Positions 1 to 64,000 of a stretch of DNA of 64,000 nt are shown one piece after another. A model generated the notes under the pieces. That model ran no database searches and was not told where the DNA came from. It saw only the letters and a list, made by a program, of their open reading frames with translations. This DNA comes from Galbibacter sp. BG1 (GTDB taxonomy: Bacteria; Bacteroidota; Bacteroidia; Flavobacteriales; Flavobacteriaceae). The stretch is from assembly GCF_013391805.1 (NCBI RefSeq), contig NZ_CP058364.1:1736501-1800500 (forward strand), given 5' to 3'. Positions within the stretch are counted from its first letter, which is position 1. The number at the start of each line of letters is the position of its first letter. The translations under genes and the position numbers were made by a program.

Positions 1-1069
1 ACTGTTATACTTTAATATGGTAAGGTTGTATGGCAATCCTATTGTAGTAACTGAGGATGATTACGGGCAACCTGATACAAGTACGTATGCTCAGGGGATG
101 CAGGAAGCTTACGATTTAATAATTTCCGATTTACAATTTGCAAAAAGCAATCTTCCGTCCATCTCAACCTCAAGCAGGGCGTCTACAGAGGCGGCAACAG
201 CTTTATTGGGTAAAGTGTACTTGCAATCGGCTGGTTTCCCAATGTTAGTAAACGAAAACTATAACAAAGCGATTCAACAGTTTGAAGAAATTGAAGGAAA
301 GTTTTCATTGGCTGAAGATTATGGTGCGCTTTTTAGCAGCGATTTGAGTGGTAATCCAGAAGTGATTTTTAAAATAGATTTTAACACTGAAAATTCTCAA
401 GGGGGAAATTATGGTGTGCTTTGGGGGCCATTAGGCTATGCTCTTTATGATTTTTTTCAACCAACCCCGAAAGCTATTAATGGTTATTTTCAAGCGGCTA
501 ATATGGTTGAAACGCCTGTTTCTTTTCCAATTGAAACAGCGGATACACGTTTTTATCAGAACATTGCCACTTTTAAAGTTGAATCGGGACAAAAAACAAA
601 CCTAGAAGATATTACGGATTGGCGTCCTTACAAGTACAAAAAAGACATTGCTACACCGATTGAAGAAAATGGAGGGAGTTTTGATTTTATTATACTTAGA
701 TATGCTGATGTATTACTGATGAAAGCTGAGGCAATAAATGCCATTTCTGGACCAAATTCTGAAACCTATTCTTTGGTTAATGAGGTTAGGAAGAGAGCGT
801 ATTCAGATGAAATGTATCCGCTACCGCAAGGGTTAAGCAAGCAAGAATTTTTAGAAGTTATTATGGAGGAGAGAAGTAAAGAATTTTTTATGGAAGGACA
901 TAGAAAAGACGATCTCATCCGGAATCAAATGTTGGAAGAAGTATTGGATGATTACAACGCGCAAACTGGTAGGTCTAAAAAGATTTTTAAATCGTATAAC
1001 TATATTTGGCCGATTCCAGCAAAGGAATTTACATTCAATCCATCTGTAAAGCAGAATCCAGGATATTAA
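1..1069 (+). CDS. RagB/SusD-family outer-membrane nutrient-binding lipoprotein, 5' truncated
   Basis: The reading frame is open from the window edge, so the N-terminus with its signal peptide and lipobox is missing; about 355 residues remain. The first visible residues (LLYFNMVRLYG) match the conserved region of SusD proteins that precedes the ligand-binding part. The tetratricopeptide-like helices rich in A/L (EAATALLGKVYLQSAG) and the C-terminal block FNPSVKQNPGY are also typical. SusD-like proteins sit on the cell surface over a TonB-dependent SusC channel and bind glycans or other polymers; the SusC partner would be expected upstream, outside the window. The gene is followed by an 85-bp gap and ruvB. 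Substrate cannot be predicted. Confidence 0.88.
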   Translation, partial: LLYFNMVRLYGNPIVVTEDDYGQPDTSTYAQGMQEAYDLIISDLQFAKSNLPSISTSSRASTEAATALLGKVYLQSAGFPMLVNENYNKAIQQFEEIEGKFSLAEDYGALFSSDLSGNPEVIFKIDFNTENSQGGNYGVLWGPLGYALYDFFQPTPKAINGYFQAANMVETPVSFPIETADTRFYQNIATFKVESGQKTNLEDITDWRPYKYKKDIATPIEENGGSFDFIILRYADVLLMKAEAINAISGPNSETYSLVNEVRKRAYSDEMYPLPQGLSKQEFLEVIMEERSKEFFMEGHRKDDLIRNQMLEEVLDDYNAQTGRSKKIFKSYNYIWPIPAKEFTFNPSVKQNPGY

Positions 1070-1154
1070 ATGATCGACACATAAGTCCGTTGCATGTTTT
1101 TAAATGTTCCTGATTAAATTTTCAAGTCATTGCTTTTATTTACTTTTGTAATCT

Positions 1155-2177
1155 ATGAACGAATATTTAGATCCCACAGGCGAGCACTTTTCTCCGGAAG
1201 AGGTAGATATTGAAAAGGCTTTAAGGCCTTTAAGTTTCGACGATTTTGCTGGGCAGGATCAAGTACTGGAAAATTTAACGGTTTTTGTGCAGGCGGCAAA
1301 CCTTCGCTCGGAAGCTTTGGATCATACTTTGTTTCATGGTCCTCCCGGTTTGGGTAAAACAACCTTAGCGCATATTTTGGCCAACGAGCTTGGCGTAGGG
1401 ATTAAAGTTACCTCGGGTCCTGTGTTGGATAAGCCGGGGGATTTGGCCGGTTTGCTTACCAATTTGGAAGAGCGTGACGTACTTTTTATAGATGAAATTC
1501 ATCGATTGAGTCCCATTGTCGAAGAATATTTGTATTCCGCCATGGAAGATTACAAGATTGATATTATGATAGAAAGTGGTCCCAACGCCAGGACGGTTCA
1601 AATCAATCTCAATCCGTTTACTTTAATTGGTGCAACCACGAGATCTGGACTGCTAACAGCCCCGATGCGTGCCCGATTTGGAATAAGTAGCCGACTCCAA
1701 TATTATTCTACGGAACTATTGGCCGATATAGTTCAGCGGAGCGCACATATTTTAAAAGTGCCCATTAATATGGAAGCGGCCATTGAGATTGCTGGAAGAA
1801 GTAGGGGGACGCCGAGAATTGCCAATGCCCTGCTACGCAGAATCCGCGATTTTGCCCAAATAAAAGGAAATGGAAAAATAGATATTGAAATCTCTAAATT
1901 CGGACTCAAAGCGTTGAATGTAGATGCGTTTGGTTTGGATGAAATGGATAATAAAATTCTTACCACCATCATAGATAAATTTAAGGGCGGCCCCGTTGGT
2001 ATTACTACCCTTGCCACGGCAGTTTCTGAAAGTGCGGAGACCATTGAAGAAGTATATGAGCCGTTTTTAATACAACAAGGTTTTATATTACGCACGCCGC
2101 GCGGAAGGGAAGTAACAGAGCTTGCCTATAAGCATCTCGGGAAAATTAAGGGCGGCATACAAGGCGGCTTATTTTAA
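1155..2177 (+). CDS. ruvB: Holliday junction branch-migration helicase RuvB
   Basis: The protein has 340 residues, the normal length for RuvB, the hexameric AAA+ motor that works with RuvA to migrate Holliday junctions in recombination and repair. Walker [10 protein letters not shown] lies at residues 62-70 and Walker B FIDEIH at 111-116; the sensor-1 stretch GATTRSG and a C-terminal winged-helix region ([17 protein letters not shown]) follow. A Bacteroidota -7 box TACTTTTG lies at 1141-1148, so the transcript leader would be very short. The P450 gene begins 19 bp after the stop. ruvA is on the same strand about 5 kb downstream, so the two are not in one operon. Confidence 0.97.
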
Positions 2178-2196
2178 AAACAATAAAAAGATTCTG

Positions 2197-3531
2197 ATGG
2201 AAAACTTACCTAAAGTTCCACAATGGAGAGTGATTTTAAATGCACAACGAATCTTAAAGAATCCTATTTCTTTTCATCAAGAGATTTTTGAAGAATTAGG
2301 GGATAATTTTATGGTGAAAACCCCAGCGGGAAAACCGGTGGTGTTTACCAGAACTCCAAAAATAATAAGGCATGTACTTCAAAAAAACCATGCCAACTAT
2401 AAAAAATCGACCCTACAAACCGAAGATCTAGCAAACTATATCGGCCATGGTTTATTAACTGCGGAAGGGGAACATTGGCTGGTGCACCGCAGGATGATAC
2501 AGCCTGCTTTCCATAAAAAAAAGTTAATTGGTCTATTGGACATTATGCATCAGGCAATTCAGGAAGAGCTTCAGCATATTCAAGAAAATAAGAATTTCAA
2601 TGTGTATCCGCTAATGGGCGATCTCGCCTTTCAAGTGGTGGCAAAGTCACTTTTCAGCAGGTCGGACATCCGGGAATCGATGGCTAAGTTGCAGGATATA
2701 ACCGAAGTAAACCAACAAATGGTAATTAGGGAAATGCGACAGCCTTATTTGCAATGGTGGTTTTCCATTTCGGGAATGAAAAAGAGGCATTTGGCTTATG
2801 CGGCCGAAGGGAGGGAGATCTTAAATAAAATTATTGAAGAGCGTTTGCAACAAAAAGAAGAAAGGAACGATCTGCTAGATATGCTTTTAAATGCTACTTA
2901 TGAAGATGGCAGCCATATGTCCCGACGCCAGTTAATAGACGAGGTGCTTATCTTGTTTACCGCGGGACACGAAACCACCGCAAACACGCTGAGTTTTACC
3001 ATGTTTTTGTTAGCAAAAAATATTGAAGCGCAGGATAAGATATTTCAAGAAATAAAAGATATAGATTTAAATAAAGAAGACCTTTCGGGAATTTTCGGAC
3101 AACTTTCTTATACCAAGGCCTGTATAGAAGAGTCCATACGTTTGTATCCGCCAGTTTACATTATCGATCGGGTGGCCAAGGAAGACGATAAGGTTGCGGG
3201 GCAAAAGATAAAAAAAGATACTTTAATGTTGCTTTCTGTATTTGAGTTGCATAGAAACAAAGGGTTTTGGGAGCGCCCAAACGAATTTCTCCCAGAACGG
3301 TTTTTAAAAATGGATAAAAAGGAATATTCTGAATATTATTATCCCTTTGGCGCGGGCCCTCGAATGTGTGTTGGTAATAACTTTGCCATGTTCGAAATGA
3401 TGTTGGTACTGGTAGAAATTTTTAAAAAGTATACCGTTTCTACTGAAATGGATGCTTTGGACTTGAATCCGCTTATTTCCTTAAAACCGAAAAAGGTCTT
3501 AATACATTTTAAAGAAAGGAGCTTAGATTGA
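2197..3531 (+). CDS. cytochrome P450
   Basis: This is a complete 444-residue haem-thiolate monooxygenase of bacterial class. The I-helix oxygen-activation motif AGHETT is at about residues 256-261, the K-helix ExxR at E312-R315 (EESIR), and the haem-binding loop [10 protein letters not shown] carries the axial Cys391. The ATG at 2197 is preferred because an upstream in-frame start at 2122 would lie inside ruvB and add 25 residues without family support. No ferredoxin or reductase partner is adjacent, so the redox partner is unknown. The stop overlaps the TTG start of queG by 4 bp, which suggests translational coupling. Substrate is unknown; fatty acids or terpenoids are common for such enzymes. 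Confidence 0.93.
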
Positions 3532-4454
3532 ATAGCAAACAGCAACATACCAATCTTATAAAGGCAGAAGCCAAGCGTCTCGGATTTTTATCCTGTGGAA
3601 TTTCTAAAGCCGATTTTTTGGAGGAGGAAGCCCCGAGATTGGAAAAGTGGTTAAAAAACAACATGCAAGGGGAAATGCGTTATATGGAAAACCATTTTGA
3701 TAAACGCTTGGACCCAAGATTATTGGTAGACGATTCTAAGTCGGTTATATCTTTATTGCTGAATTACTTTCCTGCTGAAACCCAACAAGATCCCGAAGCT
3801 CCAAAACTTTCTAAATACGCTTATGGAAGGGATTATCATTTCGTCATTAAAGACAAACTAAAGGAATTATTGCAATTCATTCAGCAAGAAATAGGGGAAG
3901 TAAATGGACGGGCTTTTGTAGATTCTGCACCGGTTTTAGACAAGGCATGGGCGGCAAAAAGCGGTTTGGGTTGGATAGGGAAACATAGCAATCTATTATC
4001 GAAACAAGTAGGGTCTTTCTTTTTTATTGCTGAATTGATTGTAGATCTGGATTTGGAATACGACACCCCTGTAACCGACCACTGCGGAAGTTGCACCGCT
4101 TGCATAGATGCGTGTCCTACGGAAGCCATTACAGAGCCCTATGTGGTAGATGGGAGTAAATGCATTTCTTACCTTACTATAGAACTGAAGGATCAAATCC
4201 CTTCCGACTTTTCAGGAAAAATGGATGATTGGATGTTTGGCTGCGACGTTTGTCAAGATGTATGTCCATGGAACCGTTTTTCAAAACCGCACAACGAACC
4301 ACTATTTAATCCGCATCCCGAATTGCTTTCCATGAGCAGAAAAGAATGGGAAGAGATTACACAGGAAGTTTTTAATGAAATCTTTAAAAAATCTGCCGTA
4401 AAACGAACCAAGTACAGCGGGCTAAAAAGGAATATTGAGTTTTTGGATGGGTAA
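3528..4454 (+). CDS. queG: epoxyqueuosine reductase QueG
   Basis: QueG reduces epoxyqueuosine to queuosine in tRNA wobble positions, using cobalamin and two [4Fe-4S] clusters. The 308-residue protein shows the cluster motifs [12 protein letters not shown] (Cys186, 189, 192, 196) and [13 protein letters not shown] (Cys239, 242, 246). The family N-terminal half includes [11 protein letters not shown] and the signature [20 protein letters not shown]. It is shorter than the Escherichia coli protein because it lacks the C-terminal HEAT-like extension, as is common in Bacteroidota. The start is TTG at 3528, four bases overlapping the P450 stop, with AAAGGAG just upstream as an unusually clear ribosome binding site for this phylum. 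Confidence 0.94.
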
Positions 4455-4456
4455 GG

Positions 4457-4756
4457 CTAAGTGATTTTTCTATTGTAAAGATCTCTAGCAGTATGATGAA
4501 CGGTTAAAATATCAATACGGTTCTTAGTTACAACTTTATATATTATTCTGTAGTTGCCTTCAATTAATTCCCTGATGTTTTCCTTATCAATCTCGGGAAC
4601 AATTTTTCCTGAATAAGGCTGTATGCTCAATATTTTTACACGTTCAATTAACCGATCAACTTGAAGCTTTGCGTATCTTTTGGAATCTTTAGCGATATAA
4701 GAGGCTATATTTTTAATATCAAACTTAGCTTGATAAGTCCAGTTTATTTGAACCAT
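4457..4756 (-). CDS. RelE/ParE-family toxin
   Basis: The 99-residue protein has the RelE/ParE fold signature: an N-terminal WTYQAKFDIKNIASYIAKDS strand-helix, a central PYSGKIVPE turn and the C-terminal strand pair IRELIEGNYRIIYKVV ... IDILTVHHTARD. Such proteins act as mRNA interferases or gyrase poisons that are neutralised by a partner encoded next to them. The gene overlaps the upstream 60-residue ORF by 13 bp, the usual layout of these modules. It is convergent with queG, only 2 bp from its stop. I cannot tell ribosome-dependent RelE activity from ParE activity by eye. Confidence 0.85.
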   Translation of the reverse strand: MVQINWTYQAKFDIKNIASYIAKDSKRYAKLQVDRLIERVKILSIQPYSGKIVPEIDKENIRELIEGNYRIIYKVVTKNRIDILTVHHTARDLYNRKIT

Positions 4757-4926
4757 TCTTTGGTTTCTTTAATAAAGGCATCATTAGAAATAATTTCCCC
4801 TCTTTTGGATTGTGCATCGCCTTCTTCGATCTTTTCTATTAATAAAAGTCTATCAATCAAATCATCTAATGTAAATTGATCTGGGAAATTCGCTATTTGT
4901 TCTTGGAGTTTTTTTTTAGTTAACAT
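4744..4926 (-). CDS. putative antitoxin of RelE/ParE pair
   Basis: This 60-residue acidic protein (MLTKKKLQEQIANFPDQFTL...) lies directly upstream of the toxin gene on the same strand and overlaps it by 13 bp. The pattern LDDLIDRLLLIEKIEEGDAQ followed by a C-terminal segment ending in EWF resembles small Bacteroidota antitoxins that pair with RelE/ParE toxins: a short N-terminal region and a C-terminal toxin-binding tail. No clear DNA-binding fold is visible. The assignment rests mainly on position. Confidence 0.7.
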   Translation of the reverse strand: MLTKKKLQEQIANFPDQFTLDDLIDRLLLIEKIEEGDAQSKRGEIISNDAFIKETKEWFK

Positions 4927-5128
4927 ATCGGGCGATTTTAAAGTAAGTAAGGTACAAATTTTTTTGTATTCTATTCCGATTGGTCAACATTGATTCAATA
5001 AATTATTTTTACTTTCTGCCCAACTTTTAGAACAAGATTCTTATACCTTTGTAAGTAGAAAAACTTAACTAACATTTACTTTAAACACCAACGTTGGATA
5101 TTTTCAACGAGGTTAAAATATCAATTTT

Positions 5129-7417
5129 ATGAGTAAAGAAAGCAGAAGAAGGGAAGCCTTAGTATATCACGCCAAACCGCAACCTGGAAAAATTAAAATC
5201 GTTCCAACGAAAAGATATGCCACACAACGGGATTTGGCATTGGCTTATTCCCCTGGGGTTGCAGAGCCATGCTTGGAAATTGCTAAAGATAAAGACAACG
5301 TCTATAAATATACCACCAAAGGTAATTTGGTGGCCGTAATTACCAATGGAACCGCAGTTTTAGGATTGGGCGATATCGGGCCAGAAGCCTCTAAACCTGT
5401 AATGGAAGGTAAAGGATTGCTTTTTAAGATTTTTGCCGATATTGACGGCATCGATATAGAATTGGATACCAAAGATGTAGATAAATTTATTGAAACCGTA
5501 AAGACCATAGCGCCAACCTTTGGGGGCATAAATTTAGAAGATATTAAGGCGCCGGAAGCTTTCGAGATCGAGCGTCGTTTAAAGGAAGAGTTGGACATTC
5601 CAGTAATGCACGACGATCAGCACGGTACCGCAATTATTTCAGCAGCCGCCCTGTTAAATGCTTTAGAGATTGCTGATAAAAAGATAGAGGAAGTAAAAAT
5701 TGTAATTAGTGGCGCTGGAGCTGCTGCTGTTTCTTGTACAAGGCTTTATAAATCTTTTGGTGCTAAGTCTGAAAATATTGTAATGCTCGATAGTAAAGGG
5801 GTTATTAGGTCAGATCGTGAAAACCTATCCAAAGAGAAAAAGGAATTTGCTTCAGATAGAAAAATAGATACCCTCGATGAAGCAATGAAAGACGCCGATG
5901 TTTTTATAGGTCTCTCGATAGCAGATATTGTCTCTCCAGAAATGTTGTCTTCTATGGCAGCCAACCCTATTGTATTTGCAATGGCAAACCCAGATCCAGA
6001 AATAGATTACGATCTCGCCATGAGAACTAGGGAAGATATAATTATGGCCACAGGGCGTTCAGACCATCCTAATCAAGTAAACAATGTGCTTGGTTTTCCA
6101 TTTATATTTCGTGGTGCGCTAGATGTAAGGGCTACCAAAATTAACGAGGAAATGAAGATGGCTGCGGTTAAAGCTCTGGCAGATCTTGCTAAAGAGGCCG
6201 TTCCGGAGCAAGTAAATATTGCCTATGGGGAAACTAAATTAAATTTCGGTAGGGATTATATTATACCTAAACCTTTCGATCCTCGCCTTATCGCCAATGT
6301 GCCGCCGGCAGTTGCTAAAGCGGCTATTGAAAGTGGGGTTGCCAAAGAACCTATAGAAGATTGGCAAAAATATGAAGATGAATTGTTGCAGCGATTAGGG
6401 AACGATAATAAACTCGTAAGGCTACTGCATAACCGGGCGAAAATAAACCCGAAGAAAGTAGTTTTTGCAGAAGGGGATCATTTGGATATTTTAAAAGCGG
6501 CTCAGATAGTTTTAGAGGAAGGAATCGCAGAACCTATTTTATTGGGGAATAAAGAAGTGATTCAAGAACTTATGAACGAAATCGATTTTGAGGCCGATGT
6601 AATGATTATCGATACCAAAGACGACGAGTTTAATGATAAAAAGAACCACTACGCCAAAAAGTATTGGGAATCCAGAAAGCGAAACGGCGTAACTTTTTAC
6701 GATGCGCAGAAGAAAATGCGGGAACGTAATTACTTTGCTGCCATGATGGTAAATGAAGGCGATGCCGACTGCTTGATTTCAGGTTATTCAAGGGCCTATC
6801 CTACAGTTGTACGCCCTATGTTGGAGCTTATCGGGAAAGCAAATGGGGTTACAAAAGTGGCGGCAATGAATTTAATGATGACAGAACGTGGACCCATGTT
6901 TTTGTCCGATACTTCTATCAATATAGATCCTACGGCAAAAGAACTGGCGAAAATTGCCCAAATGACGGCAACTACGGCACGAATGTTTGGTATTGAGCCG
7001 GTTATCGCCATGTTGTCTTATGCCAATTTTGGTTCTTCTAAAGATGAAAGGGCAAATAAAGTTGGAGATGCCGTGGCGTATCTACACCGTCATTATCCCG
7101 ATATTTTAGTAGATGGAGAGTTGCAATCGGATTTTGCACTTAACAAAGAAATGCTTCAGAGTAAATTCCCGTTCTCTAAATTGGCGGGGAAAAAGGTTAA
7201 CACACTTATTTTTCCGAATCTCGATTCAGCAAACATCACCTATAAATTAATGAAGGAGCTTAACAAAGCCGACTCTATTGGGCCGATTTTATTAGGGATG
7301 AAAAAACCTGTGCATATCCTGCAATTGGGAGCTGGTGTTGAGGAGATTGTAAATATGACGGCCGTAGCTGTGGTAGATGCGCAAGAAAAGGAGAAACGAC
7401 AAAAAGCAGCTCAGTAA
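5129..7417 (+). CDS. maeB: NADP-dependent malic enzyme with C-terminal phosphotransacetylase-like domain
   Basis: The 762-residue protein decarboxylates malate to pyruvate and CO2 while reducing NADP+. Residues 1 to about 430 form the malic enzyme, with GNLVAVITNGTAVLGLGDIG, VMHDDQHGTA and the dinucleotide-binding VISGAGAAAVSC. Residues from about 440 to the end resemble phosphate acetyltransferase (FAEGDHLDILKAAQ, GYSRAYPTVVRPMLE) and in this family usually have a regulatory, acetyl-CoA sensing role rather than catalysis. A promoter-like TACCTTTG is at 5044-5051. The order maeB-ruvA-sprA is conserved in flavobacteria. A large hairpin follows the stop. Confidence 0.96.
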   Translation: MSKESRRREALVYHAKPQPGKIKIVPTKRYATQRDLALAYSPGVAEPCLEIAKDKDNVYKYTTKGNLVAVITNGTAVLGLGDIGPEASKPVMEGKGLLFKIFADIDGIDIELDTKDVDKFIETVKTIAPTFGGINLEDIKAPEAFEIERRLKEELDIPVMHDDQHGTAIISAAALLNALEIADKKIEEVKIVISGAGAAAVSCTRLYKSFGAKSENIVMLDSKGVIRSDRENLSKEKKEFASDRKIDTLDEAMKDADVFIGLSIADIVSPEMLSSMAANPIVFAMANPDPEIDYDLAMRTREDIIMATGRSDHPNQVNNVLGFPFIFRGALDVRATKINEEMKMAAVKALADLAKEAVPEQVNIAYGETKLNFGRDYIIPKPFDPRLIANVPPAVAKAAIESGVAKEPIEDWQKYEDELLQRLGNDNKLVRLLHNRAKINPKKVVFAEGDHLDILKAAQIVLEEGIAEPILLGNKEVIQELMNEIDFEADVMIIDTKDDEFNDKKNHYAKKYWESRKRNGVTFYDAQKKMRERNYFAAMMVNEGDADCLISGYSRAYPTVVRPMLELIGKANGVTKVAAMNLMMTERGPMFLSDTSINIDPTAKELAKIAQMTATTARMFGIEPVIAMLSYANFGSSKDERANKVGDAVAYLHRHYPDILVDGELQSDFALNKEMLQSKFPFSKLAGKKVNTLIFPNLDSANITYKLMKELNKADSIGPILLGMKKPVHILQLGAGVEEIVNMTAVAVVDAQEKEKRQKAAQ

Positions 7418-7445
7418 ACAATCGATAAAAGTCAAATTTTTAAAT

Positions 7446-7486
7446 AATGCTTCAAGTGTATTAAAATTTATTACATTTGAAGCATT
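7446..7486 (+). terminator. large inverted repeat between maeB and ruvA: terminator overlapping a promoter box
   Basis: Two 15-nt arms (7446-7460 and 7472-7486) are complementary except for one position, around an 11-nt AT-only loop, and a T-rich stretch follows at 7489-7497. This fits a terminator for maeB. The right arm also contains TACATTTG (7472-7479), a perfect -7 box, placed about 23 bp before the ruvA start, so terminator and ruvA promoter may overlap. Confidence 0.6.
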
Positions 7487-7501
7487 AACTTTTTATTAAG
7501 A

Positions 7502-8083
7502 ATGATTACACAGATAAAAGGCAGACTTATTGAAAAGAATCCAACCGATGTGGTTATCGAGTGTAATGGTTTAGGCTACCAAGTTCATATTTCACTAAAT
7601 ACGTATTCCAAGATTTCTTCCAGCGAAAGTTTACAACTTTACACCTATTTGCAGGTAAAGGAAGATTCCCATACGCTTTACGGATTTGCAGATAAGGCAG
7701 AGCGAGAGATATTCAAACTGTTAATTTCTGTTTCGGGTATTGGGGCGAGTATCGCAAGAACGATGCTTAGTTCGTTAGACCCGGTGCAAGTTCGGGATGC
7801 CATTGCATCGAGCGATGTGGCCACCATTCAATCGGTAAAAGGAATTGGTGCGAAGACAGCGCAACGTGTAATTATCGATTTAAAAGACAAAGTCCTTAAA
7901 ATTTATGACATTGATGAAGTTTTCACAAAACAAGACAATACAAATAAAGATGAGGCGTTATCTGCATTAGAGGTTTTGGGTTTTACCCGAAAGCAAGCTG
8001 AAAAAGTAGTAGATAAAATTGTAAAAACCGACCCTGATTTAAGTGTCGAAAACATTATAAAAAACGCGCTTAAAAACTTATAA
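7502..8083 (+). CDS. ruvA: Holliday junction-binding protein RuvA
   Basis: RuvA binds the four-way junction as a tetramer and loads RuvB. The 193-residue protein has the N-terminal OB domain (MITQIKGRLIEKNPTDVVIECNG), two helix-hairpin-helix motifs (SVSGIGASIARTML and SVKGIGAKTAQRVI) and a C-terminal three-helix domain (EALSALEVLGFTRKQAEKVV) that contacts RuvB. Length and order are normal. It is followed within 5 bp by sprA and is probably co-transcribed with it. Confidence 0.97.
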   Translation: MITQIKGRLIEKNPTDVVIECNGLGYQVHISLNTYSKISSSESLQLYTYLQVKEDSHTLYGFADKAEREIFKLLISVSGIGASIARTMLSSLDPVQVRDAIASSDVATIQSVKGIGAKTAQRVIIDLKDKVLKIYDIDEVFTKQDNTNKDEALSALEVLGFTRKQAEKVVDKIVKTDPDLSVENIIKNALKNL

Positions 8084-8088
8084 CTGGC

Positions 8089-11000
8089 TTGAAAACTGTA
8101 ACCGGCCCTAAATTAATTGGCAAATTGCTAAAAACTTTTTTTGTTTTTTGTTTTTTGCTAACAAGTTCTACTGTTATGTCCCAGGAAGAGTCTCAAGAAG
8201 AGCAGGACTCTACCCAGGTTGGCGTTTCTTTGGGTAAAATTAAGTTGCAGGATCCCGAAAGTATTTCTTCAAAATATACGTACGACCCAGTTACCGATAA
8301 ATACATCTTTACAGAAACCATTGGGAATTACGACATTGCATATCCCGTGATTTTAACTCCAGAAGAATACCAGCGTTTGATTCTCAAAGAACAAATGAAG
8401 GGGTATTTTAAGGAAAAGATAGACGCCATTTCAGGTAAGGAAGGCAGTGAAGAAGCACAAAAAAACCTTTTGCCAAGTTTCTACGTGAATTCTAACTTTT
8501 TCGAAAGTATTTTTGGCGGTAATACCATTGAAATTATCCCTCAAGGTTCTGTAGCGATGGACTTAGGGGTGCGTTATCAAAAAAATGACAATCCCGCACT
8601 ATCGCCACGGAATAGAAGCAACGTTTCTTTCGATTTCGATCAAAGGATAAGTTTGAGTTTATTAGGGCAGATAGGAACTAGGCTTAGTATAAATGCGAAC
8701 TACGATACAGAGGCGACCTTCGATTTTCAAAACTTAATAAAACTCGAATACACGCCAGATGAAGACGATATTATTCAGAAAATAGAAGTGGGTAATGTTA
8801 GTATGCCCCTCAACAGTTCTTTAATCAATGGTGCGCAAAGTTTATTTGGTGTTAAAACTGAACTGCAATTCGGGAGAACAACCGTTACCGGTGTTTTTTC
8901 TGAACAGCGTTCGCAAAGTAGAAGTGTAACAGCACAAGGAGGTGGAACGGTAAATGAGTTTGAGATTTTAGCGTTGGATTATGATGAGGATAGGCACTTC
9001 TTCCTTTCGCAGTATTTCAGGGATCAATACGATGAAGCGTTAGCAAATTACCCATACATTAGAAGTCAGGTGCAAATTACCCGTATTGAAGTTTGGGTAA
9101 CCAACCGTGCACAACGTACAGATAATGTAAGAAATATCGTAGCGCTGCAGGATTTAGGGGAAACAGAGCCCGACAATACACGGATCAATCAAAATGCGCC
9201 TCCTGGATTTTTCACGACAGTTAACAACCTTCCAAGAAACTCAGGAAACGCCTACGACCCTTTTAATATTGGCGGAGCAGGTTCCGCTTTAACAGATGCG
9301 GTTAGGGATATAGCCACTGTACAGCAAGGATTTAATATAGCAGGATACAATCCCAGTCAAGGTTTTGACTACGGGATTCTAGAAAACGCAAGAAAATTAG
9401 AGCCAAATAGGGAATATACTGTAGATACCCAACTAGGTTATATTTCCTTAAACCAACGGTTAAATAATGATGAGGTGCTGGCGGTAGCCTTTCAATATAC
9501 CTATCAAGGGGAAGTTTACCAAGTTGGGGAATTTGCCAACGATGGGGTAAATGCAACCGAGTTTGAAGAAACAAATGGGGTGGTAACTCAAGTAAACCCG
9601 CAAGCCTTGGTGCTTAAAATGCTTAAGAGTAATATTACGAATATTTCAGATCCTATTTGGGATTTGATGATGAAGAACTTTTATTCCACGGGAGCTTTTC
9701 AATTATCGCAAGAGGATTTTAGAATGAATATTCTTTATACCGATCCTTCCCCCATTAACTATATCTCCCCAATCGACGATGCTACATGGCCACAAGGGCT
9801 GGAGGAGCGAATTTTATTGGACGTTTTTAATTTTGATAGGTTAAATGTCTACAACGATCCGCAGAATGGAGGAGATGGTTTTTTCGATTTCTTGCCGGGA
9901 ATAACCGTAGATGTGCAAAACGGATTGATAAAATTTACCAAGGTAGAACCTTTTGGGGAATATTTATATGATCTTCTCGGTGGTGGTGGAAACTACGACG
10001 ATCCCAATTTTGTTCCAAACAACGATAACCAAGCAGAATACGTGTACCGAAACATGTATAAACTTACCAAAGCGGCATCTTTAGAAAATGCCGAAAAAAA
10101 TAAGTTTATGCTTAAAGGGCGTTATAAGGCAGAGAGTTCTGGAGGAATTCCTTTGGGTGCATTCAACGTACCCCGAGGATCGGTTCGGGTTACCGCTGGA
10201 GGTAGGGTGTTGCAGGAAGGAATCGATTATACCGTGAATTATCAGGCGGGGACGGTCCAGATTTTGGATGAAGGATTGCGCGCTTCCAACGTTCCCATAG
10301 AGGTTTCCGTAGAAAACAATGCTGTATTTGGCCAGCAAACAAGAAGGTTTTCTGGAATTCATGTAGACCATCAATTCAATGAAAACTTGACATTTGGAGG
10401 AACTTTCTTGAACATGAGCGAGCGCCCGCTAACACAAAAAGCCAATTTCGGGGTGGAGCCTGTTAATAATAGTATTTTTGGGTTAAATGGAAATTTCTCC
10501 AAGGAAATCCCTTTTTTAACCCGTATGGTAAATAAGTTGCCAAACATCGATACCGATGCGCCTTCTAACCTATCTGTTCGGGGGGACTTTGCATATTTAA
10601 TTCCAGGTTCGCCCAAAAGTTCCGACTTCGATGGGGAAACCACGTCGTATTTAGACGATTTTGAAGGGGCCCAAGCCTTTATTGATATCCGTTCTTCTTT
10701 GGCATGGTCTTTAGCAAGTGCGCCTATAGGGTATGGTGGAGAATTGGAAAACGATAATGTTGGCTCACGACAGCAGCGTGCAAAAATGGCTTGGTATACT
10801 ATCGACCCTATATTTTATAGCAACCAGAGGCCCGGTGGAGTTTCAGATGATGATATTTCCAATAATTTTACTAGGCGTATTTTTATAGATGAAATCTTTC
10901 CGCAGCAGGATGTAGCTCAAGGACAAACCTTGGTGCAGCCTACTTTAGACGTGGCCTATTATCCTAATGAAAAAGGGCCTTATAACGATAATAGTAATTT

Positions 11001-14000
11001 TGGTGCTTTGCCCGATGACGATCGATGGGCAGGGATTATGAGGTCTGTAAGCAGCACCAATTTTGAGCAGGCAAATGTGGAATTTATTCAGTTTTGGGTG
11101 CTAGATCCTTATTATCAAGACGGTCCTATTCCCGGAGCAGGAGGGGAACTTGTTTTTAACCTAGGGAATATTAATGAAGATATTTTAAAAGACGGTAGGA
11201 AACAGTACGAAAACGGTCTGCCGGTTGAAAATAATCCAGCTTTGGTAAATACTACCAATTTTGCAAGGGTTCCTTCCACCCAATCTCTGGTATATGCTTT
11301 TGATGCCGATACGGCAAACAGAAATATTCAGGATGCAGGTTACGATGGTGTTTTAGATGCCGAGGAATCGCAATTTTATAACAACCCAGGTCCCGATCCC
11401 GCATTGGATAACTACCAGTTTTATCTCGAGGCAACTGGTGGGATTTTAGATCGATATTACAATTATAATAACCCTCAGGGCAACTCTCCTGTGCAGGTGG
11501 GAAATAACAATCGAGGGTCTACCACCTTGCCAGATGTGGAAGATATCAATAGGGATTTAACCATGAATACAGTCGACAGTTATTTTCAATACCGAATCCC
11601 TATAGAACCGAATATTCAAAGAACGGATCGCTATGTTTCCGACATTCGTGAGGTAGATGTAGAAGTGCCCAATAACGACAGCTATCGGGTACGTTGGATT
11701 CAGTTCAAAGTTCCTATTGATGAATTTGATGATGCCATTGGTGGAATAACAGACATACGTTCCATCAGCTTTATGCGTATGTTTCTTACCGGTTTCGATG
11801 ATCCTGTGGTCTTGCGCTTTGGTACTTTAGATCTTGTACGTGGGGACTGGAGAAACTATTCTTCAAGTTTACAACCAGAGGACGATCCAGATCCAGATGA
11901 CGATGGCACTTTTGTGGATGTTAATACCGTAAATATTCAAGAAAACGAACAGAGAGAACCTATTCCTTATCGTTTGCCGCCCGGGGTTGTAAGAGAGCAG
12001 TTAAATAATAACAATACGATCATCCGTCAAAACGAACAATCGTTGTCTTTTGCGGTGTGCGATCTAGAACCAGAAGACTCCCGAGGGGTTTTTAAGAATA
12101 TTAATGTAGATATAAGGCAGTACAAAAGGATAAAAATGTTTGTACATGCCGAGCAATACGAAAATACACCGGTAAGCGATGGTGATTTGGTGGCCTTTTT
12201 ACGGTTTGGAACCGATTTTAGGGAGAACTATTATCAGGTAGAGATTCCGCTTCAAATTACACCTCCCGGAACAACAGATCCCGGTACCATTTGGCCGGAT
12301 GTGAACAATATTGACCTTCCGTTATCATTACTTTCCAAAATTAAATCGCAAGGAATTGCCGATGGCACCTTACAAGATGTAACGTATTACGATGAAGACG
12401 GTAACCAGATAGATGAATTTGCGCCTCGGGAACTGGGAAAATTGCGTGTGGCTGTTAAAGGAAACCCCAGTTTAGGAAACGTAAGGGCCGCTATGGTAGG
12501 GGTTAAAAACCCAAACACTGGTGTAGGGGAAGATGTTTGTGGAGAGGTTTGGTTTAATGAATTGCGTTTAGCAGAACTGGACAATAGCGGAGGTTGGGCT
12601 GCGGTAGCTGCAGTAGATTTAACACTAGCCGATTTTGCGAGTGTTTCTGCCACAGGGAATATGAGTACCTCTGGTTTTGGTAATATCGATCAAACACCAA
12701 ACGAGCGTAGCCGGGAAGATTTAATGCAATATGCTTTAAACAGTAATGTTAATTTGGGGCAACTGCTTCCAAAAAGATGGGGAATACAATTCCCGATGAA
12801 TTATAGTGTTTCTGAAGAATTGATTACTCCAGAATTCGATCCCCTTTATCAAGATATAAAACTGGAAGATCGTTTAGATGCTGCCCCAACGGAAGAAAGA
12901 AAGGAAGAAGTACTACAACAAGCGGAAGACTACACCAAGAGAAAAAGTATAAACTTTATTGGAGTGCGTAAAAATAGAGGACCCGAGCAAAAGCCAAAAG
13001 TTTACGATGTTGAAAACTTCACCTTCAATTTTGCCTACAATCAAGTGGATCATCGGGATTATGAAATTCAGAAATTGAAAGATCAAAATGTTCGAACAGG
13101 ATTTTTATACAGTCACAATTTTCAGCCTTTAGAAGTAGTGCCGCTTAAAAATGCCGATTCCATTTTGCAAAGTAAGTATTGGGATTGGTTAAAAGAGTTT
13201 AATTTCAATGCCCTTCCGACGAGCATTTCCTTAAATTCCAATATTACCAGAACTTTAAATAAACAGTCTTTTAGACAGGTGTTGGAAGCTGGGAGCTCCG
13301 ACCAATTTTTGGGGTTACCAGAGGTTCAGCAGCGAAATTATTTGTTCGATTGGCAATACGCCATCAATTACAACCTAACAAAATCCTTGCAGTTCAATTT
13401 TACGGCCGCCAACAACCATATTGTAAAAAACTATTTGGAAGAAGATGAAAACGGGGATGAGTTTGTAAATACAGATTTAGCGCTTTGGGATGGTTTTTGG
13501 GATGTAGGAGACCCCAACAGGCATACCCAACAATTACAGGTAAACTACGATATTCCCCTAAATAAAATTCCTTTCTTAAACTTTGTAGATGCCACGTACG
13601 CGTATACCGGGGATTTCGATTGGCAAAGGGGGAGTCAAGTTTTAAACGATATTGCGGGGGAAGACCTTAATACCATACAAAACGCAAATACGCAAAACCT
13701 GAATGCTTCCTTAACGATGGATAAGTTGTATTCTTATTTAGGGATCGAGAAAAAAGGGAAAAGTGGTTCTGAATCTTCAAGGGGGGCGCTTCCAATTGCT
13801 GATCCCGACGGGGAACAAACACCCAAGGTCGTTAAAAAAGATAAGTATGGTGCCTACAATACTTTTATCGACCTCGCTACTATGGTAAAGAGGTTAAGTG
13901 TGAGCTACACCGATAATCAAGGGAAAGTGCTTCCTGGGTATACCGAATCGATTGGGTTTATTGGAACCTTGCGGCCTTCTTGGGGCTTTGTTTTTGGAGC

Positions 14001-15192
14001 ACAATCTGATGTTAGATTCGAGGCCGCCCAAAAAGGATGGTTGACTACATTCCCCGAATTCAATGAGCAATACATGTCGCGTAAAGCGAAACAATTGAAT
14101 ATTTCTGCCAATGTGCAACCGTTTAAAGATTTAACCATAGACTTGGTGGCAGATAGGCAATATGCGGAATCGTATGCGGAAAACTATCGTATTGTTGATT
14201 TAAACGGAGATGGTATATTAGATTACGATGCGCTTATTCAAAATAAATATGGAGATTTCTCTATTTCTACCATAATGATTGGAACTTCTTTTGATAAGGC
14301 TGCACAAGCTACTTCCGAAACTTTTAATCAATTTAGCGAGAACAGGATAGTTGTTGCACAGCGTCTTGCTGGAGAACCTATAAATCCAGATGCCACCACA
14401 TATCCCCAAGGTTACGGGCCCACAAACCAGGCGGTGTTATTGCCAGCTTTCTTGGCGGCTTACCGGGGGAAAGATGCAAGCTCTATTTCTTTGGAGGCAT
14501 TTAGAGACACCCCGCTACCTAATTGGACTGTTAAGTATACTGGACTTATGCGTATGCAGTGGTTTAAGGATAATTTTAGGCGTTTTTCATTAGCGCACGG
14601 TTATAGGTCAAGCTATAGTATTAATAGTTTCCGTAGCAATCTGGATTTTGGTAAAGGCAGTGATTTCGATCAATCGGGTAACTTTAAAAACCCATTATTG
14701 TTTACCAATGCGACGCTGGTGGAACAGTTTAATCCGTTAATGCGAGTGGATTTTGAAATGACAAACTCCATAAGTATTCTTGCGGAAATGCGAAAGGATA
14801 GAGCGCTTTCGTTGAGTTTTGATAATAATTTACTTACAGAAATGTCTGGGGATGAATATGTGGTGGGGTTAGGTTACAGAATTTCCGATCTGCGGTTTGT
14901 TACCAATATTGGTGGTAAGCGAAACGTGCTGCGTGGCGATTTAAATTTAAAAGCAGACCTTTCGTTACGCGATAATATTACTATTATCAGGAATTTAGAT
15001 ATTAATACCAATCAGGTTACTGCGGGACAGAATATTTGGGCCTTAAAATTCACCGCCGATTACGCGCTTACCAAGAATTTAACCACGTTATTTTTCTACG
15101 ATCATACGTTCTCCGAGTTTAAAGTTTCCACTGCTTTTCCGCAGACAACCATCCGTACAGGCTTCACTTTACGCTATAATTTCGGAAATTAA
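8089..15192 (+). CDS. sprA: type IX secretion outer-membrane translocon SprA (Sov)
   Basis: At 2367 residues this matches SprA, the giant 36-strand beta-barrel that forms the type IX protein-export pore and is needed for gliding adhesin secretion. The TTG at 8089 is chosen because it supplies a proper signal peptide (basic residues, then LLKTFFVFCFLLTSSTVMS); the first ATG at 8176 falls after the hydrophobic core. Family blocks include IEIIPQGSVAMDLGVRYQ, SLLGQIGTRLSINANYDTEA, YLDDFEGAQAFIDIRSS and a final barrel strand IRTGFTLRYNFGN with a terminal-type aromatic end. Gene context ruvA-sprA-gcvH is typical of flavobacteria. Confidence 0.96.
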   Translation: MKTVTGPKLIGKLLKTFFVFCFLLTSSTVMSQEESQEEQDSTQVGVSLGKIKLQDPESISSKYTYDPVTDKYIFTETIGNYDIAYPVILTPEEYQRLILKEQMKGYFKEKIDAISGKEGSEEAQKNLLPSFYVNSNFFESIFGGNTIEIIPQGSVAMDLGVRYQKNDNPALSPRNRSNVSFDFDQRISLSLLGQIGTRLSINANYDTEATFDFQNLIKLEYTPDEDDIIQKIEVGNVSMPLNSSLINGAQSLFGVKTELQFGRTTVTGVFSEQRSQSRSVTAQGGGTVNEFEILALDYDEDRHFFLSQYFRDQYDEALANYPYIRSQVQITRIEVWVTNRAQRTDNVRNIVALQDLGETEPDNTRINQNAPPGFFTTVNNLPRNSGNAYDPFNIGGAGSALTDAVRDIATVQQGFNIAGYNPSQGFDYGILENARKLEPNREYTVDTQLGYISLNQRLNNDEVLAVAFQYTYQGEVYQVGEFANDGVNATEFEETNGVVTQVNPQALVLKMLKSNITNISDPIWDLMMKNFYSTGAFQLSQEDFRMNILYTDPSPINYISPIDDATWPQGLEERILLDVFNFDRLNVYNDPQNGGDGFFDFLPGITVDVQNGLIKFTKVEPFGEYLYDLLGGGGNYDDPNFVPNNDNQAEYVYRNMYKLTKAASLENAEKNKFMLKGRYKAESSGGIPLGAFNVPRGSVRVTAGGRVLQEGIDYTVNYQAGTVQILDEGLRASNVPIEVSVENNAVFGQQTRRFSGIHVDHQFNENLTFGGTFLNMSERPLTQKANFGVEPVNNSIFGLNGNFSKEIPFLTRMVNKLPNIDTDAPSNLSVRGDFAYLIPGSPKSSDFDGETTSYLDDFEGAQAFIDIRSSLAWSLASAPIGYGGELENDNVGSRQQRAKMAWYTIDPIFYSNQRPGGVSDDDISNNFTRRIFIDEIFPQQDVAQGQTLVQPTLDVAYYPNEKGPYNDNSNFGALPDDDRWAGIMRSVSSTNFEQANVEFIQFWVLDPYYQDGPIPGAGGELVFNLGNINEDILKDGRKQYENGLPVENNPALVNTTNFARVPSTQSLVYAFDADTANRNIQDAGYDGVLDAEESQFYNNPGPDPALDNYQFYLEATGGILDRYYNYNNPQGNSPVQVGNNNRGSTTLPDVEDINRDLTMNTVDSYFQYRIPIEPNIQRTDRYVSDIREVDVEVPNNDSYRVRWIQFKVPIDEFDDAIGGITDIRSISFMRMFLTGFDDPVVLRFGTLDLVRGDWRNYSSSLQPEDDPDPDDDGTFVDVNTVNIQENEQREPIPYRLPPGVVREQLNNNNTIIRQNEQSLSFAVCDLEPEDSRGVFKNINVDIRQYKRIKMFVHAEQYENTPVSDGDLVAFLRFGTDFRENYYQVEIPLQITPPGTTDPGTIWPDVNNIDLPLSLLSKIKSQGIADGTLQDVTYYDEDGNQIDEFAPRELGKLRVAVKGNPSLGNVRAAMVGVKNPNTGVGEDVCGEVWFNELRLAELDNSGGWAAVAAVDLTLADFASVSATGNMSTSGFGNIDQTPNERSREDLMQYALNSNVNLGQLLPKRWGIQFPMNYSVSEELITPEFDPLYQDIKLEDRLDAAPTEERKEEVLQQAEDYTKRKSINFIGVRKNRGPEQKPKVYDVENFTFNFAYNQVDHRDYEIQKLKDQNVRTGFLYSHNFQPLEVVPLKNADSILQSKYWDWLKEFNFNALPTSISLNSNITRTLNKQSFRQVLEAGSSDQFLGLPEVQQRNYLFDWQYAINYNLTKSLQFNFTAANNHIVKNYLEEDENGDEFVNTDLALWDGFWDVGDPNRHTQQLQVNYDIPLNKIPFLNFVDATYAYTGDFDWQRGSQVLNDIAGEDLNTIQNANTQNLNASLTMDKLYSYLGIEKKGKSGSESSRGALPIADPDGEQTPKVVKKDKYGAYNTFIDLATMVKRLSVSYTDNQGKVLPGYTESIGFIGTLRPSWGFVFGAQSDVRFEAAQKGWLTTFPEFNEQYMSRKAKQLNISANVQPFKDLTIDLVADRQYAESYAENYRIVDLNGDGILDYDALIQNKYGDFSISTIMIGTSFDKAAQATSETFNQFSENRIVVAQRLAGEPINPDATTYPQGYGPTNQAVLLPAFLAAYRGKDASSISLEAFRDTPLPNWTVKYTGLMRMQWFKDNFRRFSLAHGYRSSYSINSFRSNLDFGKGSDFDQSGNFKNPLLFTNATLVEQFNPLMRVDFEMTNSISILAEMRKDRALSLSFDNNLLTEMSGDEYVVGLGYRISDLRFVTNIGGKRNVLRGDLNLKADLSLRDNITIIRNLDINTNQVTAGQNIWALKFTADYALTKNLTTLFFYDHTFSEFKVSTAFPQTTIRTGFTLRYNFGN

Positions 15193-15203
15193 CGCTTTTC
15201 TGT

Positions 15204-15234
15204 TTGAAATCAATGTTATAAAGAATTACATTTG
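15204..15234 (+). promoter_or_regulatory. predicted gcvH promoter
   Basis: TTG at 15204-15206, 20 nt, then TACATTTG at 15227-15234: both boxes and the spacing match the Bacteroidota primary sigma consensus. It sits 31 bp before the gcvH start. Confidence 0.6.
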
Positions 15235-15264
15235 TCCAGCTAATAAATTAATCTATTATTTTTT

Positions 15265-15648
15265 ATGAATATTCCTTCAGAATTAAAATACACAAAAGAT
15301 CACGAGTGGGTGAAGATTGAGGGAGATGTGGCGACGGTTGGCGTTACAGATTTTGCTCAAGGAGAATTGGGAGACATCGTTTACGTAGAAGTAGAAACGG
15401 TAGACGAGACCTTAGAGAGAGAAGAGATTTTCGGTACTGTAGAAGCTGTAAAAACAGTGTCTGACTTATTTTTACCACTTTCCGGAGAAATTATTGAATT
15501 TAATGAGTCCCTAGAAGATGAGCCTGAAAAGGTAAACTCCGATCCTTATGGAGAAGGCTGGATGATTAAAATTAAATTTTCTGATGCTTCTGAAGTGGAT
15601 GATTTACTAAGCGATGCCGATTATAAAGAACTTATTGGAGCTTCCTAA
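15265..15648 (+). CDS. gcvH: glycine cleavage system H protein
   Basis: The 127-residue lipoyl carrier shuttles the aminomethyl intermediate between the P and T proteins of glycine cleavage, and in many bacteria also acts in lipoate relay. The lipoylation motif [12 protein letters not shown] places the modified lysine at residue 63. N-terminal [10 protein letters not shown] and C-terminal GEGWMIKI are canonical. It has its own promoter at 15204-15234. Its 3' end overlaps the next gene. Confidence 0.97.
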
Positions 15649-16009
15649 GTACTTTTATCTCAGTATAGCGGTTTTTTGGTTGTGTGCTATTACGGTAGCT
15701 AGTTTAATATCGGTAGACTTGGTTCACGAGGTAGAATCGGAAATCGAGGTTTCAGATAAACTGGTACACGGAATTTTTTATTTTGTAAATACCGTTCTAT
15801 TCTATCTCTATTTAAGAAAAACACCATTAAAAAACCCACTTTTAAAAATTTCCCTGTTCTCTTTTGTTTATGGTATGCTTATTGAGGTGTTACAATACGT
15901 AATGCCCTTTGAAAGATCCTTCGATTTGAAGGATGTGCTGGCAAATTCCATCGGGATTTTAATAGCTATCTTTTTGATAAAGTTTTGGTTAGCGTACCAA
16001 ATGCGTTAA
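15614..16009 (+). CDS. VanZ-like small membrane protein
   Basis: The 131-residue protein has four predicted membrane segments: [20 protein letters not shown], an amphipathic [34 protein letters not shown] and [19 protein letters not shown]. The spacing DKxxHxxxYF ... [24 protein letters not shown] is the VanZ family pattern. Function is unknown; VanZ itself gives low-level teicoplanin resistance. The ATG at 15614 overlaps gcvH by 35 bp; a TTG at 15635 would give a shorter start and less overlap. The gene order gcvH-vanZ-like-tonB is common in flavobacteria. Confidence 0.82.
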
Positions 16010-16073
16010 AAAGGGAAATTAAATTGGAAATAATGCAAATAAATAATTAAATTAGCACTCAAATATATAGATT

Positions 16074-16784
16074 ATGGAACCTAAAAAGAATCCAAAAGCC
16101 GATTTAACTCGTAATAGCGGTTTGTACTTTGCTATAGGGTTGGCTTTGATTTCATTTCTAACTTGGCGAGCCATCGAATGGAAGAAATACGACAAGGTAG
16201 AAGCTTTTGATTATACAATGGAAGTAGATGATCAGTTAGAGGAAGAAGTGCCTTTAACCGAGCAATTAAAAACGCCACCGCCACCACCGCCACCTGCAGC
16301 ACCAGAAGTTATTGAGGTTGTTGAGGATGAAGAAGAAGTGGAGGAAACCGTTATCGAATCTACGGAAACAGATCAAGAAGAAGAAATAGTGGAGGTTGAA
16401 GAGATTGTAGAGGTAGACGAGCCTGTAGATGTAGATGTACCTTTTACAGTTATTGAAGATAAACCAATGTTTGAAGATTGTAAAGGAGTGCCAAAAGCAC
16501 AACAATTTGCATGTTTCAAAGAGAATTTGGATAAACACGTAAGAAGAACTTTCCGTTATCCAGAAATGGCTCAGGAAATGGGTATTCAAGGAAGGGTATA
16601 TGTAAACTTCCGTATTAACAAAGATGGTTCTATTACTATTTTAAATACAAGAGCTCCAGACAAAAGTTTAGATGCAGAAGCAAGAAGAATTATTAATTCA
16701 CTTCCTAAACTTATTCCTGGTAAGCAAAGAGGTAAACCAACACCGGTAACTTTTGCATATCCAATTGTATTTAAGTTGAATTAA
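16074..16784 (+). CDS. energy transducer TonB
   Basis: The 236-residue protein has one N-terminal transmembrane helix (about residues 17-31), a proline run followed by a long E/V-rich periplasmic spacer (about 65-125) and a C-terminal TonB domain from about 155 (RTFRYPEMAQEMGIQGRVYVNF ... SLDAEARRIINSLPKLIPGKQRG). It would couple the ExbB/ExbD proton motor to TonB-dependent receptors such as SusC proteins. ExbBD is not in the window. A clear terminator follows. Confidence 0.93.
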   Translation: MEPKKNPKADLTRNSGLYFAIGLALISFLTWRAIEWKKYDKVEAFDYTMEVDDQLEEEVPLTEQLKTPPPPPPPAAPEVIEVVEDEEEVEETVIESTETDQEEEIVEVEEIVEVDEPVDVDVPFTVIEDKPMFEDCKGVPKAQQFACFKENLDKHVRRTFRYPEMAQEMGIQGRVYVNFRINKDGSITILNTRAPDKSLDAEARRIINSLPKLIPGKQRGKPTPVTFAYPIVFKLN

Positions 16785-16808
16785 GGAATTTTTTCACGAT
16801 ATATTTTA

Positions 16809-16837
16809 AAGCTCGGGTTTTTAACTCGGGCTTTTTT
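16809..16837 (+). terminator. rho-independent terminator after tonB
   Basis: An 11-bp stem (16809-16819 with 16823-16833, including two G-T pairs) with a 3-nt loop is followed by a T run to 16837. Confidence 0.8.
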
Positions 16838-16896
16838 GTTTTTGGTATGTTTCTTGAATATGGTTTTTATAGTAATCACTTAAAAACCATAACATT

Positions 16897-17670
16897 ATGA
16901 GAATCTTTAAAAAGCCAAAGTCCCAAGAAATTTCAACTTCTAAAACCTCTAAAAAAGACCTAAAAATAGGAGGTGCCATGATTCGCTTTCAAATAGGGCT
17001 GCTTTGTAGTTTAGCATTCAGTTATTTTTTAATTGAAACGGCCTTTGCGGTTCCCAACGTTAGCGGTGCGGTCGTTTCTTCTATTTTGGAGGATGAAAAT
17101 GTCTATTCCATGCCTGTTTTTGAAGTTGAAAAAGTTAAAACCAAGGAAAAAAATATAGATGCGCCACAGAAAAAGAGGGTAGCGGATGAGTTGAAGGTAG
17201 TTGAAGATAATGCGAAGCTCGAAGCTAAAGACGAATTTTTGAATAAAACGACAGGTCAAGAAGATCTTTCTTTAGATGAGATAGAGTATGTGCACCCGGA
17301 TAAAGATTTGGGGCCAATTTCCGTAAATAGTGTAGAATTTGTGCCGGTCTATCCCGGTTGCGAGTCGCTCACCTCCAATAAAGAGCGTAGGGATTGCATG
17401 AGTGAACAGATAAACCGTATTGTTAGGAATAATTTTAATGCTTCCATGGCTTCAGATTATGGTCTTTCCGGTGTTTTAAGAATAGATGTGCAGTGCAAAA
17501 TTGACAAATCCGGAAAGGTTTCAGATGTTAAAGTTAGGGCGCCGCACAAATCCTTAGAGAAAGAAGCGGCTAGGGTTACGGGTTTAATTCCTCAGATGAA
17601 GCCCGGAAAACAAGGGAATACGGCTGTAGATGTTATTTTTTTAAAGCCTATAATTTTTAAAGTTGAGTAA
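16897..17670 (+). CDS. second TonB-like protein with C-terminal TonB domain
   Basis: The 257-residue protein lacks the proline-rich spacer of the preceding TonB. A cytoplasmic basic segment (SKTSKKDLKIGG) precedes one membrane helix at about residues 30-50 (IGLLCSLAFSYFLIETAFAV), then comes a K/E-rich linker. The C-terminal part begins with VEFVPVYPGCE, a motif seen in Bacteroidota TonB paralogues, and continues with SGVLRIDVQCKIDKSGKVSDVKVRAPHKSLEKEAARV. It is a tandem paralogue of the upstream gene, but it is separated from it by a terminator and probably regulated on its own. Receptor partners are unknown. Confidence 0.82.
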   Translation: MRIFKKPKSQEISTSKTSKKDLKIGGAMIRFQIGLLCSLAFSYFLIETAFAVPNVSGAVVSSILEDENVYSMPVFEVEKVKTKEKNIDAPQKKRVADELKVVEDNAKLEAKDEFLNKTTGQEDLSLDEIEYVHPDKDLGPISVNSVEFVPVYPGCESLTSNKERRDCMSEQINRIVRNNFNASMASDYGLSGVLRIDVQCKIDKSGKVSDVKVRAPHKSLEKEAARVTGLIPQMKPGKQGNTAVDVIFLKPIIFKVE

Positions 17671-17682
17671 TTCCCTAAATCA

Positions 17683-17713
17683 TTGCATAAAAACCTTTTG
17701 TGAGTTATCTTTG
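17683..17713 (+). promoter_or_regulatory. predicted promoter of the ctaB-cox operon
   Basis: TTG at 17683-17685 and TATCTTTG at 17706-17713 are separated by 20 nt, a full match to the Bacteroidota consensus. The untranslated leader to ctaB would be about 140 nt. Confidence 0.65.
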
Positions 17714-17858
17714 CACCCGATTTATAAAGGATCGATAAAAAAGCTTGAATAAATTTAATTTTTATAAATAAATTATTTAGAAATAAATCGTTTGGGCGAA
17801 TTCCCGAAAGCAAAATTACATGGTTGCTTTTTTAAAAGGGAGTACTAATTTTCAATAG

Positions 17859-18764
17859 ATGAAAACCGCATTGGATACCACTACACATACAAATTCTTTT
17901 GCCCTAATTTTTGATGATTTCAAGCAAATTACAAAGGCTGGGCTCGCTTTTAGTGTGGTGTTCTCTTCCATAGCGGGTTATTTATTGGGTGCAGAGAACT
18001 TTAGTTTAAAAGTTTTACTGCTGTTGGCGTTTGGCGGCTATTTTATGGTAGGGGCTTCAAATGCATTTAATCAGCTTATTGAAAAAGATTTGGATGCGTT
18101 GATGAAACGTACCCAAAACAGGCCAATTCCTTCTGGAAGGATGTCTACCAATACAGCATTTATAATTGCAGTAACATTTACAATTCTAGGTGTGATCACT
18201 TTATACGTGGTAAATCCTAAAACTGCGATGTTCGGTGCCATTTCAATTTTTCTCTATACCTGCGTTTATACGCCTTTAAAAACAAAAACGCCCTTGGCTG
18301 TTTTTGTAGGGGCATTCCCTGGCGCCATTCCTTTTATGTTAGGTTGGGTAGCTGCTACAAACGATTTTGGTATCGAGCCAGGAACATTATTTATGATACA
18401 ATTTTTTTGGCAATTCCCACATTTTTGGGCGATTGGTTGGGTTTTGGATGAAGATTACAATCGCGCCGGATTTAAAATGTTGCCAACAGGAAAGAAAGAT
18501 AAAGCAACCGCCATACAAATTATTATGTATACCATCTGGATGATCTTGGCATCAGTATTTCCAGTAACCGGATTAACGGGTAGGTTAACGTTGTCTGTTC
18601 CTGCGGCCATCCTGGTTTTTTTATTGGGATTGGGGATGCTTGGTTTTGCATTCAGATTGTATCAAAAAAGGGATAATAAATCAGCAAGGGCATTAATGTT
18701 GGCCAGCGTAAGCTATATTACATTGATGCAAATTGTTTATGTAGTTGATAAATTTTTAAGTTAA
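17859..18764 (+). CDS. ctaB: protoheme IX farnesyltransferase (haem O synthase)
   Basis: This 301-residue UbiA-family prenyltransferase transfers a farnesyl group to haem b to make haem O for the cytochrome oxidase encoded downstream. The first aspartate-rich motif is NAFNQLIEKDLDALMKRTQN, followed by RPIPSG; the second conserved region is DEDYNRAGFKMLP. About nine hydrophobic helices are visible. It overlaps the next gene by one base (TAATG). Confidence 0.95.
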   Translation: MKTALDTTTHTNSFALIFDDFKQITKAGLAFSVVFSSIAGYLLGAENFSLKVLLLLAFGGYFMVGASNAFNQLIEKDLDALMKRTQNRPIPSGRMSTNTAFIIAVTFTILGVITLYVVNPKTAMFGAISIFLYTCVYTPLKTKTPLAVFVGAFPGAIPFMLGWVAATNDFGIEPGTLFMIQFFWQFPHFWAIGWVLDEDYNRAGFKMLPTGKKDKATAIQIIMYTIWMILASVFPVTGLTGRLTLSVPAAILVFLLGLGMLGFAFRLYQKRDNKSARALMLASVSYITLMQIVYVVDKFLS

Positions 18765-19345
18765 TGGATTTAACGCAAGGAAGTGATAAGTTGAAGAATG
18801 CTAGAGCAAAAAAAATGATGCTCTGGTTCGGGATGATAAGTATTGCCATGATGTTTGCAGGCCTTACGAGTGCGTATGTGGTAAGTAAATCGCGTCCAGA
18901 TTGGATTTCCGATATGGAAATACCCATGGCTTTTCTTTACAGTACTTTAGCTATTGTATTGAGTAGTGTAACCTTTTTTATGGCTAAAAAAGCAATTGAG
19001 AGAGGTACTAGAAGTAATGCCACCAAGCTGTTGCTGGCAACATTTGTTTTGGGGCTGGTTTTTGTTTTCTTTCAATTTCAAGGCTTTTCAGAAATTATAG
19101 ATGCAGGGTATTATTTTACGGGAAGTGAAAGTACGATAACCACTTCTTTCCTGTATGCCATTGTTTTTTCCCACTTAGTGCACGTATTTGGAGGGTTAAT
19201 AGTGCTTTTGGTGGTAATTTATAATCATTTTAAAGAAAAGTACAAACCCGGTCAAACCCTTGGTTTAGAACTCGGTGCGATGTTTTGGCACTTTTTAGAC
19301 TTTTTGTGGGTATATTTGATTTTATTTTTCTATTTCTTTAGATAA
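18764..19345 (+). CDS. cytochrome c oxidase subunit III family protein (short form)
   Basis: The 193-residue protein has five hydrophobic helices and the subunit III signatures KKMMLWFGMISIAMMFAGLTSAYV near the N-terminus and FSHLVHVFGGLIVLL ... FWHFLDFLWVYLILFFYF at the end. In Bacteroidota two subunit III-like genes commonly lie in tandem in the caa3-type oxidase cluster; this is the shorter one. Start overlaps the ctaB stop. Confidence 0.9.
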   Translation: MDLTQGSDKLKNARAKKMMLWFGMISIAMMFAGLTSAYVVSKSRPDWISDMEIPMAFLYSTLAIVLSSVTFFMAKKAIERGTRSNATKLLLATFVLGLVFVFFQFQGFSEIIDAGYYFTGSESTITTSFLYAIVFSHLVHVFGGLIVLLVVIYNHFKEKYKPGQTLGLELGAMFWHFLDFLWVYLILFFYFFR

Positions 19346-19395
19346 ATAAAAAGCGTAAATTTGAAAAATTTTAAAATAAGAATACTTTAACATTT

Positions 19396-20373
19396 ATGGA
19401 AGCTACTGTTACAACAGGTTCTGAAGAAAACGTTTGGGGTGGAGGTAACGAACCTCTAGGTGCCAGTTATGGTAAAATGATGATGTGGTTTTTTATCGTA
19501 TCCGATGCATTGACTTTTTCTGGATTTTTAGCCGCTTATGGTTTTTCACGATACAAGTTTATCGAGACTTGGCCAATTGCCGATGAAGTTTTTACTCACT
19601 TTCCGTTTTTACACGGTGTAGACGCTCCAATGTACTATGTGGCGTTAATGACGTTTATCCTTATTTTTTCTTCTGTTACTATGGTTTTGGCTGTAGACGC
19701 CGGACATCACCTTAAAAAGAACAAAGTTATTTGGTATATGTTTTTTACCATAATCGGGGGTGCTATCTTCGTTGGTTCTCAGGCTTGGGAGTGGAAAAAC
19801 TTTATCAAGGGTGAATATGGGGCTGTGGAGCTTAAATCTGGAAGAATTTTACAGTTTTTAGATGAAGGAACCGGCGAACGCGTAGCGTTGGCAGATTTTG
19901 CAAAGAATATAGAAGGAGAGCGCGTAACACAACATCCAAATGATGGTGTTTGGTACATGTCTGAGTCTTCTTTACCAAATTATACGGTAGCAGAAATAAA
20001 AGCTGGTTTTGAAGCAAATCCTAATATTGTGGCAAGAACAGAAATGTCTGATGAAAATGGGCAAAAAACAATACTTTCCCGTGAAGAGACCGCAGAACGT
20101 TTGGAGCAAGCAACCTATGTTGTAGAAGGGGCCAATCTAGTACACAATGAGTATGGTAACCGTTTATTTGCAGATTTCTTCTTCTTTATTACTGGATTCC
20201 ACGGATTTCACGTGCTTTCTGGGGTTGTAATTAATATTATAATTTTCATCAATATAATTTTAGGAACTTACGAGAGAAGAAAGAGTTACGAGATGGTAGA
20301 AAAAGTTGGGTTGTACTGGCACTTTGTAGACCTCGTTTGGGTGTTTGTATTTACCTTCTTTTACCTTGTATAA
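19396..20373 (+). CDS. cytochrome c oxidase subunit III (long form)
   Basis: The 325-residue protein has the same subunit III pattern as its neighbour (YGKMMMWFFIVSDALTFSGF, FFITGFHGFHVLSG, YWHFVDLVWVFVFTFFYL). It carries an extra hydrophilic insertion of about 100 residues between helices 4 and 5 (roughly 140-255). Such insertions occur in other Bacteroidota; their role is unknown to me. It is followed 18 bp later by subunit IV, so the genes are one transcription unit. Confidence 0.92.
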   Translation: MEATVTTGSEENVWGGGNEPLGASYGKMMMWFFIVSDALTFSGFLAAYGFSRYKFIETWPIADEVFTHFPFLHGVDAPMYYVALMTFILIFSSVTMVLAVDAGHHLKKNKVIWYMFFTIIGGAIFVGSQAWEWKNFIKGEYGAVELKSGRILQFLDEGTGERVALADFAKNIEGERVTQHPNDGVWYMSESSLPNYTVAEIKAGFEANPNIVARTEMSDENGQKTILSREETAERLEQATYVVEGANLVHNEYGNRLFADFFFFITGFHGFHVLSGVVINIIIFINIILGTYERRKSYEMVEKVGLYWHFVDLVWVFVFTFFYLV

Positions 20374-20391
20374 ATTATTTAGTTTTAAAAA

Positions 20392-20739
20392 ATGGCACAC
20401 GCACACGAATCGAATACAAAAAGAATTTGGGTAGTTTTCGGGATCCTTTCCGTAATTACCATTGTAGAAGTTATATTGGGTATTATACGTCCTGCTGCTT
20501 TAGATGCTTACGTACTTGGTATGAAGCTCCTAAACTGGATATTTATAATCCTTACAATCATTAAGGCCTATTATATCGCCTGGGCATTTATGCACCTCGA
20601 AGGTGAAAAGGGCAGTTTTAGATGGTCTATAGTATTGCCCTTACTTATATTAATTCCTTACTTAGCCTTTATATTATTGGTAGAAGGGAATTACATTCAT
20701 GATGTTTATCATGAAGGCTTTGTAAGTTGGGATTTTTAA
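20392..20739 (+). CDS. cytochrome c oxidase subunit IV family protein
   Basis: The 115-residue protein has three membrane helices and the conserved block WIFIILTIIKAYYIAWAFMHL, typical of prokaryotic COX4-like subunits of caa3 oxidases. It begins with a His-rich MAHAHES. It ends the first part of the oxidase cluster and is followed by a terminator. Confidence 0.88.
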   Translation: MAHAHESNTKRIWVVFGILSVITIVEVILGIIRPAALDAYVLGMKLLNWIFIILTIIKAYYIAWAFMHLEGEKGSFRWSIVLPLLILIPYLAFILLVEGNYIHDVYHEGFVSWDF

Positions 20740-20756
20740 TACTTTAACAATACAAA

Positions 20757-20783
20757 AAGGACGGTTTTTAACCGTCTTTTTTT
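20757..20783 (+). terminator. terminator after oxidase subunit IV
   Basis: A 7-bp stem GACGGTT/AACCGTC (20760-20766 and 20770-20776) with a 3-nt loop is followed by seven T. A -7-like TATTTTTG occurs right after it, so the next gene probably has its own promoter. Confidence 0.8.
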
Positions 20784-20812
20784 ATTTTTGTACTGTTTTA
20801 ATAGAGAGCTAG

Positions 20813-21478
20813 ATGAAGAAATATATTGTTCTTGGAGTGTTGTTTATACTTCCTATTGTGGTTTACTTGTTTTTCGCTTCCGGAGTGAACAATTTTGGTA
20901 AATTACCGGTGCTTACCGAGAATGTCGATGCAGGGTCTAGCTTAGGAACTTCCTTAGATGATAAAATTACAGTTCTTGGTTTTTTGGGAGGTGATATCGA
21001 TGCCAGAAAATTAAACGCTTTCAACCTTAATCAAAAAATATACAAACGTTTTAACGGTTTCGAGGATTTTCAGTTTGTTATGGTAGTCCCTAGGGGTACC
21101 GAGACAGCAGTAGAAGAATTGAAGAAGGAACTGAGCAAACTTGCGGATGTCTCCAATTGGAAGTTTGTCTTTGCGCCGGAAAACGATATCATTACCTTGT
21201 TTACCAATTTAAATACTCCCTTTTCTTTAGATGAAAAGCTTTATAGTCCTTATGTTTTTATTGTGGACAAAAAAGGTGACTTAAGAGGCCGATTAAAGGA
21301 CGATGATACCAAGCGCGAATTATTTGGGTACGATGCGACTTCCGTGGCGGTATTGAACAATAAAATGATTGATGATATGAAAGTTCTTTTGGCAGAATAT
21401 CGATTGGCTGTTAAAGACAATGGAGTTACCAGAAGGGATTCTTACCTAAAGTATAATACAGAAAAAGATGAAGAGTAA
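20813..21478 (+). CDS. membrane-anchored protein of the oxidase assembly cluster, unknown function
   Basis: The 221-residue protein has one N-terminal helix (IVLGVLFILPIVVYLFFASG) and a periplasmic domain with alternating strands (KITVLGFLGGD, FQFVMVVPRG, YSPYVFIVDKKGDLRGRL) like a thioredoxin or SCO fold. The CxxxC copper site is absent, so any redox or copper role would have to be indirect. It overlaps the SCO gene by 11 bp. Members of this arrangement are found beside oxidase assembly genes in other flavobacteria, which suggests a helper role. Confidence 0.65.
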   Translation: MKKYIVLGVLFILPIVVYLFFASGVNNFGKLPVLTENVDAGSSLGTSLDDKITVLGFLGGDIDARKLNAFNLNQKIYKRFNGFEDFQFVMVVPRGTETAVEELKKELSKLADVSNWKFVFAPENDIITLFTNLNTPFSLDEKLYSPYVFIVDKKGDLRGRLKDDDTKRELFGYDATSVAVLNNKMIDDMKVLLAEYRLAVKDNGVTRRDSYLKYNTEKDEE

Positions 21479-22151
21479 ATCGTATATAGTAATTGGTTTT
21501 GTGGTGTTGGTTTTCGGTATTATTTTCATTCCAGAGATCGTAGACCGCATAAGTAGTGGTTCTGTAGTAGATCAGGATAGACATTCCATAGGTGCTAAAA
21601 AAGTTACAGCAGACGATCTGCTGAAAATGGGGCAAGTGCCTTCGTTTAAATTTGTGGATCAGAACAACGATACTATTTCCAATAAAGATTACGAAGGGAA
21701 GGTGTTTGTAGTGGAGTTTTTCTTTACTACCTGCCCTTCTATCTGTCCGATTATGAATGCGAACATGATAAAGTTGCAAAACCGTTTTAAAGGAAACGAA
21801 GATTTTGGTATTGCTTCTTTTACAATCAACCCCGAGTACGATACACCTGAAGTTTTAAAAAAATATGCTGATGAATACGGAGTTACCAATCCGAATTGGC
21901 ATCTTATGACCGGCGATATGTCTCAAGTATATAAACTATCCAATACAGGTTTCAACTTATATGCTGAAGAAAATGAAAATGTAAATGGCGGTTTCGAGCA
22001 TAGCGGATTATTTGCATTGGTTGATAGGGAAGGCTATATCCGTTCCCGTCCCGATGAATTTGGAAATCCTATAGTGTACTATGATGGTACTACAGATGAA
22101 GGAGTAAAAATGATAGCAGAAGATATTGCAGCTTTATTAAATAAAGAATAA
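21468..22151 (+). CDS. SCO1/SenC-family copper chaperone
   Basis: The 227-residue protein has an N-terminal membrane anchor and the SCO copper motif FFFTTCPSICPIMN with Cys89 and Cys93; a distal His lies in GGFEHSGLFAL. SCO proteins deliver copper to the CuA site of cytochrome oxidase subunit II at the outer face of the inner membrane. It overlaps the genes on both sides, consistent with one operon. Confidence 0.94.
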   Translation: MKSKSYIVIGFVVLVFGIIFIPEIVDRISSGSVVDQDRHSIGAKKVTADDLLKMGQVPSFKFVDQNNDTISNKDYEGKVFVVEFFFTTCPSICPIMNANMIKLQNRFKGNEDFGIASFTINPEYDTPEVLKKYADEYGVTNPNWHLMTGDMSQVYKLSNTGFNLYAEENENVNGGFEHSGLFALVDREGYIRSRPDEFGNPIVYYDGTTDEGVKMIAEDIAALLNKE

Positions 22152-22681
22152 TGAACGAAATTACCTCAGAAGAAAAAAAATATAATAAATGGATTGTAGT
22201 GCTTTCCATTGCTATTCCAGTGGCGGTGGCAGCCCTTTTCGGAATTAAATTGCCCAATGTAGAGCCACTTCGTTTTCTTCCACCTATTTACGCTACTATA
22301 AACGGACTCACCGCTGTACTATTAGTTGCAGCAGTAATCGCCGTTAAGAACAAAAAATTAGTACTTCACGAGCGGTTAATGAAAACCTGTATTGCATTGT
22401 CAGCTGCCTTTTTAGTAATGTATGTTGCTTACCACATGACATCCGATTCTACTGTTTATGGTGGTGAAGGTTTTGTGAAATACATTTATTATTTTATTTT
22501 GATAACACACATAGTCTTATCCATAGGAATCATTCCATTAGTGCTTATAACTTTTGTGAGAGCATTGGCTAAACGATTTGATAAGCACCGAAAAATTGCG
22601 AGAATTACATTCCCGTTGTGGTTGTATGTTGCAGTAACCGGTGTAATTGTGTACCTTATGATATCCCCCTATTACGCTTAA
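22151..22681 (+). CDS. DUF420 membrane protein
   Basis: The 176-residue protein has five hydrophobic segments and the DUF420 signature LPPIYATINGLTAVLL ... HERLMKTCIALSAAFLVMYVAYH. Conserved His residues in membrane segments suggest haem or metal handling. DUF420 members sit in oxidase assembly clusters. Start overlaps the SCO stop by one base. Confidence 0.9.
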   Translation: MNEITSEEKKYNKWIVVLSIAIPVAVAALFGIKLPNVEPLRFLPPIYATINGLTAVLLVAAVIAVKNKKLVLHERLMKTCIALSAAFLVMYVAYHMTSDSTVYGGEGFVKYIYYFILITHIVLSIGIIPLVLITFVRALAKRFDKHRKIARITFPLWLYVAVTGVIVYLMISPYYA

Positions 22682-22691
22682 ATTGTATACT

Positions 22692-22904
22692 ATGAAGTAT
22701 CGCAACATTTTATTGTTACTCATCGGTTTTTTAATATTACCGGATATTTTGCATGCCCAATGCGCCATGTGTCGGGCTGTATTGGAAACAGGTGAAGGGC
22801 AAGAGGTTGCAGAAGGAATTAATAACGGGATCGTTTATTTAATGGCGGTACCTTATGTGCTTATTGCAGTTCTTGGATACTTTATATTTAAAAGAATGAA
22901 ATAA
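22692..22904 (+). CDS. small Cys-containing membrane protein at the end of the oxidase cluster
   Basis: The 70-residue protein starts at the ATG at 22692 (a TTG at 22683 is possible). It has a signal-like N-terminus ending in HAQ, then CAMCRAVLETGEGQEVAEGINNGI and a C-terminal helix (VYLMAVPYVLIAVLGYFIF). The CxxC just after the signal cleavage region would face the periplasm and could bind copper or haem; this is inference. Its position 11 bp after DUF420 links it to oxidase assembly. Confidence 0.72.
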   Translation: MKYRNILLLLIGFLILPDILHAQCAMCRAVLETGEGQEVAEGINNGIVYLMAVPYVLIAVLGYFIFKRMK

Positions 22905-23067
22905 GAATTGACGCGAAGCTTTAGGGTTTTGTAAAAAAATTAACATTTATTTCACATTTTAAGCGTAACGAATCTACATTCGAGAAGTCTTATACGTGTA
23001 ATCCATTGCTAGTTTATGTAATTACTGCAATGAATTGCCAAGCTAATATCATAGAAAACTAACCATC

Positions 23068-23772
23068 ATGATAGAAATAAAAGACCTTCATAAGTCTTAT
23101 CACATGGGAAGCAACAGTCTTCACGTGTTAAAAGGGATCAATTTTTCAGTAGAAGAAGGGGAATTAGTGGCAATAATGGGATCCTCTGGTTCTGGAAAGT
23201 CAACCTTGCTTAACATTCTTGGGATGCTCGATAATTTAGATGAAGGGGAATATCTTCTTGATGGTGTACCTATTAAAAATCTAAGCGAAACCAAAGCGGC
23301 CAATTATCGGAACAAATTCCTAGGTTTCATTTTTCAATCCTTCAATCTTATAAATTACAAAACAGCTTGGGAAAACGTGGCACTACCACTCTATTATCAA
23401 GGTGTTAATAGAAAAGAACGCAAGGAAAAAGCAGTAAGGTATTTGGAGTCGGTTGGTCTAGGGCCATGGGTTGAACACTTGCCCAGTGAACTTTCTGGGG
23501 GACAAAAACAACGTGTTGCCATTGCAAGGGCATTGGCTGCAGAACCTAAGGTAATGCTAGCCGATGAGCCCACTGGGGCGCTCGATAGTAAAACCTCGCA
23601 TGAGGTTATGGATCTTATTCAGAAGATAAACGATCAAGGAAAAACTATATTGGTGGTTACCCACGAAGAGGATATCGCACAGATGTGTAAACGTATTGTG
23701 CATTTAAAAGATGGTGTTATTGTAGAAGATAGCTTTATTAATCAAGTAAGAGTAACGCCACATGTTCAGTAG
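23068..23772 (+). CDS. ABC transporter ATPase, MacB/LolD type
   Basis: The 234-residue ATPase has Walker [10 protein letters not shown] (about residues 38-46), Q-loop region FIFQSFNLI, signature LSGGQKQR, Walker [14 protein letters not shown] and switch His in VVTHE. It is the first gene of an operon with two permeases, an adaptor and a TolC protein, which together resemble a MacAB-TolC tripartite exporter. The stop lies inside the start of the next gene (11-bp overlap). Confidence 0.94.
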
Positions 23773-24991
23773 GGATCTTTGGTCAGAAATATTTCACAGC
23801 ATTAAAAGCAATAAGCTTAGAACCTTTCTTACTGGTTTTTCGGTAGCATGGGGGATCTTTATTTTGGTACTGCTCTTGGCTTCCGTAGACGGCATGAAAA
23901 ATGGTTTCACGAAACAGTTTAACGATGATGCCACCAATTCCATTTTTATATACCCCGGTTCTACAACCAAACCTTATGGTGGTTTTGAGGCCGGGAGAAG
24001 AATCCAATTCGACAATGAAGACCTAGATTATATCCGTAAAAGTTTTGTAGGTTATTATGAGTATCTTACTCCTAGGTTTACAAAAAGCGTCACTGCTCGG
24101 GTTGGCAACGAGACCGGAACCTACTCGGCAAGATCGGTAAATCCCGATCATCAACAAATTGAACGTACTGTTATAGATAAAGGACGCTACATTAACGAAA
24201 ATGATATAAAAAACACCTTAAAGGTAGTTGTCGTTGGTAAAGTTGTTGCCGATGAGTTGTTTAAAAAGGAAGAAGCCGTTGGGCAGAATATTATTCTAAA
24301 TGATCTTTCGTATAAAGTGATCGGTGTTTTTTCTGATGATGGAAACGAAAGGGAAGAGCGCAATATGTACGTGCCAGTTACTACTTTCCAAAGGCTGTAC
24401 GGGAACACCAATCAGATCGATCAAATTGCTTTAACCTACAATCCAGAATTCAATTTTGCGGAAGCCATAAATTTTTCCGATAATCTCGAAACTATTTTAA
24501 AGAGAAGATTGGTTATTGATCCCGACGATCAAGGGGCCATTTACATGAATAATTACGCTGAAGGATTTTCAGACGTTTCCAACTTTACCACCATGCTTTC
24601 AGTAATAAGCATAGGCATTGGGATGCTTATTTTAATTGCTGGAATTGTTGGGATTGGTAATATTTTGGTATTCATTATAAAAGAACGCACCAAAGAAATT
24701 GGTATTAGAAAAGCTTTAGGGGCAAAACCATTCGACGTAATTAAACTGGTTCTGTTGGAATCGGTATTTATTACCTCAATTTCTGGATTGATCGGGATGA
24801 TATTTGCCATGGCCATAGTAGGCCTTATATCACCTATTGTAGATGCACCGGCATTTTCCAATCCTTCCGTAGATACGGTAACTGTGGTTACTTCCACTGT
24901 AGTATTAATTGTTGCAGGGGTATTGGCGGGCCTAATCCCGGCGATAAAAGCAGCAAAAGTTAAACCAATTGTAGCACTAAGAGCCGATTAA
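23762..24991 (+). CDS. ABC transporter permease, MacB/FtsX family (1)
   Basis: The 409-residue permease has one N-terminal helix (RTFLTGFSVAWGIFILVLLLAS), a periplasmic MacB-PCD domain (about 45-270) and three C-terminal helices with the FtsX motif KERTKEIGIRKALGAKPFDVI. It pairs with the next, similar permease; a heterodimer is likely because both lie behind a single ATPase. Confidence 0.92.
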   Translation: MFSRDLWSEIFHSIKSNKLRTFLTGFSVAWGIFILVLLLASVDGMKNGFTKQFNDDATNSIFIYPGSTTKPYGGFEAGRRIQFDNEDLDYIRKSFVGYYEYLTPRFTKSVTARVGNETGTYSARSVNPDHQQIERTVIDKGRYINENDIKNTLKVVVVGKVVADELFKKEEAVGQNIILNDLSYKVIGVFSDDGNEREERNMYVPVTTFQRLYGNTNQIDQIALTYNPEFNFAEAINFSDNLETILKRRLVIDPDDQGAIYMNNYAEGFSDVSNFTTMLSVISIGIGMLILIAGIVGIGNILVFIIKERTKEIGIRKALGAKPFDVIKLVLLESVFITSISGLIGMIFAMAIVGLISPIVDAPAFSNPSVDTVTVVTSTVVLIVAGVLAGLIPAIKAAKVKPIVALRAD

Positions 24992-24993
24992 CT

Positions 24994-26250
24994 ATGGGAA
25001 TATTCGATAGAGACCTTTGGAGTGAAGTTTTTAGTACGCTCAGTAAAAATTTGCTGAGAACGTTCTTAACCACCCTTGGTGTTATTTTTGCGATTCTGAT
25101 CTTAATACTTCTTTTGGGTGCTACCAATGGAATGTCTAATGGATTCAACAAAATTTTTGCAGGTACGGCCACTAACAGTATGTTTATGTGGACACAGTCT
25201 ACCTCCATGCCATACAAGGGCTTTGAACGGGGCAGGGAAATAGATTTTACTTTGGAAGATGTAGAATTGATTAAAAGGCAGGTTTCTGAAGTAGATATAA
25301 TCTCTCCACGTATTCAACTTGGGGATTTTGGTGAAACTTCTACGGTATACCGTGAAGGGAGGTCCAGCGGTTCTGGGGTTTATGGTGACTACCCAAGTAT
25401 CGATTTGGTTTCAAAAAAGCGAATTGTGGAGGGGAGGTTTATCAACCAAAATGATATTGAAGCGGCCAAAAAAGTATGTGTAATAGGGGTAGATGCATAT
25501 AAGCTCCTTTTTGATAAAGGTGAAAACGCCATTGGCAAATCAATTCAAATTAATGGTATTTATTTTTCTGTAGTGGGAATTTTCAAGAAGAATGACAACA
25601 TTAATTTTGAAGGTGAAAATGCGGTTTTTGTTCCTTTTACCACTTTTCAGAAAGCATTTAATAGTGGAAATAAAATTGGTTGGATGGCCATTCTGGTAGA
25701 TCCCGATAAGCAGGTAGCTACTGCAGAGAAAAAAATTAAAACACTTTTAAAACAAAAATATAACATTCACCCAGATGATGTTAGGGCCATTGGTTCTTTC
25801 GATTTTTCAGAAATATTTAAAGGGATTAGTGCCTTTACATTTGTATTACAGGGCTTTTCGTTCTTTGTAGGTATTTTCACCCTGCTGGCAGGAGTTATTG
25901 CAGTGAGTAATATTTTGTTGATTACCGTTAAAGAGCGTACCAACGAAATTGGGGTGAGACGGGCGCTCGGGGCAACCCCAAAGATAATCAAGCGTCAAAT
26001 TATATTAGAATCTATTGTACTTACAAGCTTTGCAGGCTTGGTAGGTTTCGTTATATCGGTGGCAGTGCTGCACTTTTTGGATTATAAGTTTGGAGGATCA
26101 GACGAGTTTCCCTTTGTAAATCCAACTGTAAGCATCCCACAAATCTTGTTTTCATTCATCCTGATGATAGGCTTGAGTATGTTGATAGGATTGATACCTG
26201 CAAATAGGGCTGTGAAAATTAAACCAATAGAAGCATTAAGAGAAGAATAA
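24994..26250 (+). CDS. ABC transporter permease, MacB/FtsX family (2)
   Basis: The 418-residue protein is a tandem paralogue of the upstream permease: same N-terminal DLWSEVFSTLSKNLLRTFLT, periplasmic MacB-PCD domain, and C-terminal motif KERTNEIGVRRALGATPKII with three helices. Only 2 bp separate the two genes. Confidence 0.92.
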   Translation: MGIFDRDLWSEVFSTLSKNLLRTFLTTLGVIFAILILILLLGATNGMSNGFNKIFAGTATNSMFMWTQSTSMPYKGFERGREIDFTLEDVELIKRQVSEVDIISPRIQLGDFGETSTVYREGRSSGSGVYGDYPSIDLVSKKRIVEGRFINQNDIEAAKKVCVIGVDAYKLLFDKGENAIGKSIQINGIYFSVVGIFKKNDNINFEGENAVFVPFTTFQKAFNSGNKIGWMAILVDPDKQVATAEKKIKTLLKQKYNIHPDDVRAIGSFDFSEIFKGISAFTFVLQGFSFFVGIFTLLAGVIAVSNILLITVKERTNEIGVRRALGATPKIIKRQIILESIVLTSFAGLVGFVISVAVLHFLDYKFGGSDEFPFVNPTVSIPQILFSFILMIGLSMLIGLIPANRAVKIKPIEALREE

Positions 26251-26341
26251 ACTAAACAACTATGAAACGCCTAATGAAAATTAGGTTCCGGTAGAATGGC
26301 ATTGTCACTATTCAATCAGGAAAAATCAAAATCCTAAAAAG

Positions 26342-27463
26342 ATGAAAAAAATTTTAAAGTACGTTTTAATTGCAATAGGAGTAATATTAGTTCTATATGC
26401 TGTAGTAAGAGTTTTAAAAACAAACAGTAAACCTGCAGTTACCTTTAAAACGGAAACGGCAACAGAGGAAACCATTACCAATAAAGTGATTGCGACCGGG
26501 AAAGTAATTCCAGAGGACGAGGTATTAATAAAGCCTCAAATTTCTGGGATTATCGAGTCCATAAATGTAGAAGAAGGTGTGAAATTAAAATCTGGCGATC
26601 TTATTGCAAAAATTAAAGTGGTACCCAATGAGCAGGCTTTGGTAAGTGCTAGAGGACGCGTGAGCAATGCTGAAATAGCTTTGAGTAATGCAAAGATAGA
26701 GTACGACAGAAATAAACAGTTATTCGATAAAGGTGTGGTTGCAAGTCAAGATTTTTTGGCAATTGAATTACGCTACAATCAAGCGAAACAGGAACTTGAA
26801 AATGCGAGAAACGATTATCAAATAATTCGTGTAGGTTCCGCTGGAGGATCCGCTACTGCAAATACCAACATTCGTGCTACGGTAGATGGAACCGTATTGG
26901 AAATTCCGGTTAAAGAAGGAGATCAAGTTATTGAAGCGAATAATTTTAATGATGGTACCACCATCGCTACCATCGCCGATATGTCTAAAATGATTTTCGA
27001 AGGAAAAGTGGATGAGGCAGAGGTAGATAAGTTAAAAATAGGGCAACCTATTACCATAAAATTAGGAGCGGTTCAAGATCAGGAATTCGATGCAAAACTT
27101 AAATTTATTGCCCCAAAAGGAGTAGAAGACCAAGGAGCGGTACAATTTACTATTGAAGCCGATTTAGCATTACCAGAAGATGTTTTTATAAGAGCCGGAT
27201 ACAGCGCCAATGCTTCTATAATTTTAGAAAAGAAAGAAAATGTATTGGCTATAAAAGAAGCTTTTCTTCAGTTTGATAAGGAAACCGAGGAGCCTTATGT
27301 AGAAGTAATGACCGGGGAAAATGAATATGAGCGCCGTGATGTAGAGTTGGGGGTTTCCGATGGAATAAACGTAGAAATTCTTTCGGGTATTACCAAAGAA
27401 GATAAAATTAAGGTTTGGAATAAAACTGAATCTGCAGATGACGATAAGAAAGGAGATGACTAA
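26342..27463 (+). CDS. periplasmic adaptor (HlyD/MacA-like membrane fusion protein)
   Basis: The 373-residue protein has an N-terminal anchor, a lipoyl-like half motif (PQISGIIESINVEEGVKLKSGDLIAKI), a short alpha-hairpin (about 95-160) and the second half motif (ATVDGTVLEIPVKEGDQV), followed by beta-barrel regions. It would bridge the ABC permeases to the TolC protein encoded next. Its end overlaps the upstream region of the next gene. Confidence 0.93.
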   Translation: MKKILKYVLIAIGVILVLYAVVRVLKTNSKPAVTFKTETATEETITNKVIATGKVIPEDEVLIKPQISGIIESINVEEGVKLKSGDLIAKIKVVPNEQALVSARGRVSNAEIALSNAKIEYDRNKQLFDKGVVASQDFLAIELRYNQAKQELENARNDYQIIRVGSAGGSATANTNIRATVDGTVLEIPVKEGDQVIEANNFNDGTTIATIADMSKMIFEGKVDEAEVDKLKIGQPITIKLGAVQDQEFDAKLKFIAPKGVEDQGAVQFTIEADLALPEDVFIRAGYSANASIILEKKENVLAIKEAFLQFDKETEEPYVEVMTGENEYERRDVELGVSDGINVEILSGITKEDKIKVWNKTESADDDKKGDD

Positions 27464-27482
27464 TAATTGGGATTTAATTAAA

Positions 27483-28841
27483 ATGAGCTGTATGAAGTTT
27501 AAAATATTAGTTATAGCAATTTTTGCGGGAGTTTCCGTTTTTGCTCAGGAAACCGAAGAAAAAAAAGTTTGGACTTTAGAGGAGTGTGTGCGCTATGCTG
27601 AAGAAAACAACTTGACCATTCAACAGGTAGAGTTGGATTTGGAGAATGCCAAAATTGATAAATCAGATGCTATTGGGAGTTTTATCCCCGATTTAAACGC
27701 ATCGCTTAGAGCTTCTGGAAACTCTGGTTTAACCATCGACCCGACAACCAATAACTTTACAAATACAAATATATTTACCGCTTCGGGAGACGTAACATCA
27801 ACGTTAACGCTATTTGATGGACTGCGTAATTTTCATCGCTTGAACCGTGCTAAATTGAATGCCATTGCTACACAATATCAGGCAGATGATATTCGGGACG
27901 ATATCCGTTTGGCTGTGGCCAACGCTTATCTGCAAATATTATCAAACAGGGAGACTTTAAAAGTTCTTAAGGCTCAATATAGAGCCACTCAGCAGGATTT
28001 GGATCGAACAGTAGAATTGGTAGATAACGGCGTATTGCCCAAAGGTGATTTGTTGGAAATTCAAGCCACGGCTGCCAATCAAGAACAGCAAATTGTAAAT
28101 GCTGAAAACAATATTTTAATATCCAGAATAAGTTTGGCACAATTGCTTCAGATTAGCGATTACGAAAATTTTGATGTGGTAGATGAAGGATATGTTATTC
28201 CAGATGATGCTGTGTTAAGTGTTTCTTCCGATGAGATTTTTCAAAAAGCCCTTACTTTTAGAAATGATATTAAAGCGTCCAATGCCAACGTAGAATTGGC
28301 ACAAAAAGACTTAGAAATTGCAAAAGGTGCCAGGTATCCATCTTTAGATGCGTTTATAAATTACAATACGAGATATTCCGATCAGAACAGAGATCCTATT
28401 ACGGGCGATTTAATCGGTTTTAAGGATCAGTTGTGGATCTACGATGGTATATCTTACGGGGCACAGATTAGTATTCCTGTTTTAAACGGTTTTAATGTTA
28501 AAAACAATATTAAAAGGAATCAAATAAATGTAGAACGTGCCAAGCTGCAGCTAAAGCAAGATAAACTCGATTTAGAGACCGATGTTAACCAAGCCTATGT
28601 AGATGTAAAAGGCTCTTTTAAGAGTTACGAAGCCGCTGGTAAAACGGTAGAAGCAAGGAGATTGGCGTACGATTATGCTAAGGAACGCTACAATGTAGGG
28701 TTAATGAATAGTTTCGACTTTAGTCAGGCACAGGCCAGACTCGACGATGCAGAAGCTACATTGGTTAGAACTAAATACGACTTTATTTTCAGGTTGAAAG
28801 TGCTTAAATTTTATTACGGAATTCCTTTGGAAGAGTGGTAA
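27483..28841 (+). CDS. TolC-family outer-membrane efflux protein
   Basis: With the ATG at 27483 the protein has 452 residues; ATG 27492 is an alternative. A signal peptide (FKILVIAIFAGVSVFAQ) is followed by the TolC start WTLEECVRYAEENNLTIQQ and two repeats of long coiled helices, with the second repeat beginning near ALTFRNDIKASNANVELAQKDL. It supplies the outer-membrane duct for the exporter operon. A longer upstream in-frame start would lie inside the adaptor gene and lose the signal peptide. Confidence 0.92.
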   Translation: MSCMKFKILVIAIFAGVSVFAQETEEKKVWTLEECVRYAEENNLTIQQVELDLENAKIDKSDAIGSFIPDLNASLRASGNSGLTIDPTTNNFTNTNIFTASGDVTSTLTLFDGLRNFHRLNRAKLNAIATQYQADDIRDDIRLAVANAYLQILSNRETLKVLKAQYRATQQDLDRTVELVDNGVLPKGDLLEIQATAANQEQQIVNAENNILISRISLAQLLQISDYENFDVVDEGYVIPDDAVLSVSSDEIFQKALTFRNDIKASNANVELAQKDLEIAKGARYPSLDAFINYNTRYSDQNRDPITGDLIGFKDQLWIYDGISYGAQISIPVLNGFNVKNNIKRNQINVERAKLQLKQDKLDLETDVNQAYVDVKGSFKSYEAAGKTVEARRLAYDYAKERYNVGLMNSFDFSQAQARLDDAEATLVRTKYDFIFRLKVLKFYYGIPLEEW

Positions 28842-28858
28842 AATAGCTGGTATTTTTG
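28827..28858 (+). promoter_or_regulatory. predicted tsaB promoter inside the tolC 3' end
   Basis: TTG at 28827-28829 and TATTTTTG at 28851-28858 are separated by 21 nt. The tsaB ATG is at 28863, so the transcript would have almost no leader. Confidence 0.5.
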
Positions 28859-28862
28859 CAGT

Positions 28863-29525
28863 ATGGCAATAATCTTAAATATAGAAACAGCAACTACCAA
28901 TTGCTCGGTAAGTGTTTCCCGAGATGGAAAAGTACTTTCTTTAAAGGAAATTAATGATGGTGGGTATTCTCATGCAGAGAATTTACATGTTTTTATAAAG
29001 GAAGCCCTAGCAGAAGCTGGGCAGCCAAATTTAGACGCTGTGGCCGTAAGCATGGGCCCTGGCTCTTACACAGGGTTGAGAATTGGGGTTTCTACCGCCA
29101 AAGGTTTGTGTTACGCCTGGGAAAAGCCTTTAATCTCGGTTCCTACCCTTTCAATATTGGCTGGGAAATTGGCAACTAAAGATTTTGTAGTTCCATTGTT
29201 GGATGCCCGAAGAATGGAAGTCTATTCCGCCGTGTTTAAAGACGGTAAGCAACTACGGGACACCAAAGCTGAAATTATAACTGACAACGCTTTCGAAAAA
29301 TTTTTAAACCAAGGAAAAGTAAATTTTATTGGTGATGGCGCCGAAAAATGTAAAGAGGTAATTGTACATAAAAACGCCGTGTTTTCTACTGAAATTGAGT
29401 TTCCTTCTGCGAAAGAAATGGCCTTTTTGGCTCATGAAAAATATAAAATAGGCGACTTTGAAGATGTCGCCTATTTTGAACCTTATTATTTAAAAGACTT
29501 TGTGACTACAAAGCCTAAAACTTAA
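28863..29525 (+). CDS. tsaB: tRNA threonylcarbamoyladenosine biosynthesis protein TsaB
   Basis: The 220-residue protein is the TsaD-binding scaffold of the t6A37 tRNA modification complex. Family motifs are ILNIETATTNCSVSVSRDG at the N-terminus, DAVAVSMGPGSYTGLRIGVSTAKGLCYA at about 58-85, and VPLLDARRMEVYSAVF. It lacks the zinc-binding His pair of TsaD, as expected. It converges with the MscS gene with a 4-bp overlap of stops. Confidence 0.95.
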   Translation: MAIILNIETATTNCSVSVSRDGKVLSLKEINDGGYSHAENLHVFIKEALAEAGQPNLDAVAVSMGPGSYTGLRIGVSTAKGLCYAWEKPLISVPTLSILAGKLATKDFVVPLLDARRMEVYSAVFKDGKQLRDTKAEIITDNAFEKFLNQGKVNFIGDGAEKCKEVIVHKNAVFSTEIEFPSAKEMAFLAHEKYKIGDFEDVAYFEPYYLKDFVTTKPKT

Positions 29526-30355
29526 GCCTGTTTTTGTATTTCCACTTGATGTGGGTAAGGAATTTCAATGCCTGCTGCATCAAATCTCTTTTTCATTTCT
29601 TCCATTACATACCAACGGCAGTCCCAAAAATCTTCGTTGGTAGCCCAGTATCTCAACGATAAATTCACAGAACTATCGGCAAGTGCCTCTACCATCACCT
29701 GTGGTGCAGGATCTTTTAAAATTTTATCGTTGTCGTTAACAATTTCCATTAGAACGTCTTTAGCTTTCTTAATGTCTGAATCGTAACTTATTCCGGCGGT
29801 AATTTTTTCCCTCCTCGTTGGCTCTGCGCTATAATTTACAATGTTGTCATTTGAGAGCTTTCCGTTTGGAATGATGGCCTGCTGATTCCCAAAAGTGTTT
29901 AAAATTGTGTTTACAATTCCTATTTCCTTTACCGTTCCAGAAAGACCTTGTGCCTCGATGAAATCACCAACTTTAAAAGGTTTAAAAATCAATAAAAGCA
30001 CCCCGCCTGCAAAATTCGCCAAAGAACCTTGAAGGGCAAGACCAACGGCCAAACCTACGGAAGCTAACACGGCAGCAAGGGAAGTAGTTTCGATCCCCAG
30101 TGTGCCCAAAATAATAACTATGAGCAATACTTTAAACCCCCAGTATAACAAGCTGGATAAGAATTCCCGGACGCTAAGGTCGTATTCCCTGCGTGCCATT
30201 ACCTTATCCACTAGTTTAGTAATTCTACTGAAAATAAATGATCCTATAATCCAAATTAAAATGGCGGCAACTACCTTTGGGCCATATTCCATGACCAATT
30301 CGATTGCTTGATTCGCCCATTTTTCTGACTGTGTTAAAACTTCTTCTGTTTCCAT
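29522..30355 (-). CDS. small-conductance mechanosensitive channel, MscS family
   Basis: With the ATG at 30355 the protein has 277 residues, close to E. coli MscS. Three N-terminal helices end in the pore helix rich in G and A (SLAAVLASVGLAVGLALQGSLANFAGGVLLLI), followed by the beta domain (FKVGDFIEAQGLSGTVKEIGIVNTIL) and C-terminal alpha-beta part. It acts as an osmotic safety valve in the inner membrane. An upstream start at 30388 adds 11 residues without support. Confidence 0.94.
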   Translation of the reverse strand: METEEVLTQSEKWANQAIELVMEYGPKVVAAILIWIIGSFIFSRITKLVDKVMARREYDLSVREFLSSLLYWGFKVLLIVIILGTLGIETTSLAAVLASVGLAVGLALQGSLANFAGGVLLLIFKPFKVGDFIEAQGLSGTVKEIGIVNTILNTFGNQQAIIPNGKLSNDNIVNYSAEPTRREKITAGISYDSDIKKAKDVLMEIVNDNDKILKDPAPQVMVEALADSSVNLSLRYWATNEDFWDCRWYVMEEMKKRFDAAGIEIPYPHQVEIQKQA

Positions 30356-30444
30356 ATAGTATTTTGTTTTTCTCAAAATTAGAAGCATTTAAAGAAAATC
30401 AAAAATTTTAGATTCCTTTATTTATGCTTTTTAGTTATTATTCA

Positions 30445-30482
30445 TAAAAAAACTGTTCAATAGTAAAGGCTATTAAACAGTA
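30445..30482 (-). terminator. terminator of the dodecin gene
   Basis: A 12-bp stem with one mismatch (30452-30463 and 30470-30481) is followed on the minus strand by a run of seven T. Confidence 0.65.
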
Positions 30483-30503
30483 GTATTCTTAATTCAAAAA
30501 TTG

Positions 30504-30704
30504 TTAATCGAGTTCGAAAGTAATTTTTACATTCACTCGGTAATTGTCTATTTCGCCGTTTTTTACTGTCGCACTTTGCTCATTAACGTAAACCGATTTT
30601 ATGTTTTTAACCGATTTTGACGCTTTTTGGATTGCTGTTTTTGTGGCGTCTTCCCAGCTTTTACTGGAATTAGCCAATACTTCAATTACTTTTAAAACTG
30701 CCAT
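30504..30704 (-). CDS. dodecin-family flavin-binding protein
   Basis: The 66-residue protein matches dodecin (VLKVIEVLANSSKSWEDATKTAIQKASKSVKNIKSVYV), a dodecameric shell that stores riboflavin or FMN. The C-terminal strand VNVKITFELD is typical. It is monocistronic, with its own terminator at 30445-30482. The 280 bp upstream to the PiT gene hold no gene that I can see. Confidence 0.93.
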   Translation of the reverse strand: MAVLKVIEVLANSSKSWEDATKTAIQKASKSVKNIKSVYVNEQSATVKNGEIDNYRVNVKITFELD

Positions 30705-30984
30705 AATATTTATTTTTTTGATGTTAATTAGTCGTTATCTTTAAAGATAGTGGAATTTCTGCAAAACATGAAATTTGAGAGGCTAACTATTACGTTAATA
30801 AAGAGTTATTTCTTCTTAGGTAATGTTTTCGTAACTTTAAATTAACACTTTTATAGTTTTCTTGATGGATTTTTGCTAGCAGTCTTAAAGCCAAAAAAAA
30901 GGTTTAAGTCATGTTTTAAAAGCCGATGCAAGCTTTTAGATGCAAAAAAAAGGAATTAAGCTTCACTAGTGAGCAAGATAATTT

Positions 30985-33252
30985 ATGGAACAATTTTATA
31001 TTTTATTATTAGCGGCCTTATTTGTTTTAGCCGTTATCGATTTAACCGTAGGCGTAAGTAACGACGCCGTAAACTTTTTAAATTCTGCCGTAGGTTCTAA
31101 AGCAGCTTCCTTAAGGACCATTCTCTTAATAGCCAGTATCGGTGTTGCAGTAGGAGCAATATTTTCCTCTGGCCTTATGGAAGTGGCCCGAAAGGGGATT
31201 TTTAATCCGGGGCAATTTTATTTTGATGAAATCATGATCATTTTCATTTCGGTGATGATTACAGATGTATTGCTTTTAGATTTGTTTAATTCCCTAGAGT
31301 TGCCAACTTCTACTACTGTTTCCATTGTTTTTGAATTGCTTGGAGCTTCAGTGGCTATATCAATTTTAAAAATTTTGGAAGCCGACGATTCCATGGCTAC
31401 CTTGGCGAATTACATAAACAGTGATAAAGCCATTGAAATTATTTTGGGTATTTTGTTATCGGTAGTTATCGCTTTTACGGTCGGTGCTTTTGTTCAATGG
31501 ATCTCCCGGTTAATTTTTTCATTTCAATTTGAAAAGCGAATGAAATATGTTGGCGGTATTTTTGGGGGAGTAGCAATTACTTCGATAACTTACTTTATCT
31601 TGATAAAAGGAATAAAAGGGGTTACTGTTATTCCGGCATCGTTTTTAGAGTTTGTAGACAATAACAAACTTTTAATTGTATTGGGTTGCTTTGTGTTTTT
31701 TACCCTTATGTCGCAAATTTTAATACAATTCACAAAATACAGCGTATTAAAAATAATTATCCTTGTAGGGACTTTTGCGTTGGCTTTAGCCTTTGCAGGA
31801 AATGATTTGGTAAACTTTATTGGTGTTCCTATTGCTGCCTTTCAATCTTTCGAGTTATGGCAAGGGGCATATGAGGCTACTGGAGTTTTACCCAGCGATT
31901 TTGCTATGAACAGTCTGTCTGGGCAAGTGGAAACACCAACCTATTTGCTGGTGTTTGCTGGAATGGTTATGGTAGTTACACTTTGGTTGTCTAAAAAGGC
32001 CCGATCTGTAATGTATACCGAAATTAACTTGGCAAGAAGCGGTGAGGGGCATGAAAAGTTTGAACCGAATTTTCTTTCCCGATTGGTAGTAAGAAGTACC
32101 GTGAGTTTGAACGAAGCGATCTCATATGTTATTCCAAACAATATTCAGTCTAAAATAGAAGCTAGGTTTTCCAAACCTTCAGAAAAAAAAGCCAAAAGAA
32201 ATAGCGAGGAACCTGCATTCGATATGGTGAGGGCATCGGTAAATTTAATGGTGGCCAGTATTTTAATTTCCATGGCCACATCCCTAAAACTTCCTTTGTC
32301 GACTACCTATGTATCTTTTATGGTGGCTATGGGAACATCCCTTTCCGATAAAGCATGGGGAAGGGAAAGTGCGGTTTATAGGGTAGCTGGGGTTTTTAAC
32401 GTTATCGGCGGATGGTTTGTAACCGCTGTGGTTGCGTTTATTGCGGCAGCAATTTTTTCTACCATCATTTTTTACGGGGAAGGATGGGCGATAATTATCC
32501 TTTTAATAGTTGCGGTAGTTTTACTGATAAGAAGCTTTGTGACTTACCGGAAAAAGCAAAGGGAATTGGATGGTGAGGAAAAGATAGACAGAACCTCTTT
32601 GATTACCATTAATGAGATAATCACCGACAGTTCCGATAATATTTCCGGAGTAATCAAAAGAATCAGTAAGATCTATAGCGATGTTGTGGATAATTTGGGG
32701 CTTCAGGATCTGGCGAAGCTTAAAAAATCTAAAAAACAGTTGAAAAAACTCGATGATGAAGTGGAAACTTTAAAGAGTGATATTTTCTATTTTATCAAGT
32801 CGCTGGATGAAAGTTCAGTGGAAGCCAGTAAGTTTTATATTCTTACGCTGGACAATCTTCAAGATATGCTACAATCTATAGGCTATATCGGGAAGAACAG
32901 TTATTCGCATGTGAATAACAACCATAAAAATTTAAAATTCAATCAGATACGTGATTTAAAGCGCATTAATAATCAATTGGAAGAACTTTTCAATAGAATA
33001 ATAAAGGACTTCGAATCTCAGAGTTTTTCAGATATAGCCTCAATTATTGAAGATAAGAAAGAACTGTTGGATCACGTTTCTAATCTGATTCAGAAACAAA
33101 TTGAACGTATTAGAAGTACAGAAACAAGCCCCAAAAACACAAAGTTGTATTTCGGACTCCTACTGGAGACAAAAGACTTAATTACGGCAACCATAAATCT
33201 ACTTACCCTTTTTGATGAATTTCAGGAAAACTATAAACGGATCAAAAAATAA
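30985..33252 (+). CDS. PiT-family inorganic phosphate transporter with C-terminal PhoU-like region
   Basis: The 755-residue protein has the PiT signature halves GVSNDAVNFLNSAVGSKAAS near the N-terminus and GNDLVNFIGVPIAAFQ in the middle, with about ten to twelve helices and the repeat LPLSTTYVSFMVAMGTS. From about residue 540 onward the protein is hydrophilic and helical (SKKQLKKLDDEVETLKSDIFYFIKSL), resembling PhoU. This makes a fused transporter-regulator, as known in Bacteroidota. It would import phosphate with H+ or Na+. Confidence 0.92.
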   Translation: MEQFYILLLAALFVLAVIDLTVGVSNDAVNFLNSAVGSKAASLRTILLIASIGVAVGAIFSSGLMEVARKGIFNPGQFYFDEIMIIFISVMITDVLLLDLFNSLELPTSTTVSIVFELLGASVAISILKILEADDSMATLANYINSDKAIEIILGILLSVVIAFTVGAFVQWISRLIFSFQFEKRMKYVGGIFGGVAITSITYFILIKGIKGVTVIPASFLEFVDNNKLLIVLGCFVFFTLMSQILIQFTKYSVLKIIILVGTFALALAFAGNDLVNFIGVPIAAFQSFELWQGAYEATGVLPSDFAMNSLSGQVETPTYLLVFAGMVMVVTLWLSKKARSVMYTEINLARSGEGHEKFEPNFLSRLVVRSTVSLNEAISYVIPNNIQSKIEARFSKPSEKKAKRNSEEPAFDMVRASVNLMVASILISMATSLKLPLSTTYVSFMVAMGTSLSDKAWGRESAVYRVAGVFNVIGGWFVTAVVAFIAAAIFSTIIFYGEGWAIIILLIVAVVLLIRSFVTYRKKQRELDGEEKIDRTSLITINEIITDSSDNISGVIKRISKIYSDVVDNLGLQDLAKLKKSKKQLKKLDDEVETLKSDIFYFIKSLDESSVEASKFYILTLDNLQDMLQSIGYIGKNSYSHVNNNHKNLKFNQIRDLKRINNQLEELFNRIIKDFESQSFSDIASIIEDKKELLDHVSNLIQKQIERIRSTETSPKNTKLYFGLLLETKDLITATINLLTLFDEFQENYKRIKK

Positions 33253-33416
33253 TGGACATTCTTATATGAAAACTCATTTTACTGTGAAATTTTTAGGTTG
33301 AAAAAGTTAAAAAGAAGCCATTTTCTTTTATGATGTATTAGTGATGTAGCGTATTTCTTGTGCCATATCTTGGGTTTTGACTAGTTTCGGGATTTATCCA
33401 TATAAATTTTTTTGGT

Positions 33417-35243
33417 ATGATTTTAAGCAGTAAAACATCTCAACGATTACTATTTTCATTATTGGTATTTGTTACCTTTCTTCAGTTAAATGCACAAGAA
33501 ACCCTTTCAAAAAAAGACTACAAAACGTACTGTAACCCCATAGATCTGGATTATACATACATGTCTCATTATCGAGGTAGGAGCGATGTTTCTTACCGTT
33601 CTGGGGCAGATCCCGCCATAGTGAATTTTAAGGGTAAGTATTATATGTTTGTGACCCGATCGCATGGTTATTGGGTATCTTCGGATATGAGCTCGTGGAA
33701 ATTTATAAAACCCCAAGGTTGGTATTTTAATGGGAGCAATGCACCTGCAGCGGCCGTTAGAAATGGCAAAATTTTAGTGTTGGGAGATCCATCTGGCCGC
33801 GGGGCAGTAATAGAAACCGATAATCCGGAGTTAGGCGATTGGAAAACGAATTATGCGGTTATAAACGTTCCCAACGGAGTGCAGGATCCAGATCTTTTTG
33901 TGGATGATGACAATAGAGTGTATTTATATGAGGAGTCTTCCAACAAGTGGCCAATCCATGGCGTGGAGTTGGATACTGCAAACTATTATATTCCTATAGG
34001 GGAACAAAAAGATTTATTCAATTTAGAGCCAGAAAAACATGGCTGGGAACGTTTTGGTCAAGATCATAAATCGGAAATTAAACCTTTTATCGAAGGCCCT
34101 TGGATGGTAAAACACGGCGATACTTACTATTTGGAATATGGTGCTCCTGGTACGCAATGGAATGTTTATGCCGACGGTGTTTACACCAGTAAGAGTCCGC
34201 TTGGGCCTTTTACTTATGCGCCATACAATCCCATCTCCTATAAGCCTGGTGGTTTTTTAAAAGGTTCTGGGCATGGAAGCACGGTAAAAGATAATAATGG
34301 TAATTATTGGCATTTTTCTACCATGGCCATTTCTGTTAACTATAAGTTTGAAAGAAGACTCGGGATGTACCCTGCCGGTTTTGAGGAAAACGGACAAATG
34401 TTTGTGAATACAGCTTATGGAGACTATCCCCAATATTTACCCGGTACTGAGGTAAAAGACCATAAAGAACGCTTTACGGGCTGGATGTTGCTTTCCTACA
34501 ATAAACCCGTTAGTACCAATTCTGCTATAGTGGAAGGCGAAAGTAAAGTGGTAGACGAAAGCGAGAAAGGATATATGCAAGAGCAGATAAAGGGATATGA
34601 AATTGAAAAGATCAATGATGAAGAAATAAGGTCTTATTGGGTATCTGCCGCAAACAACGATTCTATTTATGTTCAAATGGATTTAGAAAAGCCAATGGAT
34701 GTAAAAGCAATCCAGATCAACTTTCAAGATTACAAAAGCAACGTTTTTGGTAAACCTGATACCCTAAAACAACGTTTTACTATCGAAGCATCTTTGGATG
34801 GTAAAAAGTGGAAAACCATTGCCGATTATTCCAAAAACAATAGGGATATGCCCCATGGTTATATTGAGCTTTCAAATCCGGTGGAAGCACAATATATTAA
34901 ATACAACCATGTATATTGTACTAATGAATATTTAGCGATCTCAGAGCTTAGGGTATTCGGTAACGGAAAAGAAAAAAATCCAAAAACGCCAAAAGATTTT
35001 TCGGCAGAACGTCAAGAAGATAGAAGAAACACCTTATTAACCTGGAAAAAGGTTAAGGATGCGACAGGGTATGTGATTTACTGGGGGATTTCTAAAGACA
35101 AATTAAACCTTTCTGCACTGATGTACGGAGAACCTGATTATGAATTAAGGGCTCTAAATACCGATCAGGGATATTATTATCAGGTGGAGGCGTTTAATGA
35201 AAATGGAATTTCCAAAAAGAGCAAAATTTTATATACTGAATAA
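33417..35243 (+). CDS. GH43-like glycoside hydrolase with discoidin and FN3 domains
   Basis: The 608-residue secreted protein has a signal peptide (LLFSLLVFVTFLQLNAQ). A five-bladed propeller of the GH43/62 clan (about 35-340) follows, with likely catalytic acids in RSGADPAIV (base), VQDPDLFVDDD (pKa modulator) and FIEGPWMVKHG (acid). Then comes a discoidin/F5/8 type C domain (about 400-520) and a short fibronectin-III-like end (WKKVKDATGYVIYWG). The last domain suggests binding to polysaccharide. Substrate is not predictable from sequence alone. No other GH genes adjoin it. The start ATG has an AT-rich leader. Confidence 0.87.
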   Translation: MILSSKTSQRLLFSLLVFVTFLQLNAQETLSKKDYKTYCNPIDLDYTYMSHYRGRSDVSYRSGADPAIVNFKGKYYMFVTRSHGYWVSSDMSSWKFIKPQGWYFNGSNAPAAAVRNGKILVLGDPSGRGAVIETDNPELGDWKTNYAVINVPNGVQDPDLFVDDDNRVYLYEESSNKWPIHGVELDTANYYIPIGEQKDLFNLEPEKHGWERFGQDHKSEIKPFIEGPWMVKHGDTYYLEYGAPGTQWNVYADGVYTSKSPLGPFTYAPYNPISYKPGGFLKGSGHGSTVKDNNGNYWHFSTMAISVNYKFERRLGMYPAGFEENGQMFVNTAYGDYPQYLPGTEVKDHKERFTGWMLLSYNKPVSTNSAIVEGESKVVDESEKGYMQEQIKGYEIEKINDEEIRSYWVSAANNDSIYVQMDLEKPMDVKAIQINFQDYKSNVFGKPDTLKQRFTIEASLDGKKWKTIADYSKNNRDMPHGYIELSNPVEAQYIKYNHVYCTNEYLAISELRVFGNGKEKNPKTPKDFSAERQEDRRNTLLTWKKVKDATGYVIYWGISKDKLNLSALMYGEPDYELRALNTDQGYYYQVEAFNENGISKKSKILYTE

Positions 35244-35251
35244 GTAACTAC

Positions 35252-35290
35252 AAAAGGCCTGAAAAATCACGATTTTCCAGGCCTTTTTTT
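35252..35290. terminator. bidirectional terminator between GH43 and Nfu genes
   Basis: The arms AAAAGGCCTG and CAGGCCTTTT, with further A/T pairs inside, form a long stem; T runs follow on the plus strand and A runs precede it, so it can serve both convergent genes. Confidence 0.75.
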
Positions 35291-35309
35291 CAGTTATGCT
35301 TTTTTGGGT

Positions 35310-36227
35310 TTACCCGTTAATAGCAACGACTTCGTTTACTTTCCCTTCCAACATACTTTTTAGCATGTTTTCTATTCCGTTCTTCAGTGTAAATGTAGAA
35401 GATGGACAACCACTGCATGCTCCTTGAAGTATAACACTTACTGTTTTAGAGTTTTCATCATACGATTGAAACAAAATATTACCACCATCACTCGCAACGG
35501 CTGGTTTTACATATTCTTCTAATATATCAATAATTTCTTTGGACGTATCGTCCAAGTTTTCGGTGTCTACACTTTTATTATTGGTTGTGGCGGTTTGTGC
35601 ATTTGGAGACGAAGCTGCTGCAGCATCCAAAACAATCTCTTTGCCTTCTTCAATATATTTTCTAATATATTCTCTTAACTCCACAACAATATCGTCCCAT
35701 TCGGCGATGTCGTATTTTAAAATGGAGATGTAATTCTCATCAATAAATACTTCCTTTACAAAAGGAAAATGAAAAAGACCGCTGGCAAGAGGCGAGTTTT
35801 TAGCTTCTTCAATATTTTTAAATTCGTAGGTAGAAAGCACAAGTTTTTTATTGCATACAAACTTTAAAGCAGCCGGGTTGGGAGTGCTTTCGGCGTATAC
35901 GGTCACTGGTACTTTAGAAGGTGTGTTTTCATCCTCGATAATTACGGGCTCTCCAGAATTTAAATAATTTTCAATTTGTTCTGCAACTTCATTTTGAACA
36001 TCTGGCCACTCCACGATGTCGTATCTTTCCACTGCTACAAAATTTCCCGAGATATATACAGTTTTGGTAAAAGGAAGGTAAAAAAGCTGCTTCGCTAAGG
36101 GTGAATTTTTAGCTTCATCTACATTTTTAAACTCGTAATTTTGCTTCCGGGTTAAAAATTTATTGGCTTCAAATTTAACGATTGCCGGGCGGTTGGTAGG
36201 CTGTATTTTTATTTTAAAGGATTCCAT
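35310..36227 (-). CDS. NifU/Nfu-like Fe-S scaffold with two N-terminal Nfu domains
   Basis: The 305-residue protein holds two consecutive Nfu_N domains (about 1-95 and 100-190; compare KNSPLAKQLFYLPFTKTVYI and KNSPLASGLFHFPFVKEVFI) and a C-terminal NifU domain with the cluster motif GACSGCPSSTFTLKNGIE. It would assemble or carry [4Fe-4S] clusters for apoproteins. The duplicated N-terminal domain is usual in Bacteroidota. Confidence 0.93.
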   Translation of the reverse strand: MESFKIKIQPTNRPAIVKFEANKFLTRKQNYEFKNVDEAKNSPLAKQLFYLPFTKTVYISGNFVAVERYDIVEWPDVQNEVAEQIENYLNSGEPVIIEDENTPSKVPVTVYAESTPNPAALKFVCNKKLVLSTYEFKNIEEAKNSPLASGLFHFPFVKEVFIDENYISILKYDIAEWDDIVVELREYIRKYIEEGKEIVLDAAAASSPNAQTATTNNKSVDTENLDDTSKEIIDILEEYVKPAVASDGGNILFQSYDENSKTVSVILQGACSGCPSSTFTLKNGIENMLKSMLEGKVNEVVAING

Positions 36228-36312
36228 TTCATCTAATTTATGGCAAAATTACGAAACATAAGCCATCTTTTAATATATTTGGAGGCATAACCTACTAATT
36301 TAAAATACGCTA

Positions 36313-37308
36313 ATGGCTTTTTTCGCTAGATTTGGTGCTTTTGTACTATTGGTTCTTTCCCTTGCTAATACTTATGCCCAAGAGGGTATTCCTGTATATT
36401 TCGATTATTTATCAGATAATTATTATTTAATCCATCCTTCCATGGCCGGTGTAAGCCAGGGCGGCAAAATTCGTCTCACAGCTAGAAAACAATGGTTCGA
36501 TGTGGAACGAGCCCCTGCTTTGCAAACTATGAGTGCAAATGTTAGGGTGGGTGAGAAAAGTGGAGTTGGAGCGATTTTGTTCAACGACCGAAATGGATAT
36601 CATTCGCAAACTGGAATGAAGCTTACTTATGCACATCATCTAACGTTATCTGATTATAGGGACGGAGTAAATCAACTTTCTTTTGGTCTTAATGTTGGCT
36701 TTCTTCAAAGTAGATTGGACGAATCGGAATTTGTGTCTATTATTCCAGACCCAATTATTACTGGAACAAGTAACAATGTAAATTACTTTAATATCGATGC
36801 AGGGATGTCTTATAACTTTTTAGAGTTTTATGCACATTTCACGGTGCGTAATCTGCTAGGAAGTGGAAGGGATCTCTATTCTGCGGAAGAAATTGATAAC
36901 CTTAGGCGTTATTTGTTTTCTGCCGGGTATGTGTTTGGTAAGAACCTCTGGCAGGTAGAACCATCTTTTCTTTTGCAATTTGCGGAATATACCGAAGAAT
37001 CTTCGGTGGATTTAAACGCGAAAGTATATAGGGAGCTTGATTTTGGCACTGTATGGGGCGGATTGTCCTATCGAAGAAGCTTCGACGGAGCACAATATGA
37101 AATAGGTGGAGGTACTACTTCACAAAAACTTCAATTGGTCACACCGTTTATTGGCGTTAACCTCAAGCATTTTATGTTCTCTTACAATTACTCTTATCAA
37201 CAAGGGGATATCCGCTTTGATGAAGGCGGATTTCATCAAATAACCATTGGTTACGATTTCGGTCAAGGAGAGAAGCGATATAATTGTAAATGCCCTGCGG
37301 TAAATTAA
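36313..37308 (+). CDS. PorP/SprF-family type IX secretion outer-membrane protein
   Basis: The 331-residue protein has a signal peptide ending YAQ and the family start VYFDYLSDNYYLIHPSMAG, then alternating strands of an outer-membrane barrel (GVNLKHFMFSYNYSYQQGD). SprF-like proteins help secrete SprB-type adhesins and related cargo through the SprA pore, and often anchor one specific cargo. No large adhesin gene adjoins it here, so the partner is not visible. Confidence 0.88.
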   Translation: MAFFARFGAFVLLVLSLANTYAQEGIPVYFDYLSDNYYLIHPSMAGVSQGGKIRLTARKQWFDVERAPALQTMSANVRVGEKSGVGAILFNDRNGYHSQTGMKLTYAHHLTLSDYRDGVNQLSFGLNVGFLQSRLDESEFVSIIPDPIITGTSNNVNYFNIDAGMSYNFLEFYAHFTVRNLLGSGRDLYSAEEIDNLRRYLFSAGYVFGKNLWQVEPSFLLQFAEYTEESSVDLNAKVYRELDFGTVWGGLSYRRSFDGAQYEIGGGTTSQKLQLVTPFIGVNLKHFMFSYNYSYQQGDIRFDEGGFHQITIGYDFGQGEKRYNCKCPAVN

Positions 37309-37343
37309 TGTGCTAACGTTACCTTTGTGTAAACGAAGGGAAT

Positions 37344-37859
37344 ATGATAGTAAAAGGAGTTAACGGAAAACATCCGTCTTTTGGGAAAGACATTTTTCTT
37401 GCTGAAAACGCCACCGTTGTCGGCGATGTAGAAATGGGCGACTATTGCAGTGTATGGTTTAATGCTGTAGTGCGAGGCGATGTGCATTACATAAAAATTG
37501 GCAACAAAGTAAATATTCAAGACGGGGCCGTAATTCATTGTACCTATAAAAAATACCCTACCACTATTGGCAATAATGTATCTATTGGTCATAATGCCAT
37601 CGTTCATGGTTGTACCATACAGGATAACGTGCTTATTGGTATGGGAAGCATCGTTATGGATAATTGTGTGGTAGAAAGCAACGCCATTATAGCCGCTGGG
37701 GCAGTGGTAACCCAGAATACCAGGGTGGAATCAGGCGCTATTTATGCGGGGGTTCCCGCTAAGAAAGTAAAAGATATCAGTGAAGATCTCAGTAAGAATG
37801 AAGTGGAGCGCATTGCAAATAGTTATGTAACCTACGCATCTTGGTTTAAAGGAGATTAA
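37344..37859 (+). CDS. gamma-class carbonic anhydrase-like protein
   Basis: The 171-residue left-handed beta-helix has hexapeptide repeats and the zinc ligands in QDGAVIHC and SIGHNAIVHGC. It matches the YrdA/PaaY group. Activity as carbonic anhydrase is uncertain without the proton shuttle loop, which is absent in this group. Confidence 0.92.
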   Translation: MIVKGVNGKHPSFGKDIFLAENATVVGDVEMGDYCSVWFNAVVRGDVHYIKIGNKVNIQDGAVIHCTYKKYPTTIGNNVSIGHNAIVHGCTIQDNVLIGMGSIVMDNCVVESNAIIAAGAVVTQNTRVESGAIYAGVPAKKVKDISEDLSKNEVERIANSYVTYASWFKGD

Positions 37860-37913
37860 TTTTCAAAAACAATATAATTTCTATTTTTGCTAAAAACAGA
37901 AAAACATTTAGTT

Positions 37914-38789
37914 ATGAATGCATATATTTTTCCTGGACAGGGAGCACAATTTGTAGGAATGGGTTTGGATTTATACGAAAAATCGGACCTTGCCAAAAAG
38001 TTATTTGAAGAAGCGAACGATATTTTAGGCTTTTCCATTACCGACATTATGTTTAAAGGAACGGCCGAAGATTTAAAACAAACCAAAGTTACACAACCAG
38101 CGGTGTTTTTACATTCGGTTATTTTAAGCAAGGTGTTGGGTGGTAGTTTCAATCCAGATATGGTAGCAGGACATTCTTTGGGAGAGCTTTCTGCATTGGT
38201 AGCAAACGAAACCTTAAGTTTCGAAGACGGTCTCCAATTGGTTTCCAGAAGAGCTTTGGCTATGCAGAAGGCCTGCGAGATTACTCCAAGTACCATGGCC
38301 GCAGTTTTAGGTTTGGAAGATGCTGTGGTGGAGCAGGTTTGTGAGGAGACAGAAGGAATCGTTGTGGCGGCAAATTACAATTGCCCAGGGCAGTTGGTTA
38401 TTTCTGGAGAAGTGGAAGCTATTAATAAGGCCTGCGAAACGCTTAAAGAAAGAGGAGCTAAGAGAGCATTGGTATTGCCGGTAGGGGGTGCGTTCCATTC
38501 CCCGCTAATGGAACCGGCAAGAGAAGAATTGGCTGCCGCTATAGAACAGACTTCATTCAATAAGCCTGTTTGTCCTATTTATCAAAATGTAACCACTACC
38601 GCTGTTACAAGTCCAGATGAGATTAAGAAGAATTTAATGGCACAGTTAACGGCACCTGTAAAATGGACACAAAGTGTACAAAATATGGTTAAAGATGGCG
38701 CTATTCTTTTCACCGAAGTTGGTCCTGGTAAAGTGCTCCAAGGTTTGGTTAAGAAGATACATAGGGAAGCAGAGGTAACCTCGGCTTAA
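37914..38789 (+). CDS. fabD: malonyl CoA-acyl carrier protein transacylase FabD
   Basis: FabD loads malonate from CoA onto ACP for fatty acid synthesis. The 291-residue protein begins MNAYIFPGQGAQFVGMG (ATG 37914), with nucleophile Ser88 in GHSLGE and the His in GGAFHSPLM. A -7 box TATTTTTG lies at 37882-37889. An in-frame start at 37887 is rejected because it adds nine non-conserved residues. Confidence 0.97.
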   Translation: MNAYIFPGQGAQFVGMGLDLYEKSDLAKKLFEEANDILGFSITDIMFKGTAEDLKQTKVTQPAVFLHSVILSKVLGGSFNPDMVAGHSLGELSALVANETLSFEDGLQLVSRRALAMQKACEITPSTMAAVLGLEDAVVEQVCEETEGIVVAANYNCPGQLVISGEVEAINKACETLKERGAKRALVLPVGGAFHSPLMEPAREELAAAIEQTSFNKPVCPIYQNVTTTAVTSPDEIKKNLMAQLTAPVKWTQSVQNMVKDGAILFTEVGPGKVLQGLVKKIHREAEVTSA

Positions 38790-38925
38790 GGAATTCTTGA
38801 TTCGAAGCTAATTTTCGTGATGGGTTAACAGCGAATTAACAATTCTAGTTAAATTTGTTTAAATTGTTAAGATTCAATGTTTTTAATATGTATCTTAGGG
38901 TTATAACCAAAAAATCTTAAAACAT

Positions 38926-39087
38926 ATGTTACGTTGGACAATCATTTTTTTAATAATTGCTATAATAGCTGCAGTATTTGGATTCGGTGGAATTGCCGGA
39001 GCTTCTGCAGGGATAGCTAAAATTCTATTTTTCATTTTTGTAGTTTTATTTTTAATTACATTAATAAGTAGAATTGCCAAAAGATAA
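38926..39087 (+). CDS. small DUF1328/YtjA-like membrane protein
   Basis: This 53-residue ORF ([20 protein letters not shown]...) encodes two hydrophobic helices around a glycine-rich turn and ends SRIAKR. This is the pattern of DUF1328 membrane proteins, widespread and of unknown function, sometimes linked to stress. It is well separated from neighbours, with a possible -7 box TAAATTTG at 38850-38857, and its stop lies 30 bp before the next small gene. Confidence 0.82.
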
Positions 39088-39117
39088 ATAACACTTTAAC
39101 CATTAAATTTAAACAAG

Positions 39118-39303
39118 ATGAAAAAGATATTCTTAACAATGGCCTTGGTGTTTACATTAGGGGCATTCACGACAAGTTGTAAAGAAAAGAAAGATACACC
39201 TGCTGAACAAGTAGAAGAGGCTGCTGAAGACGTAGGGGACGATATCGAGGAAGGTGCCGAAGAAGTTGAAGATGAAATCGACGATATGTCTGATGACAAT
39301 TAA
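39118..39303 (+). CDS. small acidic lipoprotein
   Basis: The 61-residue protein has a lipoprotein signal (FLTMALVFTLGAFTTSCKEK; lipidated Cys21) and a tail made almost only of E, D and A. It may be a surface or periplasmic buffer of charge; no function can be assigned. A strong hairpin terminator follows. Confidence 0.78.
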   Translation: MKKIFLTMALVFTLGAFTTSCKEKKDTPAEQVEEAAEDVGDDIEEGAEEVEDEIDDMSDDN

Positions 39304-39309
39304 TATAAT

Positions 39310-39341
39310 AAAGAAGCCGCGTTTTAAAACGCGGCTTCTTT
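39310..39341. terminator. bidirectional terminator
   Basis: A perfect 32-bp palindrome with a GC-rich core AGCCGCG/CGCGGCT and T/A flanks separates the acidic lipoprotein gene from the convergent small gene. Confidence 0.85.
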
Positions 39342-39365
39342 ATTAAAATATATCAAATAAATATT

Positions 39366-39557
39366 TTAAGCGGTTAAATTACAATCTTCACAATCCTTAA
39401 TTTTACCATAATAAGTCTCTCTATATTTGTGAATAGTCTTCATAGGTAAACCCAATAAATGCTTTTTAATGTAAGTAACTCTTACATTAATACTACCCAT
39501 TTTTTTACTATACCTTTTTTCTAATTTTGTTTTTCTTCTAATCTTTATAAATGCCAT
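39366..39557 (-). CDS. small basic protein with C-terminal CxxC, unknown function
   Basis: The start at 39557 gives a 63-residue lysine- and arginine-rich protein (MAFIKIRRKTKLEKRYSKKM...) ending KDCEDCNLTA. An upstream in-frame start adds a hydrophobic stretch with no support. Basic charge and the CxxC suggest nucleic acid or metal binding, but this is inference. Confidence 0.6.
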   Translation of the reverse strand: MAFIKIRRKTKLEKRYSKKMGSINVRVTYIKKHLLGLPMKTIHKYRETYYGKIKDCEDCNLTA

Positions 39558-39832
39558 AATGTCTATTTGCACTACAAATATCGTAAATATAGTCTTTAAA
39601 GTCAAATAGTTATAAATTATGCTTTTGATATTACTAAAGGAAAAATCTATAGTAGGTGCTTGTGTTATTTGTTTTTATAATTGATTTAAGCGATTATATC
39701 AGTCAATTTTTGGGTGGATAAAGCAATCTACAATGGAAAATCTTTAATAATTTGTAGATGTGATAATGTGGGTAAGAATCAATTGAGGGATTCTTTTTCT
39801 TTAAAAAATAAAAAATAATTAAAATTGAAAAT

Positions 39833-39976
39833 ATGAAACAGTCAACAATATTTGGAATTGCATCAGCTATTTTTAGAAAGAGAAAATATAAAATTATTTT
39901 TGTTGGAATTCAACTTTTGGTTCTGGCCTATCAAATAATTAAAAAGAAAGACGAACCTAAACGGTTGAATAGTTGA
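39833..39976 (+). CDS. possible 47-residue membrane peptide
   Basis: The ORF encodes MKQSTIFGIASAIFRKRKYK, a hydrophobic stretch (IIFVGIQLLVLAYQII) and a basic tail. The positive-inside pattern and an A-rich region before the ATG make it plausible, but short AT-rich ORFs arise by chance. The rest of 39606-40101 shows no other gene. Confidence 0.35.
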   Translation: MKQSTIFGIASAIFRKRKYKIIFVGIQLLVLAYQIIKKKDEPKRLNS

Positions 39977-40101
39977 TAAGAAGAAGCCGAGATAACTACT
40001 GAGGAGAAAAATGTTATAAAAGTAGTTGCTTGAAGTGCTTTTGGGAATAAAGAATCGGATTATCATCTTTTTAATTAATTTTATATTTTTAATTAGATTT
40101 T

Positions 40102-41715
40102 ATGAAGATTTTCTTTTCAATAGCCATAAATAAGCTATCAGTCCTTTTGTTATTTACTTCTTTTTTCTTGGGATGTAATATTAAAAAGTCCAATTCATTT
40201 CTGAAAAATCCCGAAAGACCGAACATTGTCCTCATACTTGCCGACGATTTGGGGATTCACGATCTAAGTGTAGCAGGGAGTAATTATTACGAAACACCAA
40301 ATATTGATAGAATAGCCAATGAGGGAACCGTTTTTACCCAAGGGTATGCTTCCAGTAGGGTTTGTAGTCCGTCAAGGGCGAGTATTATGCTTGGAAAATC
40401 TACAGCAAGACATGGAATTACCGATTGGATTGGTGCCGCCTCTGGAGAGAACTGGAGAAAGCACAAAAGAAATAATAAACTGCTTCCTGCCGAATACGTT
40501 CACGCTCTTCCAGAGAAGGATGTGACGCCTCCTGAAGCTCTAATAACCGGTGGATACACCACCTTTTTTGCTGGAAAATGGCATTTGGGAGATGAGCCTG
40601 CGAATCCAGAGAATAACGGTTTCGATGTAAATAAAGGAGGATGGGAAGTAGGGAGTCCTAAAGGGGGATACTTTTCTCCATGGAACAATCCTAAGCTACC
40701 CAATGAAACACCGGGTGAAAACCTTTCCATGAGATTGGCTAAAGAGACCAGTAAATTTATAGAAGGAAATAAAGATAAGCCGTTCTTTGTAATGCTGTCT
40801 TTTTATGCCGTTCATGGCCCCATACAAACTTCAGAAGAGAGATGGAATAAATATCGCGACAAGGCTGAAATCCAAGGAATAAAAGATAATGGTTTTAAAA
40901 TGGAACGTGTGCTGCCAATCCGTACCGAGCAGGATAACCCTGTGTATGCTGGTCTTATTGAACAAATGGATGATGCTGTTGGTGTAGTTCTTCAGAAGTT
41001 GAAAGAATTGGGACTAGACGAGAATACTATTGTTGTGTTTACTTCCGATAACGGAGGAGTAGCTTCTGGTGATTCCTTTTCTACTTCCAATCTTCCATTA
41101 AGAGGAGGAAAAGGATATCAGTGGGGAGGTGGTATTCGCGAGCCTTATTTTATTAAAGTTCCTTATGTAAAAGACGCCCCAAAAACAGTAGATGTTCCAG
41201 TAACGGGTGCCGATTTCTACCCAACATTAATTGATTTTGCCGGATTGGAAGCATTACCGAACCAAACACAGGATGGTATTAGCCTAAAGCCGCTTTTTGA
41301 AAAAGGGAACGTGAACGAAAGACCGTTGTTCTGGCACTATCCACACTATGGGAACCAAGGGGGAGAGCCGAGCTCCATAATCAGAAAAGGAGATTATAAG
41401 TTAATTCATTATTACGAAGATGGGAGTAACGAACTTTATAATCTAATACAAGATCCTGCAGAACAAAATAACATAGCTGCTGATGAAAAAGACCGAGTAC
41501 AGGATTTGGAGAAAGAGCTTATGTCTTATCTAGAAAGCGTTAATGCCAATATGCCGACTAAAGAACCTCAATTTGATGAAGAACTCGCCAAAGAAATCCA
41601 TAAAAATAGAAAGGAAAAGTTGATGCCTAGATTGGAGAAAGAGCGTTTGGAGTTATTATCAAAAGATTATAGTCCAAATCCTACTTGGTGGGACAGTAAG
41701 TTAACTGGGGATTAA
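40102..41715 (+). CDS. type I sulfatase, lipoprotein
   Basis: The 537-residue protein has a lipoprotein signal (LLLFTSFFLGCN; Cys25) and the arylsulfatase fold: metal-binding DD48-49 in LILADDLG and the formylglycine site SRVCSPSRAS with Cys88, then GKWHLG, YAVHGP and FTSDNGG. It hydrolyses sulfate esters, likely from sulfated polysaccharides. A formylglycine-generating enzyme is needed and is not in this window. It is the last chromosomal gene before the island on this side. Confidence 0.94.
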   Translation: MKIFFSIAINKLSVLLLFTSFFLGCNIKKSNSFLKNPERPNIVLILADDLGIHDLSVAGSNYYETPNIDRIANEGTVFTQGYASSRVCSPSRASIMLGKSTARHGITDWIGAASGENWRKHKRNNKLLPAEYVHALPEKDVTPPEALITGGYTTFFAGKWHLGDEPANPENNGFDVNKGGWEVGSPKGGYFSPWNNPKLPNETPGENLSMRLAKETSKFIEGNKDKPFFVMLSFYAVHGPIQTSEERWNKYRDKAEIQGIKDNGFKMERVLPIRTEQDNPVYAGLIEQMDDAVGVVLQKLKELGLDENTIVVFTSDNGGVASGDSFSTSNLPLRGGKGYQWGGGIREPYFIKVPYVKDAPKTVDVPVTGADFYPTLIDFAGLEALPNQTQDGISLKPLFEKGNVNERPLFWHYPHYGNQGGEPSSIIRKGDYKLIHYYEDGSNELYNLIQDPAEQNNIAADEKDRVQDLEKELMSYLESVNANMPTKEPQFDEELAKEIHKNRKEKLMPRLEKERLELLSKDYSPNPTWWDSKLTGD

Positions 41716-41727
41716 CTCAAAACTAAT

Positions 41728-41762
41728 AAAAAAACCTCTGCAAAACTTATATTTTGCAGAGG
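41728..41762 (-). terminator. terminator, original tRNA-Leu terminator (inferred)
   Basis: An 11-bp stem (41735-41745 with 41752-41762) is followed by a T run only when read on the minus strand. It lies immediately after the displaced tRNA 3' end at 41764-41781, in the orientation of the tRNA gene. I infer that it ended the tRNA-Leu transcript before island insertion. Confidence 0.65.
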
Positions 41763-41763
41763 C

Positions 41764-41781
41764 TAAAAGTACTCGAGGTGG
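41764..41781. other. left attachment site (displaced tRNA-Leu 3' end)
   Basis: The 18-bp string is identical to 61196-61213. It contains the 12-nt acceptor end of tRNA-Leu without the rest of the tRNA, followed inside the island by unrelated sequence. Confidence 0.75.
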
Positions 41782-41840
41782 TAGTTCGAGTATATTTAAA
41801 AGTTCAATTCTAATGTGGCTTTCAAACCATGTTTTTTGGA

Positions 41841-41907
41841 GTGCGCCCGAATTAACTATTTTAACTATTTTTTAACTTTGCACTCCCTAGAATTTGGGTG
41901 GGAGTGC
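41841..41907. repeat. possible integrase arm site and hairpin near the left island end
   Basis: The 12-mer GTGCGCCCGAAT at 41841-41852 occurs as its reverse complement at 61051-61062 near the right end. Next to it is a hairpin with 8-bp arms (41880-41887 and 41900-41907). The remainder of 41782-41982 shows only a lone TAACTTTG at 41873-41880. Confidence 0.4.
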
Positions 41908-41982
41908 TGTCATTTACTTGTTTTTAAAGGTTTACTTTTAGTTAGGATTTGCAGCTATATTTATTATTTGCAAATTTGGAGA

Positions 41983-44912
41983 GTTGCGAATTGCTTTCAG
42001 TTCTGTAATTTTATAGAGGATTCACAGGAGTAAGCATAACGAAAGATTTAAGATATGTGTTGTGAATTGCTTTCAGTTCTGTAATTTTATAGAGGATTCA
42101 CAGGTTAACTACAAAAACAGATAACGTTACTTTAGTTGTGAATTGCTTTCAGTTCTGTAATTTTATAGAGGATTCACAGGTTACGCCTAATTGCGCAGGC
42201 TGTGTTTTTAGTTGTGAATTGCTTTCAGTTCTGTAATTTTATAGAGGATTCACAGGATAAAAGAAAGATTCCCTTAGCTCATGCTCGTTGTGAATTGCTT
42301 TCAGTTCTGTAATTTTATAGAGGATTCACAGGTTACGCCTAATTGCGCAGGCTGTGTTTTTAGTTGTGAATTGCTTTCAGTTCTGTAATTTTATAGAGGA
42401 TTCACAGGCCGTTCTACTTCACAATGTATAGTTGAACTGTTGTGAATTGCTTTCAGTTCTGTAATTTTATAGAGGATTCACAGGCTGAAATGAATGATGA
42501 TGGAACAGGAACCAGTTGTGAATTGCTTTCAGTTCTGTAATTTTATAGAGGATTCACAGGTGAACTTAGTAAACAAAACAATACTAAGTCGTTGTGAATT
42601 GCTTTCAGTTCTGTAATTTTATAGAGGATTCACAGGTATTTCCTTTGGAACTGAACGCCCTTCATTGTTGTGAATTGCTTTCAGTTCTGTAATTTTATAG
42701 AGGATTCACAGGTTTCTGCTTATTCACGTTTTTATCTCGTTCGTTGTGAATTGCTTTCAGTTCTGTAATTTTATAGAGGATTCACAGGATCTCGAAGGTA
42801 AATCTGGTTTTCTGTTTAGTTGTGAATTGCTTTCAGTTCTGTAATTTTATAGAGGATTCACAGGAAGAAATTAATACTAAAGCAAGAACTTGACGTTGTG
42901 AATTGCTTTCAGTTCTGTAATTTTATAGAGGATTCACAGGTACAACATCACCGTTACCTGCAATTATTATGTTGTGAATTGCTTTCAGTTCTGTAATTTT
43001 ATAGAGGATTCACAGGTTTGGTTGGTAAGGGAGCGTAACCGTTTGGGTTGTGAATTGCTTTCAGTTCTGTAATTTTATAGAGGATTCACAGGAACGACGA
43101 CAAAGTACGTGTTACCTTTATCGTTGTGAATTGCTTTCAGTTCTGTAATTTTATAGAGGATTCACAGGATCGAGTTGTTAAGTAATGCTTAATAACTGGT
43201 TGTGAATTGCTTTCAGTTCTGTAATTTTATAGAGGATTCACAGGTCCGGTCTGGATTTCTATCCCCCACATTCTGTTGTGAATTGCTTTCAGTTCTGTAA
43301 TTTTATAGAGGATTCACAGGATACCATCAACAAAGTATTTCGAGGATTATGTTGTGAATTGCTTTCAGTTCTGTAATTTTATAGAGGATTCACAGGAGAA
43401 ACGATAGTCTTAATATGCTATGTACTGTTGTGAATTGCTTTCAGTTCTGTAATTTTATAGAGGATTCACAGGGTCATGGCGGAAATGTAGCTTCCGAACT
43501 TGGTTGTGAATTGCTTTCAGTTCTGTAATTTTATAGAGGATTCACAGGGGAATTACATTCTTTACAAGAGTCTACCAGTTGTGAATTGCTTTCAGTTCTG
43601 TAATTTTATAGAGGATTCACAGGGGCATAAAGATTTTCAAGCTGGACACTATTGTTGTGAATTGCTTTCAGTTCTGTAATTTTATAGAGGATTCACAGGA
43701 TCAGCTATCAAAAGGAGTTGATAGTAAAAGTTGTGAATTGCTTTCAGTTCTGTAATTTTATAGAGGATTCACAGGCATAATTAAAACATACACAAGACAT
43801 TATGAGTTGTGAATTGCTTTCAGTTCTGTAATTTTATAGAGGATTCACAGGGAGCCAACCTATACAAATTTGGAACATTCCGTTGTGAATTGCTTTCAGT
43901 TCTGTAATTTTATAGAGGATTCACAGGGGCATAAAGATTTTCAAGCTGGACACTATTGTTGTGAATTGCTTTCAGTTCTGTAATTTTATAGAGGATTCAC
44001 AGGATCAGCTATCAAAAGGAGTTGATAGTAAAAGTTGTGAATTGCTTTCAGTTCTGTAATTTTATAGAGGATTCACAGGCATAATTAAAACATACACAAG
44101 ACATTATGAGTTGTGAATTGCTTTCAGTTCTGTAATTTTATAGAGGATTCACAGGGAGCCAACCTATACAAATTTGGAACATTCCGTTGTGAATTGCTTT
44201 CAGTTCTGTAATTTTATAGAGGATTCACAGGAGATGAAGACTATTATAAAATATTATACCAGTTGTGAATTGCTTTCAGTTCTGTAATTTTATAGAGGAT
44301 TCACAGGTAGGCAGTATAAAAGTTGAAAATCTACCAGGTTGTGAATTGCTTTCAGTTCTGTAATTTTATAGAGGATTCACAGGCCAGTACTGCTCCTCCT
44401 TAGGCAAATCACTGTTGTGAATTGCTTTCAGTTCTGTAATTTTATAGAGGATTCACAGGTAAATTACCCTGTATGCTTGTTTGTGTGCTGTTGTGAATTG
44501 CTTTCAGTTCTGTAATTTTATAGAGGATTCACAGGAAAATACTGAATTAGTTACAAGAAAAGAGTGTTGTGAATTGCTTTCAGTTCTGTAATTTTATAGA
44601 GGATTCACAGGCGAAGAAAGGTTATTTTGTTGATTTTGTTGTTGTGAATTGCTTTCAGTTCTGTAATTTTATAGAGGATTCACAGGATACGATGGCCTTA
44701 CTGTTGGAGCATATTAGTTGTGAATTGCTTTCAGTTCTGTAATTTTATAGAGGATTCACAGGTTTTCTTTCCGAAGTATCCATCGCATACAGTTGTGAAT
44801 TGCTTTCAGTTCTGTAATTTTATAGAGGATTCACAGGAAAAGTGTTATCTACTTGTGTCCTGGAGTGTTGTGAATTGCTTTCAGTTCTGTAATTTTATAG
44901 AGGATTCACAGG
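41983..44912 (+). CRISPR. type II-C CRISPR array, 39 repeats and 38 spacers
   Basis: The 46-bp repeat begins GTTGTGAATTGCTTTCAG and ends GAGGATTCACAGG; it recurs every 76 bp with 30-nt spacers. Four spacers have 29 nt (after repeats 21, 35, 37 and 38). Repeats are identical except that repeat 1 has C at position 5, marking this as the likely older end. Five spacers are duplicates, leaving 33 different ones. The 5' 18 nt of the repeat pair with the anti-repeat at 50984-51001, which fixes transcription on the plus strand. The repeat contains a promoter-like TTG-N19-TAATTTTA. No spacer matches other sequence in this window as far as I can see. Confidence 0.99.
43578..44185 (+). repeat. tandem duplication of a four-unit (304-bp) block within the CRISPR array
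   Basis: Units 22-25 (43578-43881) recur as units 26-29 (43882-44185) with the same four spacers in the same order, beginning GGCATAAAGATTTTCAAGC, ATCAGCTATCAAAAGGAG, CATAATTAAAACATACAC and GAGCCAACCTATACAAAT. Confidence 0.97.
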
Positions 44913-45019
44913 ATACTTTCCGTAAATGGCTGGTATCCTGTTTTTTATGTGTTTGGCCAGAATTAAAAAACAAAGCTAAAAAATAGAGAGCGTAATAAGC
45001 TAGGAACCAGTTTTTTAAT

Positions 45020-45379
<360 letters not shown>

Positions 45380-45490
45380 TCAGTCAGATAGGTTTAAATT
45401 TCACCTTTATAAGTTCATAGAATGCTTTATTGCTATCAGGTCGATCCTGTCTTTGTCGCCCAGACAGAGTCTAGGTCAGCTCGATTCGTA

Positions 45491-46390
45491 TTATCCAAAT
45501 TCAGGATACAGAATTTTTCTACTGCCCCCGTAAAAACATTCGTATAAACTATTGGTAGTTCGGCTCATGGCCACCATTAGCGGGCTCTGTTTTCCGTCGA
45601 TAACCACATCCATAGCAGGAATTACCAACAATTCTGTTTTGATATTGGTTGTAAGCACTTCTAAATTACAACCGGTTTCCACAATTTCATATACCAGGCT
45701 GTCCACAAAAGGTCGGTAAGGTTCCATAACATCGTCTGCCAAGCAAAAGGCATTGTATTTGTTGGAGTGGAAAATCCCTACCGAAGGCAATAGCCCACTG
45801 CTTACCAATGCGCGGGCAGCTACAGCCCTTAAAATAGCATAGCCATAATTCAGTAAATTGTTGGGAGGGATGCCTTTTTGGTTTCGGCTAAATCCATCTA
45901 TATCAGCAAACAAGCTTTGAAAATAATGTGCTGCTGCTACGGCTTCTAAGTTTCCTATGTCCCCGCTCTTAACTTCTTTTGCCCATCGCTTCAATTTAAG
46001 GGCATTTTTCGAGACCAGTAATAAATGGTTGGCTTGGTTTTCTATTTTAGCGGTTACCGTTTGTTGCCATAATTGTTTTTTAAGGGGAACACTGGCATTA
46101 ATTTGATGGCGGAAACGTTCGGTTTGTTCGCTATGTCCTACAAGCGGTTGTAAAAAAGAGCAGGGGAGGTGCTGTTGGTCGCAGGTAATCACTGCTGTTT
46201 TGTTTTGTGCTAGTTTCATCAACAAGCCATTGGTAACGGTTATTTGCGGATTTTCGAGCACTACATACCCCAAATCCTCAATAGGAATGGTCGCTTCCTT
46301 TTTATCGGCATCAGGAAAATTGACTACCAATTGCTCGTTACGGGTACTTAAATAAGCAGGATTGCCGAAAAATAGGGTGCGTTTAATCAT
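45491..46390 (-). CDS. cas1: CRISPR-associated endonuclease Cas1 (type II)
   Basis: The 299-residue integrase for new spacers has the metal-binding residues Glu149 (GNLEAVAAAHYF), His208 (GIFHSNKYNAF) and Asp220 (CLADDVMEPYRP). Its start overlaps the cas9 stop in an ATGA, so it is translationally coupled to cas9. No csn2 or cas4 is present, which defines subtype II-C. Confidence 0.97.
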   Translation of the reverse strand: MIKRTLFFGNPAYLSTRNEQLVVNFPDADKKEATIPIEDLGYVVLENPQITVTNGLLMKLAQNKTAVITCDQQHLPCSFLQPLVGHSEQTERFRHQINASVPLKKQLWQQTVTAKIENQANHLLLVSKNALKLKRWAKEVKSGDIGNLEAVAAAHYFQSLFADIDGFSRNQKGIPPNNLLNYGYAILRAVAARALVSSGLLPSVGIFHSNKYNAFCLADDVMEPYRPFVDSLVYEIVETGCNLEVLTTNIKTELLVIPAMDVVIDGKQSPLMVAMSRTTNSLYECFYGGSRKILYPEFG

Positions 46391-49300
46391 TTTTGTACCT
46401 TTGAAATATTTCCTAATCGATCAATTTTGAGTTTATAACAAACCTCTTTTATTCTAATTGGATTCGTAATTTCTGTAGTAATTTCTAATTTGTTTAAACT
46501 ACCAAGTTCACCTATTTTGCTTTTTGAATCATAGTTTTTTATTAACGAAGCAATATTCATTTTAGTAAAATGACACTCAGTCCCCGTGCTGCTTACCATT
46601 TTATAAATTCGATTGGCTTGATCCAAGGTTAAATTTTTAAAATCGATTAAAGTTGGATTATTTAGCTCTTCTTCTGTTGGGATATATACCAAATCATTTG
46701 GAGATAGAGTAAATAAAAATTCACCTTTTTCTGGATTAGGTTGTATGGCAGTCCGTTGGTTTTTTGGTAAATGTGCTACTTGTTTTTGATGTGCAATGAC
46801 TTCATTCAAGGGAATGGTCTCATAGTTTCGTTTTTGCTTTTTCTCATCCCAATAAATGGCAAAAAAGAGATTAGTCCCTTTTGCAGCTTCAACATATTTA
46901 GTGTTTTTATTTCCTATTTCACCAACTTGAAATTTACTTCCTATTTCAAAAAATTTTACCTTACGAATAGGTTGATGTTTTTTACAATTGTTTAAGTAGA
47001 TTATGGCCTTATTTAAATCCTCTATTCCTTCTTCATTAAAAGCGGCTTCAAAGTTTATTTTTCCCTTTTCGTCTTTATAATTCTTTAAATGATTTGAAAG
47101 GATGACATCTCTTATTTGTTTATCGGTTATTTTAGCCAAATGCTTCTCGTTTTTTATTCCAGATAGCGAACTTCTAACCGCAGTTGCGATTTTACCTTTT
47201 GGAGTTTTGAGATTATACAACCCCGAGATTGTTTCCTTGTGTAAAGACTTTCTTATCGCCCAATTATCGCCAGCGGTTTGTTTGCGCAGCTTCTTCTTTG
47301 GTTTACCGTCTTTACCGATATTTAGGTTACCCTTTTCATCTTTATATGACCAAAACTTGTTATTGGCTTTATTAATTACGCGTAAATTTTGCTTAAAACT
47401 TACCACAATAGTTTCAAGCTGTACTTTGGCTTCAGTTGGGAGGTTTTCCCATGGCATTTGAAAGATTTTGGTGTAATGATTTTGATCATTTTTAATCAAT
47501 AATTTATCACGTAAGGCGTAGTTTTTATTTTCAGCATTTAAGGCACTCAAATACTGAATGTGACTGCGTGTGCAACAAGCAACCACTAGGGCATCTAAGG
47601 CATGATGACGATGATCTATTCGTTTTTTATTAAACCCTTTTATTAATTCATTGGGAACGGTTGGAATTATTTTTCCATTCGTGTTAGTTGTGGTGAAATC
47701 ATTTGTTTGAGTTAACTGGTTTAACCTTTCGAAGCGAGGTAAAATGAGTTCGTTCCATTTATCATTAAGTCCCCAATCATTTTTAAGTTTTGTCGTTATT
47801 GAACCTGTAACAGGAATCAAATTTTTAGACGTTGCTTCTTGCTCGCCTTCTTTTCGTACAATATTACTCAATAATCCTTTAATTAACTTGCTGATATACC
47901 GACTATCATTTAATTGCCTATTTATAAATCCTTCTGGGATATCTTCACTTAAAAGATTGATTAGTTTTGCTTTATTAGTTTTGAAATATTGATTTACATG
48001 GGCTTCATATTCTTCTAATGAAAGTAGTTTGTGCCCATGAATTACTGATCCTCTTTTCTCTTTAAGGTATTCGTAAGCAGTTTTGTTGTCCTTGTCTTCA
48101 TTAATTGCACTTTCACAGATAATTTTATTACTTAGTGAATTGTCAAAATACCGAGATTGTGGAATAATATGCTCTATTTGATATTCATGAGTAAATAATT
48201 TTGACAACGGAATAGGTTTTCCTGTATATGGTGAAATATAGCCTTGTTCTAGCCACAAACGATAACGCTGTACTTCTTTTTGAGTTGGACTGTTACTACG
48301 TCTAATTTTTGCTACTTCATCTTCACTTACTTTTGTATAATCTGCTTTTGGGTTTTGATAGATACCATCTTCGTATATTTTTAATAAATCTTGGTGACTG
48401 GGAGAATAATCACGAATCTCACCTTTAATTGAAGAATCATTCATTAAATCTTTTAGAACTTCTCTTATACGATGATTGGTGTTTTCGTTTTCGATATTTC
48501 TATCTGCTATTTTTTTTCGTTTATCAGCTGGGTTTTTCATTTCTCGACCTAACTCTACATGAATTTCGTTAAAGAAGTCAGGTTCGCCATCTCCATAATG
48601 TTTCCAAATATCTATTACAACACGAAGGGTTTCAGTAACTACTTGTTCAACAATAGGGTTTCGTAATGAATGCTGTTTAAATTTTTTTATATAGGTGTCG
48701 ATGTCTTTTGGAGTTCTCCAATGTTGAATATCACTTACTTCAGAATGCTTGCCATAAACCAAATAAGTCGCTTGATAAGTGTTTAAACCACTTAGAGGAT
48801 TTTTGTTTTTTAACGGAACAAAACTTTTTATAAGCTGTTTGTTAACATCATCATCACTAACATTTGCTAGGGTTAATGCTAGTTCTCTATCCTTATAATC
48901 TTCTTTTAAATTCAGTGCATTAACACGTGCCATTATATCAGTAACACGCTGTTTGATATTCTCTGAAATGTCATTTTCATTCCAATATTTCCCTCTACGC
49001 ATTAAAGGCAATAATTTACTTAATGCTTTTTTAGAATAGCTGCCATAATCGCTTTTAAAAGGTGGGAACTTGATAAAATTGGCTAGAAATGATTCTTCGT
49101 CTACATCATGTTTGTTTGCAAACTTCTTTAAGGCAGATTTATACTCATTAAGATCTGAGACCGAATAGATAATATGCCATAATTGTTCTTCCCTACTTAT
49201 TAATTTTCCTGTTTGATTTTTACCAACTAAGGTTTTTTCGGTTAAAAATAGTTCTGGAGAATTTATATCTTCAACTCGTTTCAATCGGTTAATAAATTGA

Positions 49301-50883
49301 ACTTTGGTTTCAGCAAGTGGATATGGTTTATCTGTCTCATAATTCCATCTATACTTAGTTTTGTCCTTTTTATCTATTGATTTTTGTTTGATGAAGTAAT
49401 CTATAATGTGTTTTTGCTCAATTGTTTGCTTAGTATTTAAAAAGTTAAACAGAGCTTCCCAGTCTTTTTCTGTTTTTAAAAAATGAGAAGTAACATCTTG
49501 CATTTTTCCGTTTTCAATCTGTTCTTCATTGTAAATACGTAAGTTTTGTAACCATTGCCATATTCTAAATTCTTGAAATAAAGGATGACTTTTTGGAATT
49601 GCTTTTACAGGCTTCTTAATAACCTGTATTATACCTTTTTCATTCTCCTTTTTATAACTCCGATATTCAAACTGGCAATCAGAAATATTCGACTTTTGAC
49701 TTCTCAACGGGCGCTGATAAAAGATAATATCTTCTGTGAATAAATATTCAAACCCTTTGTTTTTTATAATGTTTTGATGCGCTTCATTTCTAGGGTATAA
49801 CTCTTCAATACAACTTTTATAAAGTTCACTGGTAAAAAAATCAGGTTGTAGTTCTATCTGTTTAGATAATATCTTTCTAAATTCTTCTTTATAAAATTTT
49901 CTTTCAATTGTTTTTACGAGTTTGCCTCTAATTTTTTGAGTTGGATTTTTCAATAAGGTCTCATAAATATAAGTTCCAACTGTTTTATTTGATTCCTCAA
50001 TATCTTGCTCGGTTTTTGCTTTAATAGCAATCCAATCTTTCTCAGAATCAATAGCTTTATAAGTTCTTTTTATTTCCCCGCTTTTTAACGCTTTTGTAGT
50101 TACGATAAACTCTTTGGTTCTATTAATCCATTCTTCCGTTTTTATAATTTGTTTGTCATATTTCCAACCGTTTTCAAAAAATACATCAAATAGTGTTTTT
50201 CCTTTTATATTTTCACCTGAGTCAATAATTTCTTTTACTTTTAGCTGAACAAATTGTTTGTCTTTATCTTCGTCGGTTTCTTCACCTCGCAATTGATAAT
50301 AACCTCGCTTTTGGTTAAAGTTTAAAATTACCCATGCTAATTCTTGTTTTGAGATAGGTTGTGAAAGTGCTTTTTTGCGTAAGTAATATAGTGCCCAATC
50401 ATATGGGATTTTTGTTTCTATACCATTTTTCTTTTCATAAAATAAATTAGGATGCTCTTTTTTAAACTCTTCAAGCATTTCTTTATAAGACTCTTTAAAA
50501 ATAAATTCATATTTGTTAGCGCTATTGAGTTTATAGTTTAGCTTTATTTCTTTTCCCGATTTAAATTGCCCTAGACGCTTTTCAAAATCAATGCCTCTAG
50601 CATAGTGGGGTGGTAAAAAATCTAGTATATTTAATACTCTATGTAGGCGTTCCCTTCTTAAATTTTTTCTTTGATACAAACGTCTTACTCCTCTGTAGCC
50701 CGTTCTTTCAGCAGTTTGAGAATGGGATAGCCCTGCATCAAATTTTCCCAGAATATCTGCGCTCATAGGGATTATACGAACTCCTAAACCATCTATTGAG
50801 CCTTCTTTTTTATTAAAATCTTGTTTAACCAAAGCCCAGCCAATACTGTTGGTGCCTAAATCCAATCCAAGAACTTTTTTCAT
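46387..50883 (-). CDS. cas9: Cas9 RNA-guided endonuclease, type II-C, large Bacteroidota form
   Basis: At 1498 residues this is among the longer II-C Cas9 proteins, as is common in flavobacteria. RuvC-I has Asp8 (KKVLGLDLGTNSIGW), the arginine-rich bridge helix is about residues 60-80, RuvC-II has Glu777 (HVELGREMKN), the HNH site has His905 (YQIEHIIPQS), and RuvC-III has His1094 and Asp1097 (HRHHALDALVV). All nuclease residues appear intact. It cuts DNA matching crRNA spacers next to a PAM that I cannot predict. Gene order cas9-cas1-cas2 runs on the minus strand, opposite to the array and tracrRNA. No frameshift is present. Confidence 0.98.
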   Translation of the reverse strand: MKKVLGLDLGTNSIGWALVKQDFNKKEGSIDGLGVRIIPMSADILGKFDAGLSHSQTAERTGYRGVRRLYQRKNLRRERLHRVLNILDFLPPHYARGIDFEKRLGQFKSGKEIKLNYKLNSANKYEFIFKESYKEMLEEFKKEHPNLFYEKKNGIETKIPYDWALYYLRKKALSQPISKQELAWVILNFNQKRGYYQLRGEETDEDKDKQFVQLKVKEIIDSGENIKGKTLFDVFFENGWKYDKQIIKTEEWINRTKEFIVTTKALKSGEIKRTYKAIDSEKDWIAIKAKTEQDIEESNKTVGTYIYETLLKNPTQKIRGKLVKTIERKFYKEEFRKILSKQIELQPDFFTSELYKSCIEELYPRNEAHQNIIKNKGFEYLFTEDIIFYQRPLRSQKSNISDCQFEYRSYKKENEKGIIQVIKKPVKAIPKSHPLFQEFRIWQWLQNLRIYNEEQIENGKMQDVTSHFLKTEKDWEALFNFLNTKQTIEQKHIIDYFIKQKSIDKKDKTKYRWNYETDKPYPLAETKVQFINRLKRVEDINSPELFLTEKTLVGKNQTGKLISREEQLWHIIYSVSDLNEYKSALKKFANKHDVDEESFLANFIKFPPFKSDYGSYSKKALSKLLPLMRRGKYWNENDISENIKQRVTDIMARVNALNLKEDYKDRELALTLANVSDDDVNKQLIKSFVPLKNKNPLSGLNTYQATYLVYGKHSEVSDIQHWRTPKDIDTYIKKFKQHSLRNPIVEQVVTETLRVVIDIWKHYGDGEPDFFNEIHVELGREMKNPADKRKKIADRNIENENTNHRIREVLKDLMNDSSIKGEIRDYSPSHQDLLKIYEDGIYQNPKADYTKVSEDEVAKIRRSNSPTQKEVQRYRLWLEQGYISPYTGKPIPLSKLFTHEYQIEHIIPQSRYFDNSLSNKIICESAINEDKDNKTAYEYLKEKRGSVIHGHKLLSLEEYEAHVNQYFKTNKAKLINLLSEDIPEGFINRQLNDSRYISKLIKGLLSNIVRKEGEQEATSKNLIPVTGSITTKLKNDWGLNDKWNELILPRFERLNQLTQTNDFTTTNTNGKIIPTVPNELIKGFNKKRIDHRHHALDALVVACCTRSHIQYLSALNAENKNYALRDKLLIKNDQNHYTKIFQMPWENLPTEAKVQLETIVVSFKQNLRVINKANNKFWSYKDEKGNLNIGKDGKPKKKLRKQTAGDNWAIRKSLHKETISGLYNLKTPKGKIATAVRSSLSGIKNEKHLAKITDKQIRDVILSNHLKNYKDEKGKINFEAAFNEEGIEDLNKAIIYLNNCKKHQPIRKVKFFEIGSKFQVGEIGNKNTKYVEAAKGTNLFFAIYWDEKKQKRNYETIPLNEVIAHQKQVAHLPKNQRTAIQPNPEKGEFLFTLSPNDLVYIPTEEELNNPTLIDFKNLTLDQANRIYKMVSSTGTECHFTKMNIASLIKNYDSKSKIGELGSLNKLEITTEITNPIRIKEVCYKLKIDRLGNISKVQK

Positions 50884-50981
50884 AATAGTAGTGTTTAGGA
50901 TACTAAATATACAAGAAAATAGTTTATGTTAATTATGGAAATCCGTAATATGCTTTATAGAAAGTTTTGTATATTCGAAGT

Positions 50982-51057
50982 CTGAAAGCAATTCACAATA
51001 AGGATTATTCCGTTGTGAAAACATTTAGCGCCTCGACTATCTTCGGGGCATTTTTTT
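50982..51057 (+). ncRNA. tracrRNA
   Basis: CTGAAAGCAATTCACAAT at 50984-51001 complements the first 18 nt of the CRISPR repeat, with one G-U pair at the end. It is followed by the conserved II-C core AAGGATTATTCCGTTGTGAA and a terminator: 7-bp stem 51030-51036/51043-51049 with a T run at 51051-51057. A -7-like TATATTCG at 50970-50977 would start the RNA at the anti-repeat. It is divergent from cas9, about 100 bp from its start. A -33 box is not clear. The region 50884-51216 holds no other gene. Confidence 0.92.
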
Positions 51058-51216
51058 GTTAAAGCCTTAAGTATGCTAGATTTTTATAAAAGAAATCGAG
51101 CTTATCATGTTGTTCTTATTTTAGAATTCTCAGGTCTGGGATGAAAAAAGTAATTCTTTATAATTTCAATTTATAAAAAGAGGAAAAATCATCTTTTTAT
51201 CTAAAACAAATAGTAA

Positions 51217-51423
51217 TTAAAAGATATCCTGATTATTTTTTTCTTTCTTTTTCAAAACTCCAATTAAAATTGCAATTCCGTAAGGTTTTATGAGAAATGA
51301 CGCTGGTGTTTGACCGTTTAAATCTGAAGATTTGGATTCTAACCATAAATGAAACTTAGTTTTGTCCCCAAAAACTTTATACCCGTATAGATAGAGTTCT
51401 TTAAGTTCTTTGTTCATTTTCAA
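51217..51423 (-). CDS. small protein with MbcA/ParS-like (DUF2384) pattern
   Basis: The 68-residue protein has KVFGDKTKFHLWLESKSSDLNGQTPASFLIKPYGIAILIGVL. This fits the antitoxin toxin-binding pattern FGD-x-W-L-x-G-x-P-x-L-x(3)-G-x-V found in Xre/MbcA/ParS proteins. There is no RES-type toxin beside it, so it is either an orphan or acts with an unknown partner. The 72-bp gap to the XRE gene on the same strand suggests co-transcription. Confidence 0.55.
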   Translation of the reverse strand: MKMNKELKELYLYGYKVFGDKTKFHLWLESKSSDLNGQTPASFLIKPYGIAILIGVLKKKEKNNQDIF

Positions 51424-51494
51424 AGATTTAGATTTGGGTTATTAAATTTCTCGAATTTGTAAAGTTTTCATTTTTGCATGGCAGCTCTTTTATT

Positions 51495-51731
51495 TTAGGA
51501 CTGCGGCAATTTCAAATTTTTACAAACTTCCTTTAATAAATCGCCAGGGTCAACATCAATAGCTAAGGCTATCAAATATAACTCATCTGCTCTTAGCTTT
51601 GTCGATTCATTTAAGCTTAGTTGTGATAGCCTCGCTTGACTTATTCCTGTTCTCTTAGATACCATAGCTCTATTTACAGACTTCTTTATAAGATATATGC
51701 CTAAAGGGGTCATTTTATTTAGATTTTTCAC
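51495..51731 (-). CDS. XRE-family transcriptional regulator
   Basis: The 78-residue protein consists mainly of a helix-turn-helix: VNRAMVSKRTGISQARLSQL, then STKLRADELYLIALAIDVDPGDLL. It is divergent from the HEPN operon, and two near-identical 12-bp sites lie between them, so it probably represses both directions. It may be an antitoxin-like regulator of that operon, or the island's own control gene. Confidence 0.85.
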   Translation of the reverse strand: MKNLNKMTPLGIYLIKKSVNRAMVSKRTGISQARLSQLSLNESTKLRADELYLIALAIDVDPGDLLKEVCKNLKLPQS

Positions 51732-51755
51732 ATATAAATGTATTAAAGATTAATA

Positions 51756-51831
51756 TTTCTTTAGAATTTCTATATTTTTATTTTGATTTTTGATAGATTA
51801 TTAATAGGTTTGTTTAGATTTTCTATAGAAA
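51756..51831. promoter_or_regulatory. putative operators for the XRE regulator
   Basis: TTTCTATAGAAA, a perfect 12-bp palindrome at 51820-51831, recurs with two changes as TTTCTTTAGAAT at 51756-51767, 64 bp apart, in the 128-bp gap between the divergent XRE and HEPN genes. Confidence 0.45.
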
Positions 51832-51859
51832 TAAACAGTAAATCTAATGACGAATTATT

Positions 51860-53053
51860 ATGCAAAATTTAAATAATCTTCAAGATCGACATGTTATTGG
51901 TAAACTAACGTCAATATTAGATGTAGAATTTATATATGAAACAAAAGATTTTACCGAGTTTTTATTCATTATCATTCTCAAAGGCAATTGCTCTTCATTG
52001 ACCCAAGAGTTGTCCTCAATGGTCGCTAAAATTTTCCAAGAGAAAACGGACTTTCTCTACCGGATATTCCCTTTTGAATATGCCCGGCAACAATTAGCTG
52101 AAGAGAACCTATTCTTTATTTATGGGTGTAGCCCTGCAAACTTGATCTATATTAGTCCCAATGTTGAAAATCAGCTTATCGATAGAGCCATAGATGTGAA
52201 TACTTTTAACAGGATTGAAAGTGTTTTTAAAAAAGAACACAATAAAATAAACGCGTTCCTGGAAGGTGCTATTTTCTTTATTGAAAAAGGGAATCTTCCC
52301 CAGGCGGCTTTTATGCTCCATCAATATATAGAACTCTGGTTCCGCTACACTGGGCAGTTTGTCATGGGCAAGGAACGCAAAAGCCATAGTATAAAAGAAC
52401 TGCAAAACTATTTAAAAGCCTTTGTACCGGGACTTGGCAATCTTTTCAATACAGAAATAGAAGAGGAACAGAATCTATTGAGACTGTTGGATGAGGCGTA
52501 TATAGCCACACGTTATCATAACAACTATCACATTAATGAAGAACAAATACAAAAGATACTTGAAAAAGCAAATGAAGCATATGCCCATGTGGAGACGATG
52601 TTTAAACTTAAAATGAAAGTCTGCAGAGATAAACTTTCTGAAACCCAGGAACCAAAATTGGAACCAAGCATAAAAACTCCAATAGCGCCTTTGGTGGATT
52701 ACCAAGAAATCAGGGATAAGATACGGGACCTTGCAAAAAGAAAACTATACGAGATAAAACCGGGTTCCAAAAAATTCTACTACAAAGCGAACTTTAAAGT
52801 CGGCGGCCTTGCTGATATCCTTTATGATATAGCCGGAATTATGAAGGTGTACATTATAGCTCTGGAACACGCCGATAGCAGTTATGGAAGGTTAATCCCT
52901 CAGCCCCATGTCAACATCCAAACTGCCCTGGAGCATATTTTACAATTGCTGCCATTTGAGGAGTTAGAGTGTTTGGAAGAAATTATCGAAGAATATATTA
53001 TGCCTTATGAAAACAAAGAAAAGGAAACCGTTGAAAACCCTGCAAGAGCTTAA
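51860..53053 (+). CDS. HEPN-domain protein with C-terminal domain shared by three downstream genes
   Basis: The 397-residue protein has three parts. Residues 1-110 are unrecognised; position suggests a degenerate nucleotidyltransferase, but the GSxxxG and DxD motifs are absent. Residues about 125-255 form a HEPN domain (QAAFMLHQYIELWFRYTG ... DEAYIATRYHNNYHI) with the RNase-type motif R218-x5-H224. Residues about 280-385 form a domain that recurs alone in the next three genes (YQEIRDKIRDLAKRKL ... ALEHILQLLPFEELECLEEI). HEPN proteins are often toxins or RNases in defence systems. It overlaps the next gene by 47 bp. Operon and XRE neighbour suggest a regulated toxin-like module. Confidence 0.8.
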   Translation: MQNLNNLQDRHVIGKLTSILDVEFIYETKDFTEFLFIIILKGNCSSLTQELSSMVAKIFQEKTDFLYRIFPFEYARQQLAEENLFFIYGCSPANLIYISPNVENQLIDRAIDVNTFNRIESVFKKEHNKINAFLEGAIFFIEKGNLPQAAFMLHQYIELWFRYTGQFVMGKERKSHSIKELQNYLKAFVPGLGNLFNTEIEEEQNLLRLLDEAYIATRYHNNYHINEEQIQKILEKANEAYAHVETMFKLKMKVCRDKLSETQEPKLEPSIKTPIAPLVDYQEIRDKIRDLAKRKLYEIKPGSKKFYYKANFKVGGLADILYDIAGIMKVYIIALEHADSSYGRLIPQPHVNIQTALEHILQLLPFEELECLEEIIEEYIMPYENKEKETVENPARA

Positions 53054-53405
53054 AGAGCTTGTAGCAAATACAAAAGGGAGGTTGGGAAAAACCGACCAGT
53101 TTTGGGATGGCGAACCCTTGCAAAAAGCCGAAATCCGCATGTGCAATTATTATGAACTGATGCTGAAAATTGAATCCCTGATCAAAGTATGTGCATTCAC
53201 CTTGGATGGGGAAGGTACCTATTTTACATCCTCTCTTTTTAGCCAATATACAGACGCCAATACAAAAGACCGAAATGCTACTGTCTGCATTGTTCTGGAA
53301 TTAATACTCACTATGTTGCCCAAAAGTGAAATGGTGTGCTATGATAAAATTTTAGAAATGCTCTCAGAAGTTAATAATGATAAAAAGGATCAATCTAAAA
53401 CCTAA
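53007..53405 (+). CDS. small HEPN-operon protein 1 (shared ~105-aa domain)
   Basis: The 132-residue protein carries the shared domain: a helix LQELKELVANTKGRL, the core YYELMLKIESLIKVCAFTL, and the C-terminal VLELILTMLPKSEMVCYDKI. It lacks a HEPN motif. The start lies within the end of the HEPN gene and the stop just before the next ORF. Function unknown; it could be a partner or antagonist of the HEPN protein. Confidence 0.75.
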   Translation: MKTKKRKPLKTLQELKELVANTKGRLGKTDQFWDGEPLQKAEIRMCNYYELMLKIESLIKVCAFTLDGEGTYFTSSLFSQYTDANTKDRNATVCIVLELILTMLPKSEMVCYDKILEMLSEVNNDKKDQSKT

Positions 53406-53409
53406 AGTG

Positions 53410-53769
53410 ATGAACCCAAACGAAAAAAAACTGATCAACAATTTAAAACAACATGCAAAGGATCATCATCCCACTTTAAGGCCACATTCTTTTTATGAGG
53501 ATAAATTTGAAGTGAGCCTGTTTTATGTAGAAGACCATGCAGAACTATTGCTTACTGTCCGTGCATTGGTGCACCTAGCTATGAGGACCATTGACCCTGA
53601 ATTGAGTCTGGATACTATCTCCGAAAGAAATGAAAAATACTATGTCCGCCATTTGCTTGCCATTGCCAACCGTTTAATGCCAAAGGGGGAGGAAGCCCTT
53701 ATGGATCACCTCAATCTTTATTATAGGGAAGAGGGGTTGGGGATAAAAAGGGGTAAGGATCAAAAGTAA
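53410..53769 (+). CDS. small HEPN-operon protein 2 (shared ~105-aa domain)
   Basis: With the ATG at 53410 the protein has 119 residues. It shows LINNLKQHAKDHHPTLRP, the core DHAELLLTVRALVHLAMRTI and LLAIANRLMPKGEEALMDHL, aligned with its neighbours. A start at 53377 would overlap the upstream gene and add unconserved residues. Only 4 bp separate it from the upstream stop. Confidence 0.72.
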   Translation: MNPNEKKLINNLKQHAKDHHPTLRPHSFYEDKFEVSLFYVEDHAELLLTVRALVHLAMRTIDPELSLDTISERNEKYYVRHLLAIANRLMPKGEEALMDHLNLYYREEGLGIKRGKDQK

Positions 53770-53813
53770 AAGGACAAATAGAAAAGCTTATGTATAATTG
53801 AAAATTGAGCACC

Positions 53814-54155
53814 ATGAAAAAGAAACAAATCAGCGAATTACAAGCATTGGCCAATGATAAATTGAACACATTACAACCTTCCAATATTCGGAAAGGAAAA
53901 TATAAACCCTCTTTTTTGGAGTTTGAAGGCTATACCGATTTGTTCATTACCATTGAGGCATTGATCAATGTGAGTATACTAGCGGCACAGGGGGATACCT
54001 TTTCACCTCCAAGGATTAAGGATCATGGTATGGATATCCGTCGGACTTTAGAACTTGCAAACCATCTTTTGCCTTTTGAAGAAGGAGAGTTTTTGGATGA
54101 ATCTTACAGGCTTTTAAAAAAAAATCCTAAATCTTCTTTTGAAAAGGAGGAATAG
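53814..54155 (+). CDS. small HEPN-operon protein 3 (shared ~105-aa domain)
   Basis: With the ATG at 53814 (TTG 53805 is possible) the protein has 113 residues. It repeats the domain: ISELQALANDKLNTLQPS, GYTDLFITIEALINVSILAA and TLELANHLLPFEEGEFLDES. Its last block is closest to that of the HEPN protein. It ends 26 bp before the convergent mobilisation gene. Confidence 0.72.
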   Translation: MKKKQISELQALANDKLNTLQPSNIRKGKYKPSFLEFEGYTDLFITIEALINVSILAAQGDTFSPPRIKDHGMDIRRTLELANHLLPFEEGEFLDESYRLLKKNPKSSFEKEE

Positions 54156-54180
54156 CCCCCAAATCTTACCATAACTAATA

Positions 54181-54627
54181 CTATTTGGCTTGGTTTTCTT
54201 TCGGGTTCGCCCAATTCAGATATTGTTCTTCTATTTTAGGATGTTCTTTTAAAAAATCTAGATAGTGATTTTCCAGTCGTATAACATTGTATTTGAGTTC
54301 CCTATTTTTATGGCGATAGCTAAGTGTGGTAAAACCCAGTACCAATAGCAGTACCACGAAGAATGACCCAATCGCTACCGACCATTTCGGGAACAAACGT
54401 GACCTGTTAAGACTGTTGAGCAGTTCCTTGGTATTCTTTTCCTGTGTTGCTTCAAACCGCTCCAGCCTTTTTAGATGGGTTTCCAAAAGGTACTCGATAC
54501 GTGAGGCGTCTGCTTTTACCTTAACTTCCTTGAGGTTCTTGGAAAGTTTTTCCAATTTGGTCACCGATGTATTAAACCCTTCTATCTCTTCTGTCAGCAA
54601 CGCTGTTATTTCTTCCAATTTTGCCAT
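54181..54627 (-). CDS. mobilisation-associated coiled-coil membrane protein
   Basis: The 148-residue protein has a long coiled coil (about 1-75), one transmembrane helix (SVAIGSFFVVLLLVLGFTTL) and a helical tail. It directly follows the relaxase gene on the same strand, a frequent position for such proteins in Bacteroidota mobilisable elements. Its role in transfer is not known to me. Confidence 0.65.
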   Translation of the reverse strand: MAKLEEITALLTEEIEGFNTSVTKLEKLSKNLKEVKVKADASRIEYLLETHLKRLERFEATQEKNTKELLNSLNRSRLFPKWSVAIGSFFVVLLLVLGFTTLSYRHKNRELKYNVIRLENHYLDFLKEHPKIEEQYLNWANPKENQAK

Positions 54628-54639
54628 ATCGTATCCAAT

Positions 54640-55512
54640 TTAATAACCGATCCCGATCCCCGTATCGATCGCTTTTTTAATCACATGTTTCACTACCTTT
54701 TTGGCCAGGGAAGCCGCCAGGTTGGGATGTAGGGTTACCGCTTGGCTCATTATTTTAAGGGTGCTTTCCTTGGATAGTCTGGGCCCATTTTCCCTGTTCT
54801 GGGCAATGGCCTGCAATATTTTACTGGCGGACATATCCCTGTGCACCGCACTCCCTTTTAAGTACTGCGGCCCATGGGCAAACCGGAACCCCTGCAGTTG
54901 ATTGGATTTATTGATTACGGAGATCACTTTCACTCCGTTCTTTTCCATCAGTTTGATGTACCTGTCGATTGTCCCCGGCTTTTCCAACAGTGCCCTTTGA
55001 TGGTGCTCTTTGATGACCGCACGGGTATATAACAGGGACTGTTGTTTTTCCCGTTGCACCTCCCTTGCCGTTGTCAACTGCATTTCCTTGGCCACTTTTT
55101 CAGCGGCCAGTTGACTTTGCTTTCCGATATAACTGTCATTGTACGCCTTTCCATCAAACCCAATGCGGTTCACGTACAAATGGATATGGAGGTGGGTTTT
55201 ATCCCGGTGCACAAAAGCCATCGCTTGGTGCTCCTGCAGTTTCATCTGTTTTACGAACCTACCGGTGAGCTCCCCCAATTGTTTTGCGTTTAGTTTCTTG
55301 CCATCTTCCACGGTAGGGCTCAGTACAAAACTCAGGGTGTTCTTCTGGCAACGGGCATTGGTATCCTGTACGATCTTGAACTCCTTGGTCACTTCCGATG
55401 GGGTTTCCCCGGCCAAGTGTGCCCTATAGACAATTTCTGCATCCTTTTCCTGGTCCATCCCATACTGCATGGAAGCCCTCGTGTGCGCTATGGCCATTCC
55501 TTTCCCTATCAT
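54640..55512 (-). CDS. MobA/VirD2-family relaxase
   Basis: The 290-residue protein nicks oriT to start conjugative transfer. It has the HUH motif THLHIHLYVNRI (His107, His109, His111) after FVHRDK, and the nucleophile Tyr would lie in the N-terminal region (possibly Tyr17). The tail (about 180-290) is basic and probably binds DNA. It overlaps mobC by 4 bp. No coupling protein or secretion genes are present, so the island depends on a helper. Confidence 0.93.
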   Translation of the reverse strand: MIGKGMAIAHTRASMQYGMDQEKDAEIVYRAHLAGETPSEVTKEFKIVQDTNARCQKNTLSFVLSPTVEDGKKLNAKQLGELTGRFVKQMKLQEHQAMAFVHRDKTHLHIHLYVNRIGFDGKAYNDSYIGKQSQLAAEKVAKEMQLTTAREVQREKQQSLLYTRAVIKEHHQRALLEKPGTIDRYIKLMEKNGVKVISVINKSNQLQGFRFAHGPQYLKGSAVHRDMSASKILQAIAQNRENGPRLSKESTLKIMSQAVTLHPNLAASLAKKVVKHVIKKAIDTGIGIGY

Positions 55513-55826
55513 TTTTTAAAGTTTTGTAAGTGGTCCTTGATTTCGTCAGCAAGTAGGTACACTTCTTCGGTCAGCTTGGGGTCCCTTTTTTTGAACATGT
55601 TCCCAATGCGCTTAAAATGGTGGTGGTACTGAACAAGGGCCTTATAGACCTCGATCTGCTCCTCGGTAAACCGTTCAATGATCTTATCATCCATGGCCGC
55701 CATGCGGCAATAGGAACTCAAACTGAGGTTGGCCCTTTTTGCCTTGACCTGCAACAGTCTTTTTTCAAACCGGGTACACCGGAATTTGACGAAAGTGGAT
55801 TTTATGTTGACTCTGGCTTTTGCCAT
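55509..55826 (-). CDS. MobC-like relaxosome accessory protein
   Basis: The 105-residue protein has a ribbon-helix-helix-like N-terminus (STFVKFRCTRFEKRLLQVKAKRANLSLSSYCRMAAM) and a helical C-terminal region. MobC proteins help open oriT DNA for the relaxase. Position directly upstream of the relaxase and next to the putative oriT agrees. Confidence 0.88.
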   Translation of the reverse strand: MAKARVNIKSTFVKFRCTRFEKRLLQVKAKRANLSLSSYCRMAAMDDKIIERFTEEQIEVYKALVQYHHHFKRIGNMFKKRDPKLTEEVYLLADEIKDHLQNFKK

Positions 55827-55957
55827 GGTTCAATTGTTAGAATTAGGAAGTGTTTCTATTTTTGGTGCCAAAGGTGCCCAGCACCCTTTGCGACCTCCGG
55901 GAGCAAAGCAAGATGGTTTTTGTGGCAACAAAAACACATCTTGAAATTGCTGCGCAA
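55827..55957. other. putative origin of transfer (oriT)
   Basis: This 131-bp gap between mobC and the primase gene has two inverted repeats: 55869-55890 (CAAAGGTG and CACCCTTTG) and 55909-55943, with arms CAAGATGGTTTTTGT and ACAAAAACACATCTTG around GGCA. Between them lies CGACCTCCGGGAGCAAAG. Inverted repeats beside a nick site next to mobC are typical for mobilisable elements. The exact nick site is not identified. Confidence 0.5.
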
Positions 55958-56830
55958 TTACCCATCCGGTTTTCCCGTCCACCATGCGTTTATATCCTTA
56001 AAACCCGAATACAATACCGACCTATCCACGGCTTTTGAATGGGAAGCCAGTAAAAATTCCGTAGCCTTTTTACCCGCACTGTCCCGATCCAAATAAAGTT
56101 CCACATGTTCATAGTCTTTCAAATAACCGGGAACCTTTTTTACAAACGCCACGGAGTTTAGGACAAGTATATCTGCTCCTTTGGAAAGGTTGCGGCAATG
56201 ACTTGCAAGTGTGAGCAGGTCGAACATACCTTCGCACACAACCAGGTTAGTGCATTGATTCTTTACAAAAGTTATATCCTTAGGAGAAACACTGCCTTTA
56301 AAGAATTTGTTCCTGAGCTCATAACCACTGGATATATTTTTAAGTCCGATGGCAAAATAGTTTTTGCCTTTCAACCTGAAATGTACTTCTTCGGCATATA
56401 ACCTTGCCACTGCAGGTTTAATTTTCCGTGACCTTAAATAACCGATCAGGGCAGGGTGCGTGATGGGCCTTACATCCATAACCTCTATACCTGGTCCCTT
56501 TTTTGAACTGGGCCGCTGCTGAAAAGAAAAAAACAAAGTTTCATTGCCCAAAAACATCAAGGCCTTTTTTACCGGACATTGTTTTATCAGGCAGACCAGG
56601 TCGATCACATTGCCGCCTATACCGGCACCATGGTCGTACCATCGGTTCAGTGTCAGGGATACCTTGAAAGAGGCTTGTGTTTCTGACCGGAAGGGGCTCA
56701 GAAACCAAGCTTCTTTCTCCGTTTGTCGGGTGGGGAAATGCCCTAGTTTTGCGAGTGCCTGCACGGTGCAAACACTACGGGCTTTTTCACACGATAGTTT
56801 GTTGGTTCTCTCTTTTTTCATGGGCTGCAT
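55958..56830 (-). CDS. Toprim-domain primase of the island
   Basis: The 290-residue protein has an N-terminal primase zinc-finger-like region without an obvious complete Cys/His set (SPFRSETQASFKVSLTLNRWYDHGAGIGGNVIDL) and a Toprim domain with Glu in VVCEGMFDLLTL and the DxD in ELYLDRDSAG. It would prime replication of the excised element. ATG at 56821 would remove three residues. Confidence 0.85.
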   Translation of the reverse strand: MQPMKKERTNKLSCEKARSVCTVQALAKLGHFPTRQTEKEAWFLSPFRSETQASFKVSLTLNRWYDHGAGIGGNVIDLVCLIKQCPVKKALMFLGNETLFFSFQQRPSSKKGPGIEVMDVRPITHPALIGYLRSRKIKPAVARLYAEEVHFRLKGKNYFAIGLKNISSGYELRNKFFKGSVSPKDITFVKNQCTNLVVCEGMFDLLTLASHCRNLSKGADILVLNSVAFVKKVPGYLKDYEHVELYLDRDSAGKKATEFLLASHSKAVDRSVLYSGFKDINAWWTGKPDG

Positions 56831-56855
56831 GGTTTTCTGAAAAATTTTGATAAAA

Positions 56856-57051
56856 TGATGAAGAATCCTTCTTAACCCCTATATTTACTGGTACTTCACA
56901 CTTCATCATTTTTTCATCATTCATCAAACTGTTTTGCTGATCTTCATCATTTTTAATGGAATCTAATTTTGATGAACGTTTGATGAAACTTTGATGAAGG
57001 ATTATTTTATTGATAATCAATTACTTACATTTTTAATTCATCATTTCATCA
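56856..57051. repeat. iteron-like TGATGAA/TTCATCA repeat region, putative replication origin
   Basis: Ten copies of the heptamer TGATGAA or its complement TTCATCA occur here. Three TTTGATGAAnn units follow each other at exactly 11 bp (56970, 56981, 56992), and opposite-strand copies lie at 56902, 56913, 56920 and 56943. The region separates primase and helicase genes. The last two copies fall within the helicase 3' end. Any gene on it is unlikely. Confidence 0.55.
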
Positions 57052-58238
57052 AAAATTCCATAAATCTTTTTTCTTTCAACAGCAAAATATCTTCCGACAC
57101 GGCTGATCTGGACAAACTCACCATAACTGGTATACTCGTACCCCTGATAGGAATTTGAATTGTCTGAAGGGGTAAGCCCCCATTTGTTTTTCAGTATTCT
57201 CCGGATGTCGTTCGGTTCGAAGTTTTTACGGCGCACCTTGCCCAGGTTCGAAACGATTTCCCTTGGGGTGACCCTGAGCTCATCTACACCGGTAGCCTCG
57301 AACATTTCGTAGAGCAGGTGCACCATTTCCCTCTCGACCGCATTGTTGTTCAGCCAGACCAGTTTCTTTAGCGCCCTGGTCTTGATCTGTTCCGGGGTGA
57401 ACCACATCCGTGTTTTCTTTTCAGAGGCGAAGGAACGGTCCCGAAGTAACTGCAGAAAGGCGGGTATTTCAGAAATGAGCTTGTGCAGGTATTCGGTGTC
57501 CTCGGTATCGAAAGGGGGCACCTTCCTTACCCAAAAGCGGATTTCATTGGAATCTATCAGAATGAACGTATCCTCGTTATTGCTACAGAGAATGAATTTC
57601 CCGAAAAATTCGACCTCTTCCCGGTCCTTGCCCTTGGCCTCTATTTTGTCCTTATCTGTGGTGCTCAAATATTTAAGCCGTTCGGTGATCTCTTTTTTAT
57701 CGAAGAACACCTCGTCCACCGCAACTATCACCTTCGAAACCCAATCGGCATTGAACTGTGAGGAAAAGCTGTCCCCTTTGATATAGGTCATGTTCTGGCC
57801 AAAGATGGCCTTGAGCCATTTGATAAAGGTGCTTTTCCCGGTGCCGCGCTCTTTGCTGACCAAACATAGGATGGGCAGTATCTGTGAGGGGTTCTCATAG
57901 ATTATCTTAAGGTAATCCATGCCGAGTTCGGCCTGTTCCCCGAAGATGTGCCTCACAAACCCAATGGAAACGGGGCATTTTCCCTTCTTGGGTGCCATGG
58001 GCAGCTCGTGGTAGGTGTTATAGGAATTACCGACCACTTGCTCGTACCCTATATGCTCAGGGATACAGCAGAACCCGTCGAGTTTTGGGATCTTGGAAAG
58101 ATAGGACTTCCCGTGGTCTGTAATGATCGTTTCCTTGTTCCAACGGACCATGATGGAAATGGAGTCCCCAGATATAAGGGGTCTCTCGATATCTTTCCAA
58201 TACGTGGTGCCGATGCGTCTGTACGGTATCTTTTTCAT
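57033..58238 (-). CDS. SF3-like helicase (VirE/primase-helicase type)
   Basis: With the ATG at 58238 the protein has 401 residues. The Walker A motif GTGKST is at residues 132-137, Walker B VIVAVDEVFF follows, and a sensor region FILCSNNEDTFI is present. The end has a winged-helix-like part (NDIRRILKNKWGL). This type acts in replication of Bacteroidota mobilisable elements and plasmids. A longer start at 58304 is rejected because its 22 extra residues are hydrophobic and unconserved. Confidence 0.85.
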   Translation of the reverse strand: MKKIPYRRIGTTYWKDIERPLISGDSISIMVRWNKETIITDHGKSYLSKIPKLDGFCCIPEHIGYEQVVGNSYNTYHELPMAPKKGKCPVSIGFVRHIFGEQAELGMDYLKIIYENPSQILPILCLVSKERGTGKSTFIKWLKAIFGQNMTYIKGDSFSSQFNADWVSKVIVAVDEVFFDKKEITERLKYLSTTDKDKIEAKGKDREEVEFFGKFILCSNNEDTFILIDSNEIRFWVRKVPPFDTEDTEYLHKLISEIPAFLQLLRDRSFASEKKTRMWFTPEQIKTRALKKLVWLNNNAVEREMVHLLYEMFEATGVDELRVTPREIVSNLGKVRRKNFEPNDIRRILKNKWGLTPSDNSNSYQGYEYTSYGEFVQISRVGRYFAVERKKIYGIFDEMMN

Positions 58239-58307
58239 AAAAATATAATTTAGAAATTGTAGATAGGATATAACTTTGAAATAGTTGTTAAACCATAAAA
58301 CCAAAGC

Positions 58308-58589
58308 CTATGGTTTCTTCAGTACATAATCCAGTGCCTGGTTTTTGATCTCACCTTGTGATTTGCGGCCATTCCTTAACAGCCATGCGTTAAGACGGTC
58401 GATATCGAAGAATATCATTTTTCCATTGGGCTTGCTATGGGGAATGATCCCTGCAGAGGTCAGTTTGTAGAGATAGCTCCTTGATATACCCGTGTAATCA
58501 CAGGCCTCTTCCAAGGTGAGTACTTTTTTCGAGCCCAACAGAAGGCTTTCAATCCTGTCGAGTTTCTCTTGTAATTTAATGTTGTCCAT
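58308..58589 (-). CDS. excisionase-like helix-turn-helix protein
   Basis: The 93-residue protein (start MDNIKLQ) has the MerR/Xis-type motif KKVLTLEEACDYTGISRSYLYKLTSAGIIPHSKPNGKMIFF. It is the first gene of the minus-strand module HTH-helicase-primase-mobC-mobA and may control excision, transcription of the module, or both. A perfect palindrome upstream is a candidate operator. Confidence 0.85.
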   Translation of the reverse strand: MDNIKLQEKLDRIESLLLGSKKVLTLEEACDYTGISRSYLYKLTSAGIIPHSKPNGKMIFFDIDRLNAWLLRNGRKSQGEIKNQALDYVLKKP

Positions 58590-58615
58590 TGTATCTGTTT
58601 TAAAGATTAATAATG

Positions 58616-58631
58616 AACAAAGCGCTTTGTT
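58616..58631. promoter_or_regulatory. perfect 16-bp palindrome upstream of the HTH gene
   Basis: AACAAAGCGCTTTGTT lies 27 bp before the start of the HTH gene, a suitable place for an operator. A palindrome of this length is expected about once in this window by chance. The rest of 58632-59048 is AT-rich with nothing that I can assign. Confidence 0.35.
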
Positions 58632-59048
58632 TTCTTTGGTAGAATTCTTGAAATAAAAGTAAAAAGATGGAAGGTGTAAATTTAAAAAAATCAAAAAAAT
58701 TTATTCACAAATAATTGATTATCAGATTTTTGATTCAATTTGGTTGCAAATGAATTTAGTTTTTATTGAGCTAATTAAATCAAATATTAAAGGATATGAA
58801 TTATCAACGAATAAAATCAACTCAAAGCATTGAAAATTAGAGTTATTAACAATTGGAATCGAGAAGATCAATTGAAGACCGAAAGTGAAAAAGAATTTTA
58901 ATATATCATTTCATTCCCTTACTAATGCTGTCAGTATATAAAATGGTAATGCAAATGAAAGAGAAGTGGATTTAGCTTATGTTAGTTTTGAACTAACTTG
59001 CAACAGAAAGTGATGTAAATCCATTTAGAAACATTCGATAAATAACAA

Positions 59049-59708
59049 ATGAAAAATGTAATTATCATTTCTACTGAACATAAAGAGTCTGGAAAATGCA
59101 ATTCCGATGAATTATTAAAAATTGTGGAGTCGATTAAACCTGAAGTAATTTTTGAAGAGCAGCCAGATGACGATAAATATCGCGATTATTATTCGAACCA
59201 GCAATCCTTTAGGTCGCTAGAAGTACAGACTATTATTAAATATAAGCAGAACTATGAAATTGTAAATATACCGGTAGACAAACCGATAAATGAATATGTT
59301 TCTTTATACTTGCTAAGTCGCTTTGCAAATATGTTTAAACAATATGAAGATTATAAAGACTGGATTAGGGAGCATTGTTTCTTAAGAGATAAAGATGGGT
59401 TTGCATTTTTGAATAGTAAAGAGTGCTCTGAGCTGAACAAAAAAAAGATATTACTTGAAAAACAAATAATCTCTAATAGTGGATTTGTACAAAATGACTT
59501 GAATAGTCTTTATAATCAATTCCATCATGAAGTAGATTTGAGAGAAATAGCCATGATTGAGAATATTTTAAAGTTCTGTCAATCAAGAAAATTTAATAGA
59601 GCCATTTTCTTTCTTGGATATTCTCACAGAGAATCTATTAGAAGCAAAATTCCAAAATATGAATTATTAAAGAGCCCCCAAATTGAATGGACGTTTTATA
59701 ATGAATGA
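59049..59708 (+). CDS. TraB/TIKI-like orphan protein (tentative)
   Basis: The 219-residue protein begins VIIISTEHKESGKCNSDELL, then VESIKPEVIFEEQPDDDKYR. This resembles the TraB family pattern of a strand with His, a helix and a KPxVxxxE strand. The end (REIAMIENILKFC ... RAIFFLGYSHRESI) resembles the second conserved region with a G-x-x-H motif. TraB/TIKI proteins are putative metalloproteases. The gene is a single cargo ORF next to the integrase. Function unknown; defence or antitoxin roles are only possibilities. Confidence 0.55.
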   Translation: MKNVIIISTEHKESGKCNSDELLKIVESIKPEVIFEEQPDDDKYRDYYSNQQSFRSLEVQTIIKYKQNYEIVNIPVDKPINEYVSLYLLSRFANMFKQYEDYKDWIREHCFLRDKDGFAFLNSKECSELNKKKILLEKQIISNSGFVQNDLNSLYNQFHHEVDLREIAMIENILKFCQSRKFNRAIFFLGYSHRESIRSKIPKYELLKSPQIEWTFYNE

Positions 59709-59724
59709 AATTATTATAAAAAGC

Positions 59725-60963
59725 TTAAAACGATTTTGTGTCCTTAAAATTTACTTTTTCATTAAAAACCTTTTTCAATTTCTGAACATCATCACTTAGC
59801 TTACGGTCAACTATTTTAGCATAGTGCTGGGTAGTTTTTAAAGATTTATGTCCAAGCATTTTGCTGACAGATTCAATAGGTACTCCATTGGAAAGAGTTA
59901 CTGTAGTGGCAAAGGTATGTCGAGCAATGTGAAAGGTAAGGTTTTTGTTGATTTCACAAAGATTTGCAATCTCTTTCAAGTAATTATTGGTTTTTTGATT
60001 ACTTGACATGGGAAGCAGAGGTGATCCCTGTTGCTTTTTACTGTAATATTTAGCGATGATATTTCTGGCTGCTGGGAGCAAAGGGATATTACTGATAGTT
60101 CCGGTTTTGGTACGCTTCACCTTAATCCATTGTTCGCCGTCAATACCTAAAATAATATCATCATGAGTCAATTTGGTGACATCAATATATGCGAGGCCGG
60201 TAAAGCAAGAAAAAATGAATACATCCCGAACTTGTTCTAGCCGTTGATTTGATAATTCTTTATCAATAAGTTTATTCAATTCTTGCTTAGTTAAGAACTC
60301 TTTCTCTATTTCATGTGTTCGTAGTTTGAAATTATAAAAAGGATCTTTTTCTATCCATCCGTTTGCATGACAAATACGAATTATTTTTTTGAAATACGAT
60401 AGATATTTCATAGCTGAGTTATGGGAAAGGTCGACAGTAGTCTTTAAGTAATAAATAAAGTGGTTGATATATTTTACATCAATGTCTTTTACTAAATAAT
60501 CTATGGAAGAATAAGTAGCTTTATTGAAATTGGATACATGACTTTTTGTTGTTTTATAGCGCTGAAGGGTTCTGGCAGTATAATCTTTACCGACCAGTTT
60601 TGCCATTCTTGAGTTGTGTTCATCAAATACATTAAGGATGTCTTTTCTGGAATCATCTTTTCCTAAATACCGGTTGCGAAGTTTTAGGGCTGATATATCT
60701 TGTTGCTTGTCCATCATTTCCTGATAAGCCCGATATACATTTTTTTTAATCATATCCAGGTTTCTATTTACCTCCTTAGCAGTAGGAGAAGAGCCCATGA
60801 GTTTATTGGCCTTAGCATTCCATTTCTCCAAACTCACCTTTAAAAAGGTGCTTAGTTCGGCACGCTCTCCACTATAAGTAATACGTAAATAAATGGTTCC
60901 AAGCTCTAAGTCTTTTGCTTTGCTCTTTCTAATATAAAATAGGATAGATAATAAGTCTTGCAT
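59725..60963 (-). CDS. tyrosine-family integrase of the island
   Basis: The 412-residue recombinase has an arm-type N-terminal region and an SAM-like core-binding domain (about 110-205), then catalytic residues His345-Arg348 (FHIARHTFA), His372 (LGHKSLKTT) and nucleophile Tyr381 (HYAK). The position of the first catalytic Arg in the CFTGLAYIDV block is Ala258. The same change is known in CTnDOT-type integrases of Bacteroidota, so the enzyme is probably active. It lies next to the right attachment site and tRNA-Leu, its likely target. Confidence 0.92.
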   Translation of the reverse strand: MQDLLSILFYIRKSKAKDLELGTIYLRITYSGERAELSTFLKVSLEKWNAKANKLMGSSPTAKEVNRNLDMIKKNVYRAYQEMMDKQQDISALKLRNRYLGKDDSRKDILNVFDEHNSRMAKLVGKDYTARTLQRYKTTKSHVSNFNKATYSSIDYLVKDIDVKYINHFIYYLKTTVDLSHNSAMKYLSYFKKIIRICHANGWIEKDPFYNFKLRTHEIEKEFLTKQELNKLIDKELSNQRLEQVRDVFIFSCFTGLAYIDVTKLTHDDIILGIDGEQWIKVKRTKTGTISNIPLLPAARNIIAKYYSKKQQGSPLLPMSSNQKTNNYLKEIANLCEINKNLTFHIARHTFATTVTLSNGVPIESVSKMLGHKSLKTTQHYAKIVDRKLSDDVQKLKKVFNEKVNFKDTKSF

Positions 60964-61050
60964 AGGTTACACCTTTTTCTATTTCAAAAGTAGTAGAAAG
61001 CAATCACATATTAAAATCACAAAACATTGATATTTAGCAATTTAACATCT

Positions 61051-61062
61051 ATTCGGGCGCAC
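61051..61062. repeat. inverted copy of a left-end 12-mer, possible arm site
   Basis: ATTCGGGCGCAC is the reverse complement of 41841-41852. The following CCCGAAGTGCATCCGAATC has related half-sites. Both copies lie near the island ends, where integrase arm sites occur. Confidence 0.4.
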
Positions 61063-61141
61063 CTGTATTGACACCCGAAGTGCATCCGAATCATTCACAT
61101 TTTAGTTGATTTCAATTGAATTTAAATGAATACAAGGAATT

Positions 61142-61178
61142 AAAAAACCCTGTAAAATCTGGCGTTTTACAGGGTTTT
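61142..61178. terminator. terminator between integrase gene and tRNA-Leu
   Basis: The 10-bp arms CCCTGTAAAA (61148-61157) and TTTTACAGGG (61165-61174) are followed by T runs on both strands. On the minus strand it ends the tRNA transcript, replacing the original terminator at 41728-41762 after insertion of the island. Confidence 0.75.
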
Positions 61179-61195
61179 AATATCAATTAATATGT

Positions 61196-61213
61196 TAAAA
61201 GTACTCGAGGTGG
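61196..61213. other. right attachment site overlapping the tRNA-Leu 3' end
   Basis: The 18-bp repeat is identical to 41764-41781. Twelve nt belong to the tRNA acceptor end, six lie just downstream. Confidence 0.75.
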
Positions 61214-61283
61214 GAATCGAACCCACACTCCCGAAAGAACTGGATTTTGAATCCAGCGCGTCTACCAATTCCGCCACTCGAGC
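61202..61283 (-). tRNA. tRNA-Leu (CAA)
   Basis: The 82-nt sequence folds as a class II tRNA: acceptor GCTCGAG paired with CTCGAGT (G1-U72 wobble), D arm GGCGGAATTGGTAGACGC, anticodon arm CTGGA-TTCAAAA-TCCAG with anticodon CAA, a variable arm and T arm GTGGG-TTCGATT-CCCAC. CCA is not encoded. Its 3' end is the island attachment site, and a GIY-YIG gene ends 1 nt upstream of its 5' end. Confidence 0.95.
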
Positions 61284-61284
61284 A

Positions 61285-61533
61285 TTATGTGTTTGAATCT
61301 CTGAGAGTTCTAAGATACTCTTTACCAACTCCAGATTTCCAATATTTCTCTCTTTGTCGACCTTCTTTTCTGTCTTTGCAAATCTCGGAAAAAATTAATT
61401 TAAACGGAAGATAAGGTTTAGTTGTTTTTTCTCTGCCGTTATTATGCCGTTTTAATCTTTCTTCCAGATTGCTGGTCATTCCAACGTATATGTAATTTCT
61501 AGTCGTGCTCGATATTGCATATACAGTAATCAT
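61285..61533 (-). CDS. GIY-YIG nuclease domain protein abutting tRNA-Leu
   Basis: The 82-residue single-domain nuclease has VYAISSTTRNYIYVGMTSNLEERLKRHNNG (GIY and YIG strands with the catalytic Arg in LEERL) and a C-terminal EKYWKSGVGKEYLR. The stop codon ends one base before tRNA-Leu nt 1, so mRNA and tRNA would be one transcript, probably separated by RNase P. A 5' copy of the same tRNA lies upstream of this gene. It may be a selfish element that uses the tRNA; it lies outside the integrase island. Confidence 0.88.
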   Translation of the reverse strand: MITVYAISSTTRNYIYVGMTSNLEERLKRHNNGREKTTKPYLPFKLIFSEICKDRKEGRQREKYWKSGVGKEYLRTLRDSNT

Positions 61534-61550
61534 AAAATCAATTCCAAATT

Positions 61551-61619
61551 AGCGCGCCTGCCTGTCGGCAGACAGGTCTACCAATTCCGCCCTGCCTACC
61601 GCAGGCAGGCACTCGAGCA
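61551..61619 (-). pseudogene. tRNA-Leu 5' fragment (nt 1-29) split by two palindromic insertions
   Basis: The fragment repeats tRNA-Leu nt 1-29 plus one upstream base, and diverges two bases into the anticodon stem. Its first insertion, CCTGCCTACCGCAGGCAGG (61591-61609), lies between nt 9 and 10; the other, CCTGCCTGTCGGCAGACAGG (61557-61576), lies between nt 23 and 24. Outside the insertions it is identical to the intact gene. It cannot make a tRNA. Confidence 0.88.
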
Positions 61620-61795
61620 ATTGCATTTAAGAAACCATTGCGTTCTCTCAAATTTGGAATGCAAAACTATAAAATTTTTTTATATCTTCAAGATAAAATT
61701 ACCAACAAATATAGTTTTAGAGTAAAAATAAATTTCTAAATTTGCACCTCGTTTTGAGAAGCGACAGATAATTAACTACTAAACAAGATATTAGA

Positions 61796-62737
61796 ATGTC
61801 ATATTCGGTGCCAGATCCAAAGATTTTTGCATGTACGCAAAGTCAAGTTTTAGGAGAGAAAATTGCTAAAGCGTTTGGTGCAGAATTGGGCAGGGTTGCG
61901 TTTACTAGGTATAGCGACGGTGAGTTTCAACCGTCTTTTGAAGAGTCCGTTCGTGGAACAAGGGTTTTTATTATTGGTTCTACCAATCCAAGTTCAGAGA
62001 ATTTAATGGAGATGTTGTTAATGTTGGATGCTGCCAAAAGAGCATCGGCTAGACACATTACGGCTGTTATGCCATATTTTGGTTGGGCCAGGCAAGATAG
62101 AAAAGATAAACCTAGAGTTCCAATTGGAGCAAAGCTGGTTGCTAAACTATTGGAGTCTGCAGGTGCAACGAGAATTATCACCATGGATCTCCACGCCGAC
62201 CAAATTCAAGGGTTCTTCGAGAAACCAGTAGATCATTTATTTGCGTCTACTATTTTCTTACCTTATTTAAAGGATTTGAAACTGGAGAATTTAACTATGG
62301 CCTCCCCAGATATGGGAGGGTCTAAAAGAGCTTATGCTTATTCCAAGTTTTTAAGTTCAGATGTGGTTATTTGTTACAAGCAGCGAAAGAAAGCCAATGT
62401 AATAGACCATATGGAACTTATTGGGGAGGTGAGCGGAAAAAATGTGGTATTGGTAGACGATATGGTAGATACCGCGGGTACCTTAACCAAAGCTGCCGAT
62501 CTTATGATGGAGAAAGGGGCGTTAAGTGTTAGGGCTATCTGTACCCATGCATTGCTTTCGGGAAATGCATACGAAAGAATTGAAAAGTCTAGGCTTACAG
62601 AATTAATCGTAACCGATTCTATTCCGCCTAAACAAGAGAGTGAAAAAGTTAGAGTGTTAAGCTGTGCCGATCTCTTTGCAGATGTAATGCATCGAGTACA
62701 CCACAATACGTCTATAAGCTCGAAATTTTTAATGTAA
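61796..62737 (+). CDS. prs: ribose-phosphate pyrophosphokinase
   Basis: The 313-residue enzyme makes PRPP from ribose 5-phosphate and ATP. Motifs: RYSDGEFQPSFEESVRG, PYFGWARQDRKDKPR, MDLHADQIQGFF and the PRPP site VVLVDDMVDTAGTL. A -7 box TAAATTTG at 61737-61744 precedes it. The downstream L25 gene is 21 bp away, a common order in flavobacteria (prs-rplY-pth). Confidence 0.97.
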   Translation: MSYSVPDPKIFACTQSQVLGEKIAKAFGAELGRVAFTRYSDGEFQPSFEESVRGTRVFIIGSTNPSSENLMEMLLMLDAAKRASARHITAVMPYFGWARQDRKDKPRVPIGAKLVAKLLESAGATRIITMDLHADQIQGFFEKPVDHLFASTIFLPYLKDLKLENLTMASPDMGGSKRAYAYSKFLSSDVVICYKQRKKANVIDHMELIGEVSGKNVVLVDDMVDTAGTLTKAADLMMEKGALSVRAICTHALLSGNAYERIEKSRLTELIVTDSIPPKQESEKVRVLSCADLFADVMHRVHHNTSISSKFLM

Positions 62738-62758
62738 ATTATTTAATTTTTATATATA

Positions 62759-63373
62759 ATGAAGTCAATTACAATTAAAGGATCTCAAAGAGAAAGCGTG
62801 GGCAAAGTAGCTACTAAAGCCTTACGTAATGCTGGACAGGTACCTTGCGTATTATACGGAGGGGAAAAACCATTACACTTTTCAGCTGATGATGTAGCAT
62901 TTAAAGACTTGGTGTACACTCCAAATGCGCACACTGTAGTTATTTCATTAGAAAATGGTGATAAGTACAATGCAATTTTGCAAGACATTCAATTTCACCC
63001 AGTTTCTGATGCTATTCTACACATCGATTTCTATCAGTTATTTGATGATAAAGAAGTAACGATGGAAATTCCTGTAAGAAAGGTTGGAAACTCTCCAGGG
63101 GTTATTGCTGGGGGTGTTTTACGTATGAACCAACGTAAACTTAAGGTAAAAGCAGTTCCTGCTAACTTGCCAGATTATATCGATGCCGATGTTTCTAAAC
63201 TGGAAATTGGTAATAAATTATACGTTACGCAAGTGGGTAACGACGATTACAAAATTATGCACCCAGACAACACAGTAGTTTGTCAAGTAAGAGTATCTCG
63301 TGCTGCTATGAAAGCTGCTCAAGATGCTGCCAAAGAAGAAAAAGCTGCGGTTAAGAAACCAGCTGCAGAATAA
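62759..63373 (+). CDS. rplY: 50S ribosomal protein L25 (general stress protein Ctc type)
   Basis: The 204-residue protein has the N-terminal 5S rRNA-binding L25 domain (about 1-95; [19 protein letters not shown]) and the TL5/Ctc C-terminal beta domain (about 100-185), then a lysine- and alanine-rich tail. It is co-transcribed with prs and ended by a strong terminator. Confidence 0.96.
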
Positions 63374-63392
63374 GGAAATAATTTTTCTATAC

Positions 63393-63424
63393 AAAAAGCA
63401 CCTCTTATTTTCGAGGTGCTTTTT
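63393..63424 (+). terminator. terminator after rplY
   Basis: The 12-bp arms AAAAAGCACCTC and GAGGTGCTTTTT with an 8-nt loop end in a T run. The T run merges with a -7-like TATTTTTG (63424-63431) that may start pth transcription. Confidence 0.88.
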
Positions 63425-63446
63425 ATTTTTGTAATATACTTATATT

Positions 63447-64000
63447 ATGAAATCCTTTTTTAAAAATCTCTTTTCAAAAGACAAAGACGATATAGATCCA
63501 ATGAAGAAGTTTTTAGTAGCAGGCCTTGGCAATATTGGTAACGAATACGCAAATACAAGGCATAATATTGGTTTTAAGATTCTCGATTTTTTTGCTGAAA
63601 GGGAAGCATTTTCTTTCGAAACAAATAAATTGGGGGCTACCGCTACTTATAAATTTAAAGGTCGGACTTTTATTTTGCTGAAGCCCAGTACTTATATGAA
63701 TTTGAGTGGAAAAGCCGTAAAATATTGGATGACCAAAGAAAAGATTGCGCCTGAAAATCTTTTGGTAATTACCGATGATATTAACCTTCCATTCGGGACC
63801 ATTCGCCTAAAGACCAAAGGTAGCGATGGAGGTCACAATGGATTAAAGGATATTCAGCAGCAATTAGGCACCACCGTTTACAACCGTTTTCGTTTTGGTG
63901 TTGGTGCCGATTTTTCCAAAGGGAAACAGGTAGATTATGTGCTTGGGGAGTGGAGCGATGAAGAGAATGGTAAAATGAAAGAACGATTGGAGCGTTCTGT
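63447..64000 (+). CDS. pth: peptidyl-tRNA hydrolase, 3' truncated by the window end
   Basis: The open frame runs to the window edge with 184 residues visible. Pth recycles peptidyl-tRNA. Motifs: FLVAGLGNIGNEYANTRHNIGF (catalytic His), LLKPSTYMNLSGKAV and GSDGGHNGLKDI. The ATG at 63447 adds an 18-residue basic leader seen in flavobacterial homologues; ATG 63501 would give the short form. Confidence 0.95.
   Translation, partial: MKSFFKNLFSKDKDDIDPMKKFLVAGLGNIGNEYANTRHNIGFKILDFFAEREAFSFETNKLGATATYKFKGRTFILLKPSTYMNLSGKAVKYWMTKEKIAPENLLVITDDINLPFGTIRLKTKGSDGGHNGLKDIQQQLGTTVYNRFRFGVGADFSKGKQVDYVLGEWSDEENGKMKERLERS

Follow-up and report, generated by a model that had tools for sequence, protein, structure and literature searches.

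Promoters located within CRISPR repeats have been described for the type II-C systems of Campylobacter jejuni, in which each repeat contains one and RNase III is reported to be still required (PMC3656092), and of Neisseria meningitidis, for which other papers cite Zhang et al. 2013. These loci resemble that of Galbibacter sp. BG1 analysed here in that all are II-C, contain only cas9, cas1 and cas2, bear in every repeat a promoter element (putative in Galbibacter) that points into the next spacer, and are transcribed opposite to the cas genes, toward the end at which spacers are acquired. In C. jejuni and N. meningitidis, however, the repeat is 36 nt long and has in its final bases a -10 or extended -10 element recognised by a factor of the sigma-70 type, whereas Galbibacter has TTG...TAnnTTT[G/A] at nt 2–31 of a 46-nt repeat, with a predicted start inside the repeat. 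The Galbibacter repeat differs from this 36-nt form with its 3'-terminal -10 box, while transcription toward the acquisition end (the direction being deduced from the tracrRNA) and a leader without a promoter are shared. Judged by sequence, the Galbibacter array does not belong to the Neisseria/Campylobacter kind but is a variant of it.

Within Bacteroidota, a repeat-encoded promoter consisting of TTG only has been proposed for Flavobacterium columnare (PMC8092290) and F. psychrophilum (PMC10309648), so the idea of a promoter in the repeat is not wholly new for this phylum. As in Galbibacter, these proposals place a TTG ~33 bp before the spacer as the -33 element and have transcription running toward the leader; they differ in that they concern 36-nt repeats and TTG alone, whereas the long repeats studied here have both elements. 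Most Flavobacterium 36-nt II-C repeats have no -7 box (2/6 matches), and their arrays are reported to be transcribed (PMC10309648). One such repeat, GTTGTGGTTTGATTAAAGATTAGAAAACACGATATT (loci L120 and L126–L132, Flavobacterium), lacks TAnnTTTG, yet several of its loci have tracrRNA boxes upstream, and one genome (G285) has both a 46-nt array with the box (L144) and a 36-nt array without it (L127). A study of the related Riemerella system reported no promoters in repeats (PMC5006608), using a general prediction tool not designed for Bacteroidota signals. In the open-access literature searched, no description of a -7 box in Bacteroidota II-C repeats was found.

The Galbibacter locus and the elements in its repeat

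The window, a 64,000-nt stretch of the Galbibacter sp. BG1 chromosome, contains the following features of the locus.

41983–44912, crRNA strand +: CRISPR array of 39 repeats of 46 nt with spacers of 29–30 nt, oriented by the anti-repeat on the + strand
41983–42028, +: oldest, cas-distal repeat (T5C), both promoter-like elements retained (genome-model score 6.57)
41984–41986, +: TTG, -33-like, of the first repeat; nt 2–4 in every repeat; confounded by tracrRNA pairing of nt 2–18
42006–42013, +: TAATTTTA, -7-like box of the first repeat; nt 24–31 in every repeat
42018, +: predicted transcription start of the first repeat (nt 36), recurring in every unit, placed by the F. psychrophilum dRNA-seq geometry (PMC9723704)
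44913–45019, no strand assigned: presumed leader, the gap between array and cas2 and the spacer-acquisition end, judged by last-repeat integrity in relatives and the Riemerella experiment (PMC6008519)
45020–45367, -: cas2 (TIGR01573 above cut-off)
45491–46390, -: cas1, type II (TIGR03639 above cut-off)
46387–50883, -: cas9, 1498 aa (TIGR01865 above cut-off)
50970–50977, +: TATATTCG, candidate tracrRNA -7 box with the start placed at the anti-repeat, without TTG at the usual distance
50982–50998, +: tracrRNA anti-repeat, 17 nt, a perfect complement of repeat nt 2–18 only
50982–51058, +: predicted tracrRNA, its putative 3' end a terminator-like hairpin and T-run

The cas genes are cas9, cas1 and cas2 only, and because csn2 and cas4 are absent from the ORF list around the locus, the system is type II-C. 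The anti-repeat lies on the + strand and crRNAs are therefore read from that strand, opposite to the cas genes. The repeat (GTTGTGAATTGCTTTCAGTTCTGTAATTTTATAGAGGATTCACAGG, 46 nt) is identical in 38 of 39 copies, the first deviating by a C at nt 5. A block of four spacers is tandemly duplicated (units 22–25 and 26–29; 43578–44185) and the unit 3 spacer recurs in unit 5, which suggests recombination between repeats.

The initial annotation had read a Bacteroidota promoter into each repeat. All 39 repeats indeed have TTG at nt 2–4 and TAATTTTA at nt 24–31, separated by N19 and oriented as the tracrRNA predicts for the crRNA, and the sole mismatch of TAATTTTA to the consensus TAnnTTTG is its last base, A for G. 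The box thus agrees at 5/6 positions. The annotation had put the start 7–9 nt after the box; as the -7 box of F. psychrophilum promoters spans -12 to -5 (PMC9723704), the predicted position was corrected to about nt 36, roughly 5 nt past the box and 11 nt before the spacer. When nt 1–18 were held, nt 19–46 shuffled and the box sought at N19–21, a box of at least 5/6 arose in 5.5% of the shuffles (P 0.055) and TAnnTTT[G/A] in 1.0%. The match in this array alone is weak and only suggestive, because its 39 repeat copies are not independent. The TTG stands at the commonest spacing of the genome, N19, and is not separate evidence, because the tracrRNA pairs with nt 2–4 as well and many terminal repeats have lost the TTG. 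A scan for sigma-70 promoters returned nothing relevant.

A two-block -33/-7 model was trained on 649 upstream regions from the Galbibacter genome, sampled as 1.26 Mb of stretches. It converged on TAnnTTT followed by G or A, with N19 as the most frequent spacing, and selects exactly the TTG/TAATTTTA site in the repeat, an equal score being reached in 1.3% of random 60-nt genome windows. Refitting with no assumed last base gave TAnnTTT with G at 0.49 and A at 0.37 (background A ~0.36). Near start codons TAnnTTTG occurs 153 times sense versus 56 antisense and TAnnTTTA 169 versus 113; TAnnTTTT and TAnnTTTC have no comparable sense excess there, and a control fit to the antisense strand did not converge on the TAnnTTT motif. 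A final A is thus a tolerated -7 variant in this genome, though less favoured than G. A pooled Flavobacteriaceae promoter model was discarded after being captured by homologous sequence common to cas loci.

Long II-C repeats across Bacteroidota

Searches based on Cas1, together with stretches retrieved around the loci, yielded 108 distinct Bacteroidota II-C repeats, 87 of them 44–48 nt long. After repeats with identical 3' parts were dropped, 85 long repeats were tested against shuffles in which nt 1–18 were kept, the box being accepted 17–22 nt from TTG. A perfect (6/6) TAnnTTTG at the right distance is present in 30/85, where shuffles average 0.57 and never exceed 5; a match of 5/6 or better is present in 73/85, where shuffles average 7.9 and reach 17 at most. 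Some genomes occur twice among the loci, with related arrays sharing terminal sequence, so that array counts overstate independence; the safer measure is a thinned set of 17 repeats whose 3' parts are more than 9 edits apart. In this set 6/17 have the perfect box (shuffles 0.10, maximum 2) and 13/17 match it at 5/6 or better (1.4, maximum 8). On the antisense strand there is none, and the 36 type I-B/I-C repeats of the same phylum lack a perfect box on either strand.

Indels shift the position of the box, yet its distance from TTG stays at 18–23 nt, a range shared with the promoters fitted in the Galbibacter genome. Conditioning the information profile on the box proved circular at TA..TT; in the unconditioned profile used instead, nt 28 is surpassed in conservation by nt 19 only. 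The letters of the box vary by clade, Bacteroidales having mostly TATCTTTG and Flavobacteriaceae TAnnTTTA or TAnnTTAG. Two published repeats from outside the search set, those of Bacteroides fragilis (PMC9367070) and Prevotella intermedia (PMC5608340), both read TTG-N19-TATCTTTG on the crRNA strand. This comparison supports the annotation's proposal of an in-repeat promoter built from Bacteroidota signals, and it is likely that in much of the phylum long-repeat II-C arrays are expressed from a promoter of the primary sigma factor within the repeat.

Two further patterns were observed. One group of long repeats (L013, L023–L025, L030, L152, L158, L162–L164 and L169) may have another dialect of the box, in which CTTTG is kept, TT or GT replaces TA and the spacing is 17–18. 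Three 36-nt repeats (L136, L140 and L153) have GATCTTTG exactly at nt 24–31, from which a start would fall at the repeat's very end.

Array polarity, terminal repeats and competing accounts

The repeat on the cas2 (leader) side is intact in 108/111 arrays, and the opposite end is changed in 50/83. In Riemerella, whose system is of the same kind (47-bp repeats, anti-repeat TGAAAGCAATTCACAA), new spacers have been shown experimentally to be inserted between cas2 and the array (PMC6008519). Acquisition at the cas2 end, together with the crRNA direction deduced from the tracrRNA, indicates that the array is transcribed toward its leader; since spacers are added at the cas2 end, the newest are furthest from any upstream promoter, 3 kb away here. 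Leader-independent expression, a further element of the initial annotation, agrees with the position of the leader at the opposite (cas2) end. The upstream flank has the following features.

41733–41764, -: terminator-like hairpin and T-run
41873–41880, +: TAACTTTG, possible -7 box outside the repeats, 103 bp ahead of the first of them and lacking a TTG
41933–41955, +: possible decayed older repeat with TACTTTTA at 41933–41940 (shuffle p 0.005, 7/23 mismatches; tentative)

An additional start upstream of the array, from TAACTTTG, is possible. A strong hairpin, GCACTCCC...GGGAGTGC (41881–41908), lies between this box and the array and could be a shield for the array or part of a small RNA.

Such an upstream promoter could also be the only one, its long pre-crRNA being cleaved by RNase III at the tracrRNA-paired repeats, with the box in the repeat incidental or weak. 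We regard this account as unlikely. It can call on TAACTTTG and on the RNase III gene that the Galbibacter sp. BG1 genome encodes, but the 150 nt upstream of 72 arrays have the box 9 times sense and 9 times antisense (with TTG, 3 versus 4), that is, without enrichment, and the 111 leader flanks are likewise not enriched for promoters directed into the array. The box in the repeat, moreover, is conserved where neighbouring bases are not, and spacers enter at the far end from such a promoter.

The oldest repeats also argue against it, as they retain the box although a repeat that gives no crRNA would be dispensable. In many arrays the first 12–23 nt of this repeat are lost and unrelated sequence stands in their place, the remainder being kept. 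The threshold of the first detection of truncated repeats hides cuts beyond the box, and an unbiased suffix search was therefore added; it confirmed the terminal loss of the 5' part and found three arrays (L041, L047 and L069) in which the cut damages the box, two weak hits starting past the box (L038 and L145) being excluded as doubtful. TAnnTT is kept in 42/45 decayed terminal repeats with a box. Rates of change in these repeats fall from 50% in TTG and 36% in the anti-repeat part to 11% in nn, 3.6% after the box and 2.8% in TA..TT; because the rate after the box is low as well, only the contrast within the box is promoter-specific, and there the fixed and last bases are changed at 6/270 positions versus 10/90 for nn (p 0.0013). 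Among terminal repeats that lost their TTG (about half of the degenerate ones), a TTG at N18–22 is found in 10/32, with 5.1 expected.

According to Feussner et al. 2025 (PMC12080349), the extra repeat of type II-C arrays accumulates its mutations in the first 15 nt, and they proposed that its promoter has to be retained. The oldest repeats here behave alike; the Bacteroidota promoter was undefined in that study, whereas here the part that is kept contains the -7 box, whose fixed bases change less than its variable ones. The terminal-repeat pattern thus fits their proposal and would locate the promoter.

Conservation of the box through pairing with the tracrRNA was rejected, since the anti-repeats of relatives pair with repeat nt 2–18, or 2–19 at most, and do not reach the box. 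Relatives carry, in their tracrRNA genes, separate -7 boxes, TAnnTTT[G/A], directly upstream of the anti-repeat and placed similarly to the Galbibacter candidate. The last base of these boxes is associated with that of the repeat box (tracr/repeat G/G 21, A/G 1, G/A 7, A/A 14; Fisher p 2e-5, kinship being ignored). The two look like a pair of promoters written in one local dialect.

Less probable still is an explanation in which TAnnTT is kept as a hairpin or inverted repeat serving crRNA processing or Cas1-Cas2, with no promoter role. The Galbibacter repeat does fold (-11 kcal/mol, z -2.7) into a structure whose hairpin surrounds the box, and in Flavobacteriaceae, where a small inverted repeat spans the box and may be a second reason for its conservation, stems average 5.2 versus 4.6 in box-fixed shuffles (1/300 shuffles). 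The TTTG group, however, has the best boxes and no such hairpin (3.75 versus 4.12), so no stem can explain the box in general. Nor would this explanation lead one to expect letters equal to the phylum -7 consensus or a final base that covaries with tracrRNA promoters, and the box keeps no fixed distance to either repeat end, which makes it ill-suited to a Cas1-Cas2 ruler. That the middle of an AT-rich repeat, its TTG fixed by tracrRNA pairing, resembles the box by accident would accord with the P of 0.055 for the Galbibacter repeat alone, but is highly improbable and largely refuted, as the 85 distinct and the 17 thinned repeats far exceed their shuffles.

Predicted crRNA expression and its significance

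We therefore return to a promoter within the repeat. The position, spacing, conservation and strand of the box, the polarity of the array and the pattern in terminal repeats are observed directly; use of the box by polymerase, the start site and the RNA processing are inferred. Probably, every repeat carries a promoter of the Bacteroidota type and each spacer has a start of its own, the points against including the ending of the Galbibacter box in A rather than the preferred G and the reported transcription of 36-nt arrays that lack the box. In the proposed mechanism, the main sigma factor of Bacteroidota would read TTG at nt 2–4 (about -33) and TAATTTTA at nt 24–31 (the -7 box), and RNA polymerase would start near nt 36 of each repeat and transcribe the adjoining spacer before entering the repeat beyond it, whose first half (nt 2–18) would then engage the tracrRNA and Cas9. 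New spacers at the cas2 end, although far downstream, would be expressed at once because each has its own start. In the oldest repeat, which has no useful crRNA of its own, the tracrRNA-binding half would be dispensable and the box would have to stay. Independence from RNase III, which the initial annotation had also predicted, is unsupported: the gene is present, and C. jejuni is reported to need the enzyme even with its repeat promoters (PMC3656092).

If this reading is true, the Bacteroidota arrays would represent a solution separate from the -10 element at the repeat end in Neisseria and Campylobacter, with different signals and a start inside the repeat. It would help to account for the length of these repeats and for oldest repeats that lack only their tracrRNA half, and would set the long-repeat systems apart from the 36-nt systems of Flavobacterium. 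It also predicts start sites with an accuracy of a few bases, as well as the repeat bases whose change would silence guides. Each repeat-spacer unit added may thus bring its own promoter, and a mechanism of crRNA expression would be at hand for a large group of Cas9 systems that includes those of Bacteroides fragilis and Prevotella.

Follow-up and report, generated by a model that had tools for sequence, protein, structure and literature searches.

The tRNA-Leu(CAA) locus of Galbibacter sp. BG1 harbors a compact unit that is probably a minimal, homing-endonuclease-type mobile element parasitizing tRNA genes. An ORF for a GIY-YIG protein of about 80 amino acids and a second, partial copy of the tRNA are enclosed by the native promoter region with its displaced tRNA end on one side and by the native 3′ flank on the other, and one complete tRNA is left. 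The anatomy of such units, their presence or absence at a given site, their generality, their lineage-wise target specificity, and their decay were observed directly in the genomes compared.

Anatomy of the tRNA-Leu(CAA) unit

The genome under study (3.71 Mb, single contig) is designated G000 and belongs to a genus set of seven genomes, G000 to G006. The unit is located in a stretch of 64,000 nucleotides of this genome, referred to below as the window, and its features are listed in Table 1. A first-pass annotation of the sequence had proposed that nucleotides 1 to 29 of tRNA-Leu, a GIY-YIG ORF, and a complete tRNA-Leu follow one another on the minus strand, and this order was confirmed by ARAGORN, Rfam, and Pfam. 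As also proposed, the tRNA starts 1 nt past the ORF stop codon, separated from it by a single T (position 61284), and the copy ends in the anticodon stem, two bases from its beginning according to the annotation and 2 to 3 nt inside it according to our analysis. The duplicated 5′ piece is present, but it is not contiguous, as two palindromes that the annotation had overlooked interrupt it, resulting in the layout nt 1 to 9, CCTGCCTGCGGTAGGCAGG, nt 10 to 23, CCTGTCTGCCGACAGGCAGG, nt 24 to 29. Both palindromes are of the CCTGCCTGCCGGCAGGCAGG type and 19 to 20 bp long. The unit measures about 335 bp rather than the 270 bp estimated initially, and the GIY-YIG ORF is the only recognized gene in it.

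Table 1. Features of the tRNA-Leu(CAA) locus of G000 (positions in the window)
Feature	Position	Strand	Remark
Promoter-like element TTTATAGTTTTGCATTCC, native, 5′ of displaced tRNA end	61656..61673	−	Similar sequence before tRNA in congeners
Displaced partial tRNA-Leu(CAA) copy, nt 1 to 29, split by two palindromes	61551..61618	−	
Palindrome 1, CCTGCCTGCGGTAGGCAGG, following tRNA nt 9	61591..61609	−	Some Leu units only
Palindrome 2, CCTGTCTGCCGACAGGCAGG, D-loop region following nt 23	61557..61576	−	All five Leu units of genus
Spacer between remnant and ORF	61534..61550	−	
GIY-YIG nuclease ORF, 82 aa	61285..61533	−	PF01541, E = 3e-19
Intact tRNA-Leu(CAA)	61201..61283	−	ARAGORN; Rfam RF00005, 61.4 bits
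Terminator-like inverted repeat, native tRNA 3′ flank	61144..61178	−	Read in sequence

Counterparts of TTTATAGTTTTGCATTCC were found 5′ of tRNA-Leu(CAA) both at the empty sites of G002 and G003 and at the occupied sites of G001, G004, and G006, and this element is the putative promoter of the tRNA. Likewise, the terminator-like inverted repeat is present 3′ of the tRNA in the empty genomes G002 and G003; a terminator scan did not detect the repeat at 61144..61178. When the remnant (61551-61618, minus strand), which is located directly 5′ of the ORF start, was considered as RNA, palindromes 1 and 2 were found to pair with one another (−45 kcal/mol, z −5.9).

Occupied and empty sites among congeners

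The Leu unit is present in four of the seven genomes of the genus set, i.e., in G000, G001, G004 (two units in tandem), and G006. In G002 and G003 the tRNA is found at the same place, adjoining a prs-like gene, and the site is empty. ORF-less relatives that keep the tRNA piece, which the first-pass annotation had named as evidence against its reading, were not encountered here, as both genomes lack the ORF as well as the duplicate. Among the Leu units of the genus, palindrome 2 is the constant one (five of five, with one base changed in G001), palindrome 1 being restricted to some of them.

The Met unit is present in G000, and its site is empty in the other four of the five genomes compared (G001, G003, G004, and G005). 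At the empty Met sites, the promoter region adjoins a tRNA identical in 75 of 75 positions to that of G000, whereas in G000 the same promoter region adjoins the remnant; consequently, it is the remnant that marks where the 5′ end lay originally, and the intact tRNA has retained its native flank on the 3′ side. An Arg unit occurs in G000, where it is decayed, and in G001, and is absent from G004. Presence/absence polymorphism at one orthologous site is thus documented for the Leu and Met units.

The tRNA-Leu of the occupied genomes G000 and G001 is identical in 83 of 83 positions to that of the empty genomes G002 and G003. Occupied and empty Leu and Met alleles therefore differ in flank and remnant alone, the intact tRNA being the same. 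Since the tRNA of the occupied allele equals the empty target, the recognition site is not obviously destroyed by insertion, as classical homing requires.

Other units in the same genome

Several further units were found in G000. At tRNA-Met(CAT), a 5′ remnant with one palindrome is followed by the ORF and the intact tRNA. The unit at tRNA-Phe is of the 3′ type and includes a second, truncated nuclease copy, and an array of three units contains tRNA 3′ halves that match tRNA-His of G003. At tRNA-Arg(TCG), the ORF is decayed. Locus L194 (G000:C1:846400-848200) at tRNA-Leu(TAG) has remnants of both types, the 5′ one with two hairpins and the 3′ one with a single hairpin, but lacks a nuclease ORF; it could be a decayed copy or an ORF-less form with both ends duplicated and is best read as the former. 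Together with a further decayed unit, L195, and the tandem arrangement in G004, it illustrates tandem and decay stages, and the set of units in G000 looks like successive stages of invasion and decay.

The nuclease

The 82-residue protein matches PF01541 with 69.5 bits (cutoff, 22.6; E = 3e-19), its only Pfam match, and consists of a single GIY-YIG domain with no extra DNA-binding domain. The domain contains the catalytic Tyr, Tyr-x-Gly, Arg, and Glu that define the GIY-YIG nuclease superfamily, and the corresponding residues Y5, Y16, G18, R26, and E62 are invariant in 30 sequences. In an AlphaFold2 model (pLDDT, 93.7), the nearest folds are UPF0213, Slx1, and I-TevI. Values of dN/dS between well-separated orthologues range from 0.08 to 0.30; as judged from the sequences, the ORF is under purifying selection.

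Spread across bacteria

A profile built from six proteins retrieved 80 loci in a collection of bacterial and archaeal genomes and 30 in the family's genomes, two sets that partly overlap. A tRNA was located within 600 nt in 93 of the 110 fetched relatives and within 100 nt in 82, fractions that are biased because the query was built from tRNA-linked copies. In all 93 cases, the nearest tRNA and the ORF share the same strand. When the tRNA-linked loci were searched for part of the tRNA on the far side of the ORF, the score exceeded that of every one of 372 mismatched controls in 78 of the 93. The flanking pattern whose restriction to the Leu locus would, according to the first-pass annotation, have argued against an element is thus shared by dozens of other GIY-YIG ORFs. 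Given this result and the presence of the same unit at tRNA-Leu(CAA) of three congeners, the arrangement at the Leu locus is not due to chance. A further 90 loci, comprising lower-scoring relatives and the results of an epimerase search, included 30 near a tRNA and 39 with sequence duplicated across the ORF, in part REP-like repeats. Overall, about 100 distinct loci with a partial tRNA copy were obtained, mostly in Bacteroidota; CPR and other phyla contribute a small number. A phage or plasmid vehicle was considered and rejected: one weak phage match (two records) was obtained, there were no plasmid matches, and four contigs were viral.

Among 100 distinct remnants, 75 are of the 5′ type, ending at a median of nt 35, and 25 are of the 3′ type, starting at a median of nt 28, so that both types converge on the anticodon arm. 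In many 5′-type units, the ORF stop codon lies 2 to 8 nt before the tRNA, or 9 or 22 nt within it. The original proposal of an element that inserted into a tRNA gene and supplied a new 5′ part is partly supported, its core having passed both of these checks at the Leu locus. As a rule for the class it applies to the 75 remnants of the 5′ type, but the class is not solely 5′ restoring, as the other 25 restore the 3′ end and relatives in protein genes have a duplicated gene start.

Target choice and insertion into protein genes

In a tree of 78 protein sequences, based on 80 columns and containing many weak forks, tRNA isotype changes 9 times, compared with 28.5 changes after shuffling, and none of 200 shuffles gave as low a number; for Leu alone, 3 changes compare with 24. 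The Leu units of Saccharibacteria and Bacteroidota group together. By contrast, the restored side (5′ or 3′) switches 15 times. Because isotype follows the protein tree and the restored side changes often, the tRNA used seems to be a property of the nuclease, but not the end that is restored.

A close subfamily is found at genes for sugar-nucleotide epimerases/dehydratases (assigned by Pfam for L033 and L036). All seven loci of this type (L033, L036, L259-L262, and L264) break at the codons for GGAGF|IGS: the upstream piece ends at GGAGF or a closely similar sequence, and the gene downstream restarts and runs on into IGS. The two gene starts are unlike in sequence at six of the seven loci, and the upstream piece of L264 has no evident start codon. 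This divergence argues against a fresh target-site duplication and fits a replacement borne by the element, as in the fungal mORFs discussed below (PMC3630166). With respect to a foreign origin of the resupplied end, the epimerase gene starts differ between copies and the tRNA copies are nearly identical, so that at tRNA loci an end carried by the element and one duplicated on insertion are indistinguishable. None of the epimerase units contains a palindrome. In several epimerase-type loci, the ends read AACCC(A/G)TGAAAT on the left and ATTTCACAGGT on the right.

At L265 and L266, which belong to the same subfamily, a 23S_rRNA_IVP-like gene is broken between ACCTGTGAAAT and ATTTCACAGGT ends with no resupply; both loci are flanked by ACCTGTGAAATA/TATTTCACAGGT inverted repeats, and the fragment at L265 corresponds to 23S_rRNA_IVP (Pfam). 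Other small GIY-YIG ORFs (L003, L007, and several of L211-L258) are located between REP-like repeats (GTCATTGCGAGC..., GTCATGCTGAGCTTGTCGAAGCA) and possibly represent a separate partnership of nuclease and repeat. At L028 in G003, a GIY-YIG ORF with palindromic repeats on its flanks lies between apparent atpD and atpC genes.

Palindromes within the remnants

At least one palindromic insert, mostly of 19 to 20 bp and almost always in a tRNA loop, was present in 73 of the 100 remnants; the other 27 have no clear palindrome. Since these and the epimerase units can do without one, the palindrome was rejected as a constant part of the unit. Stem strands of the tRNA are spared by 79 of 80 inserts, compared with 36.7 splits expected at random; the raw p value of 3e-20 ignores shared ancestry, and with each of the 13 positions entered only once, p is 0.004. 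Of 106 palindromes in the 478 kb of loci that were fetched, 101 are located at most 450 nt from the nuclease ORF. The CCTGCCTGCCGGCAGGCAGG palindrome also stands alone away from these loci, mostly with no neighboring GIY-YIG ORF. Allowing up to 3 mismatches, 73 CCTGCCTGCCGGCAGGCAGG sites were counted in G006, compared with 0 to 5 in its congeners (none in G002 and G005), which perhaps reflects a recent burst in G006. Among 100 genomes of the family, the palindrome was found in 17 of 27 with strong relatives of the nuclease and in 17 of the 73 others, a comparison that is confounded because the palindrome sits, in part, at those very loci.

Proposed mechanism and alternative explanations

For a homing-type element, the following course can be envisaged. 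The nuclease would break an empty tRNA gene close to the anticodon arm, repair of the break would copy the donor unit into the gene, and the missing half carried by the unit would rebuild a functional tRNA; as the unit would bring this half along, insertion into an important gene would be tolerable. The ORF would be transcribed from the tRNA's own promoter, with RNase P freeing the tRNA beside the ORF stop codon. The palindrome would probably prevent the displaced half from serving as a tRNA, a recombination partner, or a target, and once the unit is fixed the ORF would decay and finally be lost. Empty sites, patchy presence within the genus, the wide occurrence of the architecture, the convergence of break positions on the anticodon arm, the isotype-following tree, the epimerase loci, the invariant catalytic residues, purifying selection, and the tandem and decay stages point to such an element. 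Against it stand the identity of the occupied tRNA with the empty target, the structure-specific Slx1 among the fold neighbors, and the lack of a DNA-binding domain. The first of these points would be accounted for by transposition centered on the palindrome, a rather unlikely alternative, in which the GIY-YIG protein would be a structure-specific hairpin or cruciform nuclease that moves REP-like palindromes into DNA capable of pairing with itself, tRNA genes included. Repair at the hairpin would then duplicate tRNA sequence as a by-product, and the unit would be a REP/nuclease pair, not a homing element in the classical sense. The frequency of palindromes in the remnants (73 of 100), their sparing of stem strands (79 of 80; p = 0.004 for 13 positions), their dispersal elsewhere (73 in G006), their greater, albeit confounded, frequency in genomes with strong relatives, the other GIY-YIG ORFs between REP-like repeats, and the proximity to Slx1 agree with this model, but 27 of 100 tRNA remnants have no clear palindrome and the epimerase units have none, palindromes outside these loci are mostly not beside a GIY-YIG ORF, and clade-wise specificity for tRNA isotypes points to recognition of sequence.

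We consider it improbable that no mobility is involved and that ancient local duplications arose beside a nuclease gene of vertical descent, perhaps domesticated, that was lost repeatedly. While the agreement of the two tRNA copies within each genome fits such a history, and the tandem copies show that local duplication occurs, it is at odds with close relatives that have empty sites, with the occupation of different tRNA genes within one genome, with the relatedness of Leu units between Saccharibacteria and Bacteroidota, and with epimerase genes as targets. Least credible, in our estimate even less so than a history of local duplication, is that the protein cuts tRNA as a toxin or regulator and that the broken tRNA copy acts as decoy or antidote. 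Isotype-specific linkage and the ends of the remnants near the anticodon arm would be in line with this function; however, the known activity of GIY-YIG enzymes is mainly that of DNA nucleases, the targets flanking these ORFs also include protein genes and REP repeats, 3′-type remnants occur, and no remnant RNA is common to all units. The homing-type element remains our preferred interpretation. Conceivably, though we rather doubt it, the units constitute a new class of tiny mobile elements in bacteria, in which a single-domain GIY-YIG nuclease directed at tRNA genes of a given isotype (or at gene starts) would carry along a replacement gene end and would also move a 20-bp palindrome, resulting in a two-part parasite of gene and dispersed palindromes in Bacteroidota and candidate phyla. 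If the palindrome belongs to mobility, a separate class is possible.

Relation to known systems

Normally, an insert is tolerated in an important gene only if it is spliced out or makes the gene whole again. A recombinase-free element of less than 400 bp that leaves the entered tRNA gene intact would be an unusual route, described otherwise, in the literature searched, only for fungal mitochondrial protein genes. It would explain many small genes annotated as GIY-YIG nuclease family beside Bacteroidota tRNAs, together with the accompanying broken tRNA pieces and palindromes, and it offers a set of nucleases of about 80 residues whose targets can be read from the genome and tested.

Tyrosine-integrase islands insert into tRNA genes, too, and restore a tRNA end, but the Leu unit, at about 0.3 kb, has no recombinase. 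Island-like splits at tRNA-Leu(CAA) were seen in G004 and G005 (L053-L056), where islands that are apparently integrated and large (in G004, about 51 kb) divide the tRNA and have the core GCTGGATTCAAAATCCA in common; one island in G004 adjoins GIY-YIG units. In the window, a tyrosine-recombinase-like ORF (59725-60963, minus strand) adjoins the terminator region of the tRNA. An integrase island was rejected as the origin of the duplication in G000, as the att-like core GCTGGATTCAAAATCCA occurs only once in the window, in the tRNA itself, and the islands of G004 and G005 break the tRNA differently. A group I intron was likewise rejected, since an Rfam search at gathering thresholds returned the tRNA and nothing else in the window, and tRNAs alone at ten G000 loci. 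REP/RAYT systems share short dispersed palindromes beside a nuclease gene; however, RAYT is a Y1 HUH transposase, whereas here the protein is of the GIY-YIG type (only PF01541) and part of a tRNA is carried along.

I-TevI has the same catalytic fold and residues, and the 82-residue protein matches its catalytic domain weakly in sequence (E = 0.014) and also in fold, but the separate DNA-binding module of I-TevI is absent. SegB of phages T4 and T6 is a free-standing GIY-YIG homing endonuclease in a tRNA region and was reported to cut within tRNA genes (PMC13096335, PMC2988022); according to the SegB study, free-standing GIY-YIG enzymes typically cut donor alleles with low efficiency (PMC13096335). 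In contrast to the protein described here, SegB comprises 221 residues and is encoded by a phage gene in a tRNA cluster, with no partial tRNA copy across the gene, and it rebuilds no tRNA. Membership in the SegB family was rejected (no match to the family HMM; best BLASTP E value, 3.5).

The closest parallel is provided by gene hybrids of fungal mitochondria, described for Allomyces atp6 and Glomus atp6, atp9, cox2, and nad3 (PMC3630166). In these, a mobile ORF (mORF) of the GIY-YIG or LAGLIDADG type lies inside a conserved gene and carries a replacement for the severed end, the native end being displaced beyond the ORF (PMC3630166). The Leu-type units, too, have an endonuclease ORF between a resupplied gene end and a displaced native end. 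However, mORFs occur in mitochondria, where they are hosted by protein genes and supply a new C-terminal (3′) end, whereas the units described here occupy bacterial chromosomes and mainly tRNA genes, restore either the 5′ or the 3′ end, encode a nuclease of about 80 residues, and have palindromes in the displaced part. A full-text search of openly licensed PMC papers retrieved the fungal mORFs and phage SegB, but no earlier description of a bacterial, tRNA-rebuilding GIY-YIG unit. To judge from these papers, the initial view that such units are not a described class stands for bacteria and for tRNA genes, but not for the principle: an endonuclease ORF with a replacement gene end is already known from fungal mitochondria (PMC3630166), and what appears to be new here is its occurrence in bacterial tRNA genes and the palindrome as a partner.
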